From contig NZ_VCHX02000035.1 in assembly GCF_005768555.2 (NCBI RefSeq), positions 1-64,000 of the forward strand: a stretch of 64,000 bases of DNA, given 5' to 3'. The position numbers were made by a program, and so were the translations under genes. The DNA is from Streptomyces sporangiiformans (GTDB taxonomy: Bacteria > Actinomycetota > Actinomycetes > Streptomycetales > Streptomycetaceae). The notes beneath the pieces were generated by a model that saw nothing but the letters and a program-made list of their open reading frames with translations, was not told where the DNA came from and ran no database searches. Shown one piece after another: positions 1 to 64,000 of this stretch (positions within the stretch are counted from its first letter, which is position 1; the number at the start of each line of letters is the position of its first letter).

Positions 1-98
1 GGGGGTGGGAATGTATGGGGGTTGGACCGAGGGCCGGACTTGGATCAGGTTGGGCTCCGTCGTACGGACCGGAGACGCCGTGGCGGACCCACCGATAA

Positions 99-1382
<1,284 letters not shown>

Positions 1383-1437
1383 CGGCCGGCACCTCGCGAA
1401 CGGCTTCGGCCATCACAGCGGCCGGCTCCCGCCGCCG

Positions 1438-1480
1438 GAAAGACTTTCAACAACCCCTTTCCTAACCCCTTGTCGAAAGT
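1438..1480. promoter_or_regulatory. Putative operator region upstream of the ROK/GH30 genes
   Basis: The stretch contains GAAAG-A-CTTTC (1438-1448), a pyrimidine-rich spacer and AACCCCTTGTCGAA (1464-1477) followed by AGT. The 14-mer AACCCCTTG[T/C]CGAA recurs at 4767-4780, just ahead of the sugar-binding-protein gene, and nowhere else that I noticed. CGAAA/TTTCG-type half sites are typical of ROK-regulator operators in Streptomyces. I infer that both sites bind the adjacent ROK protein. Confidence 0.45.
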
Positions 1481-1558
1481 CGGTGCAGGCCATAGCCTTG
1501 CGCCGCGCCGAGGCCGACGTGCCCCGGCATCGGCCTGAAAGGATCGAGGGGGCACCCG

Positions 1559-2803
1559 GTGAAGCGCACTTCACGCGACATACGCACCGCGAACCGCTAT
1601 GGGGTGCTGCGCGAGATCATCGCCGAGTCGCCCACATCCCGGCAGGAGCTGGCGGCCGCGACCGGGCTGAGCCTGGCCACGGTCGCCACACTGGTCGGCG
1701 AGCTGCTCGACCTCGGCCTGCTCACCGAGGTCGGGTTCGAGGACTCGGCGGGCGGGCGCCCACGAGGGCTCGTGGCCGTCAACGCGTCGGGGGGCGCGTT
1801 GATCGGCGTCGACATCGCGGAGACATACGTCCGCGTCGAGCTGTTCGACCTGGCGCTGAACGTACTGGCGCGGGCCGACGAGGACATGCGCCCAGGTGAG
1901 AGCCACCCGGCGCAGGTCGTCGGACATGTCGCCACGGCCGTCGGCTCGGTGGTCGCGCAGGCCGGCATCGAGGGCGCGCGCGTCCTCGGGGTCGGGGTCA
2001 GCGTGCCGGGCCAGGTGGACCGGGAGGGCGGCGTCTCCGAGTACGCCCCGAACTGGGACTGGCACGACGTGCCGCTGCTCGACCTGCTCTCCGAGCACAT
2101 CACATATCCCCTGTACCTGGACAATCCGTTGCGCGCCTGCGCGGTGGCCGAGCTGTGGTTCGGGGCGGCCCGCGGGCGCGGCGATGCCGTGGTGGTAAAC
2201 CTCGGCACCGGAGTGGGTGCCGGGCTCGCGCTCGGCGGCGGCCTGCACCGGGGGGTCAGCAACAGCGCGGGCGAGTGGGGGCACACCACGCTCGTCCTGG
2301 ACGGGCGGCTGTGCCACTGCGGCAACCACGGATGCGTGGAGACGTACGTGGGCGCGCCCGGAATCATGCTGAACCTTCGGGAGATGAGCCCGCGCAGCCC
2401 CCTGCTCCATCCCGAGGACCAGACGTCGACCATCAACGCCCTGGCCCGGGGCGTCGCCGCCCATGACCCGGTGGCGATCAAGGTGGTCCGGGACACGGCC
2501 CGTTACCTCGGTGCCGGCATCGCGGACCTGGTGAACCTGCTCAACCCCGAAGTGGTCGTGCTCAGCAGCTGGGTCGCGGCCACGCTCGGCGAGCCGCTGC
2601 TCGAGGAAGTGCGCGAGGCGGTGGCCCGGCACGCCCTGAAGCGTCCGTTCGCCGCCACCGAGATCGTCCTGTCCCCCATCCCCACCGACCCGGTCTGCTT
2701 GGGAGCCGCGACGTTCGCCCTCGAGGGCGCCCTGTCGGCGGTCACCCAGAAGTCCAACCGCCGAACCATCCCCGCAAGAAGCCGTACCGCACCACCTGCG
2801 TGA
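1559..2803 (+). CDS. ROK-family transcriptional regulator
   Basis: A 414-residue sugar-responsive DNA-binding protein. An N-terminal winged helix-turn-helix (about residues 10-65, with TSRQELAAATGLSLATVATL) precedes a sugar-kinase-like ROK domain. The ROK signature VNLGTGVGAGLALGGGLHRG and the zinc site CHCGNHGC (near residue 256), followed by VE, are both present. The start is GTG, preceded by AAGGATCGAGGGGG, the best ribosome site in reach. Nineteen bases separate it from the GH30 gene, so they are probably cotranscribed. Sited at the head of a galactan locus, it most likely represses that locus until galactose or a galacto-oligosaccharide binds; the ligand is inferred. Confidence 0.88.
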   Translation: MKRTSRDIRTANRYGVLREIIAESPTSRQELAAATGLSLATVATLVGELLDLGLLTEVGFEDSAGGRPRGLVAVNASGGALIGVDIAETYVRVELFDLALNVLARADEDMRPGESHPAQVVGHVATAVGSVVAQAGIEGARVLGVGVSVPGQVDREGGVSEYAPNWDWHDVPLLDLLSEHITYPLYLDNPLRACAVAELWFGAARGRGDAVVVNLGTGVGAGLALGGGLHRGVSNSAGEWGHTTLVLDGRLCHCGNHGCVETYVGAPGIMLNLREMSPRSPLLHPEDQTSTINALARGVAAHDPVAIKVVRDTARYLGAGIADLVNLLNPEVVVLSSWVAATLGEPLLEEVREAVARHALKRPFAATEIVLSPIPTDPVCLGAATFALEGALSAVTQKSNRRTIPARSRTAPPA

Positions 2804-2821
2804 CGACGGAAGGGATGCACC

Positions 2822-4651
2822 ATGCCCCGCACCACCAGATCGATCCTCGCGACGGCCTCGGCCGCGCTGGCTGTCACGGGGGCCCTGATATCCGCCCCGC
2901 CCGCGAGCGCCGCCGGTCCGGCGGACGCCGAGGTCTCCCCGCACGCCGCTCAGACCATCGACAACATCGGTGCCTCGGGCGCGTGGTGGGTCAACGATCT
3001 CAAGAACTTCGACCCCAAGGTCCAGGCCCGGGTGGCGAAGCTGTTGTTCTCCTCCGACGGGCTGGACCTGAGCAACTACCGCTACAACATCGGCGGTGGC
3101 GGCACGGACGTCACCACCCCGTCCCGCGCGCCGGAGGACTTCCACAACGCCGACGGGACGTACGACTGGAGCAAGGACAAGGGCGGCCGTACGTTCCTCG
3201 CGTACGCGGCCAAGTACGGCGTCGAGGACCTGGTCGCGTTCGTGAACAGCGCGCCCGCCGAGTGGAAGACCAACGGCAAGAGCTGTGGCGGGTATCTGAA
3301 GACGGAGAACACCGGGGACTTCGCCGAGTACATCGCCGACGTCACCGACCACTTCCGGGGGCAGGGCGCGAAGTTCGACTACATCAGCCCCTTCAACGAG
3401 CCGACCAACAGCTTCGACAGCTGCGGCCAGGAGGGCATGCTGGTGCCGGTCGACCAGCGCGACGACATCGTGCGGGCGCTGGGCGCCGAGCAGCGGGCGC
3501 GCGGCCAGAAGACCGGCATCATCGCCGACGAGTCCAGCAGCACGGTCGGCTTCAACACCGAGGTCCCGCAGTGGATCTCGCAGCCGGGCACAGCCCAGTA
3601 CGTGTCGAAGCTGGCCCACCACACGTACAACAACCCCGATGACAGCCAGCGGGCGAAGATCTACGAGACGTCGCAGTCGGTCGGCAAGCGGTCCTGGTCC
3701 ACCGAGATCTGCTGCTTCGGCAAGGGCGGCACGGGCTGGGCGCAGGAGTACGACCCGACCATCGACGGCGGCCTGAACCTGTCGCGGATCATGTACAAGG
3801 ACTTCGCGACCGCACACGACTCGGCGTTCCACTGGTGGGTCGCGCTCTCCGAGATGATCGGCAGCGACCCGTACGCGCGAAACGACGAGGGCTGGAACGA
3901 CGGCCTGATCTACTACGACCCCGACTACGCCACGAACGGCAATCAGACGCTGTACTTCACCAAGCGCTACTACGCGCTCGGCCAGTACAGCAAGTTCGTG
4001 AAGCCGGGTGCGGTCGCGCACAACGTGACCGGCGCGCCGGACGGTGTCGAGGTCTCCACCTACGACAGCAAGGGCAAGTGGGTGGTCGTGGTCAACAACC
4101 ACAACGCCACGGACACGGCCCTGAACCTGAACTTCAACAGCAAGGATCCGTTGACGGCCGGGCAGGCCGTCCGCACCTCGGCCACGGAGAACTGGGCCTC
4201 GGTCGCCAAACCGTCCGTGAAGGGCGGCAAGGTCTCCGCCAAGCTCGCCCCGCGCTCGATCACGACGTACGTCCTCGACCAGAAGGGCTACGGCGGTTCG
4301 GCGGTCACGGGCGCCTGGCAGGGCGAGCAGTCCGGCAAGTGCCTGACGGCGGACGCCTCGGGTGCCGCCGTCAACACGTGCACGGGTGAGGCCGCGCAGG
4401 ACTGGTCGTACGACGCCAAGGGCGCGCTGAAGAGCGCGGGCGGGTGTCTGACGGCCGGGAGTTCGGGTCTCGCCCTCGCGGAGTGCACGAACGCTCCCGA
4501 GCAGAAATGGCTGTTGAACGCGAACGGCCAGATGGTCGGCGAGGCGTCCGGCAAGTGTCTGGACGTCAGTGGCCAGGCGACCGCCGACGGCAGCAGGGTG
4601 ATCCTCTACAGCTGCTCGGGCGGGGTCAATCAGGCCTGGTCGAAGGTGTGA
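2822..4651 (+). CDS. Secreted GH30 endo-beta-1,6-galactanase with CBM13
   Basis: A 609-residue secreted glycosidase. A Sec signal peptide ends at about residue 31 (PPASA/AG). The GH30 (beta/alpha)8 catalytic domain spans roughly 40-390 and is followed by a beta-sandwich. The acid/base is Glu193 in SPFNEPTNSF and the nucleophile is Glu295 in WSTEICC. After a short linker at about residue 487 comes a ricin-type lectin domain (CBM13) with three Q-x-W repeats (QDW, QKW, QAW). The closest architecture I know is the streptomycete GH30 subfamily 5 endo-beta-1,6-galactanase acting on arabinogalactan side chains; this fits the downstream importer and beta-galactosidase. The ribosome site GGAAGGG is 6-12 bases before the ATG. 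Beta-1,6-glucanase is the main alternative specificity. Confidence 0.85.
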   Translation: MPRTTRSILATASAALAVTGALISAPPASAAGPADAEVSPHAAQTIDNIGASGAWWVNDLKNFDPKVQARVAKLLFSSDGLDLSNYRYNIGGGGTDVTTPSRAPEDFHNADGTYDWSKDKGGRTFLAYAAKYGVEDLVAFVNSAPAEWKTNGKSCGGYLKTENTGDFAEYIADVTDHFRGQGAKFDYISPFNEPTNSFDSCGQEGMLVPVDQRDDIVRALGAEQRARGQKTGIIADESSSTVGFNTEVPQWISQPGTAQYVSKLAHHTYNNPDDSQRAKIYETSQSVGKRSWSTEICCFGKGGTGWAQEYDPTIDGGLNLSRIMYKDFATAHDSAFHWWVALSEMIGSDPYARNDEGWNDGLIYYDPDYATNGNQTLYFTKRYYALGQYSKFVKPGAVAHNVTGAPDGVEVSTYDSKGKWVVVVNNHNATDTALNLNFNSKDPLTAGQAVRTSATENWASVAKPSVKGGKVSAKLAPRSITTYVLDQKGYGGSAVTGAWQGEQSGKCLTADASGAAVNTCTGEAAQDWSYDAKGALKSAGGCLTAGSSGLALAECTNAPEQKWLLNANGQMVGEASGKCLDVSGQATADGSRVILYSCSGGVNQAWSKV

Positions 4652-4682
4652 TGCGCACCATGTCACCCCACTGAGGAGTGGT

Positions 4683-4711
4683 GTGCGGGCCGCTGGTGCG
4701 GCGGCCCGCAC
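4683..4711. terminator. Hairpin between GH30 and sugar-binding-protein genes
   Basis: An 11-bp perfect stem, GTGCGGGCCGC (4683-4693) with GCGGCCCGCAC (4701-4711), and a 7-nt loop lie 31 bases after the GH30 stop. No U-tract follows, as is usual for Streptomyces terminators. It suggests that the importer genes have their own promoter. Confidence 0.6.
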
Positions 4712-4766
4712 GCCCCGAATGTCCGGCATCCCGAACGTTCCACAACGCTTCGAACAGACTTCGTCC

Positions 4767-4780
4767 AACCCCTTGCCGAA
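4767..4780. promoter_or_regulatory. Second copy of the AACCCCTTGYCGAA motif
   Basis: AACCCCTTGCCGAA here matches 13 of 14 bases of the motif at 1464-1477. It sits 114 bases upstream of the sugar-binding-protein start, surrounded by TTCGAAC and TTAGCCGAAGG. This placement supports one regulator for both transcription units of the locus. Confidence 0.45.
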
Positions 4781-4893
4781 GCCTTAGCCGAAGGTTAACG
4801 TCCCGCACCGCAACACCATTTGAGCCACCTGGCGCGAGCCAACTGGCAGTGAGCCGTAGCGCCGCAGCCGCACTTCGAGACAAGGACGTCAGC

Positions 4894-6153
4894 ATGTCGG
4901 CAATGAGCAGCAACAATTGGGACCGCCGATCCGTACTGCGGGCCGCCGCCGGCCTCGCCGCCCTCGGCCCGCTGGCCGCGTGCGGCGGCAACACCGGCCG
5001 CGCCAACGGTTCGGGCGAGGTCCTCACGCAGTACTTCCACGCGTACGGCGAGGCCGGCACGCAGGAGGCCATCAAGCGGTACGCGAAGGCCTACAAAGAG
5101 GCCAACGTGTCCACTCAGTGGATCACCGGCACCAACTTCGAGAGCAAGCTGTTCTCGGCCCTGCTGACCAAGAACGCGCCGGACGTCTTCGAGTTCCACC
5201 CGCAGCTCCAGCTCATCAAGAGCGGTCAGGTGGCGCCGCTGGACGACATCATCAACCCGGTCAAGGACGACTTCAATCCGGCCGACATCAAGTCGCACAC
5301 GGTCGACGGGAAGATATACGGCGTCCGCATGATCGACGACCCGCAGTTCTTCTTCTACCGCAAGTCGATGCTGGAGAAGGCGGGCGTGGACGTCCCGCAG
5401 ACCCTCGAAGAGCTCGCCGAGGCCGCCGAAAAGCTCACCACCGACAAGGTCAAGGGCCTGTTCCTCGGCAACAACATGGTGTCGACGAACTACGCCCTGG
5501 TCTGGGCGGCCGGCGCCGACCAGCTCAACGCCAAGAACGAGATCGCGTACCACACCGACGAGGTGGCCGCGGCGCTGAAGGTGTACCGCAAGATGTTCAC
5601 CAGCGGCCACCTGCTCCTGGACGCCCCCGCCGACTACTGGGACCCCTCGGCCCTGGTCCAGGGCCTCACCGCGATCCAGTGGTGCGGTATGTGGGCGATG
5701 CCCGTGATGCAGAAGGCCCTCGGCGACGACCTCGGCATCTTCCCCTTCCCCTCGGCTGCGTCCGGCGCCAAGCCCGCCGTCTACAACGGCGGCTGGTCGA
5801 TGTTCGTCAACGCCAAGGGCAAGAAGGTCGACGAGGCCAAGGAGTACGTGAAGTGGCTCTGGATCGACCAGAAGAAGTACCAGGAGGACTGGGCGCTCAG
5901 CTACGGCTTCCACGTCCCGCCGCGCATCTCGATCGCCGAGTCCGCGACCAAGCTCAAGTCGGGCCTGCCCGCTGAGGGCGTCAAGCTCTTCTCCGACTAC
6001 GGGCGCTTCGACAACATCAACTGGACCCAGGCGATGATCACCGCGCTCGAGGGCGTGATCGCCGACGCGGTCCGCAAGGGCGTGGACCCGGAGAAGGCCC
6101 TCGACACGGCCGACAAGAAGGTCAACCGTGAGCTCAAGAAGCTCTTCGGATAG
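4894..6153 (+). CDS. Sugar ABC transporter substrate-binding lipoprotein
   Basis: A 419-residue extracellular solute-binding protein (family 1, CUT1 type). The ATG at 4894 was chosen because it gives a compact signal: a twin-arginine pair RRSVLRAA at residues 11-18 and a lipobox LAAC with lipid-modified Cys30. Starts further upstream in this frame would bury the signal. The mature protein has the aromatic-rich composition typical of oligosaccharide binders. It is followed after 20 bases by two permease genes, so it is the recognition component of one importer. From the context the ligand is probably a beta-1,6-galacto-oligosaccharide. No ATPase is encoded nearby; Streptomyces CUT1 systems commonly share the MsiK ATPase. 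Confidence 0.88.
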   Translation: MSAMSSNNWDRRSVLRAAAGLAALGPLAACGGNTGRANGSGEVLTQYFHAYGEAGTQEAIKRYAKAYKEANVSTQWITGTNFESKLFSALLTKNAPDVFEFHPQLQLIKSGQVAPLDDIINPVKDDFNPADIKSHTVDGKIYGVRMIDDPQFFFYRKSMLEKAGVDVPQTLEELAEAAEKLTTDKVKGLFLGNNMVSTNYALVWAAGADQLNAKNEIAYHTDEVAAALKVYRKMFTSGHLLLDAPADYWDPSALVQGLTAIQWCGMWAMPVMQKALGDDLGIFPFPSAASGAKPAVYNGGWSMFVNAKGKKVDEAKEYVKWLWIDQKKYQEDWALSYGFHVPPRISIAESATKLKSGLPAEGVKLFSDYGRFDNINWTQAMITALEGVIADAVRKGVDPEKALDTADKKVNRELKKLFG

Positions 6154-6173
6154 GCCCGCGGACAGGTAACGAC

Positions 6174-7136
6174 ATGTCGACCACCACGACGCGTGACGCC
6201 ACGCGCCCCGCCTCGGCCAAGGTCTCCCCGACCAAGCCGCGGCGGGGCGCGCAGGGGCGCACGCTCAACTTCTGGCTCTTCACCGGCCCGTTCCTCATAG
6301 GCCTGGTGATCTTCGTCTACATCCCCATCGGCTGGAGCATCTGGCTCAGCTTCTTCGAGGCGCGGTACACGGTCACGCCGAGCACGTTCATCGGCTTCGA
6401 CAACTACAAGCAGATGCTGACCAACGGTGACTTCGTCAGGTCGCTGGGCACCTTCACCGTCTTCGCCGTCATCATCGTGCCGGTCACCTGGGCGCTGTCG
6501 CTCGGGCTCGCTCTGATGGTGCACAGGCTGCGCTTCATGAAGGCGTTCTTCCGGTCGGTCTTCTTCCTGCCGACGGCGTGCAGCTTCGTCGCCGCCTCGC
6601 TGATCTGGAAGATGTCCATCTTCAGCGGTGTCCGCTTCGGCCTGGCGAACACCGTCCTCGGCTGGTTCGGGATCGAGAACATCGCCTGGCTGGCCAACCC
6701 GAACCCGCCCTGGTACTGGCTGGTCATCGTCACCGTCCGTCTGTGGCTGCAGGCCGGCTTCTACATGATCCTGTTCCTGGCGGCGCTGCAGAACATCCCG
6801 CCGGAGCTGTACGAGGCCGCCGCCATCGACGGCGCCAAGCCGGGCTGGCAGACCTTCCGGCACATCACCCTGCCCCAGCTGCGGGCGACGTCGACCGCCG
6901 TGATCCTGCTGCTGCTCGTGGCCGCGTACCAGGCCTTCGACGAGTTCTTCAACCTGCTCGCCAAGACGACATGGGGCCGCCCTCCCCTCGTCGAGCTGTA
7001 CTACACCGCCCTGGGCGACAACCAGGACTACGGCGCCGGCAGCGCGGGCGCGGTCATCCTGACCCTGCTCATCTGCACAGTGACCCTGCTCCAGGGCAAG
7101 TTCATGGGCTTTGGAAGGGGGGACGAGTCCAAGTGA
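6174..7136 (+). CDS. Sugar ABC transporter permease (MalF-type)
   Basis: A 320-residue inner-membrane protein with six predicted membrane helices and the CUT1 permease EAA loop, which here reads YEAAAIDGAKPGWQTFRHIT (around residues 209-228). It forms the channel with the next gene product. It starts 20 bases after the binding-protein gene, and its stop overlaps the next start (GTGA), so the two permeases are translationally coupled. Confidence 0.88.
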   Translation: MSTTTTRDATRPASAKVSPTKPRRGAQGRTLNFWLFTGPFLIGLVIFVYIPIGWSIWLSFFEARYTVTPSTFIGFDNYKQMLTNGDFVRSLGTFTVFAVIIVPVTWALSLGLALMVHRLRFMKAFFRSVFFLPTACSFVAASLIWKMSIFSGVRFGLANTVLGWFGIENIAWLANPNPPWYWLVIVTVRLWLQAGFYMILFLAALQNIPPELYEAAAIDGAKPGWQTFRHITLPQLRATSTAVILLLLVAAYQAFDEFFNLLAKTTWGRPPLVELYYTALGDNQDYGAGSAGAVILTLLICTVTLLQGKFMGFGRGDESK

Positions 7137-8029
7137 GCACCACGACCGAAGTACGCGACCCGGTGGAGGCACGGACCCTGCGCAAGGCGGGGAAGAAGCC
7201 GGGCCGCGGCGTGATCAGCAGCGCCGGACTCTACTGCGCCACCGCCGTCTGCGCGTTGCTCTTCCTGATCCCCTTCTATCTGATCGTCCGCAACGCCCTG
7301 TCCACGGACGCCGAGATCACCGGCGAGAACTGGAAGTTCTTCCCCACCGACATCCAGTGGGGCAACATCAGCGAGCTGTTCAGCGACAACACCGTGCCGT
7401 TCGCCACGTCCCTTTGGAACTCCGCGGTCGTCGGCGTCCTGCACACCGTGGGCACCCTGCTGGTCTGCTCGCTGGCGGGCTACGGTCTCGCCCGCATTCC
7501 GTACAAGCACGCCGACAAGATCTTCTACGCCGTGCTGGTGACGCTGATGGTGCCGGCCGCCGTCACCTTCGTCCCGAGCTTCGTGCTGGTCTCGTCGCTC
7601 GGCTGGGTGTCGAGTCTGCAGGGTCTCATCGTTCCGGGGCTGTTCAGTGGTTTCACCTGCTTCCTGTTCCGGCAGTACTTCCTTGGGTTCCCCAAGGAGC
7701 TGGAGGAGGCGGCGCGGGTGGACGGGCTCGGGTACTGGGGCGCGTACTGGCGCATCGTCGTGCCCAACTCGCTGAACTTCTTCGCCGCGATGGCCACCAT
7801 CACCTTCATCAGCGGCTGGAACGCCTTCCTTTGGCCACTGGTCATCGGCCAGGACCAGGAGGCGTGGACGGTCCAGGTCGCGCTCTCCTCGTACATGACC
7901 AACCAGACCGTCAATTTCCATCTGATCTTCATGGCCACGGCCATTTCGATCCTGCCCCTGGTGCTTGTGTTCCTCTTCCTCCAGCGATGGCTGGTGCAAG
8001 GGGTCGCGCAGACCGGCATCAAGGGATGA
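7133..8029 (+). CDS. Sugar ABC transporter permease (MalG-type)
   Basis: A 298-residue permease partner with six membrane helices and the EAA loop EEAARVDGLGYWGAYWRI in the last third. The GTG at 7133 overlaps the preceding stop by four bases and follows GGAAGGGGGGACGAG, which decides this start over longer upstream readings. The C-terminus (QRWLVQGVAQTGIKG) is the standard MalG-like end. It is the last importer gene and is followed after 12 bases by the beta-galactosidase. Confidence 0.88.
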   Translation: MSTTTEVRDPVEARTLRKAGKKPGRGVISSAGLYCATAVCALLFLIPFYLIVRNALSTDAEITGENWKFFPTDIQWGNISELFSDNTVPFATSLWNSAVVGVLHTVGTLLVCSLAGYGLARIPYKHADKIFYAVLVTLMVPAAVTFVPSFVLVSSLGWVSSLQGLIVPGLFSGFTCFLFRQYFLGFPKELEEAARVDGLGYWGAYWRIVVPNSLNFFAAMATITFISGWNAFLWPLVIGQDQEAWTVQVALSSYMTNQTVNFHLIFMATAISILPLVLVFLFLQRWLVQGVAQTGIKG

Positions 8030-10921
<2,892 letters not shown>

Positions 10922-10936
10922 CTGACACCGTCAACC

Positions 10937-10976
10937 GACCGCGGCCGTCCGGGACTTGATCCGGACGACCGCGGTC
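10937..10976 (+). terminator. Strong terminator after the beta-galactosidase gene
   Basis: A 16-bp stem with one mismatch, 10937-10952 pairing with 10961-10976 around an 8-nt loop, begins 15 bases after the stop and is followed by GTTCT. It separates the galactan locus from the exporter genes. Confidence 0.8.
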
Positions 10977-11107
10977 GTTCTCATGCGCACGCCAAAAAGA
11001 GCTGGCGCTCGGGTGTTCGCTACCTCCAGGATCGACGGGGTCTCGCCGCGACCGTGTGCCCGACCGGGCCGAACAAAAGTGACCAGAGCGACCAGGAGGA
11101 CCGCCGC

Positions 11108-12127
11108 ATGAGCGGAAGTATCGAGGTCCGTGGACTGTCCCGGACCTTCCACACCACCGTGCGGCGTCCCGGTTTTCTGGGCGGCGTCAGATCCCTGGTG
11201 AACCCGGAGCGGGTCGCCAAGGAGGCCGTGTGCGACATCAGCTTCGACGTGGCGCCCGGTGAACTCCTCGCCCTGCTGGGGCCGAACGGCGCGGGCAAGT
11301 CCACCACCATCAAGATGCTCACCGGCATCCTCACGCCCACGGCTGGCGAGGCGCGGGTCGCGGGCGTGGTGCCGTACGAGGAGCGGGAGCGCAACGCCCG
11401 TAACATCGGGGCCGTGTTCGGGCAGCGCACCCAGTTGTGGTGGGACCTGCCGGTGCGCGAGTCGTTCTCGATCCTCAGGGACATCTACGAAGTTCCGAAG
11501 GCCGAACACGCGGCACGCCTGAAGGAGTTCGACGAACTGCTCGCCCTGTCCTCCTTCTGGGACACCCGTGTACGGCACCTCTCCCTCGGCCAGCGCGTAC
11601 GCAGCGACATGGCCGCCGCGCTGCTGCACGACCCGCCCGTGGTGTTCCTCGACGAGCCGACGATCGGCATGGACGTGGTGGTCAAGGAACAGGTGCGTGA
11701 GTTCCTCCGTCACCAGGTGGAGGAGCGCGGCCGCACCGTCCTGCTCACCACGCACGACATGACGGAGGTCGAGCGGCTCGCCGAGCGGGTCGTACTGATC
11801 AACCACGGGCGGCTCGTGCTGGACGGCACCCTTGACGAGATCCGCCGGAAGTTCGGCTCGACCTGGCAGGTGCGGGCCACGCTCGCCGATCCGCACACAC
11901 CCGTCGAACCGTTGCCGGGGATCACGCTGCTGCGGCGGGAGGGACCCCAGGTGGTGTTCGGGCCCGACGGACCGACGGCACCGACCGTCCACCAGGCGCT
12001 GAAGCAGGTCATCGAGCGGTACGAGGTGACGGACATCGCTCTGGACGAGGCCGAGTTGGAGGACGTGATGCGGGCCGCGTACGTCCAGTCGGAGGTACGG
12101 GTGGAAGACCGGGCGGGAGGGGCGTGA
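11108..12127 (+). CDS. ABC-2 exporter ATP-binding protein
   Basis: A 339-residue ATPase. The Walker A is GPNGAGKST (residues 57-65), the signature is LSLGQ rather than the usual LSGGQ, and the Walker B is VVFLDEPTIGMD with a TTHDM switch histidine. The long N-terminal insert (RRPGFLGGVRSLVNPER) and C-terminal extension are typical of the subgroup that pairs with DUF990-type (ABC-2) permeases. The ATG at 11108 was chosen because AGGAGGA lies 8-14 bases upstream. It overlaps the next gene by four bases. The substrate cannot be inferred. Confidence 0.85.
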   Translation: MSGSIEVRGLSRTFHTTVRRPGFLGGVRSLVNPERVAKEAVCDISFDVAPGELLALLGPNGAGKSTTIKMLTGILTPTAGEARVAGVVPYEERERNARNIGAVFGQRTQLWWDLPVRESFSILRDIYEVPKAEHAARLKEFDELLALSSFWDTRVRHLSLGQRVRSDMAAALLHDPPVVFLDEPTIGMDVVVKEQVREFLRHQVEERGRTVLLTTHDMTEVERLAERVVLINHGRLVLDGTLDEIRRKFGSTWQVRATLADPHTPVEPLPGITLLRREGPQVVFGPDGPTAPTVHQALKQVIERYEVTDIALDEAELEDVMRAAYVQSEVRVEDRAGGA

Positions 12128-12933
12128 CCGTGGCCGTCCTGAGTGCCTGGCGGGTCGCCCGGGTCACGCCGCTCGGCGAGCTGCACACCCCGCCCCGTAT
12201 GACCGCGGCGCTGCTCCGTCTCACCGTGCAGATCGTGCTGGTGGCGTCCCTGTGGCGCGGCCTGTACCACGCGACCGGCACCACCGCCGGACTCGACCGC
12301 GACCAGGCCGTCACCTACGCGGTGCTGGCCGTACTGGCCAGCCGCGTGAGGGAGTTGGACCAGTACTCGGGCCGCGACACCGTCCTGCAGCACATGCACT
12401 TCGGCACGATCGTCTACTGGTACCTGCGTCCACTGCCGCCCCAGCGCTACTACGCGCTGCGGGCGCTCGGCGAGCAGGTGTACGGGTTCGCCTGGGCGCT
12501 CGCCGGATACGCGGTCTGTCTGGCCGCCGGGGTGGTGCGGCCGCCCGGTTCGGCCGCCGTGGCAGGGGTGTTCGCGCTCAGTCTGCTGCTCGGCCAGCTG
12601 GTGATGTACTACGTCATGCTGGTCATCGACCAACTGTGCTTCTGGACGCTCCGCAACGGCGCCGCGATCATGATCCTGATCTTCGCGCAGAACCTGCTGT
12701 CCGGGGTGTACGCGCCGCTGTGGTTCTTCCCGGACTGGTTCATCACGCTGAGCGCCTTCCTGCCCTTCCAGGCGACGCTGAGCGTGCCGCTGTCGCTGTA
12801 CGTGGGCCGGATCCCGTTGTCGGACGCGGGCTTCCAGCTCGCCGTGCAGGCGGGCTGGGTCGTGGTCCTTGCCCTGTTCACCCGGCTGCTGTGGCGGCGG
12901 GCCGCCCGGCGCGTGATCTCGCAGGGAGGCTGA
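12124..12933 (+). CDS. ABC-2 family permease (first subunit)
   Basis: A 269-residue membrane protein with about six membrane segments, starting at a GTG that overlaps the ATPase stop (GTGA). Features such as YWYLRPLPPQRYYALRALGEQ and the end RRAARRVISQGG match the DUF990 ABC-2 permease family. It is the first of two non-identical permeases making one exporter with the upstream ATPase. Confidence 0.8.
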   Translation: MTVAVLSAWRVARVTPLGELHTPPRMTAALLRLTVQIVLVASLWRGLYHATGTTAGLDRDQAVTYAVLAVLASRVRELDQYSGRDTVLQHMHFGTIVYWYLRPLPPQRYYALRALGEQVYGFAWALAGYAVCLAAGVVRPPGSAAVAGVFALSLLLGQLVMYYVMLVIDQLCFWTLRNGAAIMILIFAQNLLSGVYAPLWFFPDWFITLSAFLPFQATLSVPLSLYVGRIPLSDAGFQLAVQAGWVVVLALFTRLLWRRAARRVISQGG

Positions 12934-12939
12934 GGTGTC

Positions 12940-13746
12940 ATGTCGCTGAACGCCCTTCGCATCATCTGGCGCGTCACGCGTCTCAACTTCCGCGCCCAGC
13001 TGGAGTACCGCTCCGAGTTCCTGATGATGATCGCGATCGGCGCGATCTGGCAGGTGTCGGTGATCGTGTTCGCGACGGTCCTGCTGAGCCGGTTCACCGG
13101 GATGGGCGGCTGGGACAGCTCGGACGTCCTCCTCATCCCGGCGACGCGGATGCTGGCGCACGCGCTGTTCGTGCTGTTCCTGGGGCGGATGCACGGCGTT
13201 GGCCGGCACATCCAGGAAGGCAGGATCGACACGTATCTGGTCCGTCCCATGCCGGTCCACCGCCAGGTCCAGCTGGAGTTCTTCCCGACGAACGCGATCG
13301 GCGACATGACGGTGGCGGTCGGCCTCATGGTGGGCGCCCTGTCGCGCAGTCAGCTCGACTGGACGGCCGGCCGGATCACGTACCTCATCGCCTGCTTGAT
13401 CGGCGGCATGCTCCTGGAGGCGGCCATGTTCACGGTGGTGGCCTCCGCCTCGCTGCGCTTCCCGGCCGCGGACTACTGGAGCCGCTGGCTGGAGGAGCTG
13501 CTCGGAACGTTCGGCAGTTATCCGCTGAACGTGCTGCCGAGGGCGGTGGGCGGCTTCCTGACGTTCGGGCTGCCGCTGGCGTTCGTAGCGTACTTCCCGG
13601 CGGCCGTGCTGACCGGGCACGGCGACAGCACCGGAGTGCCGTACTGGCTGGCGGCGGCCTCCCCGCTGCTGGGGGCGCTGGCGTATCTGGGGGCGCGGCT
13701 GCTGTGGAGGTGGAGTCTCGGGCACTACACGGGGGTGAACGGGTGA
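12940..13746 (+). CDS. ABC-2 family permease (second subunit)
   Basis: A 268-residue membrane protein, six bases after its partner. It has an N-terminal amphipathic stretch (RLNFRAQLEYRSEF), about six membrane helices and the family motif DTYLVRPMPVHRQVQL. The end GARLLWRWSLGHYTGVNG resembles the partner's end. It runs tail to tail into the KDG kinase gene with only six bases between stops. Confidence 0.8.
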   Translation: MSLNALRIIWRVTRLNFRAQLEYRSEFLMMIAIGAIWQVSVIVFATVLLSRFTGMGGWDSSDVLLIPATRMLAHALFVLFLGRMHGVGRHIQEGRIDTYLVRPMPVHRQVQLEFFPTNAIGDMTVAVGLMVGALSRSQLDWTAGRITYLIACLIGGMLLEAAMFTVVASASLRFPAADYWSRWLEELLGTFGSYPLNVLPRAVGGFLTFGLPLAFVAYFPAAVLTGHGDSTGVPYWLAAASPLLGALAYLGARLLWRWSLGHYTGVNG

Positions 13747-13752
13747 CGAGCC

Positions 13753-14673
13753 TCACCCGGCCGACAGCAACGGAACGTTTCCGGGAGTGATCGCGCCAGG
13801 GTGAGCGATCACCACGGCGGCGACCTCGCTCGCCGTCCGAAGGGCCTCGGCGGGGGCCCTGCCGGTGATCCTGGCGGCGAGGTAAGCGCCGGCGAAGGAA
13901 TCGCCGGCCGCCGTGGTGTCGAGGACACGGGCCGGTATCGCGGCCGGGGTGTGCTGAAGTCGGCCGCCGGTGAGCAGGTGGGCGCCGTCCGCCCCCGTTT
14001 TGACGATGACTTCGCGGGGGCCGAGGGCGGCGAGCCGCGCGGCAGCGGCCGCCGGGTTGGGGCAGTCGTGCAGGGCCGTCTCGTCCTCCCAGGAGGCGAA
14101 AACGATGTCGGCGAGCTCGGTGAACTGGTCCATCGCGTCGGCCGCGTCTGCGGGTGAACACCAGCCGCTGGGGCGGTAGTTGGTGTCGAAGCTGACCAGG
14201 GTGCCGCGCAGACGCAGTTCGCGCAGCCGGGTCGACAGAGCCTGGCGGGCTGGTGCGGAGGCGATCTGGAGGGTGATGCCGGACAGGTGGACGAGGTCGC
14301 CGGTGATGTGCTCGGCCCAGTCGGTGCCTGCGAAGAGCTTGCGGGCCGCGGAGTGGGAGCGCCAGTACGAGAAGCGCCGTTCCCCGTCGTCGTCGACCCG
14401 GACGGTGTAGAGGCCGGGCATGCCGCCCTCGACCGGGAGCGAGTGGTCGACCACGCCTTCCGTCAGCCACCGGGCGCGCATGTCGGCGCTGTACTGGTCG
14501 GTGCCGAGTCCGGTCAGATAGCCGACCTCGGCCTCCGCACACAGCAGTTGGGCCACCCGCCGCAGGTAGACCGCGGTGTTGTAGGTGTCTCCGGCGATAC
14601 CCAGCCGTGCGGTGGTGGAGTCCAGGTGGGTCAGTTCGAGCATGCACTCGCCGACGCAGAGCACTCGGGTCAT
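13753..14673 (-). CDS. kdgK: 2-keto-3-deoxygluconate kinase (PfkB family)
   Basis: A 306-residue ribokinase-fold sugar kinase that would phosphorylate 2-keto-3-deoxygluconate (KDG) to KDPG. The N-terminus GECMLELTHL and the PfkB C-terminal signature DTTAAGDSFAGAYLAA, with the catalytic Asp in AAGDSF, are both present. It is the last gene of the 13-gene operon, and its ATG overlaps the aldolase stop (ATGA). The neighbouring KDPG aldolase fixes the assignment better than the sequence alone, because PfkB kinases differ widely in substrate. Confidence 0.8.
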   Translation of the reverse strand: MTRVLCVGECMLELTHLDSTTARLGIAGDTYNTAVYLRRVAQLLCAEAEVGYLTGLGTDQYSADMRARWLTEGVVDHSLPVEGGMPGLYTVRVDDDGERRFSYWRSHSAARKLFAGTDWAEHITGDLVHLSGITLQIASAPARQALSTRLRELRLRGTLVSFDTNYRPSGWCSPADAADAMDQFTELADIVFASWEDETALHDCPNPAAAAARLAALGPREVIVKTGADGAHLLTGGRLQHTPAAIPARVLDTTAAGDSFAGAYLAARITGRAPAEALRTASEVAAVVIAHPGAITPGNVPLLSAG

Positions 14674-15299
14674 CGGTCCAGCACCTCGCGGACTCGGGCA
14701 GCGATGTCGCCCGTCGCGGTCAGATCACTGCCCACGCCGACGGCGAAGGCCCCGGCGTCGAGCCAGGCACCGACGTCGGTGAGCGGGATGCCGCCCGTGG
14801 GCATGATGCGGGCGTCCGGAGCCACGGCGAGGAGGGAGCGCAGGTAGGCGACGCCCCCGAGGTGGGCCGGGAAGAGTTTCGCGACTCCGTGCTGTGCCGC
14901 GCCGAGGATCTCGGTGGGCGTGGTACCGCCTTCGATCAACGGGACGTCGGTGCCGCGGAGTTGGTCGCGGACTTCGGGTACGAGGCATGGGCTGACGCAG
15001 AACCGTGCGCCCGCCGCCACGGCCTGCAGGGCGAGGCGAGGTGTGGTGACGGTGCCGGCGCCGACGCAGACGTCCGGGTGCCGGGCCGTGGTGGCGCGGA
15101 CGGCGTCGTCCCATCCCTCGATGGTGGTGGTGAGCTCAATGACGTCCAGGCCTGCTTCGGTGAGCCGATCGACGAGGTCAAGGGCCGCTGCCGCGTTCCG
15201 TACGCGGACGACGGGCACGATCCGGGCGCGCCGGATGCGGGCGAACACGGACTCGGCCGAAACGGCCGCTGAGGCAGTGCCGGCGGTTGGTGAAGTCAT
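14670..15299 (-). CDS. eda: KDPG aldolase (2-dehydro-3-deoxyphosphogluconate aldolase)
   Basis: A 209-residue class I aldolase splitting KDPG to pyruvate and glyceraldehyde 3-phosphate. Visible landmarks are the catalytic-base region VIELTTT, CVGAGTVT, the Schiff-base lysine in AKLFPA (family form KFFPA) and the phosphate site MPTGGIP. The ATG overlaps the upstream GMC stop by four bases, which sets the start; the open frame extends much further upstream but only as a shadow of the GMC gene. Together with KdgK it forms the terminal KDG branch of the operon. HLGG replaces the usual EASGG after the FPA, so a relative such as KDPGal aldolase is possible. Confidence 0.85.
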   Translation of the reverse strand: MTSPTAGTASAAVSAESVFARIRRARIVPVVRVRNAAAALDLVDRLTEAGLDVIELTTTIEGWDDAVRATTARHPDVCVGAGTVTTPRLALQAVAAGARFCVSPCLVPEVRDQLRGTDVPLIEGGTTPTEILGAAQHGVAKLFPAHLGGVAYLRSLLAVAPDARIMPTGGIPLTDVGAWLDAGAFAVGVGSDLTATGDIAARVREVLDR

Positions 15300-16876
15300 G
15301 CGGTGACGCTTCCTTTCGCGGCGACACGCAGGGCGTTGGCGGCGATGGTGAGAGCGGGGTTGAGCGCGGCGGACGACGGGAAGCAAGAGCTGTCCACGGC
15401 CCAGACGTTGGTGAGGTCGTGGGCCCGGCAGTCCGGGTCGAGGACGCTGCGCGCCGGATCGGCACCCATCACCGCGGTGCCGCACTGGTGGGAGTTGGTC
15501 TCGATGCCCATCCGCTGAGTGAAGACCACGGGGTAGCCGGCTCGCCGCATCATGCGCGCGGTCCGCCGCACCAGTTCTCGATGGGGCCGCAGGTTGTTGG
15601 GTCGCCAGTGCACGTCGATGCGTCCCTCGGGACCGACGGTGATCCGGTTCGCGGGGTCGGGCAGGTCCTCGGTGGTGAGGTAGAGGTCGGTACTGCGGCG
15701 GGTCATCAAGTCCAGCACCGGGAGGGGTACGGAGCGCCGGGCGGCCTTGACCATGGGTGCCTGGATCTTGCCCAGCATCTGCAGGTTTCCCAGCGGGTAG
15801 GGCGTACTGGGTCCGGCGTTGTACCAGTCGTTGAGTCCCAGGGTCTTCTGGAAGTCGACCGGGTTGCGGCGCCGGGGGTCCACGGCGACCAGGAAGGTGC
15901 TGTTGTGCACCATGTAGTTCCGGCCGACCAGTCCGGAGGAGTTCGCCAGTCCGTGCGGATGGCGCTCGGAGGCCGAGGCAAGCAGCAGAGCAGCCGTGTT
16001 GACGGCCCCGCAGGCGAGGACGAAGCGGTCGGCACGGATACGGACGGGGCTGCCGTCGCGTTCGGCGACGGCTTCGGTGACGCGGCGCCCGTCCGCCGAG
16101 GTGAGCAGCCGCCGGACGGTGGTCCGGTTCAGCAGCCGCACGGTGGGGCTGCTCAGCGCGGGCCGCATGGCGCATGTCTCGGCGTCGCTCTTGGCCCCGT
16201 ACGGGCACGGGAAGCCGTCACAGGTACGGCAGCGGACGCAGGTGCCGCCCTCGCGCAGGTCGACGCCGACCGGCATGGGGAACGGCCGCAGACCCTGCGC
16301 GGACATCGCTTCGGCCAGCCGGGCGACGGGCGGCTCGTGCGGCAACGCCGGGTAGGGGAAGCCGCCCGAGCGCCACGGCTCGGTGGGGTCGTGGCCCGTC
16401 TCGCCGTGGACGCGGTAGAGACGCTCGGCCTCGGCGTAATGCGGTTCGAGGTCGGCGTACGTCACCGGCCAGGCCGGGGAAGCACCGTCCTCGTGTTCGA
16501 CGGTGCCGAAGTCCTGCTCGCGGAAGCGGGGAAGGCAGGCGCCGAAGACCTTGGTGTTGCCGCCTACGTAGTAGTGGACGCCTGGCTGGAACGGTCGGCC
16601 GGTGGCGGCGTCGTACCACTGCTCGGCGTTCTTGTATCGGCCGCGGAGGAACACCTCCGTCGGCGACTGGTTGGCGTCCTCGCGGGGCAGGAAGTCGCCG
16701 CGCTCCACGACCAGGACCCGGGCGCCGGAGTCCCGCAGGGCGTGGGCGAGGGTGGCCCCGCCCATGCCGGAACCGATGACGGCTACGTCGCACCGCACTG
16801 TGTCGTCGTCCAGTACGCCGACGACGCGCGGAGAGCGCGGTCCAAAGACAGCGAAGGCTCCGAAAGGCCCCGTCAT
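15296..16876 (-). CDS. GMC-family oxidoreductase (first, 526 aa)
   Basis: A flavin-dependent alcohol or sugar dehydrogenase. The FAD dinucleotide motif is VIGSGMGGATLAHAL, near residue 35. The C-terminal active-site histidine is in NSHQCGT and the asparagine in LNPALTI. Between them is a cysteine-rich stretch CVRCRTCDGFPC...GAK, a lid-like element also seen in cholesterol-oxidase and gluconate-dehydrogenase relatives. No signal peptide is visible. It begins one base after the permease stop and overlaps the aldolase start, so it is firmly part of the operon. The substrate is unknown; sugar, glycoside or alcohol oxidation all fit. Confidence 0.8.
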   Translation of the reverse strand: MTGPFGAFAVFGPRSPRVVGVLDDDTVRCDVAVIGSGMGGATLAHALRDSGARVLVVERGDFLPREDANQSPTEVFLRGRYKNAEQWYDAATGRPFQPGVHYYVGGNTKVFGACLPRFREQDFGTVEHEDGASPAWPVTYADLEPHYAEAERLYRVHGETGHDPTEPWRSGGFPYPALPHEPPVARLAEAMSAQGLRPFPMPVGVDLREGGTCVRCRTCDGFPCPYGAKSDAETCAMRPALSSPTVRLLNRTTVRRLLTSADGRRVTEAVAERDGSPVRIRADRFVLACGAVNTAALLLASASERHPHGLANSSGLVGRNYMVHNSTFLVAVDPRRRNPVDFQKTLGLNDWYNAGPSTPYPLGNLQMLGKIQAPMVKAARRSVPLPVLDLMTRRSTDLYLTTEDLPDPANRITVGPEGRIDVHWRPNNLRPHRELVRRTARMMRRAGYPVVFTQRMGIETNSHQCGTAVMGADPARSVLDPDCRAHDLTNVWAVDSSCFPSSAALNPALTIAANALRVAAKGSVTA

Positions 16877-16877
16877 G

Positions 16878-17741
16878 TCATTTCACCGATCCGGCGGTCA
16901 GGCCGCGCACGAAGAAGCGGCCCAGCAGGATGTAGACGAGGGCGGTGGGGAGCGCGGCGAGCAGCGCGCCGGCCATGACGGTGTTCCACTGCACGGAGAA
17001 GTTCCCGGCGAGGTTGTTGAGTGCCACGGTCACGGGCTGCTGGGTGGGATCCGGTACGACGGTGATGCCGAACAGGAAGTCGTTCCAGATGTTGGTGAAC
17101 TGGAAGATCGCGCAGACCACGAAGCCCGGCAGGGACAGCGGCAGCATCACCCGCAGGAAGATCGCCGCGTTGGAGCAGCCGTCGACGCGCGCCGCCTCCA
17201 CCATCTCGTGCGGCAGCTGGTTGAAGTAGTTGCGGAAGATCAGCGTCGTGATGGGGATGCCGTAGATGATGTGGACGAGGATCAGGCCCGGCAGCGTTCC
17301 GTACAGATCGACGGACTGGAGGAAGCGCACCAGCGGAACGAGGATCACCTGGTACGGGATGAACATCCCGAGCAGCATCGCGGCGAACAGCACCTTCGCC
17401 CCGCGGAACGGGAGTTTGGCCAGGACGAACCCGTTCAGGGCTCCCACGAGCGAGGAGACGATCGTGGCGGGCAGGACCATCAGCAGGCTGTTGCGGACGT
17501 TGGGGGACAGCTTCTCCCACGCCTGCTCGACGCCGCTGAAGTCGATGCTCTCGGGCAGCTCCCACATGTGGACGGCGTCGGCCTGGACGGGGGGTTTCAG
17601 GGCCGCCATCATCAGCACGTAGACCGGAACCAGGAAGAGCGCGGCGAGCAGGACCAGGGCGACCGCTCCCGCGAGCGGCCCGGTCCCGGGGTACCGGACA
17701 GGGCGGCGCCGTGGTGGGGCGGAGATACGGGCGGTACTCAT
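16878..17741 (-). CDS. Sugar ABC transporter permease (MalG-type) of the uronide operon
   Basis: A 287-residue CUT1 permease with six membrane helices and the EAA loop EAARVDGCSNAAIFLRVMLP. The start at 17741 shares one base with the stop of its partner (TGATG), and the first residues MSTARISAPPRRRP form a normal cytoplasmic lead. It works with the adjacent permease and the binding protein. Confidence 0.87.
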   Translation of the reverse strand: MSTARISAPPRRRPVRYPGTGPLAGAVALVLLAALFLVPVYVLMMAALKPPVQADAVHMWELPESIDFSGVEQAWEKLSPNVRNSLLMVLPATIVSSLVGALNGFVLAKLPFRGAKVLFAAMLLGMFIPYQVILVPLVRFLQSVDLYGTLPGLILVHIIYGIPITTLIFRNYFNQLPHEMVEAARVDGCSNAAIFLRVMLPLSLPGFVVCAIFQFTNIWNDFLFGITVVPDPTQQPVTVALNNLAGNFSVQWNTVMAGALLAALPTALVYILLGRFFVRGLTAGSVK

Positions 17742-18769
17742 CAGTTCTTCTCCCTGATGACGCTGCGGTAGAGGTACGGCACCATGACTGCGGCCACCAG
17801 CAGGAACATGACGACGGAGGCGGCGGCGCCGGTGTTGTAGCGCAGCGCCCGGAAGGTCTGCTCGAAGACGAAGATTCCGGGTACGTCGGTGGCGAAGCCG
17901 GGTCCCTGGCCGACCATGGCGTAGACAAGGTCGAAGGACTTCAGGCTGATGTGGCCGAGGAGAATGAGCACGACCGCCGTCACCGGACGGAGCCAGGGCA
18001 GGACGATGTGCCAGTGGTAGCGCAGTGTTCCTGCGCCGTCGAGGCTGGCCGCCTCGCGCAGTTCCTCGGGCATGGCGGTCAGCGCGGCGAGGTAGTTGGC
18101 CATCACGAAGCCGCCGAGCTGCCAGGACGCGGCGATGACGACCGGGATGAGGGCGAGCGGGACGCCGAGCTCGACCTGGATGAAGTGCCCGCCGGGCAGG
18201 ATCGGTTCGAGTGCGGATGAGACATCGCCGGCCACCGCTGGGTCGGTGATCCATTTGGGTCCGTGGTCGACGCCGAGCCCTTGAAGGATCAGGTTCGCGC
18301 CCGTCGACGGGGTGAAGATCCACCGCCACACCACGCCGGTGACGATGAACGACAGTGCATACGGGAAGAGGAAGACGCCCCGGAAGAACGTCCGGCCGGC
18401 CAGCGCGTTGTGGACCAGCAGGGCGAGCACCAGACCGACCACGACGGCCAGGGTGAGGAAGAGGAGCGTGAACACGGTGACGTTCCGCAGGTCCGCCTGG
18501 AAGCGCGGAGTGTGGAACATGTCGTCATAGGTCTGGTACAGCGGATCACGGGGCGACAGGTCGGGGTTCAGTCCCTGCCACTTGGACACGGAGACACGGA
18601 CCGAGTATCCGATGAAGCCGTAGACGAAGATCCCGATCATGATCAGGCTGGGTGTCAGGACGGCGATGCTGAAGCGGTGCTTCCGCCACCGTGAGGACCC
18701 GGCCGAGGTCTTCGCGGGCGGTTTCGTCATGTGGGGCGCCGGTGCGGCGGGCCGGGTCAGTACCGGCAT
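17741..18769 (-). CDS. Sugar ABC transporter permease (MalF-type) of the uronide operon
   Basis: A 342-residue CUT1 permease with six helices. The EAA loop is EAASLDGAGTLRYHWHIVLP, about residues 238-257. The N-terminal 30 residues are Pro/Ala/Lys-rich and cytoplasmic. It begins 67 bases after the binding-protein stop and overlaps the next gene. Confidence 0.87.
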   Translation of the reverse strand: MPVLTRPAAPAPHMTKPPAKTSAGSSRWRKHRFSIAVLTPSLIMIGIFVYGFIGYSVRVSVSKWQGLNPDLSPRDPLYQTYDDMFHTPRFQADLRNVTVFTLLFLTLAVVVGLVLALLVHNALAGRTFFRGVFLFPYALSFIVTGVVWRWIFTPSTGANLILQGLGVDHGPKWITDPAVAGDVSSALEPILPGGHFIQVELGVPLALIPVVIAASWQLGGFVMANYLAALTAMPEELREAASLDGAGTLRYHWHIVLPWLRPVTAVVLILLGHISLKSFDLVYAMVGQGPGFATDVPGIFVFEQTFRALRYNTGAAASVVMFLLVAAVMVPYLYRSVIREKN

Positions 18770-18836
18770 GGGGACCTCCTGGGTGGGGCGGCGGGCTGGG
18801 CTGGGCCCGCCGCCAGTGACCCGAGTGGGACGGGGG

Positions 18837-20117
18837 TCAGCCCTTGGCGGCGGTGGCCAGGGCCTGAACGAAGGAGTCCGCGTCCTTGGACTGGACGAAC
18901 TGGGTGACGGCGTCGTAGAAGGACTGCTGGAACTGCGGGCTCATGGCCTCGCCGTGCACGATCGACTGCACGAGCGAGTCGCCACGGAAGGACTTCGCCG
19001 CCTGCTGCTGATAGGCGGGCAGCGAGTCGGTGGGGACGTCGCCGCGGATCGGCGTCGAGCCCTTGTCCTTGCTGAAGGCCAGCTGGACTTCCGGTGAACT
19101 GATCACGGAGGCCCACTTGAGCGCCAGCTCCTTGTGCTTGGCGTTCTCGGCCACCACGAAGGTGTCGACCACGGTCACGAAGGTGCCCTTGGTGCCGGGC
19201 TGCGGGATGTAGCCGAAGTCGGTGCCGTCCTTCGCGCCGTCCTTGACGAGTTCGCCGTACGCCCAGTCGCCCATGCTCTCCACGGCGCAGTCACCCGAAG
19301 CGAGCCGCTTGGTGGCCTGGTCCCAGGAGAGTGCGGACGCGTCCGGGTCCGCGTACGGGAGCATCTTGGCGAACAGCTTTGCCGCCTGCTTGACCTTGGC
19401 GTCGTCCCAGTCCGTATTCCCCGAGGTCAGGGAATCCCAGCCGTTCGGGCCGAGCGCGCCAAGCAGGATGTTCTCGAAGAGCTCGGCGGCGGCGAAGGCG
19501 TCCTTGCCGCCCAGGCACAGCGGGGTGATGCCCTTGGCCTTGAGCTCGGTGAATGCGTCGACGAGCTGGTCCGGGGTGGTGGAGGCGGTCAGTTCGACGC
19601 CCGCTTGGGCGGTGAGCTTCTTGTTGAACCAGAGCACATTGCCCCGGTGGGCGCCGGTGGAGACACCGTACGGTTTGCCGTCCTTGCTGACCGAAGTAAC
19701 CAGTTCCCGGGGGATGGCACTGTTCAAGCTGTCCTGTTCGTACACTGAGCTGAGGTCGGCGACCAGATGTGAGTTGATGTACTCGCCGATGGCCGCTCCG
19801 GGGTGGGTCTGCCAGGTGTCGGGCGGGTTGCTGCCCTGCAGCCGGGTCTGCAGGACGGCCTGTGCGTTGCCGCCGCCTCCGCCCGCGACCGCCCCGTTGA
19901 CGACCTTGACGCCCGGGTTGTCCTTCTTGAATCCGGCGATCAGCTCCTTCAGTGCGGCGTCCTCCGAGCCGGAGGTCCACCAGGAGAAGACCTCCAGTTG
20001 CTTCGCGTCGGATCCGCCGCTTCCGGCGGGCTTGCTCCCGCCGCCACAGGCGGACACGGTGAGCAGGGCTGCCACCGCGGTGGCAGCTGACAGGTATCTG
20101 GGTATGCGGTGCTTCAT
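18837..20117 (-). CDS. Sugar ABC transporter substrate-binding lipoprotein of the uronide operon
   Basis: A 426-residue lipoprotein with signal MKHRIPRYLSAATAVAALLTVSAC and lipidated Cys24, followed by a Gly/Ser linker. The mature start LEVFSWWTSGSEDAALKEL resembles glucose/mannose-type solute-binding proteins. It sits 59 bases after the GH88 stop. From the neighbours its ligand is likely a di- or oligosaccharide carrying an unsaturated or modified uronic acid; this is inference. Confidence 0.85.
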   Translation of the reverse strand: MKHRIPRYLSAATAVAALLTVSACGGGSKPAGSGGSDAKQLEVFSWWTSGSEDAALKELIAGFKKDNPGVKVVNGAVAGGGGGNAQAVLQTRLQGSNPPDTWQTHPGAAIGEYINSHLVADLSSVYEQDSLNSAIPRELVTSVSKDGKPYGVSTGAHRGNVLWFNKKLTAQAGVELTASTTPDQLVDAFTELKAKGITPLCLGGKDAFAAAELFENILLGALGPNGWDSLTSGNTDWDDAKVKQAAKLFAKMLPYADPDASALSWDQATKRLASGDCAVESMGDWAYGELVKDGAKDGTDFGYIPQPGTKGTFVTVVDTFVVAENAKHKELALKWASVISSPEVQLAFSKDKGSTPIRGDVPTDSLPAYQQQAAKSFRGDSLVQSIVHGEAMSPQFQQSFYDAVTQFVQSKDADSFVQALATAAKG

Positions 20118-20176
20118 GACGCGGCTCTCCTAGGTCATGGCTTTACGGGCCGTTCGTAACTCCACGTACTGCTGGA

Positions 20177-21349
<1,173 letters not shown>

Positions 21350-21350
21350 G

Positions 21351-22853
21351 TCACGCCTCCTCGGGCAGCCAGCGGGCCGTGCGGGGGCCGACCTGGAGCT
21401 GGATGGTCTTGGTCTCGGTGAAGGCGGTGAGCGCCTGGCGTCCCAGTTCGCGGCCCAGGCCGCTGGCGCCGTAGCCGCCGAAGGGCAGTTCGGGGTAGCC
21501 GTCCATCCAGCGGTTGACCCAGACGGTGCCGGCCCGGATGCCGCGCGCGGCCGTCAGCGCCGCGTCGATGTTCCGGGTCCAGATGCCGGCGGAGAGGCCG
21601 TACATGGTGGAGTTGGCGATGCGGATCGCGTCGTCGAGGTCGTCGAAGGCGATCAGGGACAGAACCGGACCGAAGATCTCCTCGCGGGCGATGGACATCT
21701 CCGGGGTGACCCCGGTGAAGACGGTGGGCTGGTAGAAGCGCCCCGTCCCGGTCGGCAGGCTGAGCCGGTCACCGCCGAGCAGCAGCTGTGCTCCGTCGGC
21801 GTTTCCTTCGCCGACGTAGCGTTCGATGGTGTCCAGCTGCTGCTGATTGACGATGGCGCCGACCTTGGTCGTCTCGTCGAGGGGATCGCCGACGGGGACT
21901 TGGCGGGAGCGCTCGACGACCGCAGTCTGCAGTTCCTCGGCGATGACGCGGTGGACGAGGACGCGGCTGCCGGAGTTGCAGCACTCGCCGGCGTTGAAGT
22001 AGATGCCGAAGACGATGGCGTCCAGCGCCGCGTCGAGGTCGGCGTCGGGGAGGACGATCTGCGGGTTCTTGCCGCCGAGTTCGAGTTCGACGCGTTTGAG
22101 CTGCTCGCCGGCGGTGCGGGCGACCAGGCGTCCGACCGCGGTGGAGCCGGTGAAGGAGATCAGGTCGATGCCGGGGTGGGAGGTCAGGGCCGAACCAGTC
22201 TCACCTGCGCCGGTCACGGTGTTGACGACACCTTCCGGGATGCCCGCCTCCAGAAGGAGCCGGGTCAGGTGCACGGTGGTGCCGGGGGTGAGCTCGCTGG
22301 GCTTGACCACGGCGGTACAGCCGACGGCCAGCGCGAACGGCAGCTTCTGGCTGGCGATCAGCAGCGGGAAGTTCCAGGGCGTGATCACCCCGACGACGCC
22401 GACCGGCTCCTGGACGACGAGCGCGAGGACGTCCTCGCCCAGTTGGTTGTGGGCGTCGCCGTAGGAGTGCCGGGCGAGGGTTGCCGCGTACTCCCACAGT
22501 CCGGCGCTGCCCTCGATCTCGTCGCGAGCCTGGGAGATCGGCTTCCCACTCTCCAGCACCTCGGTGCGGGCGAGCTGTTCGGCGTCTCGGCGGATCAACT
22601 CGGCGACCCTGTACAGCAGTTGGGCGCGCTCGGCACCGGACATCCGGGGCCAGGGGCCCTCGTCGAAGGCACGGCGGGCAGCACGCACAGCGTTGTCCAC
22701 ATCGGCGGCCCGGGCCTGCGGGTAGCGGCCGACGACCACGTCGTGGGCCGGGCTCTCGCGTTCGAACCACTCGTCGACCGCGGAACCGACGTCCTTGCCG
22801 TCGATGACCATCAGCCGTTCTACGGCAGTGATCTGATGGGTGGTCATTTTCAA
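21351..22853 (-). CDS. NAD(P)-dependent aldehyde dehydrogenase
   Basis: A 500-residue ALDH-superfamily enzyme oxidising an aldehyde to an acid. The catalytic cysteine lies in FNAGECCNSGSR (around residue 300), the general-base glutamate in ELGGKNP, and the cofactor motif is FTGSTAVG. Typical PWNFP and IFGPV segments are present. It sits between the enoyl-CoA hydratase and GH88 genes of the operon. The substrate is unknown; a sugar aldehyde or an aldehyde made by one of the GMC enzymes is plausible. Confidence 0.87.
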   Translation of the reverse strand: MKMTTHQITAVERLMVIDGKDVGSAVDEWFERESPAHDVVVGRYPQARAADVDNAVRAARRAFDEGPWPRMSGAERAQLLYRVAELIRRDAEQLARTEVLESGKPISQARDEIEGSAGLWEYAATLARHSYGDAHNQLGEDVLALVVQEPVGVVGVITPWNFPLLIASQKLPFALAVGCTAVVKPSELTPGTTVHLTRLLLEAGIPEGVVNTVTGAGETGSALTSHPGIDLISFTGSTAVGRLVARTAGEQLKRVELELGGKNPQIVLPDADLDAALDAIVFGIYFNAGECCNSGSRVLVHRVIAEELQTAVVERSRQVPVGDPLDETTKVGAIVNQQQLDTIERYVGEGNADGAQLLLGGDRLSLPTGTGRFYQPTVFTGVTPEMSIAREEIFGPVLSLIAFDDLDDAIRIANSTMYGLSAGIWTRNIDAALTAARGIRAGTVWVNRWMDGYPELPFGGYGASGLGRELGRQALTAFTETKTIQLQVGPRTARWLPEEA

Positions 22854-22887
22854 TACCTCGATCTCGTGCTCGTCCGCGTGGTGGCGG

Positions 22888-23676
22888 TCAACGCCCGTGA
22901 AAGTGCGGGGCGCGGCGCTCGTGGAAGGCGCGGACCCCTTCGGCGAGGTCCTCGGTGGCCGAGGTCAGGCCGCCGCCGAGGACCTCCAGTACGCGGCTGG
23001 GGGCGCCCTCGGCCGCGGCGTCGATCAGCTGCTTGGCGATCTGGACGGCTGTCGGTGCACCGGCGGACAGCCGGTCGACCAGGTCCGTCACGGCGGCCTC
23101 GGCAGCGTCCGGTTCCGGGCACGCCGTGGCGAGGCCCCACGCGGTGGCCGTCGGCCCGTCCAACTGCTGCCGAGCCAGGACGACCTGCTTGGCGCGGGCC
23201 CGGCCGACCAGCTCGGTCAGCCGCTCGGTGCCTCCCCAGCCGGGGACGGTTCCCAGGCCGACCTCGGGCAGGCTGAGCCGGGCGCCCGCGGTGACGATCC
23301 TGAAGTCGCAGGCGAGCGCGAGTTCCAGCCCGCCGCCCGCGGCCACCCCGTGCACCACGGCCACCGTGGGCTGGCGCAGCGAAGCGAGCAGGTCGAAGAC
23401 GCGGTGGCCGCGGGCGGTCCACTCCCGCCACATCTCGACGGGGGTGAGGGAGGAGAAGCGGTTGATGTCCGCGCCGACGCAGAACGCCTTCGGGCCGGCG
23501 CCTCGTAGGACGACCACTCGGGCGTCACTTGCGGCGACGGTGCGGAGTGCCGCTTCGAGGTCGTCCAGCATCTCGGGAGTGAGCGCGTTGAGCTTGGCGG
23601 ACCGGTCGAGGAGAATCGTGGCGACGTGGCCTTCGGTCTTGACCTGTACGGCGCCCGCACCATCGTTGATGGTCAT
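22888..23676 (-). CDS. Enoyl-CoA hydratase/isomerase family protein
   Basis: A 262-residue crotonase-fold enzyme. The oxyanion-hole segment is AFCVGADI, and both classical catalytic glutamates are present, in GGGLELALACD and LPEVGLG, so it looks like a genuine hydratase. It does not match feruloyl-CoA hydratase/lyase, which lacks the first glutamate. The ATG overlaps the GMC stop by four bases and was chosen over an upstream extension for that reason. An acyl-CoA enzyme in a sugar-acid operon is unusual and pairs with the CoA-transferase three genes upstream. Confidence 0.85.
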   Translation of the reverse strand: MTINDGAGAVQVKTEGHVATILLDRSAKLNALTPEMLDDLEAALRTVAASDARVVVLRGAGPKAFCVGADINRFSSLTPVEMWREWTARGHRVFDLLASLRQPTVAVVHGVAAGGGLELALACDFRIVTAGARLSLPEVGLGTVPGWGGTERLTELVGRARAKQVVLARQQLDGPTATAWGLATACPEPDAAEAAVTDLVDRLSAGAPTAVQIAKQLIDAAAEGAPSRVLEVLGGGLTSATEDLAEGVRAFHERRAPHFHGR

Positions 23677-25982
23677 ACGACGCTCCCGCCGAGGTCTCGG
23701 GCCAGCTTCTCGGCGGCGCGCAGGACGACCGCCCAGATGGTGAGCGTCGGGTTGATGCCGGGGCAGCTGGGGAAGGCCGAGCCGCCGTAGACGTGCAGGC
23801 CCGGGGTGTCGTGAACGGCCAGCCACGGGTCGAGGACCGTGCCGGTGGGATCCTCGCCGAAACGGGTGCCGCCCAGGTCGTGGCTGGAGCCGACGCCGGT
23901 GAAGTGCGGACCTTCCCACGTGGTGGCCGCGCCCATCTCGCGAAGGATCATGTCGGCCTGCCCGCCCATCCAGGCCGCGAGCCGACGCTCGTTCTCGCGC
24001 AGCCGGTAAGTGACGCGGACCACCGGCATGCCCACGCCGGATCGGTCGCGGTGTCGTGGGTCGAGGTCAACGAAGTGCCCGGCGTACGGGAGCGAGTCCG
24101 GCTGGATCCGCACCACGCCCTGGTGCTGCCAGCGCAGCAGGTGGTCGCGGTAGGACCGCCCCCAGGGGCGGACGTCGGGCGGCAGGCACTCCCGGCTTAT
24201 CTGGAGTGGCAGGAACTGCTGCTCGGCGCCGAGGGTGGCGCCTCCGAGGAAGCCGTGCGTCGCGAAGTCGAACTGCTCGGCGACGTAGTCGTCCAGCACC
24301 ACGCCCTGGGCCGCCGGACCGGTGTGCCGGTTGAAGTACACGCCAGGGAAGTAGCCGTTGACGTGGGCGAACATCTTGGTCATGTAGTGCTTGCCGAGCT
24401 GGCCGGTGTTGTTACCCAGTCCGTCGGGATGCTTGCTGTCCGCGGAGACGAACATCAGCCGCAGGTTCTCGTACGTGTAGGCGGACAGGATCACGGCACG
24501 GGCATGCTGAGTGCGCACCCTGCCGTTCGGGTCGAGGTACTCGACTCCGACGGCTTTCCCGGTGGAGTCGAGCAGGACGCGGGTGACGCGGCAGTGGGTG
24601 CGCAGCTCGAACCTGCCGGTCCGCAGAGCCTGCGGCACCGGGCCGAGCCCGGGGTGCCACCGCTCCCCGCTGCTGGTGCCGAGCCCGTTGCTCCACGCCG
24701 AGTAGGTCGTCGCGGGCCGACCGCCGTACTCGACGGTGTTGACGCCCACGGGCACGGCATGCGGATGCAGGCCCCGGGCCTCGGTCGAAGTACGGAACCG
24801 CTCGCCGAGGGAGAAGGGCCGCATCGGGGGCATCGGCAGCGGCTTGCTGCGTTCGATGTACGGGTTGGACTCGTCGCCGGCCACACCGATCAGGTGCTCC
24901 AGGCGTGTGTAGTACGGCTCCAACTCGTCATACGTGACCGGCCAGTCGGCGAGGGTGCAGTCCTCGGGGAGCACGTCTCGCCCGTACTGCCCGGTGATGC
25001 GGGTCAGCGGCCGGAAGTGCCAGGGGTGAAAGCGGCGCAGCCAGGCGCCGTAGTGGCCGGCCGAGCCGCCGACGCCGTTGACCATCCGGCCGAGCGAGAA
25101 CGTCGCCTCCAGGGTCTCGGCGTCGTCCCCGTCCTGGCGCCAACGAGGCGTCTCCGTCTGGAACTTGGGCCCGAGTCCGGCGCGGGCGTAGTAGGCGTCG
25201 CCGAGCTCGTCGGGCCGGAAGTCGTCCTTGGCGCGCCAGGGGCCCGCCTCCAGGCCTACGACGGACAGGCCGGCCTCGGCAAAGGTCTGGGCGACCAGTC
25301 CGCCCATGGCGCCGACGCCCACGAGCAGGACGTCCACTTCGTCCGTGGACCGGGGCGAGAGGGCGTTGCGGTACGCCTCGCGCGTCCACTCCTCCTCCGC
25401 CTCGTCGTGAGGCAGCGTGTCCGCGACATCGGCCAGGGCGCGGACGACTCCGTCCTTGGTCACCGGCTCCGTGGAGAGGTTCTCCTCGGCGGAGTTCTCC
25501 AGCCAGACGCCGGGGTGGCCGAGCAGCCGCCAACCCGCCTCCTCACGGTTGCCGCCGTAGGCCGGATCGGCGAACAGCCCCTCTTGGAGATGGGCGCGGA
25601 TCTGCGCGAAGGCGAGCTGCTGCTCGTCGGGGCCGAGCGGTGCGTCGAGTCCACCCTCGCTGAAGTGCTGTACGAGCGCGTCCTGTTGGTCGGTGCGCAG
25701 GTCAGCGAAACCGTGGCCGAAGGTGCTGCGCGCCGAGGCGTCGAGGGATGCGAGGACGGCCTGGTAGAGGGGGACGTGGCGGCTGTCGTGGCCGGCGAGG
25801 GCGCGGTCGACGTAGTCGAGGACGCCGATGGCACGGGCCCCGGGGCCGTTGTCGTCCGCGGGGAAGAGCCGTTCGAAGAGAGCGTCTGCGACGTGCGCCT
25901 CGGTAGCGGTCAGCGCGGTGCGGGCCGCGCCGGACGGGAAGGAGATCCCCGACGGGGATGTCCCGGGCGAGGGGGTGGTCAT
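23673..25982 (-). CDS. GMC oxidoreductase fused to gluconate 2-dehydrogenase subunit 3-like domain
   Basis: A 769-residue fusion. Residues about 25-180 resemble the small subunit 3 of gluconate 2-dehydrogenase (EAHVADALFERLFPADDN and downstream helices). From about residue 215 a GMC flavoprotein begins with LLVGVGAMGGLVAQTF. The active-site histidine is in SSHDLGGT and the asparagine in INPTLTI. Such enzymes oxidise sugar acids or sugars, often passing electrons to a cytochrome or the membrane; no cytochrome subunit is encoded here and no Tat signal is visible. It overlaps both neighbours by four bases. Confidence 0.8.
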   Translation of the reverse strand: MTTPSPGTSPSGISFPSGAARTALTATEAHVADALFERLFPADDNGPGARAIGVLDYVDRALAGHDSRHVPLYQAVLASLDASARSTFGHGFADLRTDQQDALVQHFSEGGLDAPLGPDEQQLAFAQIRAHLQEGLFADPAYGGNREEAGWRLLGHPGVWLENSAEENLSTEPVTKDGVVRALADVADTLPHDEAEEEWTREAYRNALSPRSTDEVDVLLVGVGAMGGLVAQTFAEAGLSVVGLEAGPWRAKDDFRPDELGDAYYARAGLGPKFQTETPRWRQDGDDAETLEATFSLGRMVNGVGGSAGHYGAWLRRFHPWHFRPLTRITGQYGRDVLPEDCTLADWPVTYDELEPYYTRLEHLIGVAGDESNPYIERSKPLPMPPMRPFSLGERFRTSTEARGLHPHAVPVGVNTVEYGGRPATTYSAWSNGLGTSSGERWHPGLGPVPQALRTGRFELRTHCRVTRVLLDSTGKAVGVEYLDPNGRVRTQHARAVILSAYTYENLRLMFVSADSKHPDGLGNNTGQLGKHYMTKMFAHVNGYFPGVYFNRHTGPAAQGVVLDDYVAEQFDFATHGFLGGATLGAEQQFLPLQISRECLPPDVRPWGRSYRDHLLRWQHQGVVRIQPDSLPYAGHFVDLDPRHRDRSGVGMPVVRVTYRLRENERRLAAWMGGQADMILREMGAATTWEGPHFTGVGSSHDLGGTRFGEDPTGTVLDPWLAVHDTPGLHVYGGSAFPSCPGINPTLTIWAVVLRAAEKLARDLGGSVV

Positions 25983-27589
25983 CGCATACCTGCCTTGGTG
26001 TGGTGCGGGGTGTCGAGTGCCAGGCCTACGGGTTCAGGGCGGAACAGCCGCGCATCCATCTCGCGCAGGTCGTCCGCGACGGCCGGCGGGAAGGCGGCCT
26101 TGTCGAGTACGTCCCTCTGAAGATCGGCACCGGGTGCGATCTCGATGACGGTGAGGCCCTGTTCGCGCAGTTCGAGCACACAGCGCTCGGTGACGTAGCG
26201 GACACGGCGGCCCTGGGCGAGGGCACGACGGCCGGAGAAGGTGACCGCGCTGACGCGTTCCACGAGCTTGGGCACGGCGCCGTCCTGGCGGATGATCAGT
26301 CGGCCTTCCTCGATGGCTATGTCGCGCCGTCCGGCGGTGAAGTTGCCGCTGAAGATGATGTTCGGCGCCGCGGAGGTGATGTCGGCGAAGCCTCCGACGC
26401 CGGCGGTGACGTGGCGGCGGCCGGGCAGATGGTGCACGTTGACGTCGCCGAACTGGTCGATCTCCAGGAAGGAGAGCATGGCGCACTGGAAGCCGCCGCC
26501 CTGCAGCAACGTGAACTGGTCGATGCTGGGCATCAGGGCCTGCGGATTGAGCGCACAGCCGAACGCGAACCCGGTGAGGGGCACTCCGCCGACGGCGCCC
26601 TGCTCGATGACCCAGGTGACGGCGTCGGCGTGGCCTTCCTCGACGAGGACCCTGGGGATCAGGGCGGAAATGCCGAAGCCGAGATTGACGGTGTCGTCTT
26701 TGCACAGCTCCTGCGCGGCTCGCCGGGCGATGACCTTCTCCAGGCCCCAAGGTGCCGGTTCGACGACCTCCAGCGGTCGGCGGATCTGGCCGCTGATCGC
26801 GGGATCGTAGACGGTCTGCGTGGTCTGCCATTGCTCCTCGTGCACCACCAGAGCGTCGACGAGGATGCCAGGCACGCGTACCTGGCGGGGATCCAGGGTG
26901 CCCGCGGCAGCGACCCGCTTGACCTGGGCGATGACGATCCCGCCGTTGTTGTGCGCGGCGTATGCCTGGTCCAGCGCGCCCAGCGTGGAGCCCTCGTCCT
27001 CGAAGGTGAGATTGCCGCACTCGTCGGCGGTGGTCGCCCGGACGATCGCCACGTCGGGGCGGACCGCGGGGTAGAACAGCCACTCCTGGCCTTCCCGCGA
27101 TTCGAGGGTGACGAGATCTTCGGTGGTGGCGGAGTTCATCCGGCCGCCCTGGTGACGGGGGTCGACAAACGTGTCAAGGCCGACCTCGCTGAGGATTCCC
27201 GGCTGGCGGGCGGCACCCGCCCTGTGCATCTGGAACAGCGCGCCGGAGGGGAGGTTGTACGCCTCGACCTCATCGGCCTCGATCATCTTCCAGATGCGGG
27301 GCGGTTCGGCGGACGACGGCCCGCTGGGATATGAGCCGGCGACGATCCGGGACAGCAGCCCCGGCTGCGCCAGGTGGTCGATGCCGGGGACGCCGTACAT
27401 GTCACCGGCCGCGATGGGGTGCACCGTGGTCAGTCCGCACGGTTTACCCGTCTGTGCGAAGTGTTCACCGATACCGGCGAGGACGGCGTCCGGGCAACCC
27501 AGCGCGGAGGAGGAACTCACCGAGACGACCGCTCCGTCCGGGATCAGCTCGGCCGCCTCGACGGCGGTCACCGCGGGCACAGTTCGCAT
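25979..27589 (-). CDS. Acetate/propionate CoA-transferase-like protein (class I, fused alpha-beta)
   Basis: A 536-residue fused two-domain CoA-transferase like YdiF/propionate CoA-transferase. It would move CoA from an acyl-CoA to a carboxylic acid. The catalytic glutamate is at about residue 329 in VIEQGAVGGVP, and the first half carries the glycine-rich SSSALGCP and CGLTTVHP. The start at 27589 has GAAGGAAAGG just upstream; an in-frame ATG ten codons earlier is possible. Its presence means that some acid in this pathway is probably activated to a CoA thioester. Confidence 0.82.
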   Translation of the reverse strand: MRTVPAVTAVEAAELIPDGAVVSVSSSSALGCPDAVLAGIGEHFAQTGKPCGLTTVHPIAAGDMYGVPGIDHLAQPGLLSRIVAGSYPSGPSSAEPPRIWKMIEADEVEAYNLPSGALFQMHRAGAARQPGILSEVGLDTFVDPRHQGGRMNSATTEDLVTLESREGQEWLFYPAVRPDVAIVRATTADECGNLTFEDEGSTLGALDQAYAAHNNGGIVIAQVKRVAAAGTLDPRQVRVPGILVDALVVHEEQWQTTQTVYDPAISGQIRRPLEVVEPAPWGLEKVIARRAAQELCKDDTVNLGFGISALIPRVLVEEGHADAVTWVIEQGAVGGVPLTGFAFGCALNPQALMPSIDQFTLLQGGGFQCAMLSFLEIDQFGDVNVHHLPGRRHVTAGVGGFADITSAAPNIIFSGNFTAGRRDIAIEEGRLIIRQDGAVPKLVERVSAVTFSGRRALAQGRRVRYVTERCVLELREQGLTVIEIAPGADLQRDVLDKAAFPPAVADDLREMDARLFRPEPVGLALDTPHHTKAGMR

Positions 27590-27637
27590 GGAGATGCCTT
27601 TCCTTCTTCTTGGGGGCACGGTCAGGCAGGCGAGTGG

Positions 27638-28669
27638 TCAGCGCGCTGTGGCGGGGGCGAGGTCGACGGGTGTCGTACGCCCGGTGCGGGCGGCCTCCTG
27701 GACGGCGAGGGCTACCGCGAGCGCGTGCACTCCCTGCGAGCCGGTGACGGTCGGCTCCCCCGCGCCACAGACCGCGCGGGCAAAGTCCTCCAGGACGACC
27801 TCGTACAGATCACGTCGGCCGGGTACGTCGATCTCCCGGGAGCCGGCGGCGTCGTGCAGGTGGACCGTGCCGACCGGGTTCTGGGTCATGACGTCGACCG
27901 CGGTGATCGACCCGCCGGTGCCGTGGACCTCCAGGCCGGTGCGGGCGTGGGCGACGGTGAACGCGTCGTGGGTCTGGGTCAGTACGCCTTCGCCGTAGCG
28001 GACGACACTCATCGCGGCGTCCTCGACCGCCGCCTCCCACGGGCCCTGGCGCACCGCCAGGGCCGTGGCCTCGACGGGCGTGCCGAACAGCGCGTTGGTG
28101 ACCGAGGCGTCGTGGCAGGTGATGTCGAGTACGACCCCTGCTCCGGCGCCCGGGTCACGCAGCCGCCAGCCGCGCAGCCGTTCCGGCAGCGCCACGGCGT
28201 GGGACACCCGGGCCGCCAGAGGCCGCCCCACCGCGCCGGCCGCGACGAGTTCGCGGATGCGGCGATGGGTGGCGGCACCGGGCAGATGGTGGTTCACACC
28301 CAGCACCACGCCCGCGGTCCGGCAGGCCTCGACCATCGACCAGGCGTCGGCGAGGGAGAGCGCGAGCGGCTTCTCACACAGCACGTGCTTGCCGGCGGCG
28401 GCAGCGGCGAGCGTGTGGGGCAGGTGCAGTTCGTTGGTCGTACTGATGTAGACGGCGTCGACGTCGTCCCGGGCGAGCAGGTCCTCGACGCTGGTGGTGG
28501 TGTGGGGGACGCCGTGCACACCCGCCCAGACGGTGGCGCGCAGTGCCGATGAAGAGCAGAGCGCGGTGACACTGTGGCCGAGCCCCCGCATGGCCGGGAT
28601 CATCCGGGTGGCCGCGATGTCGCTGGCTCCGATCAGGCCCCAGCGGAGTCCGGTCGAGGGCGCTCTCAT
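27638..28669 (-). CDS. Gfo/Idh/MocA oxidoreductase, 1,5-anhydro-D-fructose reductase-like
   Basis: A 343-residue NAD(P)-dependent sugar oxidoreductase. The Rossmann motif is WGLIGASDIA, the catalytic motif CEKPLAL, and the active-site region GWRLRDP...LDITCHDA. Overall wording, including STTNELHLPHTL, GVNHHLPGA, HDAFTVAH, GLEVHGTGGS and MTQNPVGTV, matches rhizobial 1,5-anhydro-D-fructose reductase as I remember it far better than generic family members. It is the second gene of the operon and overlaps the LacI stop (ATGA). The real substrate may be another keto-sugar or keto-glycoside. Confidence 0.78.
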   Translation of the reverse strand: MRAPSTGLRWGLIGASDIAATRMIPAMRGLGHSVTALCSSSALRATVWAGVHGVPHTTTSVEDLLARDDVDAVYISTTNELHLPHTLAAAAAGKHVLCEKPLALSLADAWSMVEACRTAGVVLGVNHHLPGAATHRRIRELVAAGAVGRPLAARVSHAVALPERLRGWRLRDPGAGAGVVLDITCHDASVTNALFGTPVEATALAVRQGPWEAAVEDAAMSVVRYGEGVLTQTHDAFTVAHARTGLEVHGTGGSITAVDVMTQNPVGTVHLHDAAGSREIDVPGRRDLYEVVLEDFARAVCGAGEPTVTGSQGVHALAVALAVQEAARTGRTTPVDLAPATAR

Positions 28670-29709
28670 CGCGTGTCCGGGGTGTGCGGGGCGGAGCCGT
28701 CCTGGCTCCGGGTGGACTCGCGCACCTTCAGTTCCGGTGTCAGGAGCACGGTGTGCGGCTGGAGGTCCGGTTCCTCGATGCGGCGGAGCAGGAGCTCCGC
28801 CGCTTCGGCGCCGGTCTGGTCGGGATGCGTGGCGACCGTGGTGAGCGAGGGGTGCTGCAGGGCGGCGTCGGGGACGTCGTCGAAGCCCGCGACGGCCACT
28901 TCCCGGCCCGCCTCGACGCCCCGCGCCCGGAGCGCGGAGATCGCGCCGAACGCCACCACGTCGCTGTAGCAGACGATCGCGTCGTACGGTCGGCCGGTCT
29001 CGGCGAGCAGTTCGACCGCACGCTCGCCGCCGTCGCGGTCGGCGCTGGTGGCAATCGACAGGGCGGGGTCGAGGGCGAGCCCATGTCCCTCCAGTGCGGT
29101 GCGCAGCCCCTGCTCACGCTCCACTCGTGCCGTGGAACGGGGCGGGCCACCGAGGAAGGCGACGTGTTGTCGCCCGGACCGCACCAGGTGATCGCCGAGC
29201 AGCTGTCCCGCCGCCCGGTTGTCCACCCCGATGTAGTCCGCCTGGTGACTGGGCACATGGCGCGTGACCAGCACATGGGGGGTTCCTGACGCGCCCAGGG
29301 ACTTCTGGAGCATGTCGCCGCTGGTGTCGTACGAGGGAACCAGCAGCATCCCGTCCACCCGGTGCTCGCTCATCGCCTCCAGCAACCGCGTCTGTCGCTC
29401 CTGGTCGTCGTGGCTGTAGCCGAGCAGCAGCGTGTAGCCGCGCTTGTACAGCACACGCTCGATCGCCATCGTCAGCTCGGCGAAGTACGGGTTGCGCACG
29501 TTCGTCGCGACGAGGGCCACCGTCATCGACCGCTGGGCACGCAGGTTCGCCGCCCGCCGGTCGTACACGTAACCCAGCTGCTCCATGGCTTCGCGAACGC
29601 GCGCCTTCGTCGCCGCGGACACCCGGGAGCTGTCCCGCACCACGAGGGACACCGTGGCCTTGGAGACTCCGGAGGCCGCCGCGACGTCGCTGAGGGTGAC
29701 TCTTGGCAT
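28666..29709 (-). CDS. LacI-family transcriptional repressor
   Basis: A 347-residue regulator. The N-terminal helix-turn-helix is VTLSDVAAASGVSKATVSLV (residues 4-23), with the hinge helix DRRAANLRAQ, followed by a periplasmic-binding-protein-like ligand domain (about 62-335). It is the first gene of the 13-gene operon and overlaps the next gene by four bases, so it is probably autoregulated. A palindrome with a central CG lies 17 bases upstream of its start, and a related one lies before the divergent xylanase. Confidence 0.9.
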   Translation of the reverse strand: MPRVTLSDVAAASGVSKATVSLVVRDSSRVSAATKARVREAMEQLGYVYDRRAANLRAQRSMTVALVATNVRNPYFAELTMAIERVLYKRGYTLLLGYSHDDQERQTRLLEAMSEHRVDGMLLVPSYDTSGDMLQKSLGASGTPHVLVTRHVPSHQADYIGVDNRAAGQLLGDHLVRSGRQHVAFLGGPPRSTARVEREQGLRTALEGHGLALDPALSIATSADRDGGERAVELLAETGRPYDAIVCYSDVVAFGAISALRARGVEAGREVAVAGFDDVPDAALQHPSLTTVATHPDQTGAEAAELLLRRIEEPDLQPHTVLLTPELKVRESTRSQDGSAPHTPDTR

Positions 29710-29725
29710 CTCTTCCCCACTGCCT

Positions 29726-29741
29726 AGTAGATCGGTCTACT
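29726..29741. promoter_or_regulatory. LacI-type operator 1
   Basis: AGTAGATCGGTCTACT is a 16-bp palindrome centred on CG with one mismatched pair. It lies in the leader of the LacI gene. Its half-site GTAGATCG is shared with operator 2, so both are the likely targets of the same repressor. Confidence 0.65.
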
Positions 29742-29887
29742 TGCTGATGCACAGGACTGTCGGCCGCGTTGCGTCCATGCGTCAAGAGGTGCGACATAAG
29801 TTTCCGGAAAAGATGCGTTGATTCGCAGGTACGGCAGGTATTCGCCTTGACAGATGCCGCATGCTCGCGCAAGCGTGGAGCCAGAAC

Positions 29888-29907
29888 TTGGTATATCGAT
29901 CTACCAA
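29888..29907. promoter_or_regulatory. LacI-type operator 2, upstream of the xylanase gene
   Basis: TTGGTATATCGATCTACCAA is a 20-bp palindrome centred on CG with one mismatched pair. It lies 79 bases before the xylanase start. A TTGACA at 29847-29852 may be a -35 element, with no convincing -10. The shared half-site GGTAGATCG ties the xylanase to the adjacent repressor. Confidence 0.7.
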
Positions 29908-29985
29908 CCGTCGTGTGAGTAACGGCAACGTTCCACTGACCGGCGGCGACTGGAGTGCGACCACTCCCACCCACGAGGAGCCGCC

Positions 29986-31065
29986 GTGTCGCACTCACCG
30001 AGAACCCACCGTCGCCGTGCCCTCCGTCCCCTCCCCCTCCTGGCCGCCGGCGCGCTCGTGGCGACCGCCGTCGTCGTACTCCCCCAGTTCACCGACCAGG
30101 CTTCGGCCGCCACGACCCTGCGCGGCTACGCCGATGCCCGCGGCGTGAAGATCGGCGCCGCGGTCTCCGACGGACCGCTGCGCACCGAGTCGGCGTACAC
30201 CACCGTGCTGGACCGCGAGTTCAACTCGGTCACCGCCGAGAACGCGATGAAGTGGGACGCGCTGGAGCCGAGCCGGGGCAGCTACAACTGGGGCGCCGCG
30301 GACCGGCTCGTCGCGCACGCGAGTGTCCACAAGCAAGGCGTACGCGGCCACACCCTCGCCTGGTACAGCCAGCTCCCGTCCTGGCTCAAGAACGGCAACT
30401 TCTCCGCCTCCGAGCTGAACACGATCCTGAAGAAGCACATCGACACGACCGTCGGCCGCTACAAGGGCAAGATCTACGCCTGGGACGTCATCAACGAGAC
30501 GTTCAACGAGGACGGCTCGATGCGCGGCTCGCTGTGGCAGAACAAGCTGGGCACCGGCTACATCGCCAACGCCCTGCGCTGGGCCCACGCCGCCGACCCG
30601 GCCGCGAAGCTGTACATCAACGACTACAACATCGAGGCGGACAACGCGAAGAGCGACGGCCTGTACAACCTGGCCAAGCAACTCCTCTCCCAGGGCGTCC
30701 CGTTGCACGGCATCGGTTTCCAGTCCCATTTCGTGGTGGGCGGGGTACCGAGCTCGATGAAGGCGAACCTGAAGCGCTTCTCGGACCTCGGTCTGGAAGT
30801 CTCCGTCACGGAACTCGACATCCGCATCCCGCTGCCCGCCTCCAGCGCCGAACTCGCCCAGCAGTCCACCGACTACAAGACGGCGACCGAGAACTGCCTC
30901 GGTGTCCCCCGGTGCGCCGGCATCACGGTCTGGGGCATCACCGACAAGTACTCCTGGGTCCCGGGCACCTTCAACGGTTACGGCGCGGCCCTCCCGTACA
31001 ACGAGAGCTACGCGGCGAAGCCGTCCTACACCGGTCTGTCGAACGGACTCAACCCGGCGGCCTGA
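29986..31065 (+). CDS. Secreted GH10 endo-1,4-beta-xylanase
   Basis: A 359-residue secreted enzyme. A basic Sec signal ends at about residue 42 (DQASA/AT), followed by a single GH10 (beta/alpha)8 barrel. The acid/base is Glu171 in WDVINETF and the nucleophile is Glu276 in VTELDI; HTLAWYSQLPSWL is also typical. The start is GTG with GAGGAG six bases upstream. Unlike many Streptomyces GH10 xylanases it has no carbohydrate-binding domain. Divergence from the uronide operon and a matching operator suggest that glucuronoxylan-derived sugars are the operon's substrate. Its 3' end overlaps the convergent gene by 17 bases. Confidence 0.9.
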   Translation: MSHSPRTHRRRALRPLPLLAAGALVATAVVVLPQFTDQASAATTLRGYADARGVKIGAAVSDGPLRTESAYTTVLDREFNSVTAENAMKWDALEPSRGSYNWGAADRLVAHASVHKQGVRGHTLAWYSQLPSWLKNGNFSASELNTILKKHIDTTVGRYKGKIYAWDVINETFNEDGSMRGSLWQNKLGTGYIANALRWAHAADPAAKLYINDYNIEADNAKSDGLYNLAKQLLSQGVPLHGIGFQSHFVVGGVPSSMKANLKRFSDLGLEVSVTELDIRIPLPASSAELAQQSTDYKTATENCLGVPRCAGITVWGITDKYSWVPGTFNGYGAALPYNESYAAKPSYTGLSNGLNPAA

Positions 31066-32185
31066 CGGCCTGACGACCGACGAGACCGAGGAAGTCGGTG
31101 CTGTCCGCCCACTGGTCCACGCCGCCGGTCAACGGCTGGGAGCACAGCTCCGGGTCGGTGACCGTGCGGCTCAGGGCCTGCGCGAAACGCTCGGCGTGCA
31201 ATACCAGGAACGGGCGGCTGTGGTAGCGGCGGCGGGCGGGGTCGACCGGCTCCGCGAGTCCGGACGCGTTCTGCAGGGCGCCTGCCTTCTCGTAGGCGTC
31301 GCACAGGTGCCGTTCCCGGTCCGCGTACTCCGTCGCGGCGAGCGCCCCGCGCAGCGACAAAGTGAGGTCCGCGGCCACCGGCAGCCGCGCGAAGGCGCTG
31401 CCCAGCCATTTGCTGTACGGGGCGTACGTCCGCTCCAACAGCAGGCACAGCCGCATCAGGTCGCGGACCAGCCGCGCGGTGACCACCGCCGAGCCGAGCT
31501 CGTCCCCGACCTCCGCGCAGCGACCGACGAACGCCTCCTCCTGGGAGAGCCGCTGCCACTGGCAGGCGAGCAGGTGACGCCACACCTGGTCCGGGTACCA
31601 GGTGAGGCGCCGCCGTACGGCGTCCAGCCCGAGCCCGTCGTGGAAGACGGCGCCCGCCGTCACTTCGGCCAGCCGCTGTTGGGGGATGGACAGCCAGTCC
31701 CGCGTGGTCGGTTCGGCGGCGAGCGCGTCGACGCCGAGCTGTGTCACGGCCCACGGCCCGAGCCCGTCCACCGACACCCGGTGATCGACGGGCCCGTCCG
31801 CCGGCTCCATGTGCCCCGACACCGGATCCAGCGCGTCGTCGTCCCGGCGGCGGAAGTGGGTGGGCCAACCGCGCACCTCCTTGGGCAGACGCTCGGCCAG
31901 CAGCCGGTGAATCCGCTCCCCGTGCTCGGTGACGTCCTCGGCCGACAGGAACAGGTTCAGCCGCGGCCCCCACTCGTGATCCGCCGACCGCGGTGTGTCG
32001 AAGCCCAGCACCTCCGAGCCCGAGCCGACGCGCGCGGCCGTGTACCGAAGCCCGGGGTACGCCTCGGCCAGGATCGGCCGCACCGCCTCCTCGTACAGGA
32101 CCCGGGAGAGCTCGAGCCCGGGGAGGAACGCGGCGGGGGGTGAGGGAGGCCGTGGGCTGGTTGGTGAGGTGGGAGATGTCGGCAT
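31049..32185 (-). CDS. DUF4037-domain protein
   Basis: A 378-residue cytoplasmic protein with a nucleotidyltransferase-like N-terminal half (GSGSEVLGFDTPRSADHEWGPR has the spacing of a G-S...D-x-E/D site) and a helical C-terminal half, the layout of DUF4037. The function is not known. The ATG at 32185 is preferred because it gives a compact start; the first residues repeat SPT (PTSPTSPTSP), a 9-base direct repeat in the DNA. A GTG 12 codons upstream is possible. It is convergent with the xylanase gene and shares its last bases. Confidence 0.75.
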   Translation of the reverse strand: MPTSPTSPTSPRPPSPPAAFLPGLELSRVLYEEAVRPILAEAYPGLRYTAARVGSGSEVLGFDTPRSADHEWGPRLNLFLSAEDVTEHGERIHRLLAERLPKEVRGWPTHFRRRDDDALDPVSGHMEPADGPVDHRVSVDGLGPWAVTQLGVDALAAEPTTRDWLSIPQQRLAEVTAGAVFHDGLGLDAVRRRLTWYPDQVWRHLLACQWQRLSQEEAFVGRCAEVGDELGSAVVTARLVRDLMRLCLLLERTYAPYSKWLGSAFARLPVAADLTLSLRGALAATEYADRERHLCDAYEKAGALQNASGLAEPVDPARRRYHSRPFLVLHAERFAQALSRTVTDPELCSQPLTGGVDQWADSTDFLGLVGRQAVRPPG

Positions 32186-32292
32186 GCGGTCACTCTGCCG
32201 GGCCGGGCCGCCGCGAACCACCGGATTACGTCTGGGCCTTCGGCCGCTTGGCAGCCAACCCCGGAAGGCACGTGCCCGTCCTACAGGGCACC

Positions 32293-33102
32293 ATGTTCAC
32301 CGCAAGCATCATCGGCCCCCTGGCCTCATCGGTTCGCCAGCTGCTTGATTTCGCCTGGATACACACCCGGGCCTGTGCCTTCGCCATCGCGCTGCTGTCC
32401 GGGGTGGCGGCGTCCACCGTGTTGCCGGATCTCCCCGTAGCCCGCTACGACCTGCTCGTCGCCTACGGCGTGCTGCTCACCCTGCTGTTCTGGCTGCGTG
32501 GCTGGGAGGACGGGCGGGACCTCGCCGTCATCGCCGTCTGCCACGTCATAGGCCTGGCCTTCGAGCTGGTGAAGGTGTCCCTCGGCTCGTGGAGCTATCC
32601 GGAGCCGGCCGTGCTGAAATTCGCGGGCGTGCCGCTGTACGGAGGATTCCTGTACGCGGCTGTCGGCAGCTACGTCTGCCGGGCCTGGCACCTGTTCGAC
32701 CTGGAACTGGTCCGCTACCGACCGCGGTCGACAGCGGCTGTGGCCGCAGCCATTTACGTCAACTTCTTCACCCATCACTGGCTGCCCGACGCGCGCCGGC
32801 CGCTGGCCGTACTGCTCCTCGCAGTCACTGCGGGCACCTCGGTGCGTTACACGGTGCGCGGTGTACGCCGACGCATGCCCGTGGCGTTGTCGTTCGTCCT
32901 GATCGGTTTCTTCCTGTGGGTGGCCGAGAACCTCGCCACCTATCTGGGCGCTTGGCGCTACCCGTACCAGCTCGATGGCTGGCAGCCTGTCGGAGTCGAC
33001 AAGTTCGGCGCCTGGACGCTGCTGATCAGCATCACCTTCGTACTGGCAGCGGTCGGCCGATCGCGGCACAAGGACAACGCCGGACCCAGTGCCACTGGCT
33101 GA
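32293..33102 (+). CDS. DUF817-family integral membrane protein
   Basis: A 269-residue protein with about eight membrane helices and no catalytic motif I can name. Conserved-looking polar segments are FELVKVSLGSWSYPEP, YVNFFTHHWLPDARRP and AENLATYLGAWRYPYQ, which match DUF817 as I know it. The start ATG follows CAGGGCACC. It is monocistronic between a divergent DUF4037 gene and a lipoprotein remnant. Confidence 0.72.
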   Translation: MFTASIIGPLASSVRQLLDFAWIHTRACAFAIALLSGVAASTVLPDLPVARYDLLVAYGVLLTLLFWLRGWEDGRDLAVIAVCHVIGLAFELVKVSLGSWSYPEPAVLKFAGVPLYGGFLYAAVGSYVCRAWHLFDLELVRYRPRSTAAVAAAIYVNFFTHHWLPDARRPLAVLLLAVTAGTSVRYTVRGVRRRMPVALSFVLIGFFLWVAENLATYLGAWRYPYQLDGWQPVGVDKFGAWTLLISITFVLAAVGRSRHKDNAGPSATG

Positions 33103-33356
33103 AGCGGCGGACGTCCTTCATGCCTCCGAGGTACTGCTGGCTGCCGGGATCCGGCAGTCGGCACGGCATCGTTTCGTCTGGCGCTGATGGTCACCGGTGG
33201 TGCGGCGCGATCCGAGGGAGTGCGGCTCGAACGAATGCGACATCCGCTGCGTCGGTGTTCATGAGGCCGGGCGCGTTCTTCGGGACGGAGGGCGGTGTCC
33301 TCGGCCTCCGCAGCATCCACTGAGCAGGAGCTGACGCTCCAAGACAAGGTGTGTCG

Positions 33357-33765
33357 ATGAGAGTTGTACTCCCGGTCGGCCGGAGCGGATCCGTGTGGAC
33401 ACTGCTGGCGGCAGTCACCGTGACGGCGTCCGTCGCCTGCACTTCTTCGAGCGGTGGCGTCGAGTCCGCGTCGTCCTGTGCGTTTCTGGTCGACTACGAG
33501 ACCCGAAGGTACTCGGAGGTGGCCAACGTCGATTTCACGGTCGGGGAAAAGCTCGGTACCGCTACCCACCCGCCGTGCGACGACACACCGAACAACGATG
33601 ACGACGGCAGCACCGCGACCCCGACGACGGCCTATGAAGTCGAAGGGCTGGACCCCGGCGTCGCCATCGCGGTGGGAGGCACCCCCCAGCGATGCTGTCT
33701 TCGTCGCCGTCCGCTCCGGCCAGGGGCTTCCGCCTGAAGTCAAGAAACTGATCGACGGTTCATGA
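33357..33765 (+). pseudogene. Frameshifted DUF6281-like lipoprotein
   Basis: A small secreted lipoprotein with lipobox SVAC (Cys28) and a short mature domain. The first frame reads correctly to AIAVGGTP and then runs into an arginine-rich tail ending at 33737. The next frame continues sensibly as SDAVFVAVRSGQGLPPEVKK and stops at 33765. Removing one C from the six-C run at 33682-33687 joins the two. So there is either a real one-base insertion or an assembly error. The ATG at 33357 follows AAGG by 8 bases; a GTG two codons earlier is less likely. The function is unknown. Confidence 0.7.
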
Positions 33766-34704
33766 TGCCGGCCCGGTGGCGGCCGCTTCGCGCAGGTCGC
33801 GCGCCGTCTGTCCGTAACGCGCCTTGAGCGCACGCCCGATGTGCCCCGGGTCGTGCAGGCCCCAGCGGGCGGCAACGGCGGCGGCGGTGCGCCCTGCGTG
33901 GGCCGGGTCGAGCAGGTCCCGGCGGATGCGGTCGAGGCGCTCGCTGCGCAGCCACGCGGCGAACGTGGTGCCGGTGTGCCGGAAGAGGCGGTGCAGATGA
34001 CGGGCCGAGATGCCGTGGGCCGCGGCGACGGACTCGACGCACAGGGACGGGTCCGCGATGTTCGCCAGAGCGTAGACGCGGATGCGGTCGACCAGGTCGG
34101 TGGCGGTGTCCACCTGCTCCGGCACACGCTCCGTGAAAGCGGCGACCAGCAGGGAGACGAGCGCGTCGGCGACATGGCTGTCGGCCGGTGCGGCCAGTTC
34201 GTCCAGATGGCGTCCGAGGCCCGACAGAAACGCCGCGAGCACGGCCTGGGCACCGCTGTCGGTCGGCAGACGCTGGGCGCTGAGGCGGGCGACGGCGTCG
34301 CAGTGGCGGCCGAGCGCGGCGCGCGGGACGCCGACTGCGATGACGTCGCACCCTTCGGAGACGGCGAGCCGATACGGCCGTGTCATATCGAGAACGACCA
34401 GGTCACCGCTTCCCGCCGGGGACTGGCTGCGACCTTGGGAAGCGATCGCGTTTCCCGACCCGTGCAACGTCACCTTCAGCAGTTCGGGGTCCGTGGAGGT
34501 GATGGCACGCGGCAGGCGCGAGACGACGTGTCCGGAGCCACGAATCCGGGCAACGGCTCCACACCCCAGCGCGGCCGCATCGATGTCGGCACGGAACGCC
34601 CCGGCATCCGGAGCCGTCACCGCGAGCGGTGCGAGTACCGACGATGCCGCCCTCTGCAACTGGCCGACGGTGGCGTGGTGTACGTGTAAGGCGCCGGTGT
34701 GCAT
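33760..34704 (-). CDS. AraC-family transcriptional regulator
   Basis: A 314-residue regulator with an N-terminal cupin-like AraC_binding_2 domain (about 20-190) and a C-terminal double helix-turn-helix (about 210-305): SLCVESVAAAHGISARHLHR and AAVAARWGLHDPGHIGRALK, then YGQTARDLR. Its stop overlaps the end of the frameshifted lipoprotein gene on the other strand by six bases. The target is unknown. Confidence 0.85.
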   Translation of the reverse strand: MHTGALHVHHATVGQLQRAASSVLAPLAVTAPDAGAFRADIDAAALGCGAVARIRGSGHVVSRLPRAITSTDPELLKVTLHGSGNAIASQGRSQSPAGSGDLVVLDMTRPYRLAVSEGCDVIAVGVPRAALGRHCDAVARLSAQRLPTDSGAQAVLAAFLSGLGRHLDELAAPADSHVADALVSLLVAAFTERVPEQVDTATDLVDRIRVYALANIADPSLCVESVAAAHGISARHLHRLFRHTGTTFAAWLRSERLDRIRRDLLDPAHAGRTAAAVAARWGLHDPGHIGRALKARYGQTARDLREAAATGPAS

Positions 34705-34922
34705 GGAGGTGTCCCCCGCTCAGCCGTTTCCCCGTGAAGGGCATCTCACTTTCTGTGACGACCTGGGGCATTGCGTGGTTCCGTGGCGCGAATCGGCGAC
34801 CACCTGGGCACGATGTGGAGAGTCACCGCGACGCCGTCTGTGTAGCGTGCTCTGTGGGGGAGCACTGTCGGCCGGGACCACCTGGACCCGGCCGGCCGCA
34901 CCCTCTCTTTCCCGCCGTCCCC

Positions 34923-35453
34923 TCAGTGATCCGCACAGCACGGTGTCGGGTCCGGGACCTCGAAGGGAACCAGCACGCCGCCCGCGGCCGGCATCGCGGT
35001 CAGGACCAGTGCTCCGTCACGCCATAGCGGGCGTACGTGATCTCTCGTCAGGACCCGTTGGTCCGGAGGGGGTTCGCCGGTCGAGCCGAGCACGGTGACG
35101 TGGTCGACAGCCGAGTTCGACAGCAGCTCCGCGATCGTCAGCGTGCCGGTCAGCCGCGAGACCCCTGGGTAGAGGACAGCGCGGCCCGCCTCGTCGGGGG
35201 CGCCGGGTGTCACTTCGTAGCCCTTGGCCGTGAGGTGGCGGGCCGCCTCAGCCACCGTCACCGTCTCCGACTCCGACGCCGCCGCCGTGAACGACAGCAC
35301 GATCCTCGGCCGCTCCCCCCGTACCAGGTGTGTGCAGCCGAACATGTCCTCCGAGAGGGCGAGTTCGGCTGCCAGGGTCTGGAGAAGGTGGTCCGCCTCG
35401 CGGAGGGTCGTCGTCTCGGTGTCGACCCAGAAGGTGTTCCCGACGGTGGTCAC
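34923..35453 (-). CDS. Small unknown protein coupled to the PHP gene
   Basis: A 176-residue protein that I do not recognise. It starts at a GTG overlapping the upstream PHP stop (GTGA), so translation is coupled. The N-terminus VTTVGNTFWVDTETTTLREA and the middle part look cytoplasmic; there is no signal peptide. It ends TPCCADH, with a further cysteine and histidine in FGCTHL, which could bind metal. Given the His-rich partner, a role in metal handling or maturation of that partner is possible but unproven. Confidence 0.6.
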   Translation of the reverse strand: MTTVGNTFWVDTETTTLREADHLLQTLAAELALSEDMFGCTHLVRGERPRIVLSFTAAASESETVTVAEAARHLTAKGYEVTPGAPDEAGRAVLYPGVSRLTGTLTIAELLSNSAVDHVTVLGSTGEPPPDQRVLTRDHVRPLWRDGALVLTAMPAAGGVLVPFEVPDPTPCCADH

Positions 35454-37186
35454 GAGGGCAGGACCCACACCGGGTTCGAGTAGAACCACAGGTCGTTCCA
35501 CGGGTCCGCGTCGCCGACGACGTCGATGGCCGGGCCGGACGGGTCGACCGCCGCGCCCATGAGGCCCGTCGCGGAGCGGTTGCCGTCCGTGCCGCGCAGG
35601 CGGACGTACAGCGGACGATCGACCGGACCGAGGGAGTACGTGAGGCGGACCCTGCCGGTGGACTTGCCGACCTCGTACGACTTCGCCACCTTCGCCGTGG
35701 GCGCGGTGAAGGTGTCCTTGTCCGCGACCGTGCCCGTGACGTCGCCCCGGATGACGTCGACCCGGGCCAGCTGCGGCACGAAGCCGGCCCAGTTGGGGGC
35801 GCCCGCGAGGGCGACCTCGACCGTCAGGGTCACCTTCGTGCCCTTCTTGACGTGCAGCGCGCCCCCGAGTGTGGCCCACCGGCCGCCGCCCGAGACACGG
35901 ACGTCGAGGCCGCTGATGAGCTGACCGTGGTCGACCCAGACACGGCCGGCGCGGATGCCGTCCATGACGGCGGCGTAGGTGAAGCCGTCGGCGCCGACAT
36001 GGGTGCGGCTGTACTGGCCGGGCCAGTAGTCACCCTCGGTGAGATCGATCTTGCCGCTGTAAACGGGGTCCGTGTGCTTGCCGTTGGCCAGGTAGTCGCT
36101 GTCCGGGCCGCCGCGCTTCGCGGTGTCCGTGTAGACGTTGTGGGAGTCGGAGTTGGCGGTGATCCACCAGGGCTTCCCCTCGGCCAGGAGGCTGTCCCAC
36201 AGGCCGCCGACGGTGGCGGTCATCCAGTCGAAGCCGCCCCAGGTGCGGTAGCTCTCCAGGGGGTACGCGGCGAAGGAGTTGGCGCCGGGGCTGCCGTCGT
36301 ACAGACCACGGGCGCGGCCCATGCCTACGGACTTCTCGATGCCGGCGGCCTGGTGGCCGGGCGCGCCCTCCATGCCGACCGCGATCTGGCGGCCCGAGCC
36401 CGTGGCGTCGCGCCAGGCCCGGATCTCGTGCGGCGAGTCGATGCCCTTGCGCGCGGGGTGGTTGGCGAGCATCAGGATGTCCTTGACCTTGCGTCGCTGG
36501 ACCTGCTCCGCAAGGAAGTTGAGACCCGCGATGGCGAGGGCCTCGTTGGCGGGCGTCGAGTCCGTGGCCTTCTTCACGCCGCCGTCGTACGAGGTCTCGA
36601 ACTCCTTGAGGACGGCGACCTCGTTCTTGCCGGGGTGGACGAAGACCGTGCCGTGCTCGGCGGCCGGGATGTTCCACTCCAGGCCCTGGAAGACAAGCGT
36701 GTCCTCGTACGCCGCCCGAGCCTCTTTGATGTCCGGATTGACCTTCTCCACGCCGATCTTCGCGTGCGTCTCGTTGCCGTGGTCGGTGATGACCATCCAG
36801 TCGAGGCCGTGCCGGGCCCCCTGGCGGACCTGGTCGGAGACGCGGTACTTGCCGTCGTTGCTGTACTGCGTGTGGATGTGGTGGTCGCCGGCCAGCCACA
36901 GGAAGCCACCGTTCCTCCGGCGGCCTTCGGAGGCGTACGCGGGGGTCGTGGCCCCTTGTGCGAGAACGCTCCCGGCCGTCAGGCCGGCGCCGAGCAGACC
37001 GGCCCGCCGCAACATGGAGCGGCGTGAGTGCTGGTCAGGGGTCAGGGCCTCGTCGGGCACGGAGGTGTCGAAGGCGGCGGGGAGATCGGTGGCCTCGTGG
37101 TCGGAATGATGGTGGGGATGCCCATGCACGTGCCCATGTCCATGCCCGTGCGCCTGCCCGTGTCCGTGTCCGTGTCCGTGTCCCAT
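35450..37186 (-). CDS. Tat-exported PHP-domain phosphoesterase with histidine-rich N-terminus
   Basis: A 578-residue exported protein. Residues 1-31 hold 14 histidines, mostly as HG repeats, placed before the Tat signal (RRSMLRRAGLLGAG, near 55-68, ending at TTPAYA). The PHP metal-binding motifs follow: DHHIHTQYS, ITDHGNE, GLEWN, ANHPAR and NSDSHN, giving a trinuclear metal site for phosphoester hydrolysis. A beta-rich C-terminal domain occupies about 440-578. Because the His tract precedes the export signal, it should stay at the cytoplasmic face or be removed with the signal, so it may load metal before export. Confidence 0.8.
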   Translation of the reverse strand: MGHGHGHGHGQAHGHGHGHVHGHPHHHSDHEATDLPAAFDTSVPDEALTPDQHSRRSMLRRAGLLGAGLTAGSVLAQGATTPAYASEGRRRNGGFLWLAGDHHIHTQYSNDGKYRVSDQVRQGARHGLDWMVITDHGNETHAKIGVEKVNPDIKEARAAYEDTLVFQGLEWNIPAAEHGTVFVHPGKNEVAVLKEFETSYDGGVKKATDSTPANEALAIAGLNFLAEQVQRRKVKDILMLANHPARKGIDSPHEIRAWRDATGSGRQIAVGMEGAPGHQAAGIEKSVGMGRARGLYDGSPGANSFAAYPLESYRTWGGFDWMTATVGGLWDSLLAEGKPWWITANSDSHNVYTDTAKRGGPDSDYLANGKHTDPVYSGKIDLTEGDYWPGQYSRTHVGADGFTYAAVMDGIRAGRVWVDHGQLISGLDVRVSGGGRWATLGGALHVKKGTKVTLTVEVALAGAPNWAGFVPQLARVDVIRGDVTGTVADKDTFTAPTAKVAKSYEVGKSTGRVRLTYSLGPVDRPLYVRLRGTDGNRSATGLMGAAVDPSGPAIDVVGDADPWNDLWFYSNPVWVLPS

Positions 37187-37409
37187 GTCGGCCTCCTCAG
37201 TCCCGCGGCGCGGCTGCTGCCGCGTGAGGAGACTCCGCGCGAAACATGAACATCGCTCAACAACAGGGTGATCACCGGGCGACCCGGACGCGGCACCTCG
37301 TCCCTGCCCTCACTGTTTCCCCAACTGCTCTTGTACGCCACACTGGTTGACCTCGAACCTGAGCACCGTTCACCTTCCCCCGTTTCCTCCGACTGGAGAC
37401 GCCCCCACC

Positions 37410-38771
37410 ATGAGAAAACTCGTCGGCACCCTCGTGGCAGGCGCGCTGGCCGCGGCCGGACTCGCCACCGCCGCCACGACCACCACCGCCGCCACGGCCA
37501 CCGCCACGGCTGCGGCACCCGCGGCAGCCGCCGCCCCCTCCTCGGGCACCTTCAACGTCCTGACGTACAACGTCGCGGGCCTCCCGGAGGGGCTGAGCTC
37601 CGGCAATCCGAAGACCAACACCCCGCTGATCTCCCCGCGTCTCGCGCCGTACGACATCGTCAATGTGCAGGAGGACTTCAACTACCACGCGGCGCTGTAC
37701 GCGGGCGACAACCACCCGTACCGCACCGCGACCAGCGGCGGGGTCCCCTTCGGCGACGGGCTCAACACCCTCTCGGACCACTCGTTCGAGGACTTCGAGC
37801 GGGTGAAGTGGAAGAACTGCACCGGCACCAACTGCCTCACCCCGAAGGGCTTCTCACAGGCCCGGGTCCGGCTCGCCGAGGGCGTCTTCGTGGACCTCTA
37901 CAACGTGCACACGAACGCGGACTCGACGGATGACGCGCTCGCGGCCCGCCGCGCCAACATCGAGCAGCTCTCGGACTTCATCCAGGCGAACTCGGCCGGC
38001 AACGCGGTGATCGTCATGGGCGACACCAACACCCGCTACACGCGCACGGGCGACAACATCCGCACGCTGGTCAACGAGAACGGCCTGACCGACCCATGGG
38101 TCAAGCTGGTCCGCGGGGGCAGCGCGCCGGCCCAGGGCAGCGACGCACTCGTCTGCTCCGAGACGGCCCCGACGAACGACTGCGAGGTGGTGGACAAGGT
38201 CCTCTACCGCGGCAGCAACCTGGTGAACCTCACCGCGACCCGCTACAACAACGAGTGGGCGAAATTCCTGGACTCGAAGGGCGGCAATCTCTCCGACCAC
38301 TTCCCGCACACGGTCGACTTCTCCTGGTCCCTGCCCGCAAAGCTCCGCGCAAGCGACTTCTTCGGCGGCCCGCACGGCACGGCCTTCAACGACGCGGACA
38401 ACCTCCCGTCCACGCCCGCGCCCCGCACGCTCACGCTGCGCGGCGACTCCCGCCTGGACGCGGTGTCCCTGACGCACGACACCGGTACGCCCCTGACGCA
38501 CGGCGGTACGGGCGGCACGGCCAAGTCCCTCACCCTCGCTTCCGGCGAACACCTCACCTCGGTGAAGCTCACACGCGGCCAGAAGGACGGCCGGACCCGG
38601 ATCTTCTCGGCGTCCTTCACCACCGACAAGTCCCGCACCCTGACGGCCGGTTCGGCCACCTCGGACACCGTGACGTACACGGCCCCGTCCGGCTGGCAGA
38701 TCGTCGGCTTCACGGGCCGCTCGGGCGCCGAGGTCGACAAGCTGGGAGTGCTGTACGCACCGATCGACTGA
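37410..38771 (+). CDS. Secreted sphingomyelinase C-like phosphodiesterase
   Basis: A 453-residue secreted enzyme with a Sec signal at 1-35 (unusually Thr/Ala-rich), then an endonuclease/exonuclease/phosphatase domain: FNVLTYNVAG, metal Glu in VQEDF, DLYNVHTNAD, VIVMGDTN and the terminal LSDHFP. About 310 onward is a beta-prism-like C-terminal domain resembling jacalin lectins (SGWQIVGFTGRSGAEVDKLGVLY). Bacterial relatives cleave sphingomyelin or related phospholipids. The ATG at 37410 is preferred over a TTG 21 codons upstream because it gives a clean signal peptide after GGAG. Confidence 0.82.
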   Translation: MRKLVGTLVAGALAAAGLATAATTTTAATATATAAAPAAAAAPSSGTFNVLTYNVAGLPEGLSSGNPKTNTPLISPRLAPYDIVNVQEDFNYHAALYAGDNHPYRTATSGGVPFGDGLNTLSDHSFEDFERVKWKNCTGTNCLTPKGFSQARVRLAEGVFVDLYNVHTNADSTDDALAARRANIEQLSDFIQANSAGNAVIVMGDTNTRYTRTGDNIRTLVNENGLTDPWVKLVRGGSAPAQGSDALVCSETAPTNDCEVVDKVLYRGSNLVNLTATRYNNEWAKFLDSKGGNLSDHFPHTVDFSWSLPAKLRASDFFGGPHGTAFNDADNLPSTPAPRTLTLRGDSRLDAVSLTHDTGTPLTHGGTGGTAKSLTLASGEHLTSVKLTRGQKDGRTRIFSASFTTDKSRTLTAGSATSDTVTYTAPSGWQIVGFTGRSGAEVDKLGVLYAPID

Positions 38772-38785
38772 CCGCGGTTCATGTG

Positions 38786-38829
38786 GGCCTCCGCCCAGAC
38801 GTCTTGTACGTTCCGTCCGGGCGGAGGCC
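38786..38829. terminator. Bidirectional terminator between the phosphodiesterase and Nudix genes
   Basis: GGCCTCCGCCC (38786-38796) pairs perfectly with GGGCGGAGGCC (38819-38829) around a 22-nt loop, between two convergent genes. Confidence 0.65.
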
Positions 38830-38889
38830 ACCGGTCACCCGCGTGTGCGTACGGCACTTTTCTGGTGACCTCGGGCCCTCGATGTCGGG

Positions 38890-39387
38890 TCAGGAGACGG
38901 CGGCTTCGGCGAACAGCCGTCGATAGAAGGGGCCGAGGCCGCTGGGAACGGTCAGGAGCTGGAACGCCTGCTCAGCCGGCAGGAGACGACGGTGGGCCAT
39001 CTCGAAGCGCGGTTCCCACGCAGCCAGACGCACTTCTGCCCGCCATATCGACCGGATCAGCACCAGCCCTTTCTGCGGACCTCGCACACAGACGCCCCGA
39101 CTGAAACCGAGAAGCCGGCAGTCCGTCACCTCCGCGCAGGCTTCCTCACGGACCTCGCGTCGCATCGTGTCGACCCACCGCTCGTCCCGCTCGGGGCGAC
39201 CGGCGGGCAGACCCCACCGCTGCCCGTCTCCGCTGACCATGACGATCCGATCTCCGGCGACGCACACCGCCTCCGCGCCGTGCGGCGTACCCGACGGTGG
39301 GTCAGGAGGCGGATACCACGCAACGAGCCACTCCTGACCGTTGATGGACGCGGTGAAGTCTGCGCCATTGGCAGCGATGTCGTTCAT
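38890..39387 (-). CDS. Nudix hydrolase
   Basis: A 165-residue pyrophosphohydrolase. The Nudix box runs from GRPERDE through RREVREEAC, matching the G-x5-E-x7-R-E-U-x-E-E core but with cysteine where the box normally has glycine. The segment before it (WGLPAGR) is normal. The ATG has GGAAGGAC upstream and was chosen over longer readings that lie in shadow sequence. The substrate is unknown. Confidence 0.75.
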   Translation of the reverse strand: MNDIAANGADFTASINGQEWLVAWYPPPDPPSGTPHGAEAVCVAGDRIVMVSGDGQRWGLPAGRPERDERWVDTMRREVREEACAEVTDCRLLGFSRGVCVRGPQKGLVLIRSIWRAEVRLAAWEPRFEMAHRRLLPAEQAFQLLTVPSGLGPFYRRLFAEAAVS

Positions 39388-39429
39388 GGTGTCCTTCCAG
39401 GGACACTGTTTGCTCGCCAGGACAGAGCT

Positions 39430-39540
39430 GTGCGAATCTTCTGGTTCACCTCTCTGACAGGGCTGGTCATGACGCTCGGCATGGTTCTCGGCATGGTCGT
39501 CGGCGACTTCTCCTCTCGCGCTTCGACGCGGGAGCGATAG
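39430..39540 (+). CDS. Possible 36-residue membrane peptide
   Basis: A short reading frame, GTG start with AGGA about 9 bases upstream, encoding one hydrophobic helix (FWFTSLTGLVMTLGMVLGMVVGDF) and a basic tail (SSRASTRER). Its codons are as GC-rich at third positions as real genes nearby. It is divergent from the Nudix gene. I do not recognise it, and it may not be expressed. Confidence 0.3.
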   Translation: MRIFWFTSLTGLVMTLGMVLGMVVGDFSSRASTRER

Positions 39541-39656
39541 CCCAGCCTGCCCAGTTACTCCCGCACGTGCCACGGCACGCGCGGTTTCACGGCTTCTCCC
39601 GCTCCTCGTCGAAGTGCTCTTCGTGCCCCCGCACGTTCGATCACGAGGAGTACGTC

Positions 39657-40823
39657 GTGTCCACGATCCACTGGACCGAGACCGAGACCCAGCCCCAGAC
39701 CGAGTCCCGCACCGTACGATCCGCCCGCTGGCATTCCGAGAGCGCGACACCGCCGCCCGGCCGAGTCGTCGTCGCGGACGACCGGATGAAAGCCGACACC
39801 GCCCACCGCCTGGCCTGCGAGGGCACGGCGCTGTTGTGGCGGGGCGACTTCCACAACGCACGTCAACTGCTGACAGCGATGGGCCGCCGTATCGACCGAA
39901 GGACGCCCCGGTCGGGTGACGGCCCCGCCGAGACCTTCCATCTGCAGCGCCGGGCCCGCAACCACCGCGCCCGCGTGCTGGGCAGGCTCCTCGTCCTGCT
40001 GGAGGACGACCACTCCCTGCACCTGCGCAGAGCGCCCGAAGTGCGCCGGGCGTGCACCGAGGCGTACGGTCCGCCGCGCCCAGGCCAAGCAATGGCCGTC
40101 TCCCTCAGAGAGCTGCTGGGCGTGATCGGAGCACATCAGTGGCGCCTCAAGGGCGTTGACGTACCGGCCCTCGGCTCTCGCGTCCACGCGCACTACGGTG
40201 TGTTCGCCCCCACCAGGGACGAGTACGTCGACCTGGTCGCCCAAGCACCCCTGCCCGCACCGAAGCGCCGCCACCCCCGTCCGCTCACCGCGTTCGACCT
40301 GGGTACGGGGACCGGAGTGCTCGCCGCCGTTCTGGCCCGGCGGGGCCTCGATCACATCGTGGCCACCGACATCAGCCCGCGTGCCCTGGCCTGCGCCCGC
40401 GAGAACGTCCAGCGTCTCGAACTCGCCGCGCGGATCGAGGTGTTCGGTCCGGCTCTCTATCCCGACGGCCGTGCCGACCTCGTCGTCTGCAACCCGCCCT
40501 GGATCCCGGCCCGGCCGGCCTCCGCCCTTGAGTACGGCGTCTACGACCCGGACGGCAGCATGCTCCACGGCTTCCTCGACGGGCTCGCCGCCCACCTCGA
40601 ACCGGGAGGTGAAGGGTGGCTCATCCTGTCCGACCTGGCCGAGCACCTCGGTCTCAGAACACGCCGCCAGTTACTGACCGCCGTCGAGACGGCGGGGCTG
40701 CGCGTGGTGGACCGGACCGACGCCCGGCCGCGGCACGCACGGGCCGCAGACACCGCCGATCCCCTCCACACGGCCCGCGCCGCGGAGGTCACGTCGCTGT
40801 GGCGGCTGGCGGCCCGCCAGTGA
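39657..40823 (+). CDS. SAM-dependent methyltransferase, NPPW type
   Basis: A 388-residue class I methyltransferase. The N-terminal third (about 1-170) is a helical, Arg-rich extension. Motif I is DLGTGTGVLAAVLA, followed by VATDISPRAL and the catalytic VVCNPPW, which marks methylation of a planar nitrogen, as in HemK (glutamine) and RsmC/RlmG-like (guanine) enzymes. The GTG at 39657 has GAGGAG six bases upstream. It precedes the TetR gene by 70 bases. The target is not predictable from the sequence. Confidence 0.78.
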   Translation: MSTIHWTETETQPQTESRTVRSARWHSESATPPPGRVVVADDRMKADTAHRLACEGTALLWRGDFHNARQLLTAMGRRIDRRTPRSGDGPAETFHLQRRARNHRARVLGRLLVLLEDDHSLHLRRAPEVRRACTEAYGPPRPGQAMAVSLRELLGVIGAHQWRLKGVDVPALGSRVHAHYGVFAPTRDEYVDLVAQAPLPAPKRRHPRPLTAFDLGTGTGVLAAVLARRGLDHIVATDISPRALACARENVQRLELAARIEVFGPALYPDGRADLVVCNPPWIPARPASALEYGVYDPDGSMLHGFLDGLAAHLEPGGEGWLILSDLAEHLGLRTRRQLLTAVETAGLRVVDRTDARPRHARAADTADPLHTARAAEVTSLWRLAARQ

Positions 40824-40850
40824 CCACAGCCGGTCTGTATATTAGGCGCA

Positions 40851-40869
40851 AACCTAGGACTGTTAGGTT
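40851..40869. promoter_or_regulatory. TetR-type operator candidate
   Basis: AACCTA (40851-40856) and TAGGTT (40864-40869) form a perfect inverted repeat with a 7-nt spacer, and GCA outside both arms extends it with a one-base offset. It lies 24 bases before the TetR start, fitting autorepression. Confidence 0.6.
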
Positions 40870-40893
40870 GCAGCTTGCCGGAGGAGACACCCC

Positions 40894-41478
40894 ATGGCCC
40901 GAGCAGGGCTCACAGCCGCCCGCGTGGTCGAGGCCGCCGCCGATCTCGCCGACGACGTCGGGTTCGAGAACGTCACGGTCTCCGCACTGGCACGGCAGTT
41001 CGGGGTGAAGGACGCGAGCCTGTACTCGCACGTCAAGAACGTGCAGGACCTGCGAACCCGGGTCGCGCTGCTGGCGGGCGGCGAGATGATCGACCGGATC
41101 GGGGTCGCCGTGGCCGGCCGGGCCGGAAAGGACGCACTCGTCGCGTTCGCCAACGCCTACCGGGCGTACGCGCTGGAGCGGCCCGGGCGGTACGCGGCCA
41201 CGCAGATCCGGATCGACCCGGCCGTCGTCGCCGAGTCGAGCGTGTTCCGGCGGACCGCCGAGGTGACGTACGGAATGCTGCGCGGCTACGGGCTGTCGGA
41301 ACCCGATCTCACGGACGCCGTACGCCTGTTGCGCAGCACCTTCCACGGCTACTGCGGCCTGGAGGCCAGTGGCGGATTCGGCGCCCCCCGCGGCGTACAG
41401 ACGTCCTGGGAGAGGGCCCTCGACGCCCTGCACGTGCTTCTGGAGCACTGGCCCAGGGACGAGACGAAGGCTGCCTGA
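40894..41478 (+). CDS. TetR-family regulator with WHG (TetR_C_33-like) domain
   Basis: A 194-residue regulator. The N-terminal helix-turn-helix (ALARQFGVKDASLYSHVKN, about residues 32-50) is followed by a ligand domain with the family's FHGYCGLEASGGF segment near the end. The start ATG follows GGAGGAGACACCCC. It may control itself and the methyltransferase gene upstream. Confidence 0.85.
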   Translation: MARAGLTAARVVEAAADLADDVGFENVTVSALARQFGVKDASLYSHVKNVQDLRTRVALLAGGEMIDRIGVAVAGRAGKDALVAFANAYRAYALERPGRYAATQIRIDPAVVAESSVFRRTAEVTYGMLRGYGLSEPDLTDAVRLLRSTFHGYCGLEASGGFGAPRGVQTSWERALDALHVLLEHWPRDETKAA

Positions 41479-41513
41479 CCGGCCGAGCCGGCGGCAGCGC
41501 CTTCGGGAAGCCC

Positions 41514-41579
41514 GCGGAACACGCCGCGGACAACCTGCGGAAAACCGGCGGAAAGCCTGCGGAAAACCTCACGGAGAGA
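41514..41579. repeat. Five to six 11-bp direct repeats upstream of the toroid gene
   Basis: GCGGA starts recur at 41514, 41526, 41537, 41548 and 41559, with a degenerate copy near 41571. Most are spaced 11 bp, with unit GCGGAAAACCn. On the opposite strand the unit reads GGTTTTCCGCa. Eleven-base direct-repeat units are the format recognised by PhoP- and AfsR-type response regulators in Streptomyces, but the core differs from the PHO consensus GTTCACC. The block ends about 95 bases before the TTG start of the next gene. Confidence 0.55.
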
Positions 41580-41674
41580 CTGCTTCCGGTCGCCACCCCA
41601 GGCGTCCCGCTGACCACTTAGACTGGAAGCTTCGCCAACACCCACGTGTGCCGCCCTGGGGGAGGGAGCGCGCC

Positions 41675-43066
41675 TTGTCTCAACAGCAGCTGGGACGCGG
41701 TCCGTTGAGAACGGATGCGGATTCCGAGCCACCCCCGCCCAGCGGCCCTCGGCCCGCGCGGTTCGTACGGTGGCTGGGCGGCTTCGGCTGCGCGGCCGCC
41801 GGTTACGCCGTGTTCCAGTCACTGGTCGGAGTGCTGCCGGACAGCATCGAGGGTGAGTCCGCGCGGTATGCGATCGCCGCGGTGAGCGGCCTCGGCACGG
41901 CCCTCGCCGCCTGGCTGGCGGCGGCGCTGGTGCGGTCCCGGTCCGGGGAGAACACCCCGGTGGGCACGGGCCGGGTGGTCGCCGCCGCCCCGCCGCTGTC
42001 GGGGCCCGGCCCGTTCCCCGAGCTGTTCTCGGCGACGTACGCCGCCCTCGCCGAGCACGTCTCCGTGGTCGACGACCCGGACGCCGGGCGGCTCACGGGC
42101 TGGCCGCACTCCCTGGGCGAGAGCGCGCAGAGCAGGCCGACGCCGGTCGGCACGGCGTACGGGCTGCACAGCACGCTCGACCTCGGCGTCCCCGACGGCC
42201 GGCTGAGCACCGGCGACCTGGTCGAGACCCTGTGGCGGCTGCGTCTGCCGGACGGCGGCTGGTCGGCGCGCTCCCAGGGGACCGTGGCCCGCCCGGAGGT
42301 GACCGCGCTGGTCCTCGGCGCGCTGGCCCGGGCCGGGGCGGACCCGGCGCGGCTGGCCTCGGAGGTGTCGCACTGCGCGTCCGGCTTCACCCTGGAACTC
42401 GACCCTACGGGGCGGGAGCTGACGCATGTCGTGACGACCGTGCTGCGGGGGCTGCTGCGCGCCGCGCCCCATGCGGACGTGCTGCCGCTCTTGAGGGACT
42501 CACTCGTCGACGGAGCGATCACCGACCCGCGCCGTCAGCACCGGCGCTGCTGGGGCTACCGGCTGGCGCCCGTCCACGGCCAGCCGTCCCCGCTGCACAC
42601 CGCCTTGGCCGTGCTCGCCCTGGACCGGGCGGCCCGAGTCCTGGGCGAGAGCGGCAACGCGCGCGCGGCCCGTGAGGACGGCATCCGCTGGCTCCTCGCC
42701 TGCCCGGACGCCCCGCACCACTCCTGCCTCGACCTGTCCAACCTCCGCGAGGAGGTGCGCCGACCGCGCCCCGACGACCCCTCACGCCACGAGGTCCTGA
42801 ACGTACGGCACTTCACCGCCTCCTGGGTCGTCCGCGCTCTGCTCACCCCCGGCGCCCGCGACATAGCGCGCGAGGACGGCCTGGAGGAGGAGTGGCGGGA
42901 GCAGGTGAACGGCGCGGCCACCGCCGTATGGGCGGCGCAGACGGACGGCGTCTGGACCTGGGTCCGCGACGACACCGGAGAGCTGCGGCGCCCCATGTGG
43001 ATGACCTATCAAGGTCTTTCGGCGCTGCGGGCCCATGCCGTATGGATGTACCAACCGCCCGGCTGA
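41675..43066 (+). CDS. Membrane-anchored alpha/alpha-toroid (prenyltransferase/squalene-cyclase-like) protein
   Basis: A 463-residue protein starting at TTG with GGAGGGAG six bases before it. Two membrane helices occupy about 33-52 and 62-88. From about 165 it has alpha/alpha-toroid repeats as in terpenoid cyclases and prenyltransferase beta subunits (RLPDGGWSARSQGTVARPEV, later YQGLSALRAHAV). I see no DxDD acid motif of squalene cyclases or zinc site of protein prenyltransferases, so catalysis is doubtful. It is followed after 71 bases by a cupin gene with the same ribosome site GGAGGGAGCG, suggesting a functional pair. The function is unknown. Confidence 0.65.
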   Translation: MSQQQLGRGPLRTDADSEPPPPSGPRPARFVRWLGGFGCAAAGYAVFQSLVGVLPDSIEGESARYAIAAVSGLGTALAAWLAAALVRSRSGENTPVGTGRVVAAAPPLSGPGPFPELFSATYAALAEHVSVVDDPDAGRLTGWPHSLGESAQSRPTPVGTAYGLHSTLDLGVPDGRLSTGDLVETLWRLRLPDGGWSARSQGTVARPEVTALVLGALARAGADPARLASEVSHCASGFTLELDPTGRELTHVVTTVLRGLLRAAPHADVLPLLRDSLVDGAITDPRRQHRRCWGYRLAPVHGQPSPLHTALAVLALDRAARVLGESGNARAAREDGIRWLLACPDAPHHSCLDLSNLREEVRRPRPDDPSRHEVLNVRHFTASWVVRALLTPGARDIAREDGLEEEWREQVNGAATAVWAAQTDGVWTWVRDDTGELRRPMWMTYQGLSALRAHAVWMYQPPG

Positions 43067-43137
43067 GGCGGGCAGATGCGTCAGCGGCATCGCTGGGGCG
43101 GGGACACCAGCCGCAGGGCTGAGTGGAGGGAGCGTGC

Positions 43138-43860
43138 ATGGGTGGTCGGCAGGTCCAGGCGGCGCGGCGTCTGCTGGCCGGGGCACTGGACGGCGAACTG
43201 CCCGAGCACGAGCGGGTGTTGGCGGCCCGTGCGGTCGTCGCCGAACTGGGCTCCCCGGACCGGCTGTTGGAGCTGGCCGCAGAGCTCGCCTCCGGTGAGG
43301 GCGACCCGGAGGGGTGCGCCCGGCTCTCGTACCGCCATGTCCTCGGCTTCGACAAGCTGCTGCTCATCGACGGCGGACCGCACCACATGCTGCGTGCCCA
43401 CCTGTGGCACCCCGAGCGCGGCGCTGTGGGCAAGGAGGACATTCACAACCACCGGTCCCCACTTGCCTCTTATGTCGTACGCGGGCGCCTGACGATGGAG
43501 TTGTACGCGCCCCTGCGCGACGGCGGAATCGAGGCGGACCGCTACCAGGAGTCCCTGTCCCACCAGGCCGCCGACTGGCTTCTGGAGCCCGCGGGCCCGG
43601 CCCGGCTGCACCTGACGCAGGTGGCGGAGTACACGGCGGGCAGCACGTACGCCCTTCCCGCCGACACCCTGCACCGCGCGTGGAGCGACACGACGGAGCC
43701 GACGGTGACGCTCTTCCTGGAGACCGGCAGCGGACGGCGGCGGCACACCGATGTGTTCACGGCGGCAGGACCGCATCCGGGTGCGGTGTCGAAGGTGCCG
43801 CTGGAGGTGGCGGAGTATCTGGGCGAACTCGACGCGTTGGCGGAGCTGCTCCGGAGCTGA
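43138..43860 (+). CDS. Cupin-fold protein paired with the toroid gene
   Basis: A 240-residue cytoplasmic protein with a helical N-terminal 60 residues and a cupin barrel. Candidate metal ligands are the two histidines of DIHNHRSPLASYVVRG and the histidine of PADTLHRAW; the usual cupin glutamate in motif 1 is absent. This resembles thiol-dioxygenase-like cupins in layout, but I would not name an activity. The ATG at 43138 sits six bases after GGAGGGAG. It is convergent with the Nudix gene 23 bases away. Confidence 0.65.
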   Translation: MGGRQVQAARRLLAGALDGELPEHERVLAARAVVAELGSPDRLLELAAELASGEGDPEGCARLSYRHVLGFDKLLLIDGGPHHMLRAHLWHPERGAVGKEDIHNHRSPLASYVVRGRLTMELYAPLRDGGIEADRYQESLSHQAADWLLEPAGPARLHLTQVAEYTAGSTYALPADTLHRAWSDTTEPTVTLFLETGSGRRRHTDVFTAAGPHPGAVSKVPLEVAEYLGELDALAELLRS

Positions 43861-43883
43861 CGGACCGAGGCGGCCGGCCCCGC

Positions 43884-44306
43884 TCAGGAGTTCGTGAGCG
43901 CCTGCCGCACGATGTCCAGGTTGTACTCGTCGATCTCGACGCTGCTCAGCTCGGCCGGCGTCAGCCAGGCATACGCCTGGTCGGGCTCGGGCAGGGTGAT
44001 GTGCAGGGAGAGGGCCTTGACCAGGAAGTTGTCCTGCCAGTTCTTGACCTCGTGGCCCCGGTACTCGCTCACGAACGACGATTCGCCGACCTTGCGGACG
44101 ACCTCGCCGAGGAGTCCGGTCTCTTCCTTCAGCTCCCGCAGCACCCCGTCCCGGGGACTCTCCCCCGGCTCCAGCTTCCCGCAGGGCACGCCCCAGACCC
44201 GGGGCAGGAACCGCTCTGTCTCGCTGCGACGCACCAGCAGCACACGCCCTTGGTGCATCACGACGGCGGCGGCCAGTCGCTTGTCGCCGGGGATGTCCAT
44301 GTCCAT
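43884..44306 (-). CDS. Nudix hydrolase (MutT-like)
   Basis: A 140-residue enzyme with a complete Nudix box from GKLEPGE through LRELKEETGL, preceded by WGVPCGK. Relatives clean up 8-oxo-dGTP, other nucleoside triphosphates or NDP-sugars. It is convergent with the cupin gene and 165 bases downstream of the next minus-strand gene, so it probably has its own promoter. Confidence 0.85.
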   Translation of the reverse strand: MDMDIPGDKRLAAAVVMHQGRVLLVRRSETERFLPRVWGVPCGKLEPGESPRDGVLRELKEETGLLGEVVRKVGESSFVSEYRGHEVKNWQDNFLVKALSLHITLPEPDQAYAWLTPAELSSVEIDEYNLDIVRQALTNS

Positions 44307-44376
44307 GGTTCCTCGGTCCCTTGCCGGTCGGAGTCCAAAGAGTCTTATACCCGCGAAAGCTTCAACCGTACCAGGT

Positions 44377-45141
44377 TTACGTCGGCAAGCTCGGGCTCAG
44401 CGCCTGTACCTCCTCGTACGCCGGGGTGGCGCCCCTCGGCGTCCGGCCGGCCCGGATATCGGCGGCCGTCTCCAGAGCCGCGCCCAGGGCCCGCCGGTAC
44501 AGCAGCGAGCCGAGGCTGACCCTGCGCACTCCCAGGTCGCCGAGCCGGGTGACGGTGGGTCCGGCGGGTGAGTAGAGGATGTTGAGCGGGACGCCGAGGC
44601 CCTTCACGAGGGCGGCGATGCGGTTCTCGTCGGTCAGTCCCGGAACGAACACCCCGTCGGCACCCGCCTGTTGGTACGCGTCGAGGCGACGGGACGTCTC
44701 CCGCTCGTCACCGTCGCCCAGCCAGTACGTGTCGGTGCGGGCGTTCACGAAGAGGCCCGGCACGGCGGCCTTCACGGCGACGATCTTCGCGGCGTGCCGT
44801 GACGCGGAGCCCAGACCGTCCTCCAGGTTGATGCCGACTGCTCCGACGGCGGCGAGTTCGCGGGCCACCTCGGCGACCTCGTCCGGGTCGTCGCTGAAAC
44901 CGCCCTCGACGTCGACCGACAGGAGGAACGAACCGTTGCCCAGCGTCAGAGCGAGCGCCAGGGTCGCGTCCCGCGTCGCCGCCGCGCCATCGGGCAGTCC
45001 GGCGGCCGCGGCGACTCCCAGACTGGTCGTGCCGATCGCCTCGAAGCCCCGGGCGGCGAGCGCCGCCGCCGAGGCGTGGTCCCAGGCGGTGGGCAGGACC
45101 AGGGGCACGTCCCGGTGGTGGAGGTCGGCGAAGGCGGTCAT
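44377..45141 (-). CDS. Isocitrate lyase/PEP mutase-family protein
   Basis: A 254-residue TIM-barrel protein. The metal- and substrate-binding stretch VDVEGGFSDDPDEV, INLEDGLG and VNARTDTYWLG correspond to the family's D-x-D, E-D and R residues. Relatives act as PEP phosphonomutase, methylisocitrate lyase or oxaloacetate decarboxylase. Without the flexible-loop KKCGH motif of true lyases, I leave the reaction open. Its ATG overlaps the DinB-like stop (ATGA), so the two are cotranscribed. Confidence 0.8.
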   Translation of the reverse strand: MTAFADLHHRDVPLVLPTAWDHASAAALAARGFEAIGTTSLGVAAAAGLPDGAAATRDATLALALTLGNGSFLLSVDVEGGFSDDPDEVAEVARELAAVGAVGINLEDGLGSASRHAAKIVAVKAAVPGLFVNARTDTYWLGDGDERETSRRLDAYQQAGADGVFVPGLTDENRIAALVKGLGVPLNILYSPAGPTVTRLGDLGVRRVSLGSLLYRRALGAALETAADIRAGRTPRGATPAYEEVQALSPSLPT

Positions 45142-45674
45142 GAGAGGTCGCCCACCGCATCGGCGTAGTACGTGGATTCCGTGAGATGGCAGGCCAGTTG
45201 GCGGAAGGACCAGCCGTCGCCGGGAGAGCGGTCGAGCTGTGCCTCGGTCAGCTGACCGAGGCGGTTCGCCCAGATCCGGGCGAGCCGGGTCAGACGGCTG
45301 CGGGCCTCGTCGAGGTCTTCCTGTGTGAACGGCGCGCAGTCCGCCTCCGTGGTGCTCGCCGAGGCATGCCAGTGGTCCGGTTGCGGCTCCTCCCCCACGA
45401 GCCTCGCCTCCAGTTCGGCCAGGTGGTCGACCAGGTGATCGGCGACCCGGCGGATCGCCTTGTGCGGGGTGTACATCCGGTCGTCGACGTGGGCGGGCTT
45501 CCCGTCCCAGGCGGTCCAGGTCGCCGCCACGGCGAGGACGTGGTCGACCATGGCGACGACGGCCTCGGCGGGGTCGCGGTCGTCGGTGGCCGGGCTGTCG
45601 TCGACGGCCGGGCTGTCGTCAGCGGCTGGACTGTCCTCGGTGGCCTGCGCCGGTTCCTGCGGGGATTCGCTCAT
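45138..45674 (-). CDS. DinB-like four-helix protein
   Basis: A 178-residue protein of the DinB/maleylpyruvate-isomerase-like four-helix bundle. Candidate metal histidines are in VADHLVDHLAE, PDHWHAS and LACHLTES, so it may be a mycothiol-dependent enzyme. Residues about 14-32 repeat DSPA (SPAADDSPAVDDSPATDD), encoded by an 18-bp tandem repeat at roughly 45588-45640, giving an acidic disordered lead. It is the first gene of a two-gene unit with the PEP-mutase-like protein. Confidence 0.72.
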   Translation of the reverse strand: MSESPQEPAQATEDSPAADDSPAVDDSPATDDRDPAEAVVAMVDHVLAVAATWTAWDGKPAHVDDRMYTPHKAIRRVADHLVDHLAELEARLVGEEPQPDHWHASASTTEADCAPFTQEDLDEARSRLTRLARIWANRLGQLTEAQLDRSPGDGWSFRQLACHLTESTYYADAVGDLS

Positions 45675-45780
45675 GCCGCAACGCTAGAAGCGCAACGCTT
45701 CGGTACCGGCCGAAGCGTCCTGCGGGGCGGGCTCTTGATCGCGCGGCAACCTCCAGCCCGCTCGGCGGCGACTCGGGGGC

Positions 45781-47178
45781 ATGACTTCCGCAACACCCAT
45801 GACAACGCACCGTCGCCGCAGAGTCGCCCGCAAGCCCGTCGTGGGCTCGCTCGCCGCGGCAGTCGTGCTGGCCGGGGCGTGGTACGCGACCGCCACGGCC
45901 ACACCCGCCCCGAAGGCAGCAACCACCGGGCTCACCGTCACGAACACCACGGTGAACCTCGGCGCCAAGTTCCCCTACCTGTCGGCCGGCTACGACAACA
46001 CCCGCGAGTGGACGCGTACGGCGACGGCAGCGGCGCCCGACGGGACCCTCCGAGTGGCCTGGCCCGCGTCCGACGGCATCCACGTCACGCCGCTGACGAA
46101 GGCCGGGAAGCGCTCCGGCGCCGACACGGTGGTCAAGGGCGCCAAGGAGGTCGGCGGTCTGGTCGCGCACAACGACGGGTTCGCGCTGCTGACCCGCGTC
46201 TCCGACAGCAACAAGTGGAAGGAGACGGCCGCCGCGCTCGTCCGCTACAAGAACGGCAAGCAGGCGTTCCGTACGAAGCTCACGGGCACCTCCTCGCACA
46301 ACACGGCGCCGCTGCTGGACGGGCAGCTCGGCTGGAACGGCAAGAAGTACGGCGCGTACTTCGTCGTCCACGGCGCGGGCGGCTTCGCCGACGGCCACTT
46401 CGGCGACAAGATGGCGTACGTCAGCTCCAAGGGCGCGAAGCAGAGCGGCGGTTGGGGCTGGGGCTGCAGCCACAACGAGGGCATCGCGCTGCGTGCCGAG
46501 TCCACCGGGGCGTTCACCTCCCTCTGCTTCGACGACTGGCGTTCGGGCCTGTTCGTGTCGACCGGTATCGGCGCGCCCGACAACGCGCCGGTCGTGCAGC
46601 GCGAGCAGTGCTGGGCGGGTTACTGCGGCGGCACGTTCGCGGGCCGCACCGGCGAGCTCGTGAAGTCCTCCAGCGGCCGCTACGCCACCGCCTTCGCCTC
46701 CCGTGGCGCCGCCTCCGCCGCGAAGAACCCGGACGACGCCAGCGGGCGCGGCTGGACGGTGAAGCCGAAGACGAAGACCCACCAGGTCGCCGTCGCCTTC
46801 CTGAAGAACCGCAACACGCCTGCGGGCAAGCCGGTTTACCTCACGAGCGCCGCCGGCACCGAGCATGTGAACGTCCATGTCGCCCCGTACGGCAAGGACC
46901 GGCTCCTCGTCTCGTGGGAGTCGCTGAAGAACGCGAAGTGCGCGAACGGCACATGCACGGGCACCTTCACCGGCACGCATCTGCGCCTGATCGACTGGAA
47001 CGGCAAGTTCAAGACGCCGGACAAGGTCGTCAAGGCGCGTATCGCGGGTGACATCGCGGTCCTCGCGGACGGCTCCCTCACCTGGGCGTACGCCCCCGTC
47101 ACGCCGTCCTACACGACGGCGCTCACCGGGGCTTCACCGACCACCAAGACGCTGCGGATCGCCCGTCTGGAGCGCTGA
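45781..47178 (+). CDS. Secreted beta-rich protein of unknown function
   Basis: A 465-residue exported protein with a basic N-terminus and hydrophobic helix (RRRRVARKPVVGSLAAAVVLAGAW), then repeated short beta segments that look like a beta-propeller. Four to six cysteines (GCSHNEG, SLCFDDW, QCWAGYCGG, KCANGTCTG) should form disulphides outside the cell. I do not recognise a family. An in-frame ATG at codon 7 is an alternative start. The last 56 bases overlap the convergent DUF2264 gene. Confidence 0.65.
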   Translation: MTSATPMTTHRRRRVARKPVVGSLAAAVVLAGAWYATATATPAPKAATTGLTVTNTTVNLGAKFPYLSAGYDNTREWTRTATAAAPDGTLRVAWPASDGIHVTPLTKAGKRSGADTVVKGAKEVGGLVAHNDGFALLTRVSDSNKWKETAAALVRYKNGKQAFRTKLTGTSSHNTAPLLDGQLGWNGKKYGAYFVVHGAGGFADGHFGDKMAYVSSKGAKQSGGWGWGCSHNEGIALRAESTGAFTSLCFDDWRSGLFVSTGIGAPDNAPVVQREQCWAGYCGGTFAGRTGELVKSSSGRYATAFASRGAASAAKNPDDASGRGWTVKPKTKTHQVAVAFLKNRNTPAGKPVYLTSAAGTEHVNVHVAPYGKDRLLVSWESLKNAKCANGTCTGTFTGTHLRLIDWNGKFKTPDKVVKARIAGDIAVLADGSLTWAYAPVTPSYTTALTGASPTTKTLRIARLER

Positions 47179-48877
47179 ACCGGAAACGCGCCTCGGGGCC
47201 GTCGGCCCAGCGCACGCACACGTCGTACGCGCCCTCCACGTCCACGGACACCAGCTCCTGGAGGGGGAGGGCGTCCCGTTCACCGGTGAGACGGGCGAGG
47301 GCGACGAAGAGGGTGCCCTCGCCCGCCGCGCCCATGACGCCCGCCGCGCCCACCGGGTCAGATGTGTCCGACAGGCCGAAGACGGGGAGGAGTTCGGCCC
47401 GTACTCGCCCCTCCCCCGCCGCCCATCCGGTGACCCGCACCGGTGTCCCGGGGGCCGCGTCCGCCACCAGGTGGGCACGCACCTCCACCGCGCCACGGGC
47501 CACCACCAGGCTGGTGACCCGGGCGCCGTCGCCCGCCTCGTGCCGGGAGGCCACCCAGCCGTCACCGGTTCCCAGCGGTTCGATGGCCGTGCGGCTCGGA
47601 TTCCCGTCCACGATCACGCTGTTGTCGTACGCCCCCGAGTTGTCGTATTCCTCCGAGGGCGCCGTCACCGTCGAGTACGCCAGCCGCGTGTAGTACGGGT
47701 CGTAGCGGACGTCTTCGCTGCCGTGGTTGTGGAGGCGGACCAGGCCGTCGGACGACGTGGACTGCAGCAGCCAGTTGGGCGCGGGGACGGAGGTGACCGC
47801 GTCCGACCGCTCCGCCGGGCCCGGTTCCTCGGCCGCCGTCCACACCTCGTGGCCGGCGGGCAGGAGCAGGCCCAGGAAGCCCTTGCTCGCCCAGTACGGG
47901 GAGGCCGGGCCCGAATAGCCCTGCAGGACGGACGCGTCGGGGCCGTGCCAGCCGAGAGTGAGGAGCCCCTGGTCGTTCACGGCGCCCCGGTCGAGGAAGT
48001 AGCGCAGCGCTCCGGAGGCCAGGCGGCGCGTCTCACCCGGCGGCAGCGGCGTACGGCCCGTCAGGGCGCCCAGCCACAGCGGCACGGTCGTCGCGAAACG
48101 GTAGGTGAGCGAGCGGCCCTGGTGCATCGGCGCGCCGTCGGCGCCGAACAGGCGGGCGTAGTCGGCGAGATGCGTCTCCAGGCGGCCGCCGTACAGGTCG
48201 AGCAGTCGCGGGTCGTCCGCGAGCCAGGCGTACAGCACCGGGTACAGGTGCATCGCCCAGCCGTTGTAGTAGTCGAACTTGCGGCCGTCGCCGTCGGTGT
48301 ACCAGCCGTCGCCGACGTACCACTGCTCGATACGGTCCAGCCCCCGCTCGACCGCCGCCCGCGACGCCTCGGCCTCGTGCCCGATCTCCTCCAGGAAGCC
48401 CCCGACCGTGACCGGGAACAGCTCCCAGTTGCAGGGCCAGGCTTCGGCGGTGAGGGCGTCGCCGAGCCAGGCCGCGGCCCGTTGCCGTACGGCGTCGTCG
48501 AGGCGGTCCCACAGCAGGGGGCGGGTCAGGCGCAGGGCGAGCGCGATCGAGGCGGCCTCGACGAGGGGCTGGCTGCGGTCCTCGATGCGCGGCCAGACGC
48601 CCGCGGTGCCGGCCGCGAGCCCGTCGGCGTACCGCTCCAGGGCCTTCTCGTCGCGGCGGAAGGCCGCCAGCATGAGCGTACGGGCGTATCCCTCCAGGCC
48701 GTCGGAGAGCCGGCCCGACCAGCTCTCCCGGTCGCCGGGCAGGTGGTAGAGGGCGCGGTCCTCGGTCGCGAAGGGCTCCACGGCCGCGAGCAGGGAGTCG
48801 GCCGCCGCCTCCCAGTGTGCTCGGGTGTAGCCGGTGAACGGACTGAGGGTGCGGTCCTCGGGAACGCCAGCGGGCAT
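47123..48877 (-). CDS. DUF2264-domain protein
   Basis: A 584-residue cytoplasmic protein. The N-terminal 380 residues form an alpha/alpha barrel with DUF2264 wording (FDYYNGWAMHLYPVLYAWLA, PSPYWASKGFLGLLLP-like segment); the rest is beta-rich. DUF2264 genes are often found beside pectin and rhamnogalacturonan enzymes, which agrees with the acetylesterase gene upstream, so a role in processing pectin-derived oligosaccharides is inferred. Its end overlaps the opposite-strand gene by 56 bases. Confidence 0.78.
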   Translation of the reverse strand: MPAGVPEDRTLSPFTGYTRAHWEAAADSLLAAVEPFATEDRALYHLPGDRESWSGRLSDGLEGYARTLMLAAFRRDEKALERYADGLAAGTAGVWPRIEDRSQPLVEAASIALALRLTRPLLWDRLDDAVRQRAAAWLGDALTAEAWPCNWELFPVTVGGFLEEIGHEAEASRAAVERGLDRIEQWYVGDGWYTDGDGRKFDYYNGWAMHLYPVLYAWLADDPRLLDLYGGRLETHLADYARLFGADGAPMHQGRSLTYRFATTVPLWLGALTGRTPLPPGETRRLASGALRYFLDRGAVNDQGLLTLGWHGPDASVLQGYSGPASPYWASKGFLGLLLPAGHEVWTAAEEPGPAERSDAVTSVPAPNWLLQSTSSDGLVRLHNHGSEDVRYDPYYTRLAYSTVTAPSEEYDNSGAYDNSVIVDGNPSRTAIEPLGTGDGWVASRHEAGDGARVTSLVVARGAVEVRAHLVADAAPGTPVRVTGWAAGEGRVRAELLPVFGLSDTSDPVGAAGVMGAAGEGTLFVALARLTGERDALPLQELVSVDVEGAYDVCVRWADGPEARFRFSAPDGRSAASWWSVKPR

Positions 48878-49021
48878 GGGTCGGGCTTCCTGTCTCGCTC
48901 GGGTCGTGCGGTTCTTCTCGTTCGGTTCCGACGCTGTGTCTTGCTCGGGTCGTTCGGGTGGGTACCTGGGGCGCCCCGGTTCCGGTCGGGACGCCCCAGG
49001 AGCTCTGGCTACCTCTTCGGG

Positions 49022-50116
49022 TTACCTCATCAGGCCCTTCGGGACCAGGCGCTGGGCGATGAGCTCGTCGCGGACGAGGTCCGCGTAGGCGGTCGCGCCC
49101 CGCACGGAGGTGTGGGTGTTGTCCCGCTTCTCGTTGTAGAGATAGAGCGCCTTGGAGCCCTCCACGCCGAGTGACTCCACCAGGGCCTTGGTCTGGGCGG
49201 TCAGGTCGATGAGCGGTACGTCGTGCGTCTCGGCCACCGAGCGGGTGACCGCGGGGTGGTCGACACCGAGGCCGTTCACCAGCAGGGCCGTGCCGTTGTT
49301 GAGGGTGCCGTCGGCGTTGAACCAGCGGCGGACGATGGGCGTGACCAGCACGGGCCGACCGCCCTTGTCGCGTACGCCGGCGACGAGCGTTTCGAGGTTC
49401 GCGCGGTACGTCGGCTCGTCGGTCTGCTTGTCGTTGTGCGCGAGCTGGATGAGGACCAGGTCGCCCTGGCGGATCAACGGCTGGACGGTCGCGAAGAGCG
49501 CCGGGTTGGCGAGGTAACTGACCGTACTCTCACCGGAATCCGCGTAGTTGGCGACCGACAGGCCCTTGCGGAGGTACTGGGGCAGCTGCTGGCCCCAGCC
49601 GGAGTACGGGTCGCCGGGCTGGTCGCACACGGTGGAGTCGCCTACGAGGAAGATCTGGCGGGCGTGGCGGGCGGGGGTGACGCGTATGTCCGCGAGGGCG
49701 GGGGCCGTGCCGCCGAGGACGAGGTCGAGGCCGGCCGTACCGGCGGGGCCGGTGGGCTCGCCCTCCGGCGTGCGGACGTTCACGGTGAAGCTGCGAGCCA
49801 CGCGTTCCCCCGCCGCCGTGGCCGTCTCGGGCAGCAGCGTGCGGCGGGTCTCTGCGGCGATGCCGGTGCTCGCGGCGGTGTCGCCGCCGAGCAGGACGCG
49901 TACGTCGTATGTGCCGGGCGCGACGTCGAAGTGACAGGCCGTCTGTGTGCAGTTCTTAAGGCCCGGCCCACGGCCGCGCCCCTCCGCCTGCGTCTCCGCC
50001 TGCGCCGGGGCGGCCGCCAGGGCGGGGGTCGCGGACAGGACCGAGGCAACGGTGACAGCGGCTGACACGGCGATGCGGATACGTCTGGTGCGGCTCATAC
50101 GTCTCGCACGCCTCAT
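49022..50116 (-). CDS. Secreted SGNH esterase, rhamnogalacturonan acetylesterase-like (CE12)
   Basis: A 364-residue secreted enzyme. The signal runs to about residue 35 (ATPALAAA). Residues about 50-150 form a beta-sandwich, followed by an SGNH hydrolase with catalytic serine in FLVGDST, asparagine in LAHNDK and the Asp/His pair in RDNTHTS near the end. This is the CE12 pattern of rhamnogalacturonan acetylesterases, which remove acetyl groups from pectin. A LacI-type palindrome lies 57-68 bases upstream of its start. Confidence 0.82.
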   Translation of the reverse strand: MRRARRMSRTRRIRIAVSAAVTVASVLSATPALAAAPAQAETQAEGRGRGPGLKNCTQTACHFDVAPGTYDVRVLLGGDTAASTGIAAETRRTLLPETATAAGERVARSFTVNVRTPEGEPTGPAGTAGLDLVLGGTAPALADIRVTPARHARQIFLVGDSTVCDQPGDPYSGWGQQLPQYLRKGLSVANYADSGESTVSYLANPALFATVQPLIRQGDLVLIQLAHNDKQTDEPTYRANLETLVAGVRDKGGRPVLVTPIVRRWFNADGTLNNGTALLVNGLGVDHPAVTRSVAETHDVPLIDLTAQTKALVESLGVEGSKALYLYNEKRDNTHTSVRGATAYADLVRDELIAQRLVPKGLMR

Positions 50117-50172
50117 GGGCGGCTCCTCCTCAAGACGTCAGGACCTGGTGGCTTGGACCGTACCCCGCGATG

Positions 50173-50184
50173 GCAAGCGCTTTC
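50173..50184. promoter_or_regulatory. LacI-type palindrome upstream of the acetylesterase gene
   Basis: GCAAGCGCTTTC is a 12-bp CG-centred palindrome with one mismatched pair, the classic form of LacI-family sites (compare GAAAGCGCTTTC). It differs in half-site from the operators near 29726, so another repressor is expected. Confidence 0.5.
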
Positions 50185-50228
50185 TAGAGCTCAGGACGGA
50201 ATCTTGACCCGCACACCGCACGAGAAAA

Positions 50229-50273
50229 CCGGCCATGGCCGGAAATCGCTCTGGATACTCCGCAATTCGGAGT
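50229..50273. promoter_or_regulatory. Two palindromes before the isoprenyl-synthase-like gene
   Basis: CCGGCCATGGCCGG (50229-50242) is a perfect 14-bp palindrome. ACTCCG (50257-50262) and CGGAGT (50268-50273) form a perfect inverted repeat with the 5-nt spacer CAATT. They lie 75 and 44 bases before the GTG. I take the second as a regulator site; the first could be a hairpin. Confidence 0.5.
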
Positions 50274-50316
50274 GATCAAATCGTTACACGCACATCCCGG
50301 CACAAAGGAGACAAGG

Positions 50317-51309
50317 GTGAATTCCACCTCCTACCTGGACCTGTACGAACGGTTCTCCGTCGACATCGAGACGGAGATCGAAGGCGGCATCGAGCGACTC
50401 GGCCCCTCGCACGACGCGGTCAAGAACGCGATGGCCGAACTCTTGCGGCATCAGAAGTTCAAGTACCCCCTGCAAGTACTGCCGCTCCTGGTGCACGCCA
50501 TCGAGACGGGCAACCCCGAACCCGCCGTCCCTTTGTCCGCGGTACATGTGCTGTGGTGGACTTCCGCGTGTTATCTCGACGACCTGGCGGACGGGCAGGG
50601 TGCCGGGACTTCCCGTGAAATCGGCGAGAACGAGGCGCTGCTCGCCGCCGTCATCAGCGGGAACGCACTTCCCCTTCACATCATTCAGTCACAACGGGTT
50701 CCCGAGTCCGTGCACAACGCTCTGACGGCCGAGCTCGCGAAATGCTGGATCGTCGGCACCGAAGGGCAGTTGAGCGACTTGCGGGGCGATGCCCGCGGCG
50801 CCACGCGGGACTCGGTGGTCACGACCTACCGCGGAAAGTCCGGCGCACCCTTCGGCATGATAACGGCGATGGGTGCGATATTGGCCGACGCGGAGAGCGA
50901 ACGAATAGAGCTGTGGCGGGAGTTCGGCTATGTCTTCGGCGTCCTGTGGCAGATGTTCAACGATCAGGAAGACATCCTTTCCGGCCGCAACGAGGATCTG
51001 CGGAACGGCACAGTAACGTTTCTCCTCGCATGCGCCCTCGAGCATGCATCCATGCGCTCGTCCACGCACTCCAGCGAGGAACTCCTGGACCTGCACTCCG
51101 CCTCGAGGAGCTGTGAACAGGCACGATCGGAACTCGCGACAGCACTTCTCGCGCCTTCCGTGCTGCACCGGTTCCAGGAGGACCTGGACAGGTTTCGCGA
51201 GGACGCTCTGCGGATTCTGAGCAAACTGGGGGGCGACGAGGACTACCTGCCGGTGCTGCGCCGCCTGGTGGAGGAGTCCGCCTCGCTGCTCCTCCACCGG
51301 GCGGAGTGA
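50317..51309 (+). CDS. Isoprenyl-diphosphate-synthase-like protein (possible terpene synthase)
   Basis: A 330-residue all-helical protein of the polyprenyl-synthetase superfamily. The first metal motif is DDLAD in SACYLDDLADG and the second is FNDQEDI, where ordinary chain-elongating synthases have DDxxD. It keeps a recognisable DLRNGTVT in the place of the usual G-K-x-x-G-x-D-L region. Diverged members of this fold include terpene synthases and peptide prenyltransferases such as ComQ, so the product cannot be called. The GTG follows AAAGGAG by six bases. Codon use is softer (ATA, TTG, TTT, GAT, GCA) than in its neighbours, hinting at transfer. Confidence 0.68.
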   Translation: MNSTSYLDLYERFSVDIETEIEGGIERLGPSHDAVKNAMAELLRHQKFKYPLQVLPLLVHAIETGNPEPAVPLSAVHVLWWTSACYLDDLADGQGAGTSREIGENEALLAAVISGNALPLHIIQSQRVPESVHNALTAELAKCWIVGTEGQLSDLRGDARGATRDSVVTTYRGKSGAPFGMITAMGAILADAESERIELWREFGYVFGVLWQMFNDQEDILSGRNEDLRNGTVTFLLACALEHASMRSSTHSSEELLDLHSASRSCEQARSELATALLAPSVLHRFQEDLDRFREDALRILSKLGGDEDYLPVLRRLVEESASLLLHRAE

Positions 51310-51311
51310 CG

Positions 51312-52736
51312 TCAACTCGTCCGGCTCCACTGCTGGTTGGTGGCTCCGTTGCAGGTGTACGTGATGATCGCGGCCGAGTCGGCGGTCGACGCGCCGCTCA
51401 CGTCGAGACACTCGCCGCTGGCGCGTGACTTCACCGTCACATAGCCGCCGGACGTGGTGAGCGACCACTGCTGCGTGGTGGCCGTGGAGCAGTTCTGCTG
51501 CGTCACGTTCGAGGCGTTCTCCCGCAGGCAGAGGGAGCTGTGACGGGCCATCAGCTGGACGTATCCGTTGCCGAGGTCCTTGGCCCAGAACCGCTGGTTG
51601 CCGCCACCGTTGCAGGTGTACTGCTTGAGTACGGCACCTTCGAGGATCGACTGACTGGTGACGTCCGCGCACTTGGCGCTGTGCCGGGCGGTCAGCGTCT
51701 GGTACGGGCCGCCCTGCCCGGTGACGGTGCCGGCGGCCGTGTCGATGGTGACCTCCGGATACCAGGACATGGACATCGTGGTGGAGGTCGGGAAGGTCAG
51801 CGGCAGCCAGACGTACCGCGAGTCGTTGACCGTCCCGCCGAAGGAGTTGCCCCAGCGGTCACCCATGTAGAGATACGAGGTGCCCGAACTCCCCTGTACA
51901 GGTAGGACGTACGCGGTCTGTGAGCCGTATGTCGTCGAGTCGCCGATGTTCTTCATCGCCGTCCAGGGACCGGCGAGGGAGGTGGCCGTCGCGTACTGCT
52001 GCTGGTTGGGGTTCCAGCCCGTGGCGCCCGACGTCAGCATGAAGTACACGCCGCCCCGCTTGAAGAGGGCCGGTGCCTCGCGGTGGCCGCCGTGCCAGGG
52101 GTCGGCGACGAGGGCGGCGATGCCGGTGTAGTCGCTGGTCAGCCGGTAGATGTGCAGGTCGTAGTTCTCACGGGCGGCGGACACCATGTAGCCCGTGCCG
52201 TCCGTGTCGACGAACACGGTGATGTCGCGGGACATGTGCTGGCCCAGCGGGCGGAAGCTGCCCCGCCAGGAGTAGTTGCCGTCGACGGTGTCGGAGACGG
52301 CGACGGCGGCGCGCGCCTCGCTGTAGTCGACGCCGTTCTCCTTGTGCATCCACATCACGAACTTGCCGGTGGCCGCGTTGTACATGACCTTGGGCCGCTC
52401 GATGTTGGCGGTCGCCAGCTCCGGGTCGGTGGCCTCGGTCAGGACGTGGTTGCGGAACTCCCAGTTCTTCAGGTCGGTGGAGCGGTAGGCGTCCACGTAC
52501 CGGAAGGTGTTGTCGGAGTTCCGGTTCTCGCCGAACCAGTAGTAGTACGAGCCGACCTTGATGACCCCGCCGCCGTGCGCGTGTACGGGGTTGCCGCCCA
52601 CGTCCGTGAACTGCGTTCCGTTCGTGATGGTCTGGGGTGCCGCCTGGACCGGGCCCGCGGTCGCCAGTGCTCCGGCGAGCGCACAGCACAGGGCGAGCAG
52701 GATCGCATAGGCACGTCTCGCGTAGGCATGTCTCAT
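51312..52736 (-). CDS. Secreted GH43_24-like exo-beta-1,3-galactanase with CBM13
   Basis: A 474-residue secreted enzyme. The signal ends at about residue 32 (GPVQA/AP). A five-bladed GH43 propeller follows (about 35-330), with GGGVIKVGSYYYWFGENRN, IERPKVMYN and YMGDRW, the wording of subfamily 24 exo-beta-1,3-galactanases such as the streptomycete and Clostridium examples. About 345-474 is a ricin-type CBM13 with Q-x-W-type repeats (QRFW, QQW, QQW). Subfamily 24 lacks the usual GH43 catalytic base. The start has a perfect AAGGAGGT six bases upstream. With the GH30 enzyme at 2822 it would take apart arabinogalactan. Confidence 0.83.
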   Translation of the reverse strand: MRHAYARRAYAILLALCCALAGALATAGPVQAAPQTITNGTQFTDVGGNPVHAHGGGVIKVGSYYYWFGENRNSDNTFRYVDAYRSTDLKNWEFRNHVLTEATDPELATANIERPKVMYNAATGKFVMWMHKENGVDYSEARAAVAVSDTVDGNYSWRGSFRPLGQHMSRDITVFVDTDGTGYMVSAARENYDLHIYRLTSDYTGIAALVADPWHGGHREAPALFKRGGVYFMLTSGATGWNPNQQQYATATSLAGPWTAMKNIGDSTTYGSQTAYVLPVQGSSGTSYLYMGDRWGNSFGGTVNDSRYVWLPLTFPTSTTMSMSWYPEVTIDTAAGTVTGQGGPYQTLTARHSAKCADVTSQSILEGAVLKQYTCNGGGNQRFWAKDLGNGYVQLMARHSSLCLRENASNVTQQNCSTATTQQWSLTTSGGYVTVKSRASGECLDVSGASTADSAAIITYTCNGATNQQWSRTS

Positions 52737-52783
52737 CGCGCTACCTCCTTGGGCAGGGGTCGAACGCTTGACTGGAGCGCGGC

Positions 52784-54676
52784 TCACACGCGCTCCCTGA
52801 GCACGGTGACGTTGTGGACGACACCCGAGAGTCCTGGCAGTTGCTGGACCGGGGTCCAGGTGCGCAGTCCGTCGAGGCTGTCGCTGAAGTAGTACTTGCG
52901 GTCGGTGAAGCCGTCGAAGTAGATCCGCCAGCCGCCGTTGTCGAGACGGACGAGCGCCTGTCCCTGGCGCCAGCGTCCCCAGCCGGCCCAGTCGTCCGTG
53001 CCGGTGAACCTGTACGGCCCGTCGAGCCGGTCGGCGACCGCGTGTTCCACGTAGTTCGTCGTCTGGTTCTTGGCGAAGGCGTGGTACCGGCCGCGGAACC
53101 GGACGATGAACGTGTCGATGTAATTGGCCTGGTCGAGCCCGGTCAGGGGCCTGGGGACGGACCAGTTGAGCAGCCTTCGGTCCGTGGCGGTCAGCAGGTG
53201 CGGCCGGAAGACCTGGTTGTTCTCGGTGTCGAGCGAGACGACGACGTGCACGCTGCCGTCCCGGTCGACGAACCACTCCGGCGCCCAGGTGCGCGCGAGC
53301 CCCGGTGTGGACAGGGTCCGCGGACCGGCGGAACGCCACGTCACCCGGTCCTCACTACGGGCGAACCCGATGGTGTTCCCGGTGAAGTTCGTGGTGTGCA
53401 CGAGCCAGTAGGAGCCGTCGGTGTGCTTCATGATGCTCGGGTCGCGGAGCAGCCCACCGGGCGGCGTGTACGCCGGTCCCTTCAGCAGGCTGTACGTGAA
53501 CGCGTCCTCGGACTCGTACACGTACAGGTCGGTGTTGCTGGCGCCGGTGAACGCGGTCATCGTGTACCGGCTCTTCTTGTCCGGCGGGACCGGGGTGTCG
53601 GCGACCGGGATGCCGAAGTCCGGTGTGCCGTCCGGATTCCAGCCGAGCTTCTGGATGCGGGTGTGGCGGTTGGGGTCGTTCAGCGGGTCGCCGACGATCT
53701 CCTTGTACTGGCGTGCGTGGTAGACGAGGACGTCGGTACGGCCGTCCTCGGCCACCGTGAAGCTGTTGTGGCCGGGACCGTACTGCTTGGTGGTGTCGTT
53801 GCTGGTGAAGACCGGGGTGGGCGACTTGGACCAGTTCGCGGGGTCCATGAGGTCGCTGTCGGCGTCGGCGGTCAGCAGGCCGAGGCAGTAGTGGTGGTCG
53901 GTGGCGCTCGCCGAGTACGACATGAAGACGCGGCCGCCCCGCTGGATGACCGACGGGCCCTCGTTGACCTTGAAGCCGATGACCTCCCAGTCGAGCTCCG
54001 GGGTGGTGAGCCGGACCTGCGGCCCCGTCAGCGTCCATGGGTTGGCCATCTTCGAGAGCCAGACCGCGGTGTTGTTGTCCATTCCGGGCTCGTGCTGGGC
54101 CCAGGCGAGATAGCGGGTGCCGCGGTGGGTGAAGGTGGTCGCGTCGAGGGAGAAGGTCTCCCAGGCCGTCTTCAGCTGGCCCTTCTCCGTCCAGGTCCCT
54201 TCGAAGGGATTGCGGCTCGCGTTCTCCAGGACCCAGATGCGGATGGCCCATATGTCGTTCGCGGGCGCGGCGGCGAAGTAGATGTACCACTTGCCGTCGA
54301 TGTGGTGGATCTCCGGCGCCCAGATGTGTGCGCCCATGTCACCGCTCGTGTGCTTCTTCCAGATGACGGACTCGTCGGCCGTCGTGAGTCCGCGCAGGGT
54401 GCGCGAGCGGCGCAGGATGATCCGGTCGTACTCGGGGGCCGTGGCCGTGAAGTAGTAGTAGCCGTCGGTATGGCGGTGGATGTGCGGGTCGGCACGGTTG
54501 CGGACGAGTGGATTGACGTACGAGGCGGTCGGGCCGGCGGCGTCCGCGCCGTCCGCGGCGTCTTCAGTGGCGGCCTGCGCGACTGACGGTACGGCGGTGA
54601 GGGCGCCCGCGGCCAGGGCTCCCTTCAGGACGAGTCTGCGGCTCGGGACCTCGGGACTGTTGTCGTCGCGGCTCAT
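52784..54676 (-). CDS. Tat-exported two-propeller GH43 protein
   Basis: A 630-residue exported glycosidase. The Tat signal is SRRLVLKGALAAGALTAVPS near residues 12-31. The N-terminal GH43 propeller has all three acids visible: base Asp in NRADPHI, Asp in SLDATTF and acid Glu in VNEGPSV, fitting an alpha-L-arabinofuranosidase-type enzyme. From about 375 a second propeller starts, with RDPSIM, WAPEWF and YIDTFIV, so it may be a second catalytic or a binding unit. It begins a two-gene unit with the exo-galactanase 47 bases downstream. Confidence 0.8.
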   Translation of the reverse strand: MSRDDNSPEVPSRRLVLKGALAAGALTAVPSVAQAATEDAADGADAAGPTASYVNPLVRNRADPHIHRHTDGYYYFTATAPEYDRIILRRSRTLRGLTTADESVIWKKHTSGDMGAHIWAPEIHHIDGKWYIYFAAAPANDIWAIRIWVLENASRNPFEGTWTEKGQLKTAWETFSLDATTFTHRGTRYLAWAQHEPGMDNNTAVWLSKMANPWTLTGPQVRLTTPELDWEVIGFKVNEGPSVIQRGGRVFMSYSASATDHHYCLGLLTADADSDLMDPANWSKSPTPVFTSNDTTKQYGPGHNSFTVAEDGRTDVLVYHARQYKEIVGDPLNDPNRHTRIQKLGWNPDGTPDFGIPVADTPVPPDKKSRYTMTAFTGASNTDLYVYESEDAFTYSLLKGPAYTPPGGLLRDPSIMKHTDGSYWLVHTTNFTGNTIGFARSEDRVTWRSAGPRTLSTPGLARTWAPEWFVDRDGSVHVVVSLDTENNQVFRPHLLTATDRRLLNWSVPRPLTGLDQANYIDTFIVRFRGRYHAFAKNQTTNYVEHAVADRLDGPYRFTGTDDWAGWGRWRQGQALVRLDNGGWRIYFDGFTDRKYYFSDSLDGLRTWTPVQQLPGLSGVVHNVTVLRERV

Positions 54677-54741
54677 GTCGTCGGCTCCTCATCTCGAAGC
54701 GCAGCACCTGGTGGCCCATGCGTGCGTCCCCACCCGCTGGT

Positions 54742-54790
54742 GATCCGATATTTCGACCGGTATTTCGAACGGCATCTGTCATTCCGAACG
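54742..54790. promoter_or_regulatory. TATTTCGA direct repeats in the GH43/surface-protein divergent promoter
   Basis: TATTTCGA occurs at 54749-54756 and 54761-54768, each followed by [C/A]CGG, and a looser ATTCCGAACGCGG follows. The 12-bp spacing suggests a regulator site shared by the divergent GH43 and surface-protein genes. TTCGAAC also occurs in the promoter region of the galactan importer. Confidence 0.4.
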
Positions 54791-54906
54791 CGGAAACGGT
54801 AAGGGGGTGTTACAGGGAGGTCAACGGTTCGGGAGTGTCGAAAACGACGAACACTTTCGGAGCAAGTTTTTGTTATCGGCTCCCCGGTGCGCCCGTCTCC
54901 ACGGAC

Positions 54907-57057
54907 GTGAACGACAACATTCGCGTACGGGCGGCAGGGGCAGGCGCGGCACTGGCCGTGATGGCAACCGTGGTCGTCGCACCGGGGGCGGCAGCGGCGC
55001 CCGCCGGGGCCGACGACGTCACCGCCGCGGTCCTCGACGGCAGCGATGTGACACTCGACGGCGACACGGTGGTGACCGTGCCGGCCGGGACGACGACGTA
55101 CAACGGAGTGTTCCGGGGCGAGGGCACCCTCACCGTGCGCGGCTCCGGCACCCTGATCCTGACCAAGGACAGCGACTTCACGCTGCCCAGAGCACAGCAG
55201 CGGCAGAAGGTCAGCACGCCGGGCGGCAACCACCCGTACACGGTGGTCAACAACCCGGACCCGCCCGCGATCACGGTCGAGCGCGGTGCCACCCTTCAGT
55301 ACGGGAACGGCGGCACCACCGGTCTGCTCGGTCACTTCCCGTACAACACACCCGGTTTCAGGCTCAACCAGAACAACATCCGCGTCGACGGCACCCTGCG
55401 CCTGTCCCTGAAGAGCGCCTACAACCTCGGCACGATCAGCGGCTCGGGGCTCATCACGCAGCCGCGGTTCCTGTGGGGCATGTGGGACCTGTCGGGCACC
55501 CACTCGTTCTCGGGAGTGATCGACAACGGGACACAGCTGCACGCGGGGAAGTCCGAGTACCCGGTCGCTCTGCCGAACGTCCGCAAGGTCCTCAACCAGG
55601 GCACCTGGACCGTCGACACCCCGCTGGGCCAGACGACCACCATGCCGATGGACTTCTACCAGCGGGAGTACGGCAGCGACATCAACGTGCAGTCGCGGCC
55701 CGGCAGCAAGGTGGTGCTGACCGGCCAGTACAGCTGGTCGAACCAGGGCGGGGACACCAACCCCTCACTCAGTGACCCGGCGCTGAACTGGCGGCCCGCG
55801 ACGAAGAACGTCAACAAGCGCGGCACCAACATCAAGGGCGCCAACGTCGAGTGGGGCAACGGCACCACGAGCAAGATCTTCATGCCGGGCACCGCCGAGA
55901 CCGTCTACATCAACCTGCTGGCGGCCAGGTTCCGTTCGCTGCTCACCTTCAACTACAACGGGCCGGTGACGCTGGGCGCACCCATCGGCGGCGGCGTGTT
56001 CCACGACACGCTGTCCGCGCCCGGCGCCGGGGACATCGTCATCAAGGGCACGAAGGGCAATGACGTCACCTTCGCCGCCGTCCAGTACTACAACGGCTCG
56101 ACGACCGTCCAGAAGGGCGCCGTGCTGCGGCTGGGCAGCGGAAAGCGGGGCGGCGACGGCGGGCTGTACACCAAGGGCGACCTCTACAAGGTGGTCAACG
56201 ACGGCTCGCTGGTGCTCCGCAACACGGCCAAGCCGATCTCCCTGTCCAAGATCAGCGGCAGCGGGTCCCTCACACAGTCGGGTGCCGCCACAGCGACGCT
56301 GACGGGCGGCGCGGTGACGTACACCGGCACGACGACCGTCACCAAGGGCACGCTCCGGCTCGACGGGACGACTCTGGCGCGCAGCAGGGCGATCCGGCTC
56401 ACGACGGCGGGCGCGCGGCTGGACGTGCGCGGGGCGAGCGGGCGGGCGCTGAACCTGACCACGTCGCTGTCCGGCAAGGGCAAGGTCGTCGGATCCGTGA
56501 CCAGCACGGGGAAGGTCACCGGCGGCGTGACCGTGACCGGGGACTACACACAGCGCGCCGACGGTGAACTGACCGTACGGGACGGGGCGTTGAAGGTCGG
56601 TGGCAAGGTCCGGCTGGGCGGAGAGCTCGAAGTCGACCCGAAGGCCTCGGGGTCCTCCAAGTCCTCCAAGCCTTCGGAATCCTCGAAGTCCTCGGAAGAG
56701 ATCACGCTTGTCAACCACACCGGCAAGACGAAGACGACCGGCACCTTCAAGGGCCTGAAGGAAGGCGCGAAGGTCAAGGTGGGCAAGACCAAGTACCGGA
56801 TCAGCTACCGCGGCGGCGACGGCAACGACGTGGTCCTGACCGCCTCCGACGCGAGCTCTTCCGCGGCCGTCCGCGCCGCCGCGCAGCCCTCCGGCGACGC
56901 CCCGAAGTCCGCCGCCACCGAGAACGCGAGCAGCGAGAGTTCCTTCCCCCTCGCCTGGTGGGCGGCCGCGGCGGCACTGGGCTGCCTGACCGCGCTGGCG
57001 ATCCCGATGACCCGGCGCCGGCGTGCGCGACGCCGTGGCGGCAGGCACGCGGCATGA
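54907..57057 (+). CDS. Large surface beta-helix protein with C-terminal membrane anchor
   Basis: A 716-residue exported protein. The signal peptide ends at about residue 27 (APGAAAA). The middle consists of beta-strand repeats with many GSGxL/T segments (RGSGTLIL, ISGSGLI, ISGSGSLTQ, LSGKGKVVG), as in autotransporter-type beta-helices. About 577-595 is a Ser/Lys spacer. A membrane helix near 690-705 (AWWAAAAALGCLTALAIPM) and an Arg-rich tail anchor it, with no LPxTG. The GTG at 54907 gives a normal signal; a GTG 24 codons upstream has the better ribosome site. Being divergent from GH43 genes, it may be a polysaccharide-binding or -cleaving surface protein. Confidence 0.65.
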   Translation: MNDNIRVRAAGAGAALAVMATVVVAPGAAAAPAGADDVTAAVLDGSDVTLDGDTVVTVPAGTTTYNGVFRGEGTLTVRGSGTLILTKDSDFTLPRAQQRQKVSTPGGNHPYTVVNNPDPPAITVERGATLQYGNGGTTGLLGHFPYNTPGFRLNQNNIRVDGTLRLSLKSAYNLGTISGSGLITQPRFLWGMWDLSGTHSFSGVIDNGTQLHAGKSEYPVALPNVRKVLNQGTWTVDTPLGQTTTMPMDFYQREYGSDINVQSRPGSKVVLTGQYSWSNQGGDTNPSLSDPALNWRPATKNVNKRGTNIKGANVEWGNGTTSKIFMPGTAETVYINLLAARFRSLLTFNYNGPVTLGAPIGGGVFHDTLSAPGAGDIVIKGTKGNDVTFAAVQYYNGSTTVQKGAVLRLGSGKRGGDGGLYTKGDLYKVVNDGSLVLRNTAKPISLSKISGSGSLTQSGAATATLTGGAVTYTGTTTVTKGTLRLDGTTLARSRAIRLTTAGARLDVRGASGRALNLTTSLSGKGKVVGSVTSTGKVTGGVTVTGDYTQRADGELTVRDGALKVGGKVRLGGELEVDPKASGSSKSSKPSESSKSSEEITLVNHTGKTKTTGTFKGLKEGAKVKVGKTKYRISYRGGDGNDVVLTASDASSSAAVRAAAQPSGDAPKSAATENASSESSFPLAWWAAAAALGCLTALAIPMTRRRRARRRGGRHAA

Positions 57058-57090
57058 ACCTACCTGGATTCGTGGACGGCCCGGTGACGT

Positions 57091-57990
57091 TCAGCGGGCG
57101 ACGCTCGACACCTTCCGGGCCGCGCGCAGACAGGCGAGCACCAGCGGGCGATGGTCGTCGACGCGGGCGGCGAGCGCCAGCCTGCTGGGCGACAGACCGT
57201 GGACGGGGCGGGTGATGACACCGCCCAGGCTGATCAGGGGCGCGTTCCCGACCGCGACAAGGCAGACGCCACGGCCGTCCACCAGCGCTTCGTACGTCTC
57301 GTCCGTGCCGGCGATCTCCGCGCCGATACGAGGCGGACGGCCGGCTCGTTCGTCGAGGGCGAGCCAGTAGTCGCGCAGGACGCCCGCGCTCTTCGGCAGG
57401 GCGAGGAACGGTTCGTCCAGCAGTTCGGCGAAATCGAAGGACTCGCGGGCCGCCAGGGGATGCGTCTCCGCGAGGGCGACCACGCGCGGTTCCTCGGCGA
57501 CCACGACCGTGGTGTAGCGATCGAGGTCCGGGACCGGCAGCCAGATGAAGGCCACGTCGACGGTGCCGTCCGCGAGTCCGGCGGTCGGGTCCTCCCAGCC
57601 GATCTGCCGCAGCCGCAGGGTGGCTTCGGGGTGGGTCTCCGTGAACCTGGAGCGGATGGCGGGGAGCAGGCCGCCGCGCGCGGGGCTGGTGCTCATACCG
57701 ACGAGGAGCACGGCGGCCTGCTCCGTCTTCGCACGCTCGGCCGCGTTCAGGGCCGCCTTCCAGGCGGCGATGACCTGCCGGGCGTGCGGCAGCAGAGCGG
57801 TGCCCACCGGCGTGAGCCGCACGCCCTGCCGGTCACGCTCGAACAGCGGCGCGCCCAACTGCCGCTCCAGCGCCCTGACCTGCTTGCTCAGGGCCGGCTG
57901 CGACACATATAACCGCTCGGCGGCCCGCGTGAAGTGCAGTTCCTCGGCGACCGCGACGAAGTACCTCAGATCTCTGCCATGCACATCCAT
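57091..57990 (-). CDS. LysR-family transcriptional regulator
   Basis: A 299-residue regulator with the N-terminal helix-turn-helix (HFTRAAERLYVSQPALSKQV) and a periplasmic-binding-like effector domain from about 90. The ATG at 57990 is chosen; a TTG two codons earlier is possible. It is divergent from the SDR gene, with a T-N11-A type palindrome overlapping its start. Confidence 0.85.
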   Translation of the reverse strand: MDVHGRDLRYFVAVAEELHFTRAAERLYVSQPALSKQVRALERQLGAPLFERDRQGVRLTPVGTALLPHARQVIAAWKAALNAAERAKTEQAAVLLVGMSTSPARGGLLPAIRSRFTETHPEATLRLRQIGWEDPTAGLADGTVDVAFIWLPVPDLDRYTTVVVAEEPRVVALAETHPLAARESFDFAELLDEPFLALPKSAGVLRDYWLALDERAGRPPRIGAEIAGTDETYEALVDGRGVCLVAVGNAPLISLGGVITRPVHGLSPSRLALAARVDDHRPLVLACLRAARKVSSVAR

Positions 57991-58003
57991 AGCCAACGGC
58001 TAT
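57989..58003. promoter_or_regulatory. LysR-type binding site
   Basis: ATAGCC-AAC-GGCTAT is a perfect inverted repeat of the T-N11-A class in the LysR/SDR divergent region. It covers the LysR start codon, so binding would also repress the regulator itself. Confidence 0.6.
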
Positions 58004-58081
58004 CACGACAGATCTTGGACGGGCGACTGGATTCGCGGCCAGGCTTGACGACATCGGGAGTCGACGAGCGAGGAGCTTGAG

Positions 58082-58909
58082 ATGAGCAAGGTGTGGCTGG
58101 TGACCGGGGCGAACAGCGGCTTCGGACGGTCGATCACCGAGGCGGCCGTCGCGGCGGGGGACGTCGTGGTGGCCACGGCGCGCCGTCCGGACACACTGGG
58201 CGATCTGGTCGCTGCGCATCCCGACCAGATCGAGGCGCTGGCCCTGGACGTCACCGACGCGGCGGGGATCGAGGCGACCGTGCGGGACGTGGTGGAGCGC
58301 CACGGGCGGATCGACGTGCTGGTCAACAACGCGGGGCGCAGTCATGTCGGGGCCTTCGAGGAGACCACGGACACCGAGCTGCGCGACCTCTTCGACGTGC
58401 ACGTGTTCGGGCCCGCCACGCTGGTCCGCGCCGTGCTGCCGCACATGCGCGAGCGCCGTTCCGGCGCGATCGTGCAGCTCAGCAGCATGGGCGGGCAGTT
58501 GTCGTTCGCCGGGTTCGCGGCATACAGCGGTACGAAGTTCGCCCTTGAGGGTATGTCGGAGGCGCTGGCGGACGAGGTCCGGCCGTACGGCATCAAGGTA
58601 CTGATCGTCGAGCCGGGCTCCTTCCGCACCGGCCTGTTCGGCAATGTCAGCGCCAGCGCGGAACTCGACGCGTACGCGGAGACGGTCGGCGCGACCCGCC
58701 GCATGGTCGCCTCCGGCGACGGTACCCAGCCGGGCGACCCGGCGAAGGCCGCCGCCGCGATCCTCACGGCCCTGGATGCCGAGCAGACGCCGCTGCGCCT
58801 GCCGCTCGGCGACGACGCCGTCGACGCCGTGGTGAGCCACCTGGACGGGGTCCGCGCGGAGATCGCCGCGTGGGAGAAGGTCACCCGGGCGACGACGTTC
58901 GACGCCTGA
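58082..58909 (+). CDS. Short-chain dehydrogenase/reductase
   Basis: A 275-residue classical SDR. The cofactor motif is TGANSGFG (residues 8-15), then NNAGRS, catalytic Ser in LSSMGG and YSGTK. Charged residues ARRPD after the second strand favour NADPH. It is probably the target of the divergent LysR regulator. The substrate is unknown. Confidence 0.87.
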   Translation: MSKVWLVTGANSGFGRSITEAAVAAGDVVVATARRPDTLGDLVAAHPDQIEALALDVTDAAGIEATVRDVVERHGRIDVLVNNAGRSHVGAFEETTDTELRDLFDVHVFGPATLVRAVLPHMRERRSGAIVQLSSMGGQLSFAGFAAYSGTKFALEGMSEALADEVRPYGIKVLIVEPGSFRTGLFGNVSASAELDAYAETVGATRRMVASGDGTQPGDPAKAAAAILTALDAEQTPLRLPLGDDAVDAVVSHLDGVRAEIAAWEKVTRATTFDA

Positions 58910-59632
58910 ATCCGGCCGACTTGGGCGGTTGGTTGGTGGGTGGGTCGGGGTCGTGTGCCGGTGCGTCCGCGGGGTGCCTCCGGCGGTTGGGCGGGGGCGC
59001 CTGCGGTGGGTGGTCGGGTCGGGGCCGTGTGCCGGTGCGTCCGCCCGTCGCCGCGGGGGCGTACGGCCCGGTGTTGGTACAGCGTGCGGGTTTCCTGAGA
59101 CAAGCCCTACGCGACGGGCGTTGACGCACCGGCACACGACCCCTCCCGCGCGTAGGCAACCGCGGCTGGGTGCCCCGATCCCGCCCCTCCCGCCGGTGGC
59201 CCACTGCGGCTGGGTGCCCCGATCCCGCCCCTCCCGCCGGTGGCCCACTGCGGCTGGGTGCGCCGATCCCGCTCCTCCCGCGCGTGGGCGACTGCGTGCG
59301 CGCTCCTTCCCACCCACCCTCCGGGAGCGCCCCTTCAGGGGCGCGGGGAACTGCGCGACCAGCCACAGCCGCCCCGCAGCCAAAGTACGAGCCGAACCGG
59401 AGGGCCTGGGGGCGCAGCCCCCAGCCAGGGGCGCGAGGAACTGCGCGACCAGCCACAACCGACCCGCAGCCGAAGTACGAAGCCCACCCACCCCACCCGA
59501 CTGAGTGCAACCGCAGGTATGGGGGGCCTGGGGGCGCAGCCCCCTGTTTCGGGAAGGGGTGGGGTTGGGGAAGGGAACCCACCCCAGAAAAACCCGAGCG
59601 GAGCGCGCCGTTGCGCTGCTACCGTCTGCGAC
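58910..59632. repeat. Repeat-rich non-coding stretch
   Basis: About 720 bases with no convincing gene. A 21-bp element at 58947-58967 recurs with one change at 59021-59041 and perfectly inverted at 59123-59143. A 44-bp unit (GCGGCTGGGTGCCCCG...) is repeated at 59162, 59206 and, diverged, 59250. A further ~55-bp element (AGGGGCGCGGGGAACTGCGC...) appears at 59337-59391 and 59427-59481; it is a familiar interspersed sequence in Streptomyces intergenic DNA. GCCTGGGGGCGCAGCCCCC occurs at 59404-59422 and 59526-59544 and can fold as hairpins. Open frames across it are low-complexity. Confidence 0.75.
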
Positions 59633-59683
59633 ATGAAGCGCGCCCATATGACGACGACGCCGGAGAGTGTCCCGGCGCGCTGA
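59633..59683 (+). CDS. Threonine leader peptide
   Basis: A 16-residue frame, MKRAHMTTTPESVPAR, with three consecutive ACG threonine codons at 59651-59659, lies just ahead of a threonyl-tRNA synthetase gene and 13 bases before a strong hairpin. An internal ATG at 59648 gives an 11-residue version. GCGCGCC (59638-59644) and GGCGCGC (59674-59680) can pair across the Thr codons. This is the arrangement of ribosome-mediated attenuation: stalling at Thr codons when charged tRNA-Thr is short would change folding downstream. The ribosome site is weak. Confidence 0.6.
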   Translation: MKRAHMTTTPESVPAR

Positions 59684-59696
59684 CCGATGAGCCAGT

Positions 59697-59730
59697 CCGA
59701 AGCCCCGGGGCGAGTGCCCCGGGGCTTCGG
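59697..59730 (+). terminator. Attenuator terminator hairpin upstream of thrS paralogue
   Basis: A perfect 15-bp stem (59697-59711 with 59716-59730) around the loop GAGT, extremely GC-rich and followed by CTTGTG. It sits between the threonine leader peptide and the synthetase start at 59780. An alternative pairing of CCCGG (59671-59675) with CCGGG (59705-59709) could compete, but I cannot resolve the antiterminator by eye. Confidence 0.75.
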
Positions 59731-59779
59731 CTTGTGCGGTGGTCACTCGGCCGGAGCCCTCACCGAGGAGACCACCACC

Positions 59780-61021
59780 ATGCACGACCACCGCAAACTC
59801 GGCCGTGAACTCGCCCTGTTCGACACCGACCCGCTGATCGGCGCGGGGCTGCCGTACTGGCTGCCCGACGGCGCGGTCGTACGGCACGCCCTGGAGGAGT
59901 ACATCCGCACCGCGGAGCGGAAGGCGGGCTACCGGCATGTGTACTCACCGGTGCTCGGCAAGCGCGAGCTGTACGAGATCTCGGGTCACTGGTCGCACTA
60001 CAGCGACGACATGTTCCCGCCGATGGACCTGGGCGCGGAGCAGGTCGTCCTGCGACCGAGCCTGTGCCCCCACCACGCGCTCATCTACCGCTCCCGATCC
60101 CACAGCTACCGCGAACTACCCCTGCGCATGGCCGAGTTGGGCGGCATGTACCGCTCGGAGCTGTCCGGCGTGCTGGGCGGGCTGACCCGCGTACGGGCCA
60201 TCCAGCTCAACGACGCGCACATCTTCTGCACCCTCGACCAGGTCGCCGACGAGGCAGGCGCGGCGCTGGAGATGATCCGGCGGGCGTACGAGGCGCTCGG
60301 CATCGGCGCGGCCCGCTACCGGCTGTCGCTGCCGGGCCCGGGCGGCAAGTACGTCGCCGCCCCGGAGAAGTGGGAGCGGTCCGTCGCGCTGCTGACCGAG
60401 GTCCTGGACCGCTCGGGTCTGCCGTACGAGGCAGCCGAGGGCGAGGCCGCGTTCTACGGTCCGAAGATCGACGTTCAGGTCGTCGACGGCCTGGGCCGGG
60501 AGTCCACCCTGTCCACCGTGCAGGTCGACTTCCACCAGCCGGAGCGGTTCGACCTGCGTTACATCGGCGCGGACGGCGCCAAGCACCGGCCGGTCATGGT
60601 CCACCGCAGCATCATCGGCAGTGTGGAACGCGCCGTCGCCCACCTCATCGAGGAGCACGGCGGCGCCTTCCCGGCCTGGCTGTCCCCCACCCAGGTGGTC
60701 GTCCTGCCGATCTCCGAGGCCGAGCTGCGACACGCCGAGGCGCTCGCCCGGCGGTGCGCCGACCTCGGACTGCGGGCCGAGCTGGCCGGTCCGGAGCGCG
60801 GCAGCCTGGGCGCCCGTATCCGGGAGGCCCGACTCGTGCCGTACCAGGCGGTGATCGGTGCCAGGGAGGCCGCCGACGACCGGGTGGCCCTGCGCCTGCG
60901 GGACGGCCGGCGTCTGGATCCGCTGCCCGCCGAGGACGTCCTGGACCGGATCGGCGCCCTGGTCGGCGCTCACCGCACCGACTTGTGGGACCCCGCCTCA
61001 CCGACCTCTGGGAGGGCGTGA
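59780..61021 (+). CDS. Short threonyl-tRNA synthetase paralogue lacking TGS and editing domains
   Basis: A 413-residue class II synthetase core. Class II motif 2 lies in MYRSELSGVLGGLTRVRAIQLND, and motif 3 in VMVHRSIIGSVERAVAHLIEE. The C-terminal anticodon-binding domain starts at about 305 (WLSPTQVVVLPIS). Housekeeping ThrRS is about 650 residues with TGS and editing domains at the front; both are missing here, not merely degraded, since the catalytic core begins at residue 1. It should charge tRNA-Thr without proofreading serine. The ATG follows GAGGAG. The threonine attenuator upstream suggests induction under Thr-tRNA shortage or ThrRS inhibition. Confidence 0.85.
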   Translation: MHDHRKLGRELALFDTDPLIGAGLPYWLPDGAVVRHALEEYIRTAERKAGYRHVYSPVLGKRELYEISGHWSHYSDDMFPPMDLGAEQVVLRPSLCPHHALIYRSRSHSYRELPLRMAELGGMYRSELSGVLGGLTRVRAIQLNDAHIFCTLDQVADEAGAALEMIRRAYEALGIGAARYRLSLPGPGGKYVAAPEKWERSVALLTEVLDRSGLPYEAAEGEAAFYGPKIDVQVVDGLGRESTLSTVQVDFHQPERFDLRYIGADGAKHRPVMVHRSIIGSVERAVAHLIEEHGGAFPAWLSPTQVVVLPISEAELRHAEALARRCADLGLRAELAGPERGSLGARIREARLVPYQAVIGAREAADDRVALRLRDGRRLDPLPAEDVLDRIGALVGAHRTDLWDPASPTSGRA

Positions 61022-61068
61022 CCGGCGAGCCGGCCGAGCGGTGGTTCTTTACCGCTTGGCCGCATGCC

Positions 61069-61090
61069 GTTTACACACAGTTCACATATG
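61069..61090 (+). promoter_or_regulatory. PHO box of the pst operon
   Basis: Two 11-bp direct repeat units, GTTTACACACA (61069-61079) and GTTCACATATG (61080-61090), match the Streptomyces PhoP box (GTTCACC-type units, 11-bp pitch). They lie about 90 bases upstream of pstS, as expected for PhoP activation under phosphate limitation. Confidence 0.9.
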
Positions 61091-61180
61091 GGCGATTTGG
61101 TCGAATTGTTCGAGTAGTGCGGTTCGTCCGTCTCATGCATATTGACCGAAAGGGCGACCACGCGAGGATCGGGGAGTCAC

Positions 61181-62176
61181 GTGAAGAGTCACGCTTCGTT
61201 GCGCAGACCCGTGGCCCCTGTGGCCCCCGTGGCCCTGACGGCTGTCGTACTGCTGGCCGCGAGCGCGTGCGGTGGTTCCGCCAGCGGTTCCGCTTCCGGC
61301 GATGGTGGTGTCGAGGGCGACCTGTCCGGCACGATCCGGGTGGACGGTTCCAGCACGGTGGCTCCGCTTTCCACGGCGGCGGCCCAGCTCTTCCAGGGGG
61401 AGAACCCCGGTGTCAGGGTGACCGTGGGCACCTCCGGTACAGGTGGCGGGTTCGAGAAGTTCTGCGCGGGCGAGACCGATATCTCCGATGCCTCGCGCCC
61501 GATCGAGGCCGACGAGAAGGCGGCCTGCCAGCAGAACGACATCACCTACGAGGAGCTCCAGATCGCCAACGACGGGCTGTCGGTCGTGGTGAACAAGGAC
61601 AACGACTTCGCCGAATGCCTGACGATCGAGCAGCTGAAGAAGATCTGGGAGCCCGGCTCCAAGGTCAACAACTGGAACCAGGTCGACCCCAAGTTCCCGG
61701 ACGAGAAACTCGAGCTCTTCGGCCCGGGCACCGACTCGGGCACGTTCGACTACTTCACCGAGGCCGTCAACGGCGAGGAGGGCGCCTCCCGTACGGAGTA
61801 CTCGCCGAGCGAGGACGACAACGTCACCGTGCAGGGCGTGGCCGGTTCCAAGGGCGGTATGGGCTACTTCGGCCTGTCGTACTACGAGGAGAACAAGGAC
61901 GAGCTGAAGGTCCTGAAGATCGACGGCGGTGACGGCTGCGTCGAGCCGACCTCCAAGACCGTGCAGGACGGCAGCTACAAGCCCCTGTCGCGGCCGCTGT
62001 TCATCTACCCGAAGGCGTCCTCGCTGGACAAGCCGGAGGTCGAGGCGTTCGTCGAGTACTACGTGGAGAACAGCGCCGAGATCGCCGAAAAGGCATTGTT
62101 CGTACCACTGAACCAGACGCAGCAGGCCGACCTGAACAAGGACCTGAAGAGACTGCAGGAGCAGCACGGGTCATGA
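61181..62176 (+). CDS. pstS: Phosphate-binding lipoprotein PstS
   Basis: A 331-residue high-affinity phosphate-binding protein. The signal ends in a lipobox with Cys30 (LAASAC), then a Gly/Ser linker. Phosphate-site motifs are [29 protein letters not shown] and [10 protein letters not shown]. The GTG at 61181 is chosen over an upstream frame because it follows GGGGAG and starts a standard signal. Its stop overlaps pstC (ATGA). Expression should be PhoP-dependent through the PHO box. Confidence 0.95.
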
Positions 62177-63123
62177 CCTCCACGGGCAGCGGGCGCAGGG
62201 TCGCCTCGGGAAGCCCCGGCTTCCTGAAGCGGTCCCAGCCGCGCTACGGGGAGAAGGCCGTCAAGGTTCTGCTGGTCGCCGCGTCCCTGGTCTCCGTGCT
62301 GACCACCGTGGGCATCGTGATCGCGCTCATCCCGCCCGCCGCCGAGTTCTTCGGCGAGGTGAGCTTCGGCGACTTCATCACCGGCACCGACTGGTCACCG
62401 CTGTTCAAGCCGGCGCACTTCGGTGTCCTGCCCCTGGTCACCGGCACGCTGATGGTCACACTGATCGCGCTGCTGGTCGCCGTGCCGCTGGGCCTGGGGG
62501 CGGCGGTGTACCTGAGCGAGTACGCCAGGCCCAGGGTCCGCGCGTTCTTCAAGCCGATCCTGGAGGTCCTCGCCGGTATCCCCACCGTCGTGTACGGCTT
62601 CTTCGCCCTGCAGGCCCTCACCCCGCTGTTGCAGGACATCTGGCCGGGTGGCGAGGGGCCGCAGGTTTTCAACGCGCTCTCGGCGGGATTCGTCATGGGC
62701 ATCATGATCATCCCGACGATCGCCTCGCTTTCCGAGGACGCCATGAACGCCGTACCGAACGACCTGCGCGACGGCGCCTTCGCGCTGGGATCGTCCCGTA
62801 TGCAGGTCGCCACCCGGGTCGTCTTCCCCGCCGCGCTGTCCGGCATCGTCGCCGCGATCGTGCTCGGCGTCTCGCGGGCGATCGGCGAGACCATGATCGT
62901 CGCGATCGCCGCGGGTGGCCGGCCCAACCTGTCCTTCGACCCGCTCGAAGGCATGCAGACGATGACCGCGTTCATCGCGGCGGCCGGAATCGGCGACCTG
63001 CCGACCGGCACCATCGGCTACCAGACGATCTTCGCGGTGGGCTCGCTGCTGTTCGTCATGACGCTGGTGATGAACCTGGTCAGCATTCGCCTGGTGCGCA
63101 GGTACCGGCAGGTGTACGAGTAA
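62173..63123 (+). CDS. pstC: Phosphate ABC transporter permease PstC
   Basis: A 316-residue permease with six membrane helices and the permease loop NDLRDGAFALGSSRMQVATRVVFP, followed by RAIGETMIVAIAAG, both typical of PstC. It overlaps pstS by four bases and pstA by one, so the operon is tightly coupled. Confidence 0.95.
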   Translation: MTSTGSGRRVASGSPGFLKRSQPRYGEKAVKVLLVAASLVSVLTTVGIVIALIPPAAEFFGEVSFGDFITGTDWSPLFKPAHFGVLPLVTGTLMVTLIALLVAVPLGLGAAVYLSEYARPRVRAFFKPILEVLAGIPTVVYGFFALQALTPLLQDIWPGGEGPQVFNALSAGFVMGIMIIPTIASLSEDAMNAVPNDLRDGAFALGSSRMQVATRVVFPAALSGIVAAIVLGVSRAIGETMIVAIAAGGRPNLSFDPLEGMQTMTAFIAAAGIGDLPTGTIGYQTIFAVGSLLFVMTLVMNLVSIRLVRRYRQVYE

Positions 63124-64000
63124 TGGGCAGCCCCGTCCTCGACAAGGGACCGGAGGCCGGCGTCCCGGAGGTGCGCCGGCTCAAGAGCGACGGCACTCCG
63201 TGGCGGGAGCGGTTGTTCCAGCTGAGTCTGTGGGCCTCGCTCGCCGTCGGCGTGGTCTTCCTCGGCTGCCTTCTCGTCTACATCGTGGTGGAGGCATGGC
63301 CCCGGCTGAACTTCCGGATCCTGACGAACTTCCCCGACATCATCGACCCGTCACAGGCCGGCGCCCAGTCGGCGATCATGGGCACCATCTGGGTGATCGG
63401 CTTCACCGCGCTGTACTGCCTGCCCGTCGGCTTCCTCACCGCCATCTACCTGGAGGAGTACGCCGACCCCGAGCGCTGGTGGAACCGCGCGGTCGAGATC
63501 AACATCCAGAACCTGGCGGCGGTCCCGTCGATCGTCTACGGCATCCTCGGCCTCGGCATCATCTCCCGCGGTCTCGGCTTCGGACAGACCGTGCTCACCG
63601 CCTCGCTCACACTGTCGCTCCTGGTCCTTCCCACCGTGATCATCGCCGCCCGGGAGGCGATCCGCGCCGTACCGCAATCCATCCGCGAGGCATCCCTGGC
63701 GCTGGGTGCCACCCAATGGCAGACCATCTGGCGCCAGGTGCTGCCCGCCGCCGTACCCGGCATGGCCACCGGCTCCATCCTCGCCTTGTCCCGCGCCATC
63801 GGCGAGGCAGCCCCGCTGCTGCTGCTCGGCGGCCTGACCTTCATCACCTTCAACCCGACCGGCCCGGAGAGCGCCTTCACGGTGCTGCCGATCCAGATCT
63901 TCAACTGGATCAGCCAGTCCCGCTCCGAATTCGTCTCACTCGCCGCCGCCGCGATCGTGATCCTCCTGGTCATCCTGCTGGCCATGAACTCTCTGGCCAT
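63123..64000 (+). CDS. pstA: Phosphate ABC transporter permease PstA (cut by window end)
   Basis: The first 292 codons of PstA, starting at an ATG that shares one base with the pstC TAA. It shows the permease loop QSIREASLALGATQWQTIWRQVLP and RAIGEAAPLLLLGG, characteristic of PstA. The reading is open to the window edge, so the last helix and the expected pstB ATPase gene lie beyond it. Confidence 0.93.
   Translation, partial: MGSPVLDKGPEAGVPEVRRLKSDGTPWRERLFQLSLWASLAVGVVFLGCLLVYIVVEAWPRLNFRILTNFPDIIDPSQAGAQSAIMGTIWVIGFTALYCLPVGFLTAIYLEEYADPERWWNRAVEINIQNLAAVPSIVYGILGLGIISRGLGFGQTVLTASLTLSLLVLPTVIIAAREAIRAVPQSIREASLALGATQWQTIWRQVLPAAVPGMATGSILALSRAIGEAAPLLLLGGLTFITFNPTGPESAFTVLPIQIFNWISQSRSEFVSLAAAAIVILLVILLAMNSLA

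Follow-up and report, generated by a model that had tools for sequence, protein, structure and literature searches.

The toroid gene, the cupin gene and a convergent NUDIX hydrolase gene of Streptomyces sporangiiformans have been shown by computation to travel together across Streptomyces genomes, and the NUDIX gene is the third component of what had been described as a pair. The three genes lie side by side in the window, the stretch of 64,000 nucleotides that was analysed (contig NZ_VCHX02000035.1), and through their linkage, what were two orphan genes become part of a defined module of three components, which can be tested and has a predicted active site. A literature search found no description of a toroid-cupin-NUDIX cassette. 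The features referred to below are as follows.

40894 to 41478, forward strand: TetR-family regulator gene (TetR_N, TetR_C_33; Pfam)
41504 to 41583, no strand: 11-bp tandem array (Tandem Repeats Finder)
41568 to 41621, forward strand: relic of an alpha/beta-hydrolase gene, its last 17 codons and stop TAG (blastn, frame read by eye)
41613 to 41635, forward strand: conserved upstream block ACCACTTAGACTGGAAGCTTCGC, the ACCACTTAGACTGG block (from upstream sequences among those listed)
41661 to 41670, forward strand: toroid ribosome-binding-site sequence GGAGGGAGCG (sequence)
41675 to 43066, forward strand: toroid gene, 463 aa, TTG start (open reading frame, alignment, structure model)
41789 to 41941, forward strand: predicted transmembrane hairpin coding region (AF2 secondary structure, hydropathy)
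43125 to 43134, forward strand: cupin ribosome-binding-site sequence GGAGGGAGCG (sequence)
43138 to 43860, forward strand: cupin gene, 240 aa, ATG start (open reading frame, alignment, structure model)
43444 to 43446, 43450 to 43452 and 43672 to 43674, forward strand: presumed metal ligands H103, H105 and H179 of the cupin (conservation)
43884 to 44306, reverse strand: NUDIX hydrolase gene, convergent with and abutting the cupin gene (Pfam NUDIX 3.7e-20, co-occurrence, adjacency)
44115 to 44180, reverse strand: NUDIX box (sequence)

Toroid, cupin and NUDIX genes travel together

A toroid match is present in 60 of 392 Streptomyces genomes, a minority with patchy presence, and in 58 of these 60 the cupin gene is found at the same locus, while the other two (L134 and L135) hold toroid fragments. 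In all 58 fetched loci the two genes are on one strand, and in 53 they are at most 300 nt apart; the five wider spacings belong to four EEP loci and to L097, where 2.2 kb lie between the genes. A scan of named genomes with two short peptide patterns, which favours close relatives, gave a similar picture for the best 80 of 89 cupin loci, where 77 have the toroid at the locus and 75 of these 77 have it within 300 nt. Of the three named loci that are without a toroid, L223 and L230 begin near a contig end and L219 is an orphan truncated cupin. In two other loci, L224 and L247, the toroid is in pieces. The adjacency of the pair across genomes, which the preliminary description had proposed as a check, is therefore borne out, as are, within the window, the same orientation and the common GGAGGGAGCG before both starts.

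What else travels with the pair is the NUDIX gene, which follows the cupin in 54 of the 58 loci; three of the remainder have an EEP gene between toroid and cupin, and one is cut off within the cupin gene by the end of its contig. Named loci from the best 80 of 89 carry NUDIX in 75 of 77 cases, EEP in one and neither in one. When 150 genomes were searched, an orthologue of the NUDIX protein (E <= 2.5e-49, with the next best match at 3e-14) was found in 22 of 24 toroid genomes versus 1 of 126 others, and the two toroid genomes that do not have it carry EEP instead. In a few loci, then, an EEP-family enzyme takes the place of NUDIX or joins it, the latter at L128, where both are present. The NUDIX protein of the window has the box G-x5-E-x7-R-E-U-x-E-E-x-G, and 129 of 133 orthologues (overlapping sets) retain this box. 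Since the NUDIX gene is convergent, operon-based annotation would miss this third component. Values of dN/dS are 0.24-0.31 for the toroid against six relatives, and 0.15-0.20 for the cupin and 0.11-0.25 for NUDIX against relatives.

Co-occurrence of the module genes is due in part to physical linkage. Neighbourhoods of the toroid and cupin differ among clades, and NUDIX is the only neighbour that recurs from clade to clade; two clusters that look transporter-like by eye, C16 and C18, are each present in just 9 of 61 loci, and the TetR-family gene is a frequent but not constant upstream neighbour (31 of 58 toroid-cupin loci; 42 of 77 named loci from the best 80 of 89).

The patchy presence, the fragmentary remains in L134 and L135, the exchange of NUDIX for EEP and the membrane-helix partners with varied cytosolic domains would also suit stress or conflict signalling, for example against phage, where the membrane toroid or the cupin senses and a NUDIX or EEP effector destroys nucleotides or nucleic acid. 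This is unlikely, however, as PADLOC gave no core-protein match to known anti-phage systems for the toroid, cupin or EEP, and only its general NUDIX profile PDC-S07 was hit among nine proteins scanned; in addition, the NUDIX gene is convergent and outside the operon, all family members examined retain the cupin's metal-ligand histidines (see below), and none of the recurrent neighbours is defence-like as judged by eye.

The upstream repeat

A repeat of about 11-bp units upstream of the pair had been noticed earlier and likened in its pitch, though not in its core, to operators of PhoP/AfsR type. The repeat itself is confirmed: Tandem Repeats Finder scores 68 for period 11 with 5 copies at 41514-41569, and 79 for a period-23 row at 41504-41583 that overlaps it. 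Its self-match at lag 11 covers 33 of 44 positions, as opposed to a mean of 18.8 and a maximum of 28 in 2,000 Markov resamples, none of which equalled it, and the 11-bp period is statistically real. While this period is what speaks for a PhoP/AfsR-type direct-repeat operator controlling the pair, all 125 other upstream regions, closest orthologues included, lack the array, the one occurrence among 126 being its own strain. Elsewhere among the 126 regions the unit motif has at most two scattered copies (L081, L178), and a genome-wide search gave no second occurrence of the array in its own genome. The array is thus private to its own strain among the strains examined, and the proposed operator, neither conserved before orthologues nor common to a regulon, fails and is highly improbable. 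Independent occurrence of the two genes and absence of the repeats before orthologues had together been named as grounds for giving up the original idea; the second is what was observed and the first is not, with both genes together in 58 of 60 genomes.

The position of the array points to another origin. It adjoins the hydrolase-gene relic, 5' of the conserved upstream block, and in some relatives an alpha/beta-hydrolase gene is retained between tetR and the toroid gene. The intergenic region matches L168 at 88% over 107 bp, toroid leader included (blastn), and the hydrolase gene of L168 is Abhydrolase_6 (Pfam, 7.3e-11). Because it is absent from the other upstream regions, unique in its genome and placed beside this relic, the array is probably the scar of a deleted hydrolase gene and not an operator, which removes a false regulatory lead. 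The block ACCACTTAGACTGGAAGCTTCGC, judged by its conserved sequence, is a candidate promoter or regulator site; it gave no sigma-70 match with a model of E. coli type.

Predicted chemistry of the module

Neither the toroid nor the cupin is covered by a match at the Pfam gathering level, at an NCBIfam cut-off or to a PDB sequence, and PDB sequence-profile searches with both as queries returned chance matches only, in keeping with the earlier statement that neither gene matches a known system. The cupin had also been described as lacking the usual glutamate, and this holds, as motif 1 reads H103-N-H105 followed by RSPLAS, where Ala110 is invariant in 139 of 139 sequences (overlapping sets). Among 50 family members, H103, H105 and H179 are present in 50, H88 in 49, H67 in 48, R106 in 39, K73 in 37 and R86 in 33. 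A metal site of three histidines with no glutamate ligand is thus predicted from the sequence. In PDB structure matching, the AF2 model (pLDDT 88.6) comes closest to mercaptosuccinate dioxygenase (Z 14.6, rmsd 3.8, 171 aligned; VIA), together with other thiol dioxygenases, and the top CDO-type rows reach Z 12-14.6 over 152-175 residues (VIA), while the sigma-1 receptor, a cupin fold of unrelated function, also reaches Z 10 (VIA). Thiol dioxygenases are likewise the best Foldseek matches, at E about 4e-8 and with modest TM-scores of about 0.4-0.55 on the query. Sequence profiles gave no significant link to thiol dioxygenases, with chance PDB profile matches and no CDO_I gathering-level match in Pfam; the CDO_I profile appeared at 0.059 in 1 of 19 family members scanned. 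The model therefore suggests a thiol-dioxygenase-like protein that is not a member of the CDO_I-type Pfam family, and a resemblance to this three-histidine type of cupin would explain the missing motif-1 glutamate.

The toroid protein had been described as a two-helix membrane protein with an alpha/alpha toroid, which is supported by hydropathy (stretches at residues 36-54 and 67-85, threshold 1.4) and by the AF2 model (helices at residues 39-53 and 61-89), where an alpha/alpha barrel, (alpha/alpha)6, is predicted to span residues 106-463. It had also been said to lack obvious catalytic acids, and this stands in part, since the DxDD string is absent from the window toroid but all 35 aligned toroids share E208, D284, D353 and E359, and GGW at 194-196 is likewise invariant. 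Foldseek scores for the toroid are weak (best E 2.5e-4). Structural alignment of the model gives Z 24.7 with cellobiose 2-epimerases, and Z 20.5-22.0 at 15-20% identity with MstE, drimenyl diphosphate synthase and squalene-hopene cyclases.

These alignments would fit specialised-metabolite biosynthesis in a small module whose toroid would be an active enzyme resembling terpenoid cyclases or sugar epimerases. In the same direction point the L136 toroid with SQHop_cyclase_C (7.8e-22) beside a distant cupin, six distant cupins apparently in natural-product clusters as judged by eye (L141, L142, L145, L146, L148 and L149), and, compared by description only, SbzM of SB-203208 biosynthesis, a Streptomyces cupin that is described in PMC6331615 as oxidising cysteine at sulfur. 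We consider this reading rather unlikely, as the window toroid is without DxDD and only 3 of 35 orthologues have the string anywhere, the toroid fold serves many functions, and NUDIX alone recurs across clades, while transporter-like genes are confined to 9 of 61 loci for each cluster.

Cupins frequently act as sensors, and the tight pairing with a toroid that is membrane-bound by prediction would allow the cupin to be a ligand-binding regulator of that toroid, with a thiol-dioxygenase fold and no catalysis. The conservation of the three metal-ligand histidines and of H88 (50 and 49 of 50 members) suggests instead that metal chemistry has been retained, and a purely regulatory role is quite improbable.

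We tentatively prefer, at somewhat less than an even chance, a three-gene module for membrane-tethered oxidation and phosphohydrolysis of a phosphorylated, perhaps nucleotide-linked, metabolite. In this module, the two-helix membrane protein would bear a cytoplasmic (alpha/alpha)6 toroid, which would anchor the reaction at the membrane and bind the substrate or a lipid partner. The cupin, which has the modelled fold of a thiol dioxygenase and is presumed to bind Fe(II) through three histidines, would oxidise the small phosphorylated or nucleotide-linked metabolite, perhaps at sulfur, and a basic pocket of H67, K73, R86, H88 and R106 would hold it, as their conservation suggests. NUDIX or EEP would cleave a phosphoester or phosphoanhydride of the cupin substrate or product. 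The 11-bp array would have no role.

The wider cupin family and known systems

Besides Streptomyces, the cupin family is found in a small number of other actinobacteria and on two plasmids of enterobacteria, and when 19 members were scanned no Pfam model reached the cupin part at an E-value under 0.005. Distant cupins were found in at least 5 of 346 genomes by a phylum-wide profile search (at most 8 candidates scored per genome) and in at least 32 of 119 by an order-level search (up to 23 per genome), with no cupin match in the phage records searched; the cupin tree leaves out L139, L150 and L294. Many distant cupins adjoin phosphohydrolases, nucleotide kinases or membrane-helix proteins, and several do not. 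Seven loci have a membrane-helix protein, the cupin and an IMPase, while a two-helix protein, the cupin and an HD protein are found in L155 (HD 1.5e-6) and, as a fusion that scores under the Pfam cut-off, in L137. Other arrangements are cupin-metallophosphoesterase (L291), cupin-NUDIX (L295), a cupin surrounded by NDK, CYTH and NUDIX (L151), NDK (L290), thymidylate-kinase-like and HAD genes (L289), and a His-phosphatase beside an interrupted cupin gene (L139). EEP lies near the cupins of L145, L148 and L149, and L298/L299 have a His-phosphatase and a dNK-like gene, the dNK-like matches being below the Pfam cut-off. No phosphohydrolase is among the next genes of several others (for example L138, L140, L143, L144, L147 and L293). 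Phosphohydrolases make up 16 of 70 adjacent versus 3 of 213 further genes, a contrast whose p-value is inflated by seeds from the same loci and to which no weight is given here.

These loci may, with some doubt, represent a widespread class of modular systems that is so far undescribed. Each would combine a membrane-hairpin protein, bearing a toroid or some other domain in the cytosol, with a cupin of thiol-dioxygenase fold and five histidines and with a phosphohydrolase that can be exchanged, and would use O2 at the membrane to modify a small molecule that is phosphorylated or resembles a nucleotide. The exchangeable enzymes of this proposed class are NUDIX, EEP, IMPase, HD and metallophosphoesterase, and the Streptomyces toroid-cupin-NUDIX cassette would be one branch of it. 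The cupin family would thereby tie oxygen chemistry to enzymes that act on nucleotides and phosphates.

Among known proteins, the SCO2321 family (NF053823) was considered for the toroid and rejected at 19.7 bits versus a cut-off of 300; the match is weak and local (residues 183-232, E 3.3e-4), and members above the cut-off occur in 143 of 150 Streptomyces genomes, as opposed to 60 of 392 for the window toroid. The SCO2321 locus tag is named in work on an unrelated peptide (PMC9237094). Toroids of terpenoid cyclases and protein prenyltransferases and the AGE/cellobiose epimerases have the (alpha/alpha)6 barrel in common with the window toroid (Z 20-24.7), whose invariant GGW is a further likeness and which differs from them in its N-terminal membrane hairpin; like class II terpene/squalene-hopene cyclases it has the barrel, but not their DxDD. 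SbzM, likened to the cupin by description only, has a different gene context (PMC6331615). The closest likeness of fold is with the thiol dioxygenases (cysteine, 3-mercaptopropionate, mercaptosuccinate and ergothioneine dioxygenase; ADO/PCO), where the modelled cupin-barrel fold, with N-terminal helices and strands arranged as in CDO, is common to both (VIA Z 9.7-14.6), as is HxH plus a later histidine with no motif-1 glutamate. Unlike these enzymes, the cupin has the additional family-wide H67 and H88, and its gene is accompanied by those of a membrane protein and a phosphohydrolase.

The toroid-cupin pair and its phosphohydrolase neighbours

The preliminary description had noted two genes of the same orientation and ribosome-site sequence, and this was borne out in the 10.4-Mb genome that holds the window, where both lie on the plus strand:

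41675-43066, +, toroid gene (membrane-anchored alpha/alpha-toroid protein), TTG start with GGAGGGAGCG ahead of it
43138-43860, +, cupin gene (thiol-dioxygenase-fold protein), next after the toroid gene, ATG start with GGAGGGAGCG ahead of it

Of 392 Streptomyces genomes sampled, 60 gave a toroid match, and the locus set comprised all 60 toroid loci, the window among them, together with one cupin-only locus. Toroid and cupin occur at one locus in 58 of these 60 toroid loci; the exceptions, L134 and L135, have toroid fragments alone. The two genes are always on one strand (58/58) and less than 300 nt apart in 53, so the adjacency seen in the window extends across genomes. The five loci beyond 300 nt are the four with a gene of a second phosphohydrolase family, EEP, and L097 (2.2 kb). 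Because neighbouring genes vary from clade to clade, this linkage is more than shared surroundings. In L097 and in L210 (Streptomyces zinciresistens K42), toroid and cupin are ~2.2 kb apart, apparently through an insertion within the cassette.

What else travels with the pair is a convergent NUDIX hydrolase gene after the cupin, present in 54/58 toroid-cupin loci; of the 55 loci in which its distance was measured (one of them lacking a toroid), 42 have it within 100 nt. Three of the four NUDIX-less loci (L130, L131, L132) carry EEP between the toroid and cupin genes, and in the fourth, L111, the contig stops within the cupin gene; in L128, EEP and NUDIX occur together. In a named set of 80 loci, which overlaps the first and gives counts that are not independent of it because many species occur in both, a toroid is present in 77. 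NUDIX accompanies 75 of these and EEP one (L242, S. diastatochromogenes), and only L172 lacks both. Close relatives of the window cupin were from Streptomyces only (80/80 named loci kept, the best 80 of 89).

When 150 genomes were searched with the NUDIX protein, orthologues (E 2.5e-49 or better, the remainder 3e-14 or worse) were found in 23, namely 22 of the 24 toroid genomes and G022, where the orthologue accompanies an orphan cupin; the remaining two toroid genomes, G033 and G093, are of the EEP type. This co-occurrence (Fisher p 5e-23) is partly due to physical linkage, and the phyletic pattern means that the NUDIX gene is no general resident of these genomes. Against six relatives, dN/dS was 0.24-0.31 for the toroid, 0.15-0.20 for the cupin and 0.11-0.25 for the NUDIX gene downstream, and all three are under purifying selection. 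The toroid-cupin pair is a unit and, with NUDIX, a trio.

Judged from their sequences, the catalytic motifs of both phosphohydrolases look intact: the NUDIX box is present in 129/133 orthologues (overlapping sets), and QEV, GDFN/ADLN and FSDH, which we take to be the catalytic EEP motifs, in 4/4 EEPs. In the midpoint-rooted cupin tree, L128 is the first to branch in the pair clade (support 0.93 for the others), which fits a possible toroid-EEP-cupin-NUDIX ancestor followed by differing losses. Relative to the window, L130-L132 have toroids of 34-36% and cupins of 58-65% identity, as against 51-53% and 46-51% in L122-L127, a contrast suggestive of either a mosaic operon or rapid evolution of the toroid.

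The window has an EEP-family enzyme of its own 3 kb upstream of the cassette (37347-38771; Exo_endo_phos2, 2.3e-16). At its C-terminus this enzyme carries a Jacalin-like lectin domain (6.2e-22), and its gene cluster, C10, occurs in 17/61 loci. A polyprenyl synthetase-like gene (50272-51309; 5.5e-9) is absent from the 22 gene clusters that occur most often around the cassette.

The 11-bp array and the upstream region

The 11-bp repeat described ahead of the pair is statistically real (lag-11 score 33/44, resampled maximum 28), and its suggested role as an operator was not supported among orthologues. In 126 toroid-gene upstream regions, drawn from two overlapping sets of loci, the next best score was 24, inside the resampled range. 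The unit motif CCNGCGGA has four copies in the window leader and two in each of two other leaders (L081 and L178). A three-unit array pattern with up to two mismatches matched a single place in the window's own genome, the array itself; the reversed pattern used as a control gave 4 matches, so chance matches arise at this looseness.

In 12 loci (overlapping sets) the tetR-toroid gap is 837-884 bp, and in six whose frame was read it is filled by an alpha/beta-hydrolase-like reading frame ending ...PTT-TAG. This minority of loci comprises L168 (Abhydrolase_6, 7.3e-11), L181, L190, L202, L204 and L222. In the window only the frame's last 18 codons survive, at 41568-41621, in a stretch of 107 bp, toroid leader included, with 88% identity to a hydrolase-bearing relative. 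Situated between the stop codon of tetR and this relic, whose edge it overlaps, the array looks like a scar left where the hydrolase gene was deleted. The block ACCACTTAGACTGGAAGCTTCGC (41613-41635) is conserved in many toroid upstream regions, as is the ribosome site, and divergent clades have other sequence in its place.

Elsewhere in the window, the strongest array is a 44-bp tandem repeat (59140-59296; 3.6 copies, score 230), and a 12-bp/6-bp array (37119-37189) stands at the beginning of an ORF with abundant Gly-His repeats.

The wider cupin family

Distant cupins of roughly 23-36% identity occur at other streptomycete and actinobacterial loci (L136-L155, L280-L295) and on two Erwiniaceae plasmids. 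Seven loci (L281-L286 and L288) have the compact order membrane protein, cupin, inositol-monophosphatase-like gene, the last overlapping the cupin gene (Pfam on L281). Their unclassified membrane protein, of about 320-350 aa, shows two above-threshold hydrophobic helices in five loci and a single one in two; that of L281 received no Pfam name at the cut-off. L155 joins a two-helix protein, a cupin and an HD gene (1.5e-6), and in L137 a two-helix protein accompanies a cupin-HD fusion whose HD domain scores under the Pfam cut-off. Other cupins are accompanied by a metallophosphoesterase (L291), a convergent NUDIX (L295), NDK, a CYTH match (under cut-off) and NUDIX (L151), a thymidylate-kinase-like protein and HAD (L289), NDK (L290), or an EEP gene (L145, L148 and L149 by Pfam, L146 by similarity to L145); a His-phosphatase adjoins the interrupted cupin of L139, and a SQHop-type toroid with C-terminal hydrophobic helices adjoins the cupin of L136. 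With the seeds used, no phosphohydrolase was found within the next three genes in L138, L140, L143, L144, L147 and L293. On the plasmids of Erwiniaceae bacterium PD-1 and Pantoea alfalfae (L298 and L299), the cupin is first in a mostly unannotated gene run. A histidine phosphatase and a gene resembling deoxynucleoside kinases belong to this run, which may encode an as yet undescribed pathway of nucleoside type.

Predicted structures and known systems

In the toroid model (pLDDT 83.6), the N-terminus is of low confidence, and two hydrophobic helices are followed by an (alpha/alpha)6 barrel (residues 106-463), in agreement with the two-helix toroid protein first described; flanking positive charges suggest that the barrel is cytoplasmic. 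Its best fold match was to cellobiose 2-epimerases (Z 24.7), followed by terpene cyclases (Z 20.5-22.0, 15-20% identity), matches that are weak in Foldseek itself (best E 2.5e-4).

For the cupin model (pLDDT 88.6), thiol dioxygenases were the top Foldseek matches (E about 4e-8, TM-score about 0.4-0.55 on the query). The best VIA-align match was mercaptosuccinate dioxygenase (Z 14.6, rmsd 3.8, 171 aligned), with CDO-type enzymes of Bacillus, Pseudomonas and mammals at about 12-14, ergothioneine dioxygenase up to 11.5, PCO/ADO at 9.7-10.7 and the sigma-1 receptor, another cupin fold, at 10.0. Sequence-profile searches with the cupin did not reach known families, and it is therefore termed thiol-dioxygenase-like rather than a member. 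Thiol dioxygenases have an iron site of three histidines, and from fold and conservation such a site is predicted here (H103, H105 and H179 in 50/50 family members). H88 is kept in 49/50 members and H67 in 48/50.

The three-gene module is shown; in its proposed mechanism, the cupin would oxidise a substrate and the toroid would serve as membrane tether and binding chamber. The substrate may be phosphorylated or nucleotide-linked, since phosphohydrolases and nucleotide kinases lie nearby and basic residues are conserved. Both a signalling or defence module and a specialised-metabolite pathway are live rivals to this reading. The literature covered (titles and abstracts, with subscription journals and preprints mostly outside) gave no account of the combination. 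The parts from which the cassette is built are known folds; their combination, like the cupin family, appears not to have been described before.
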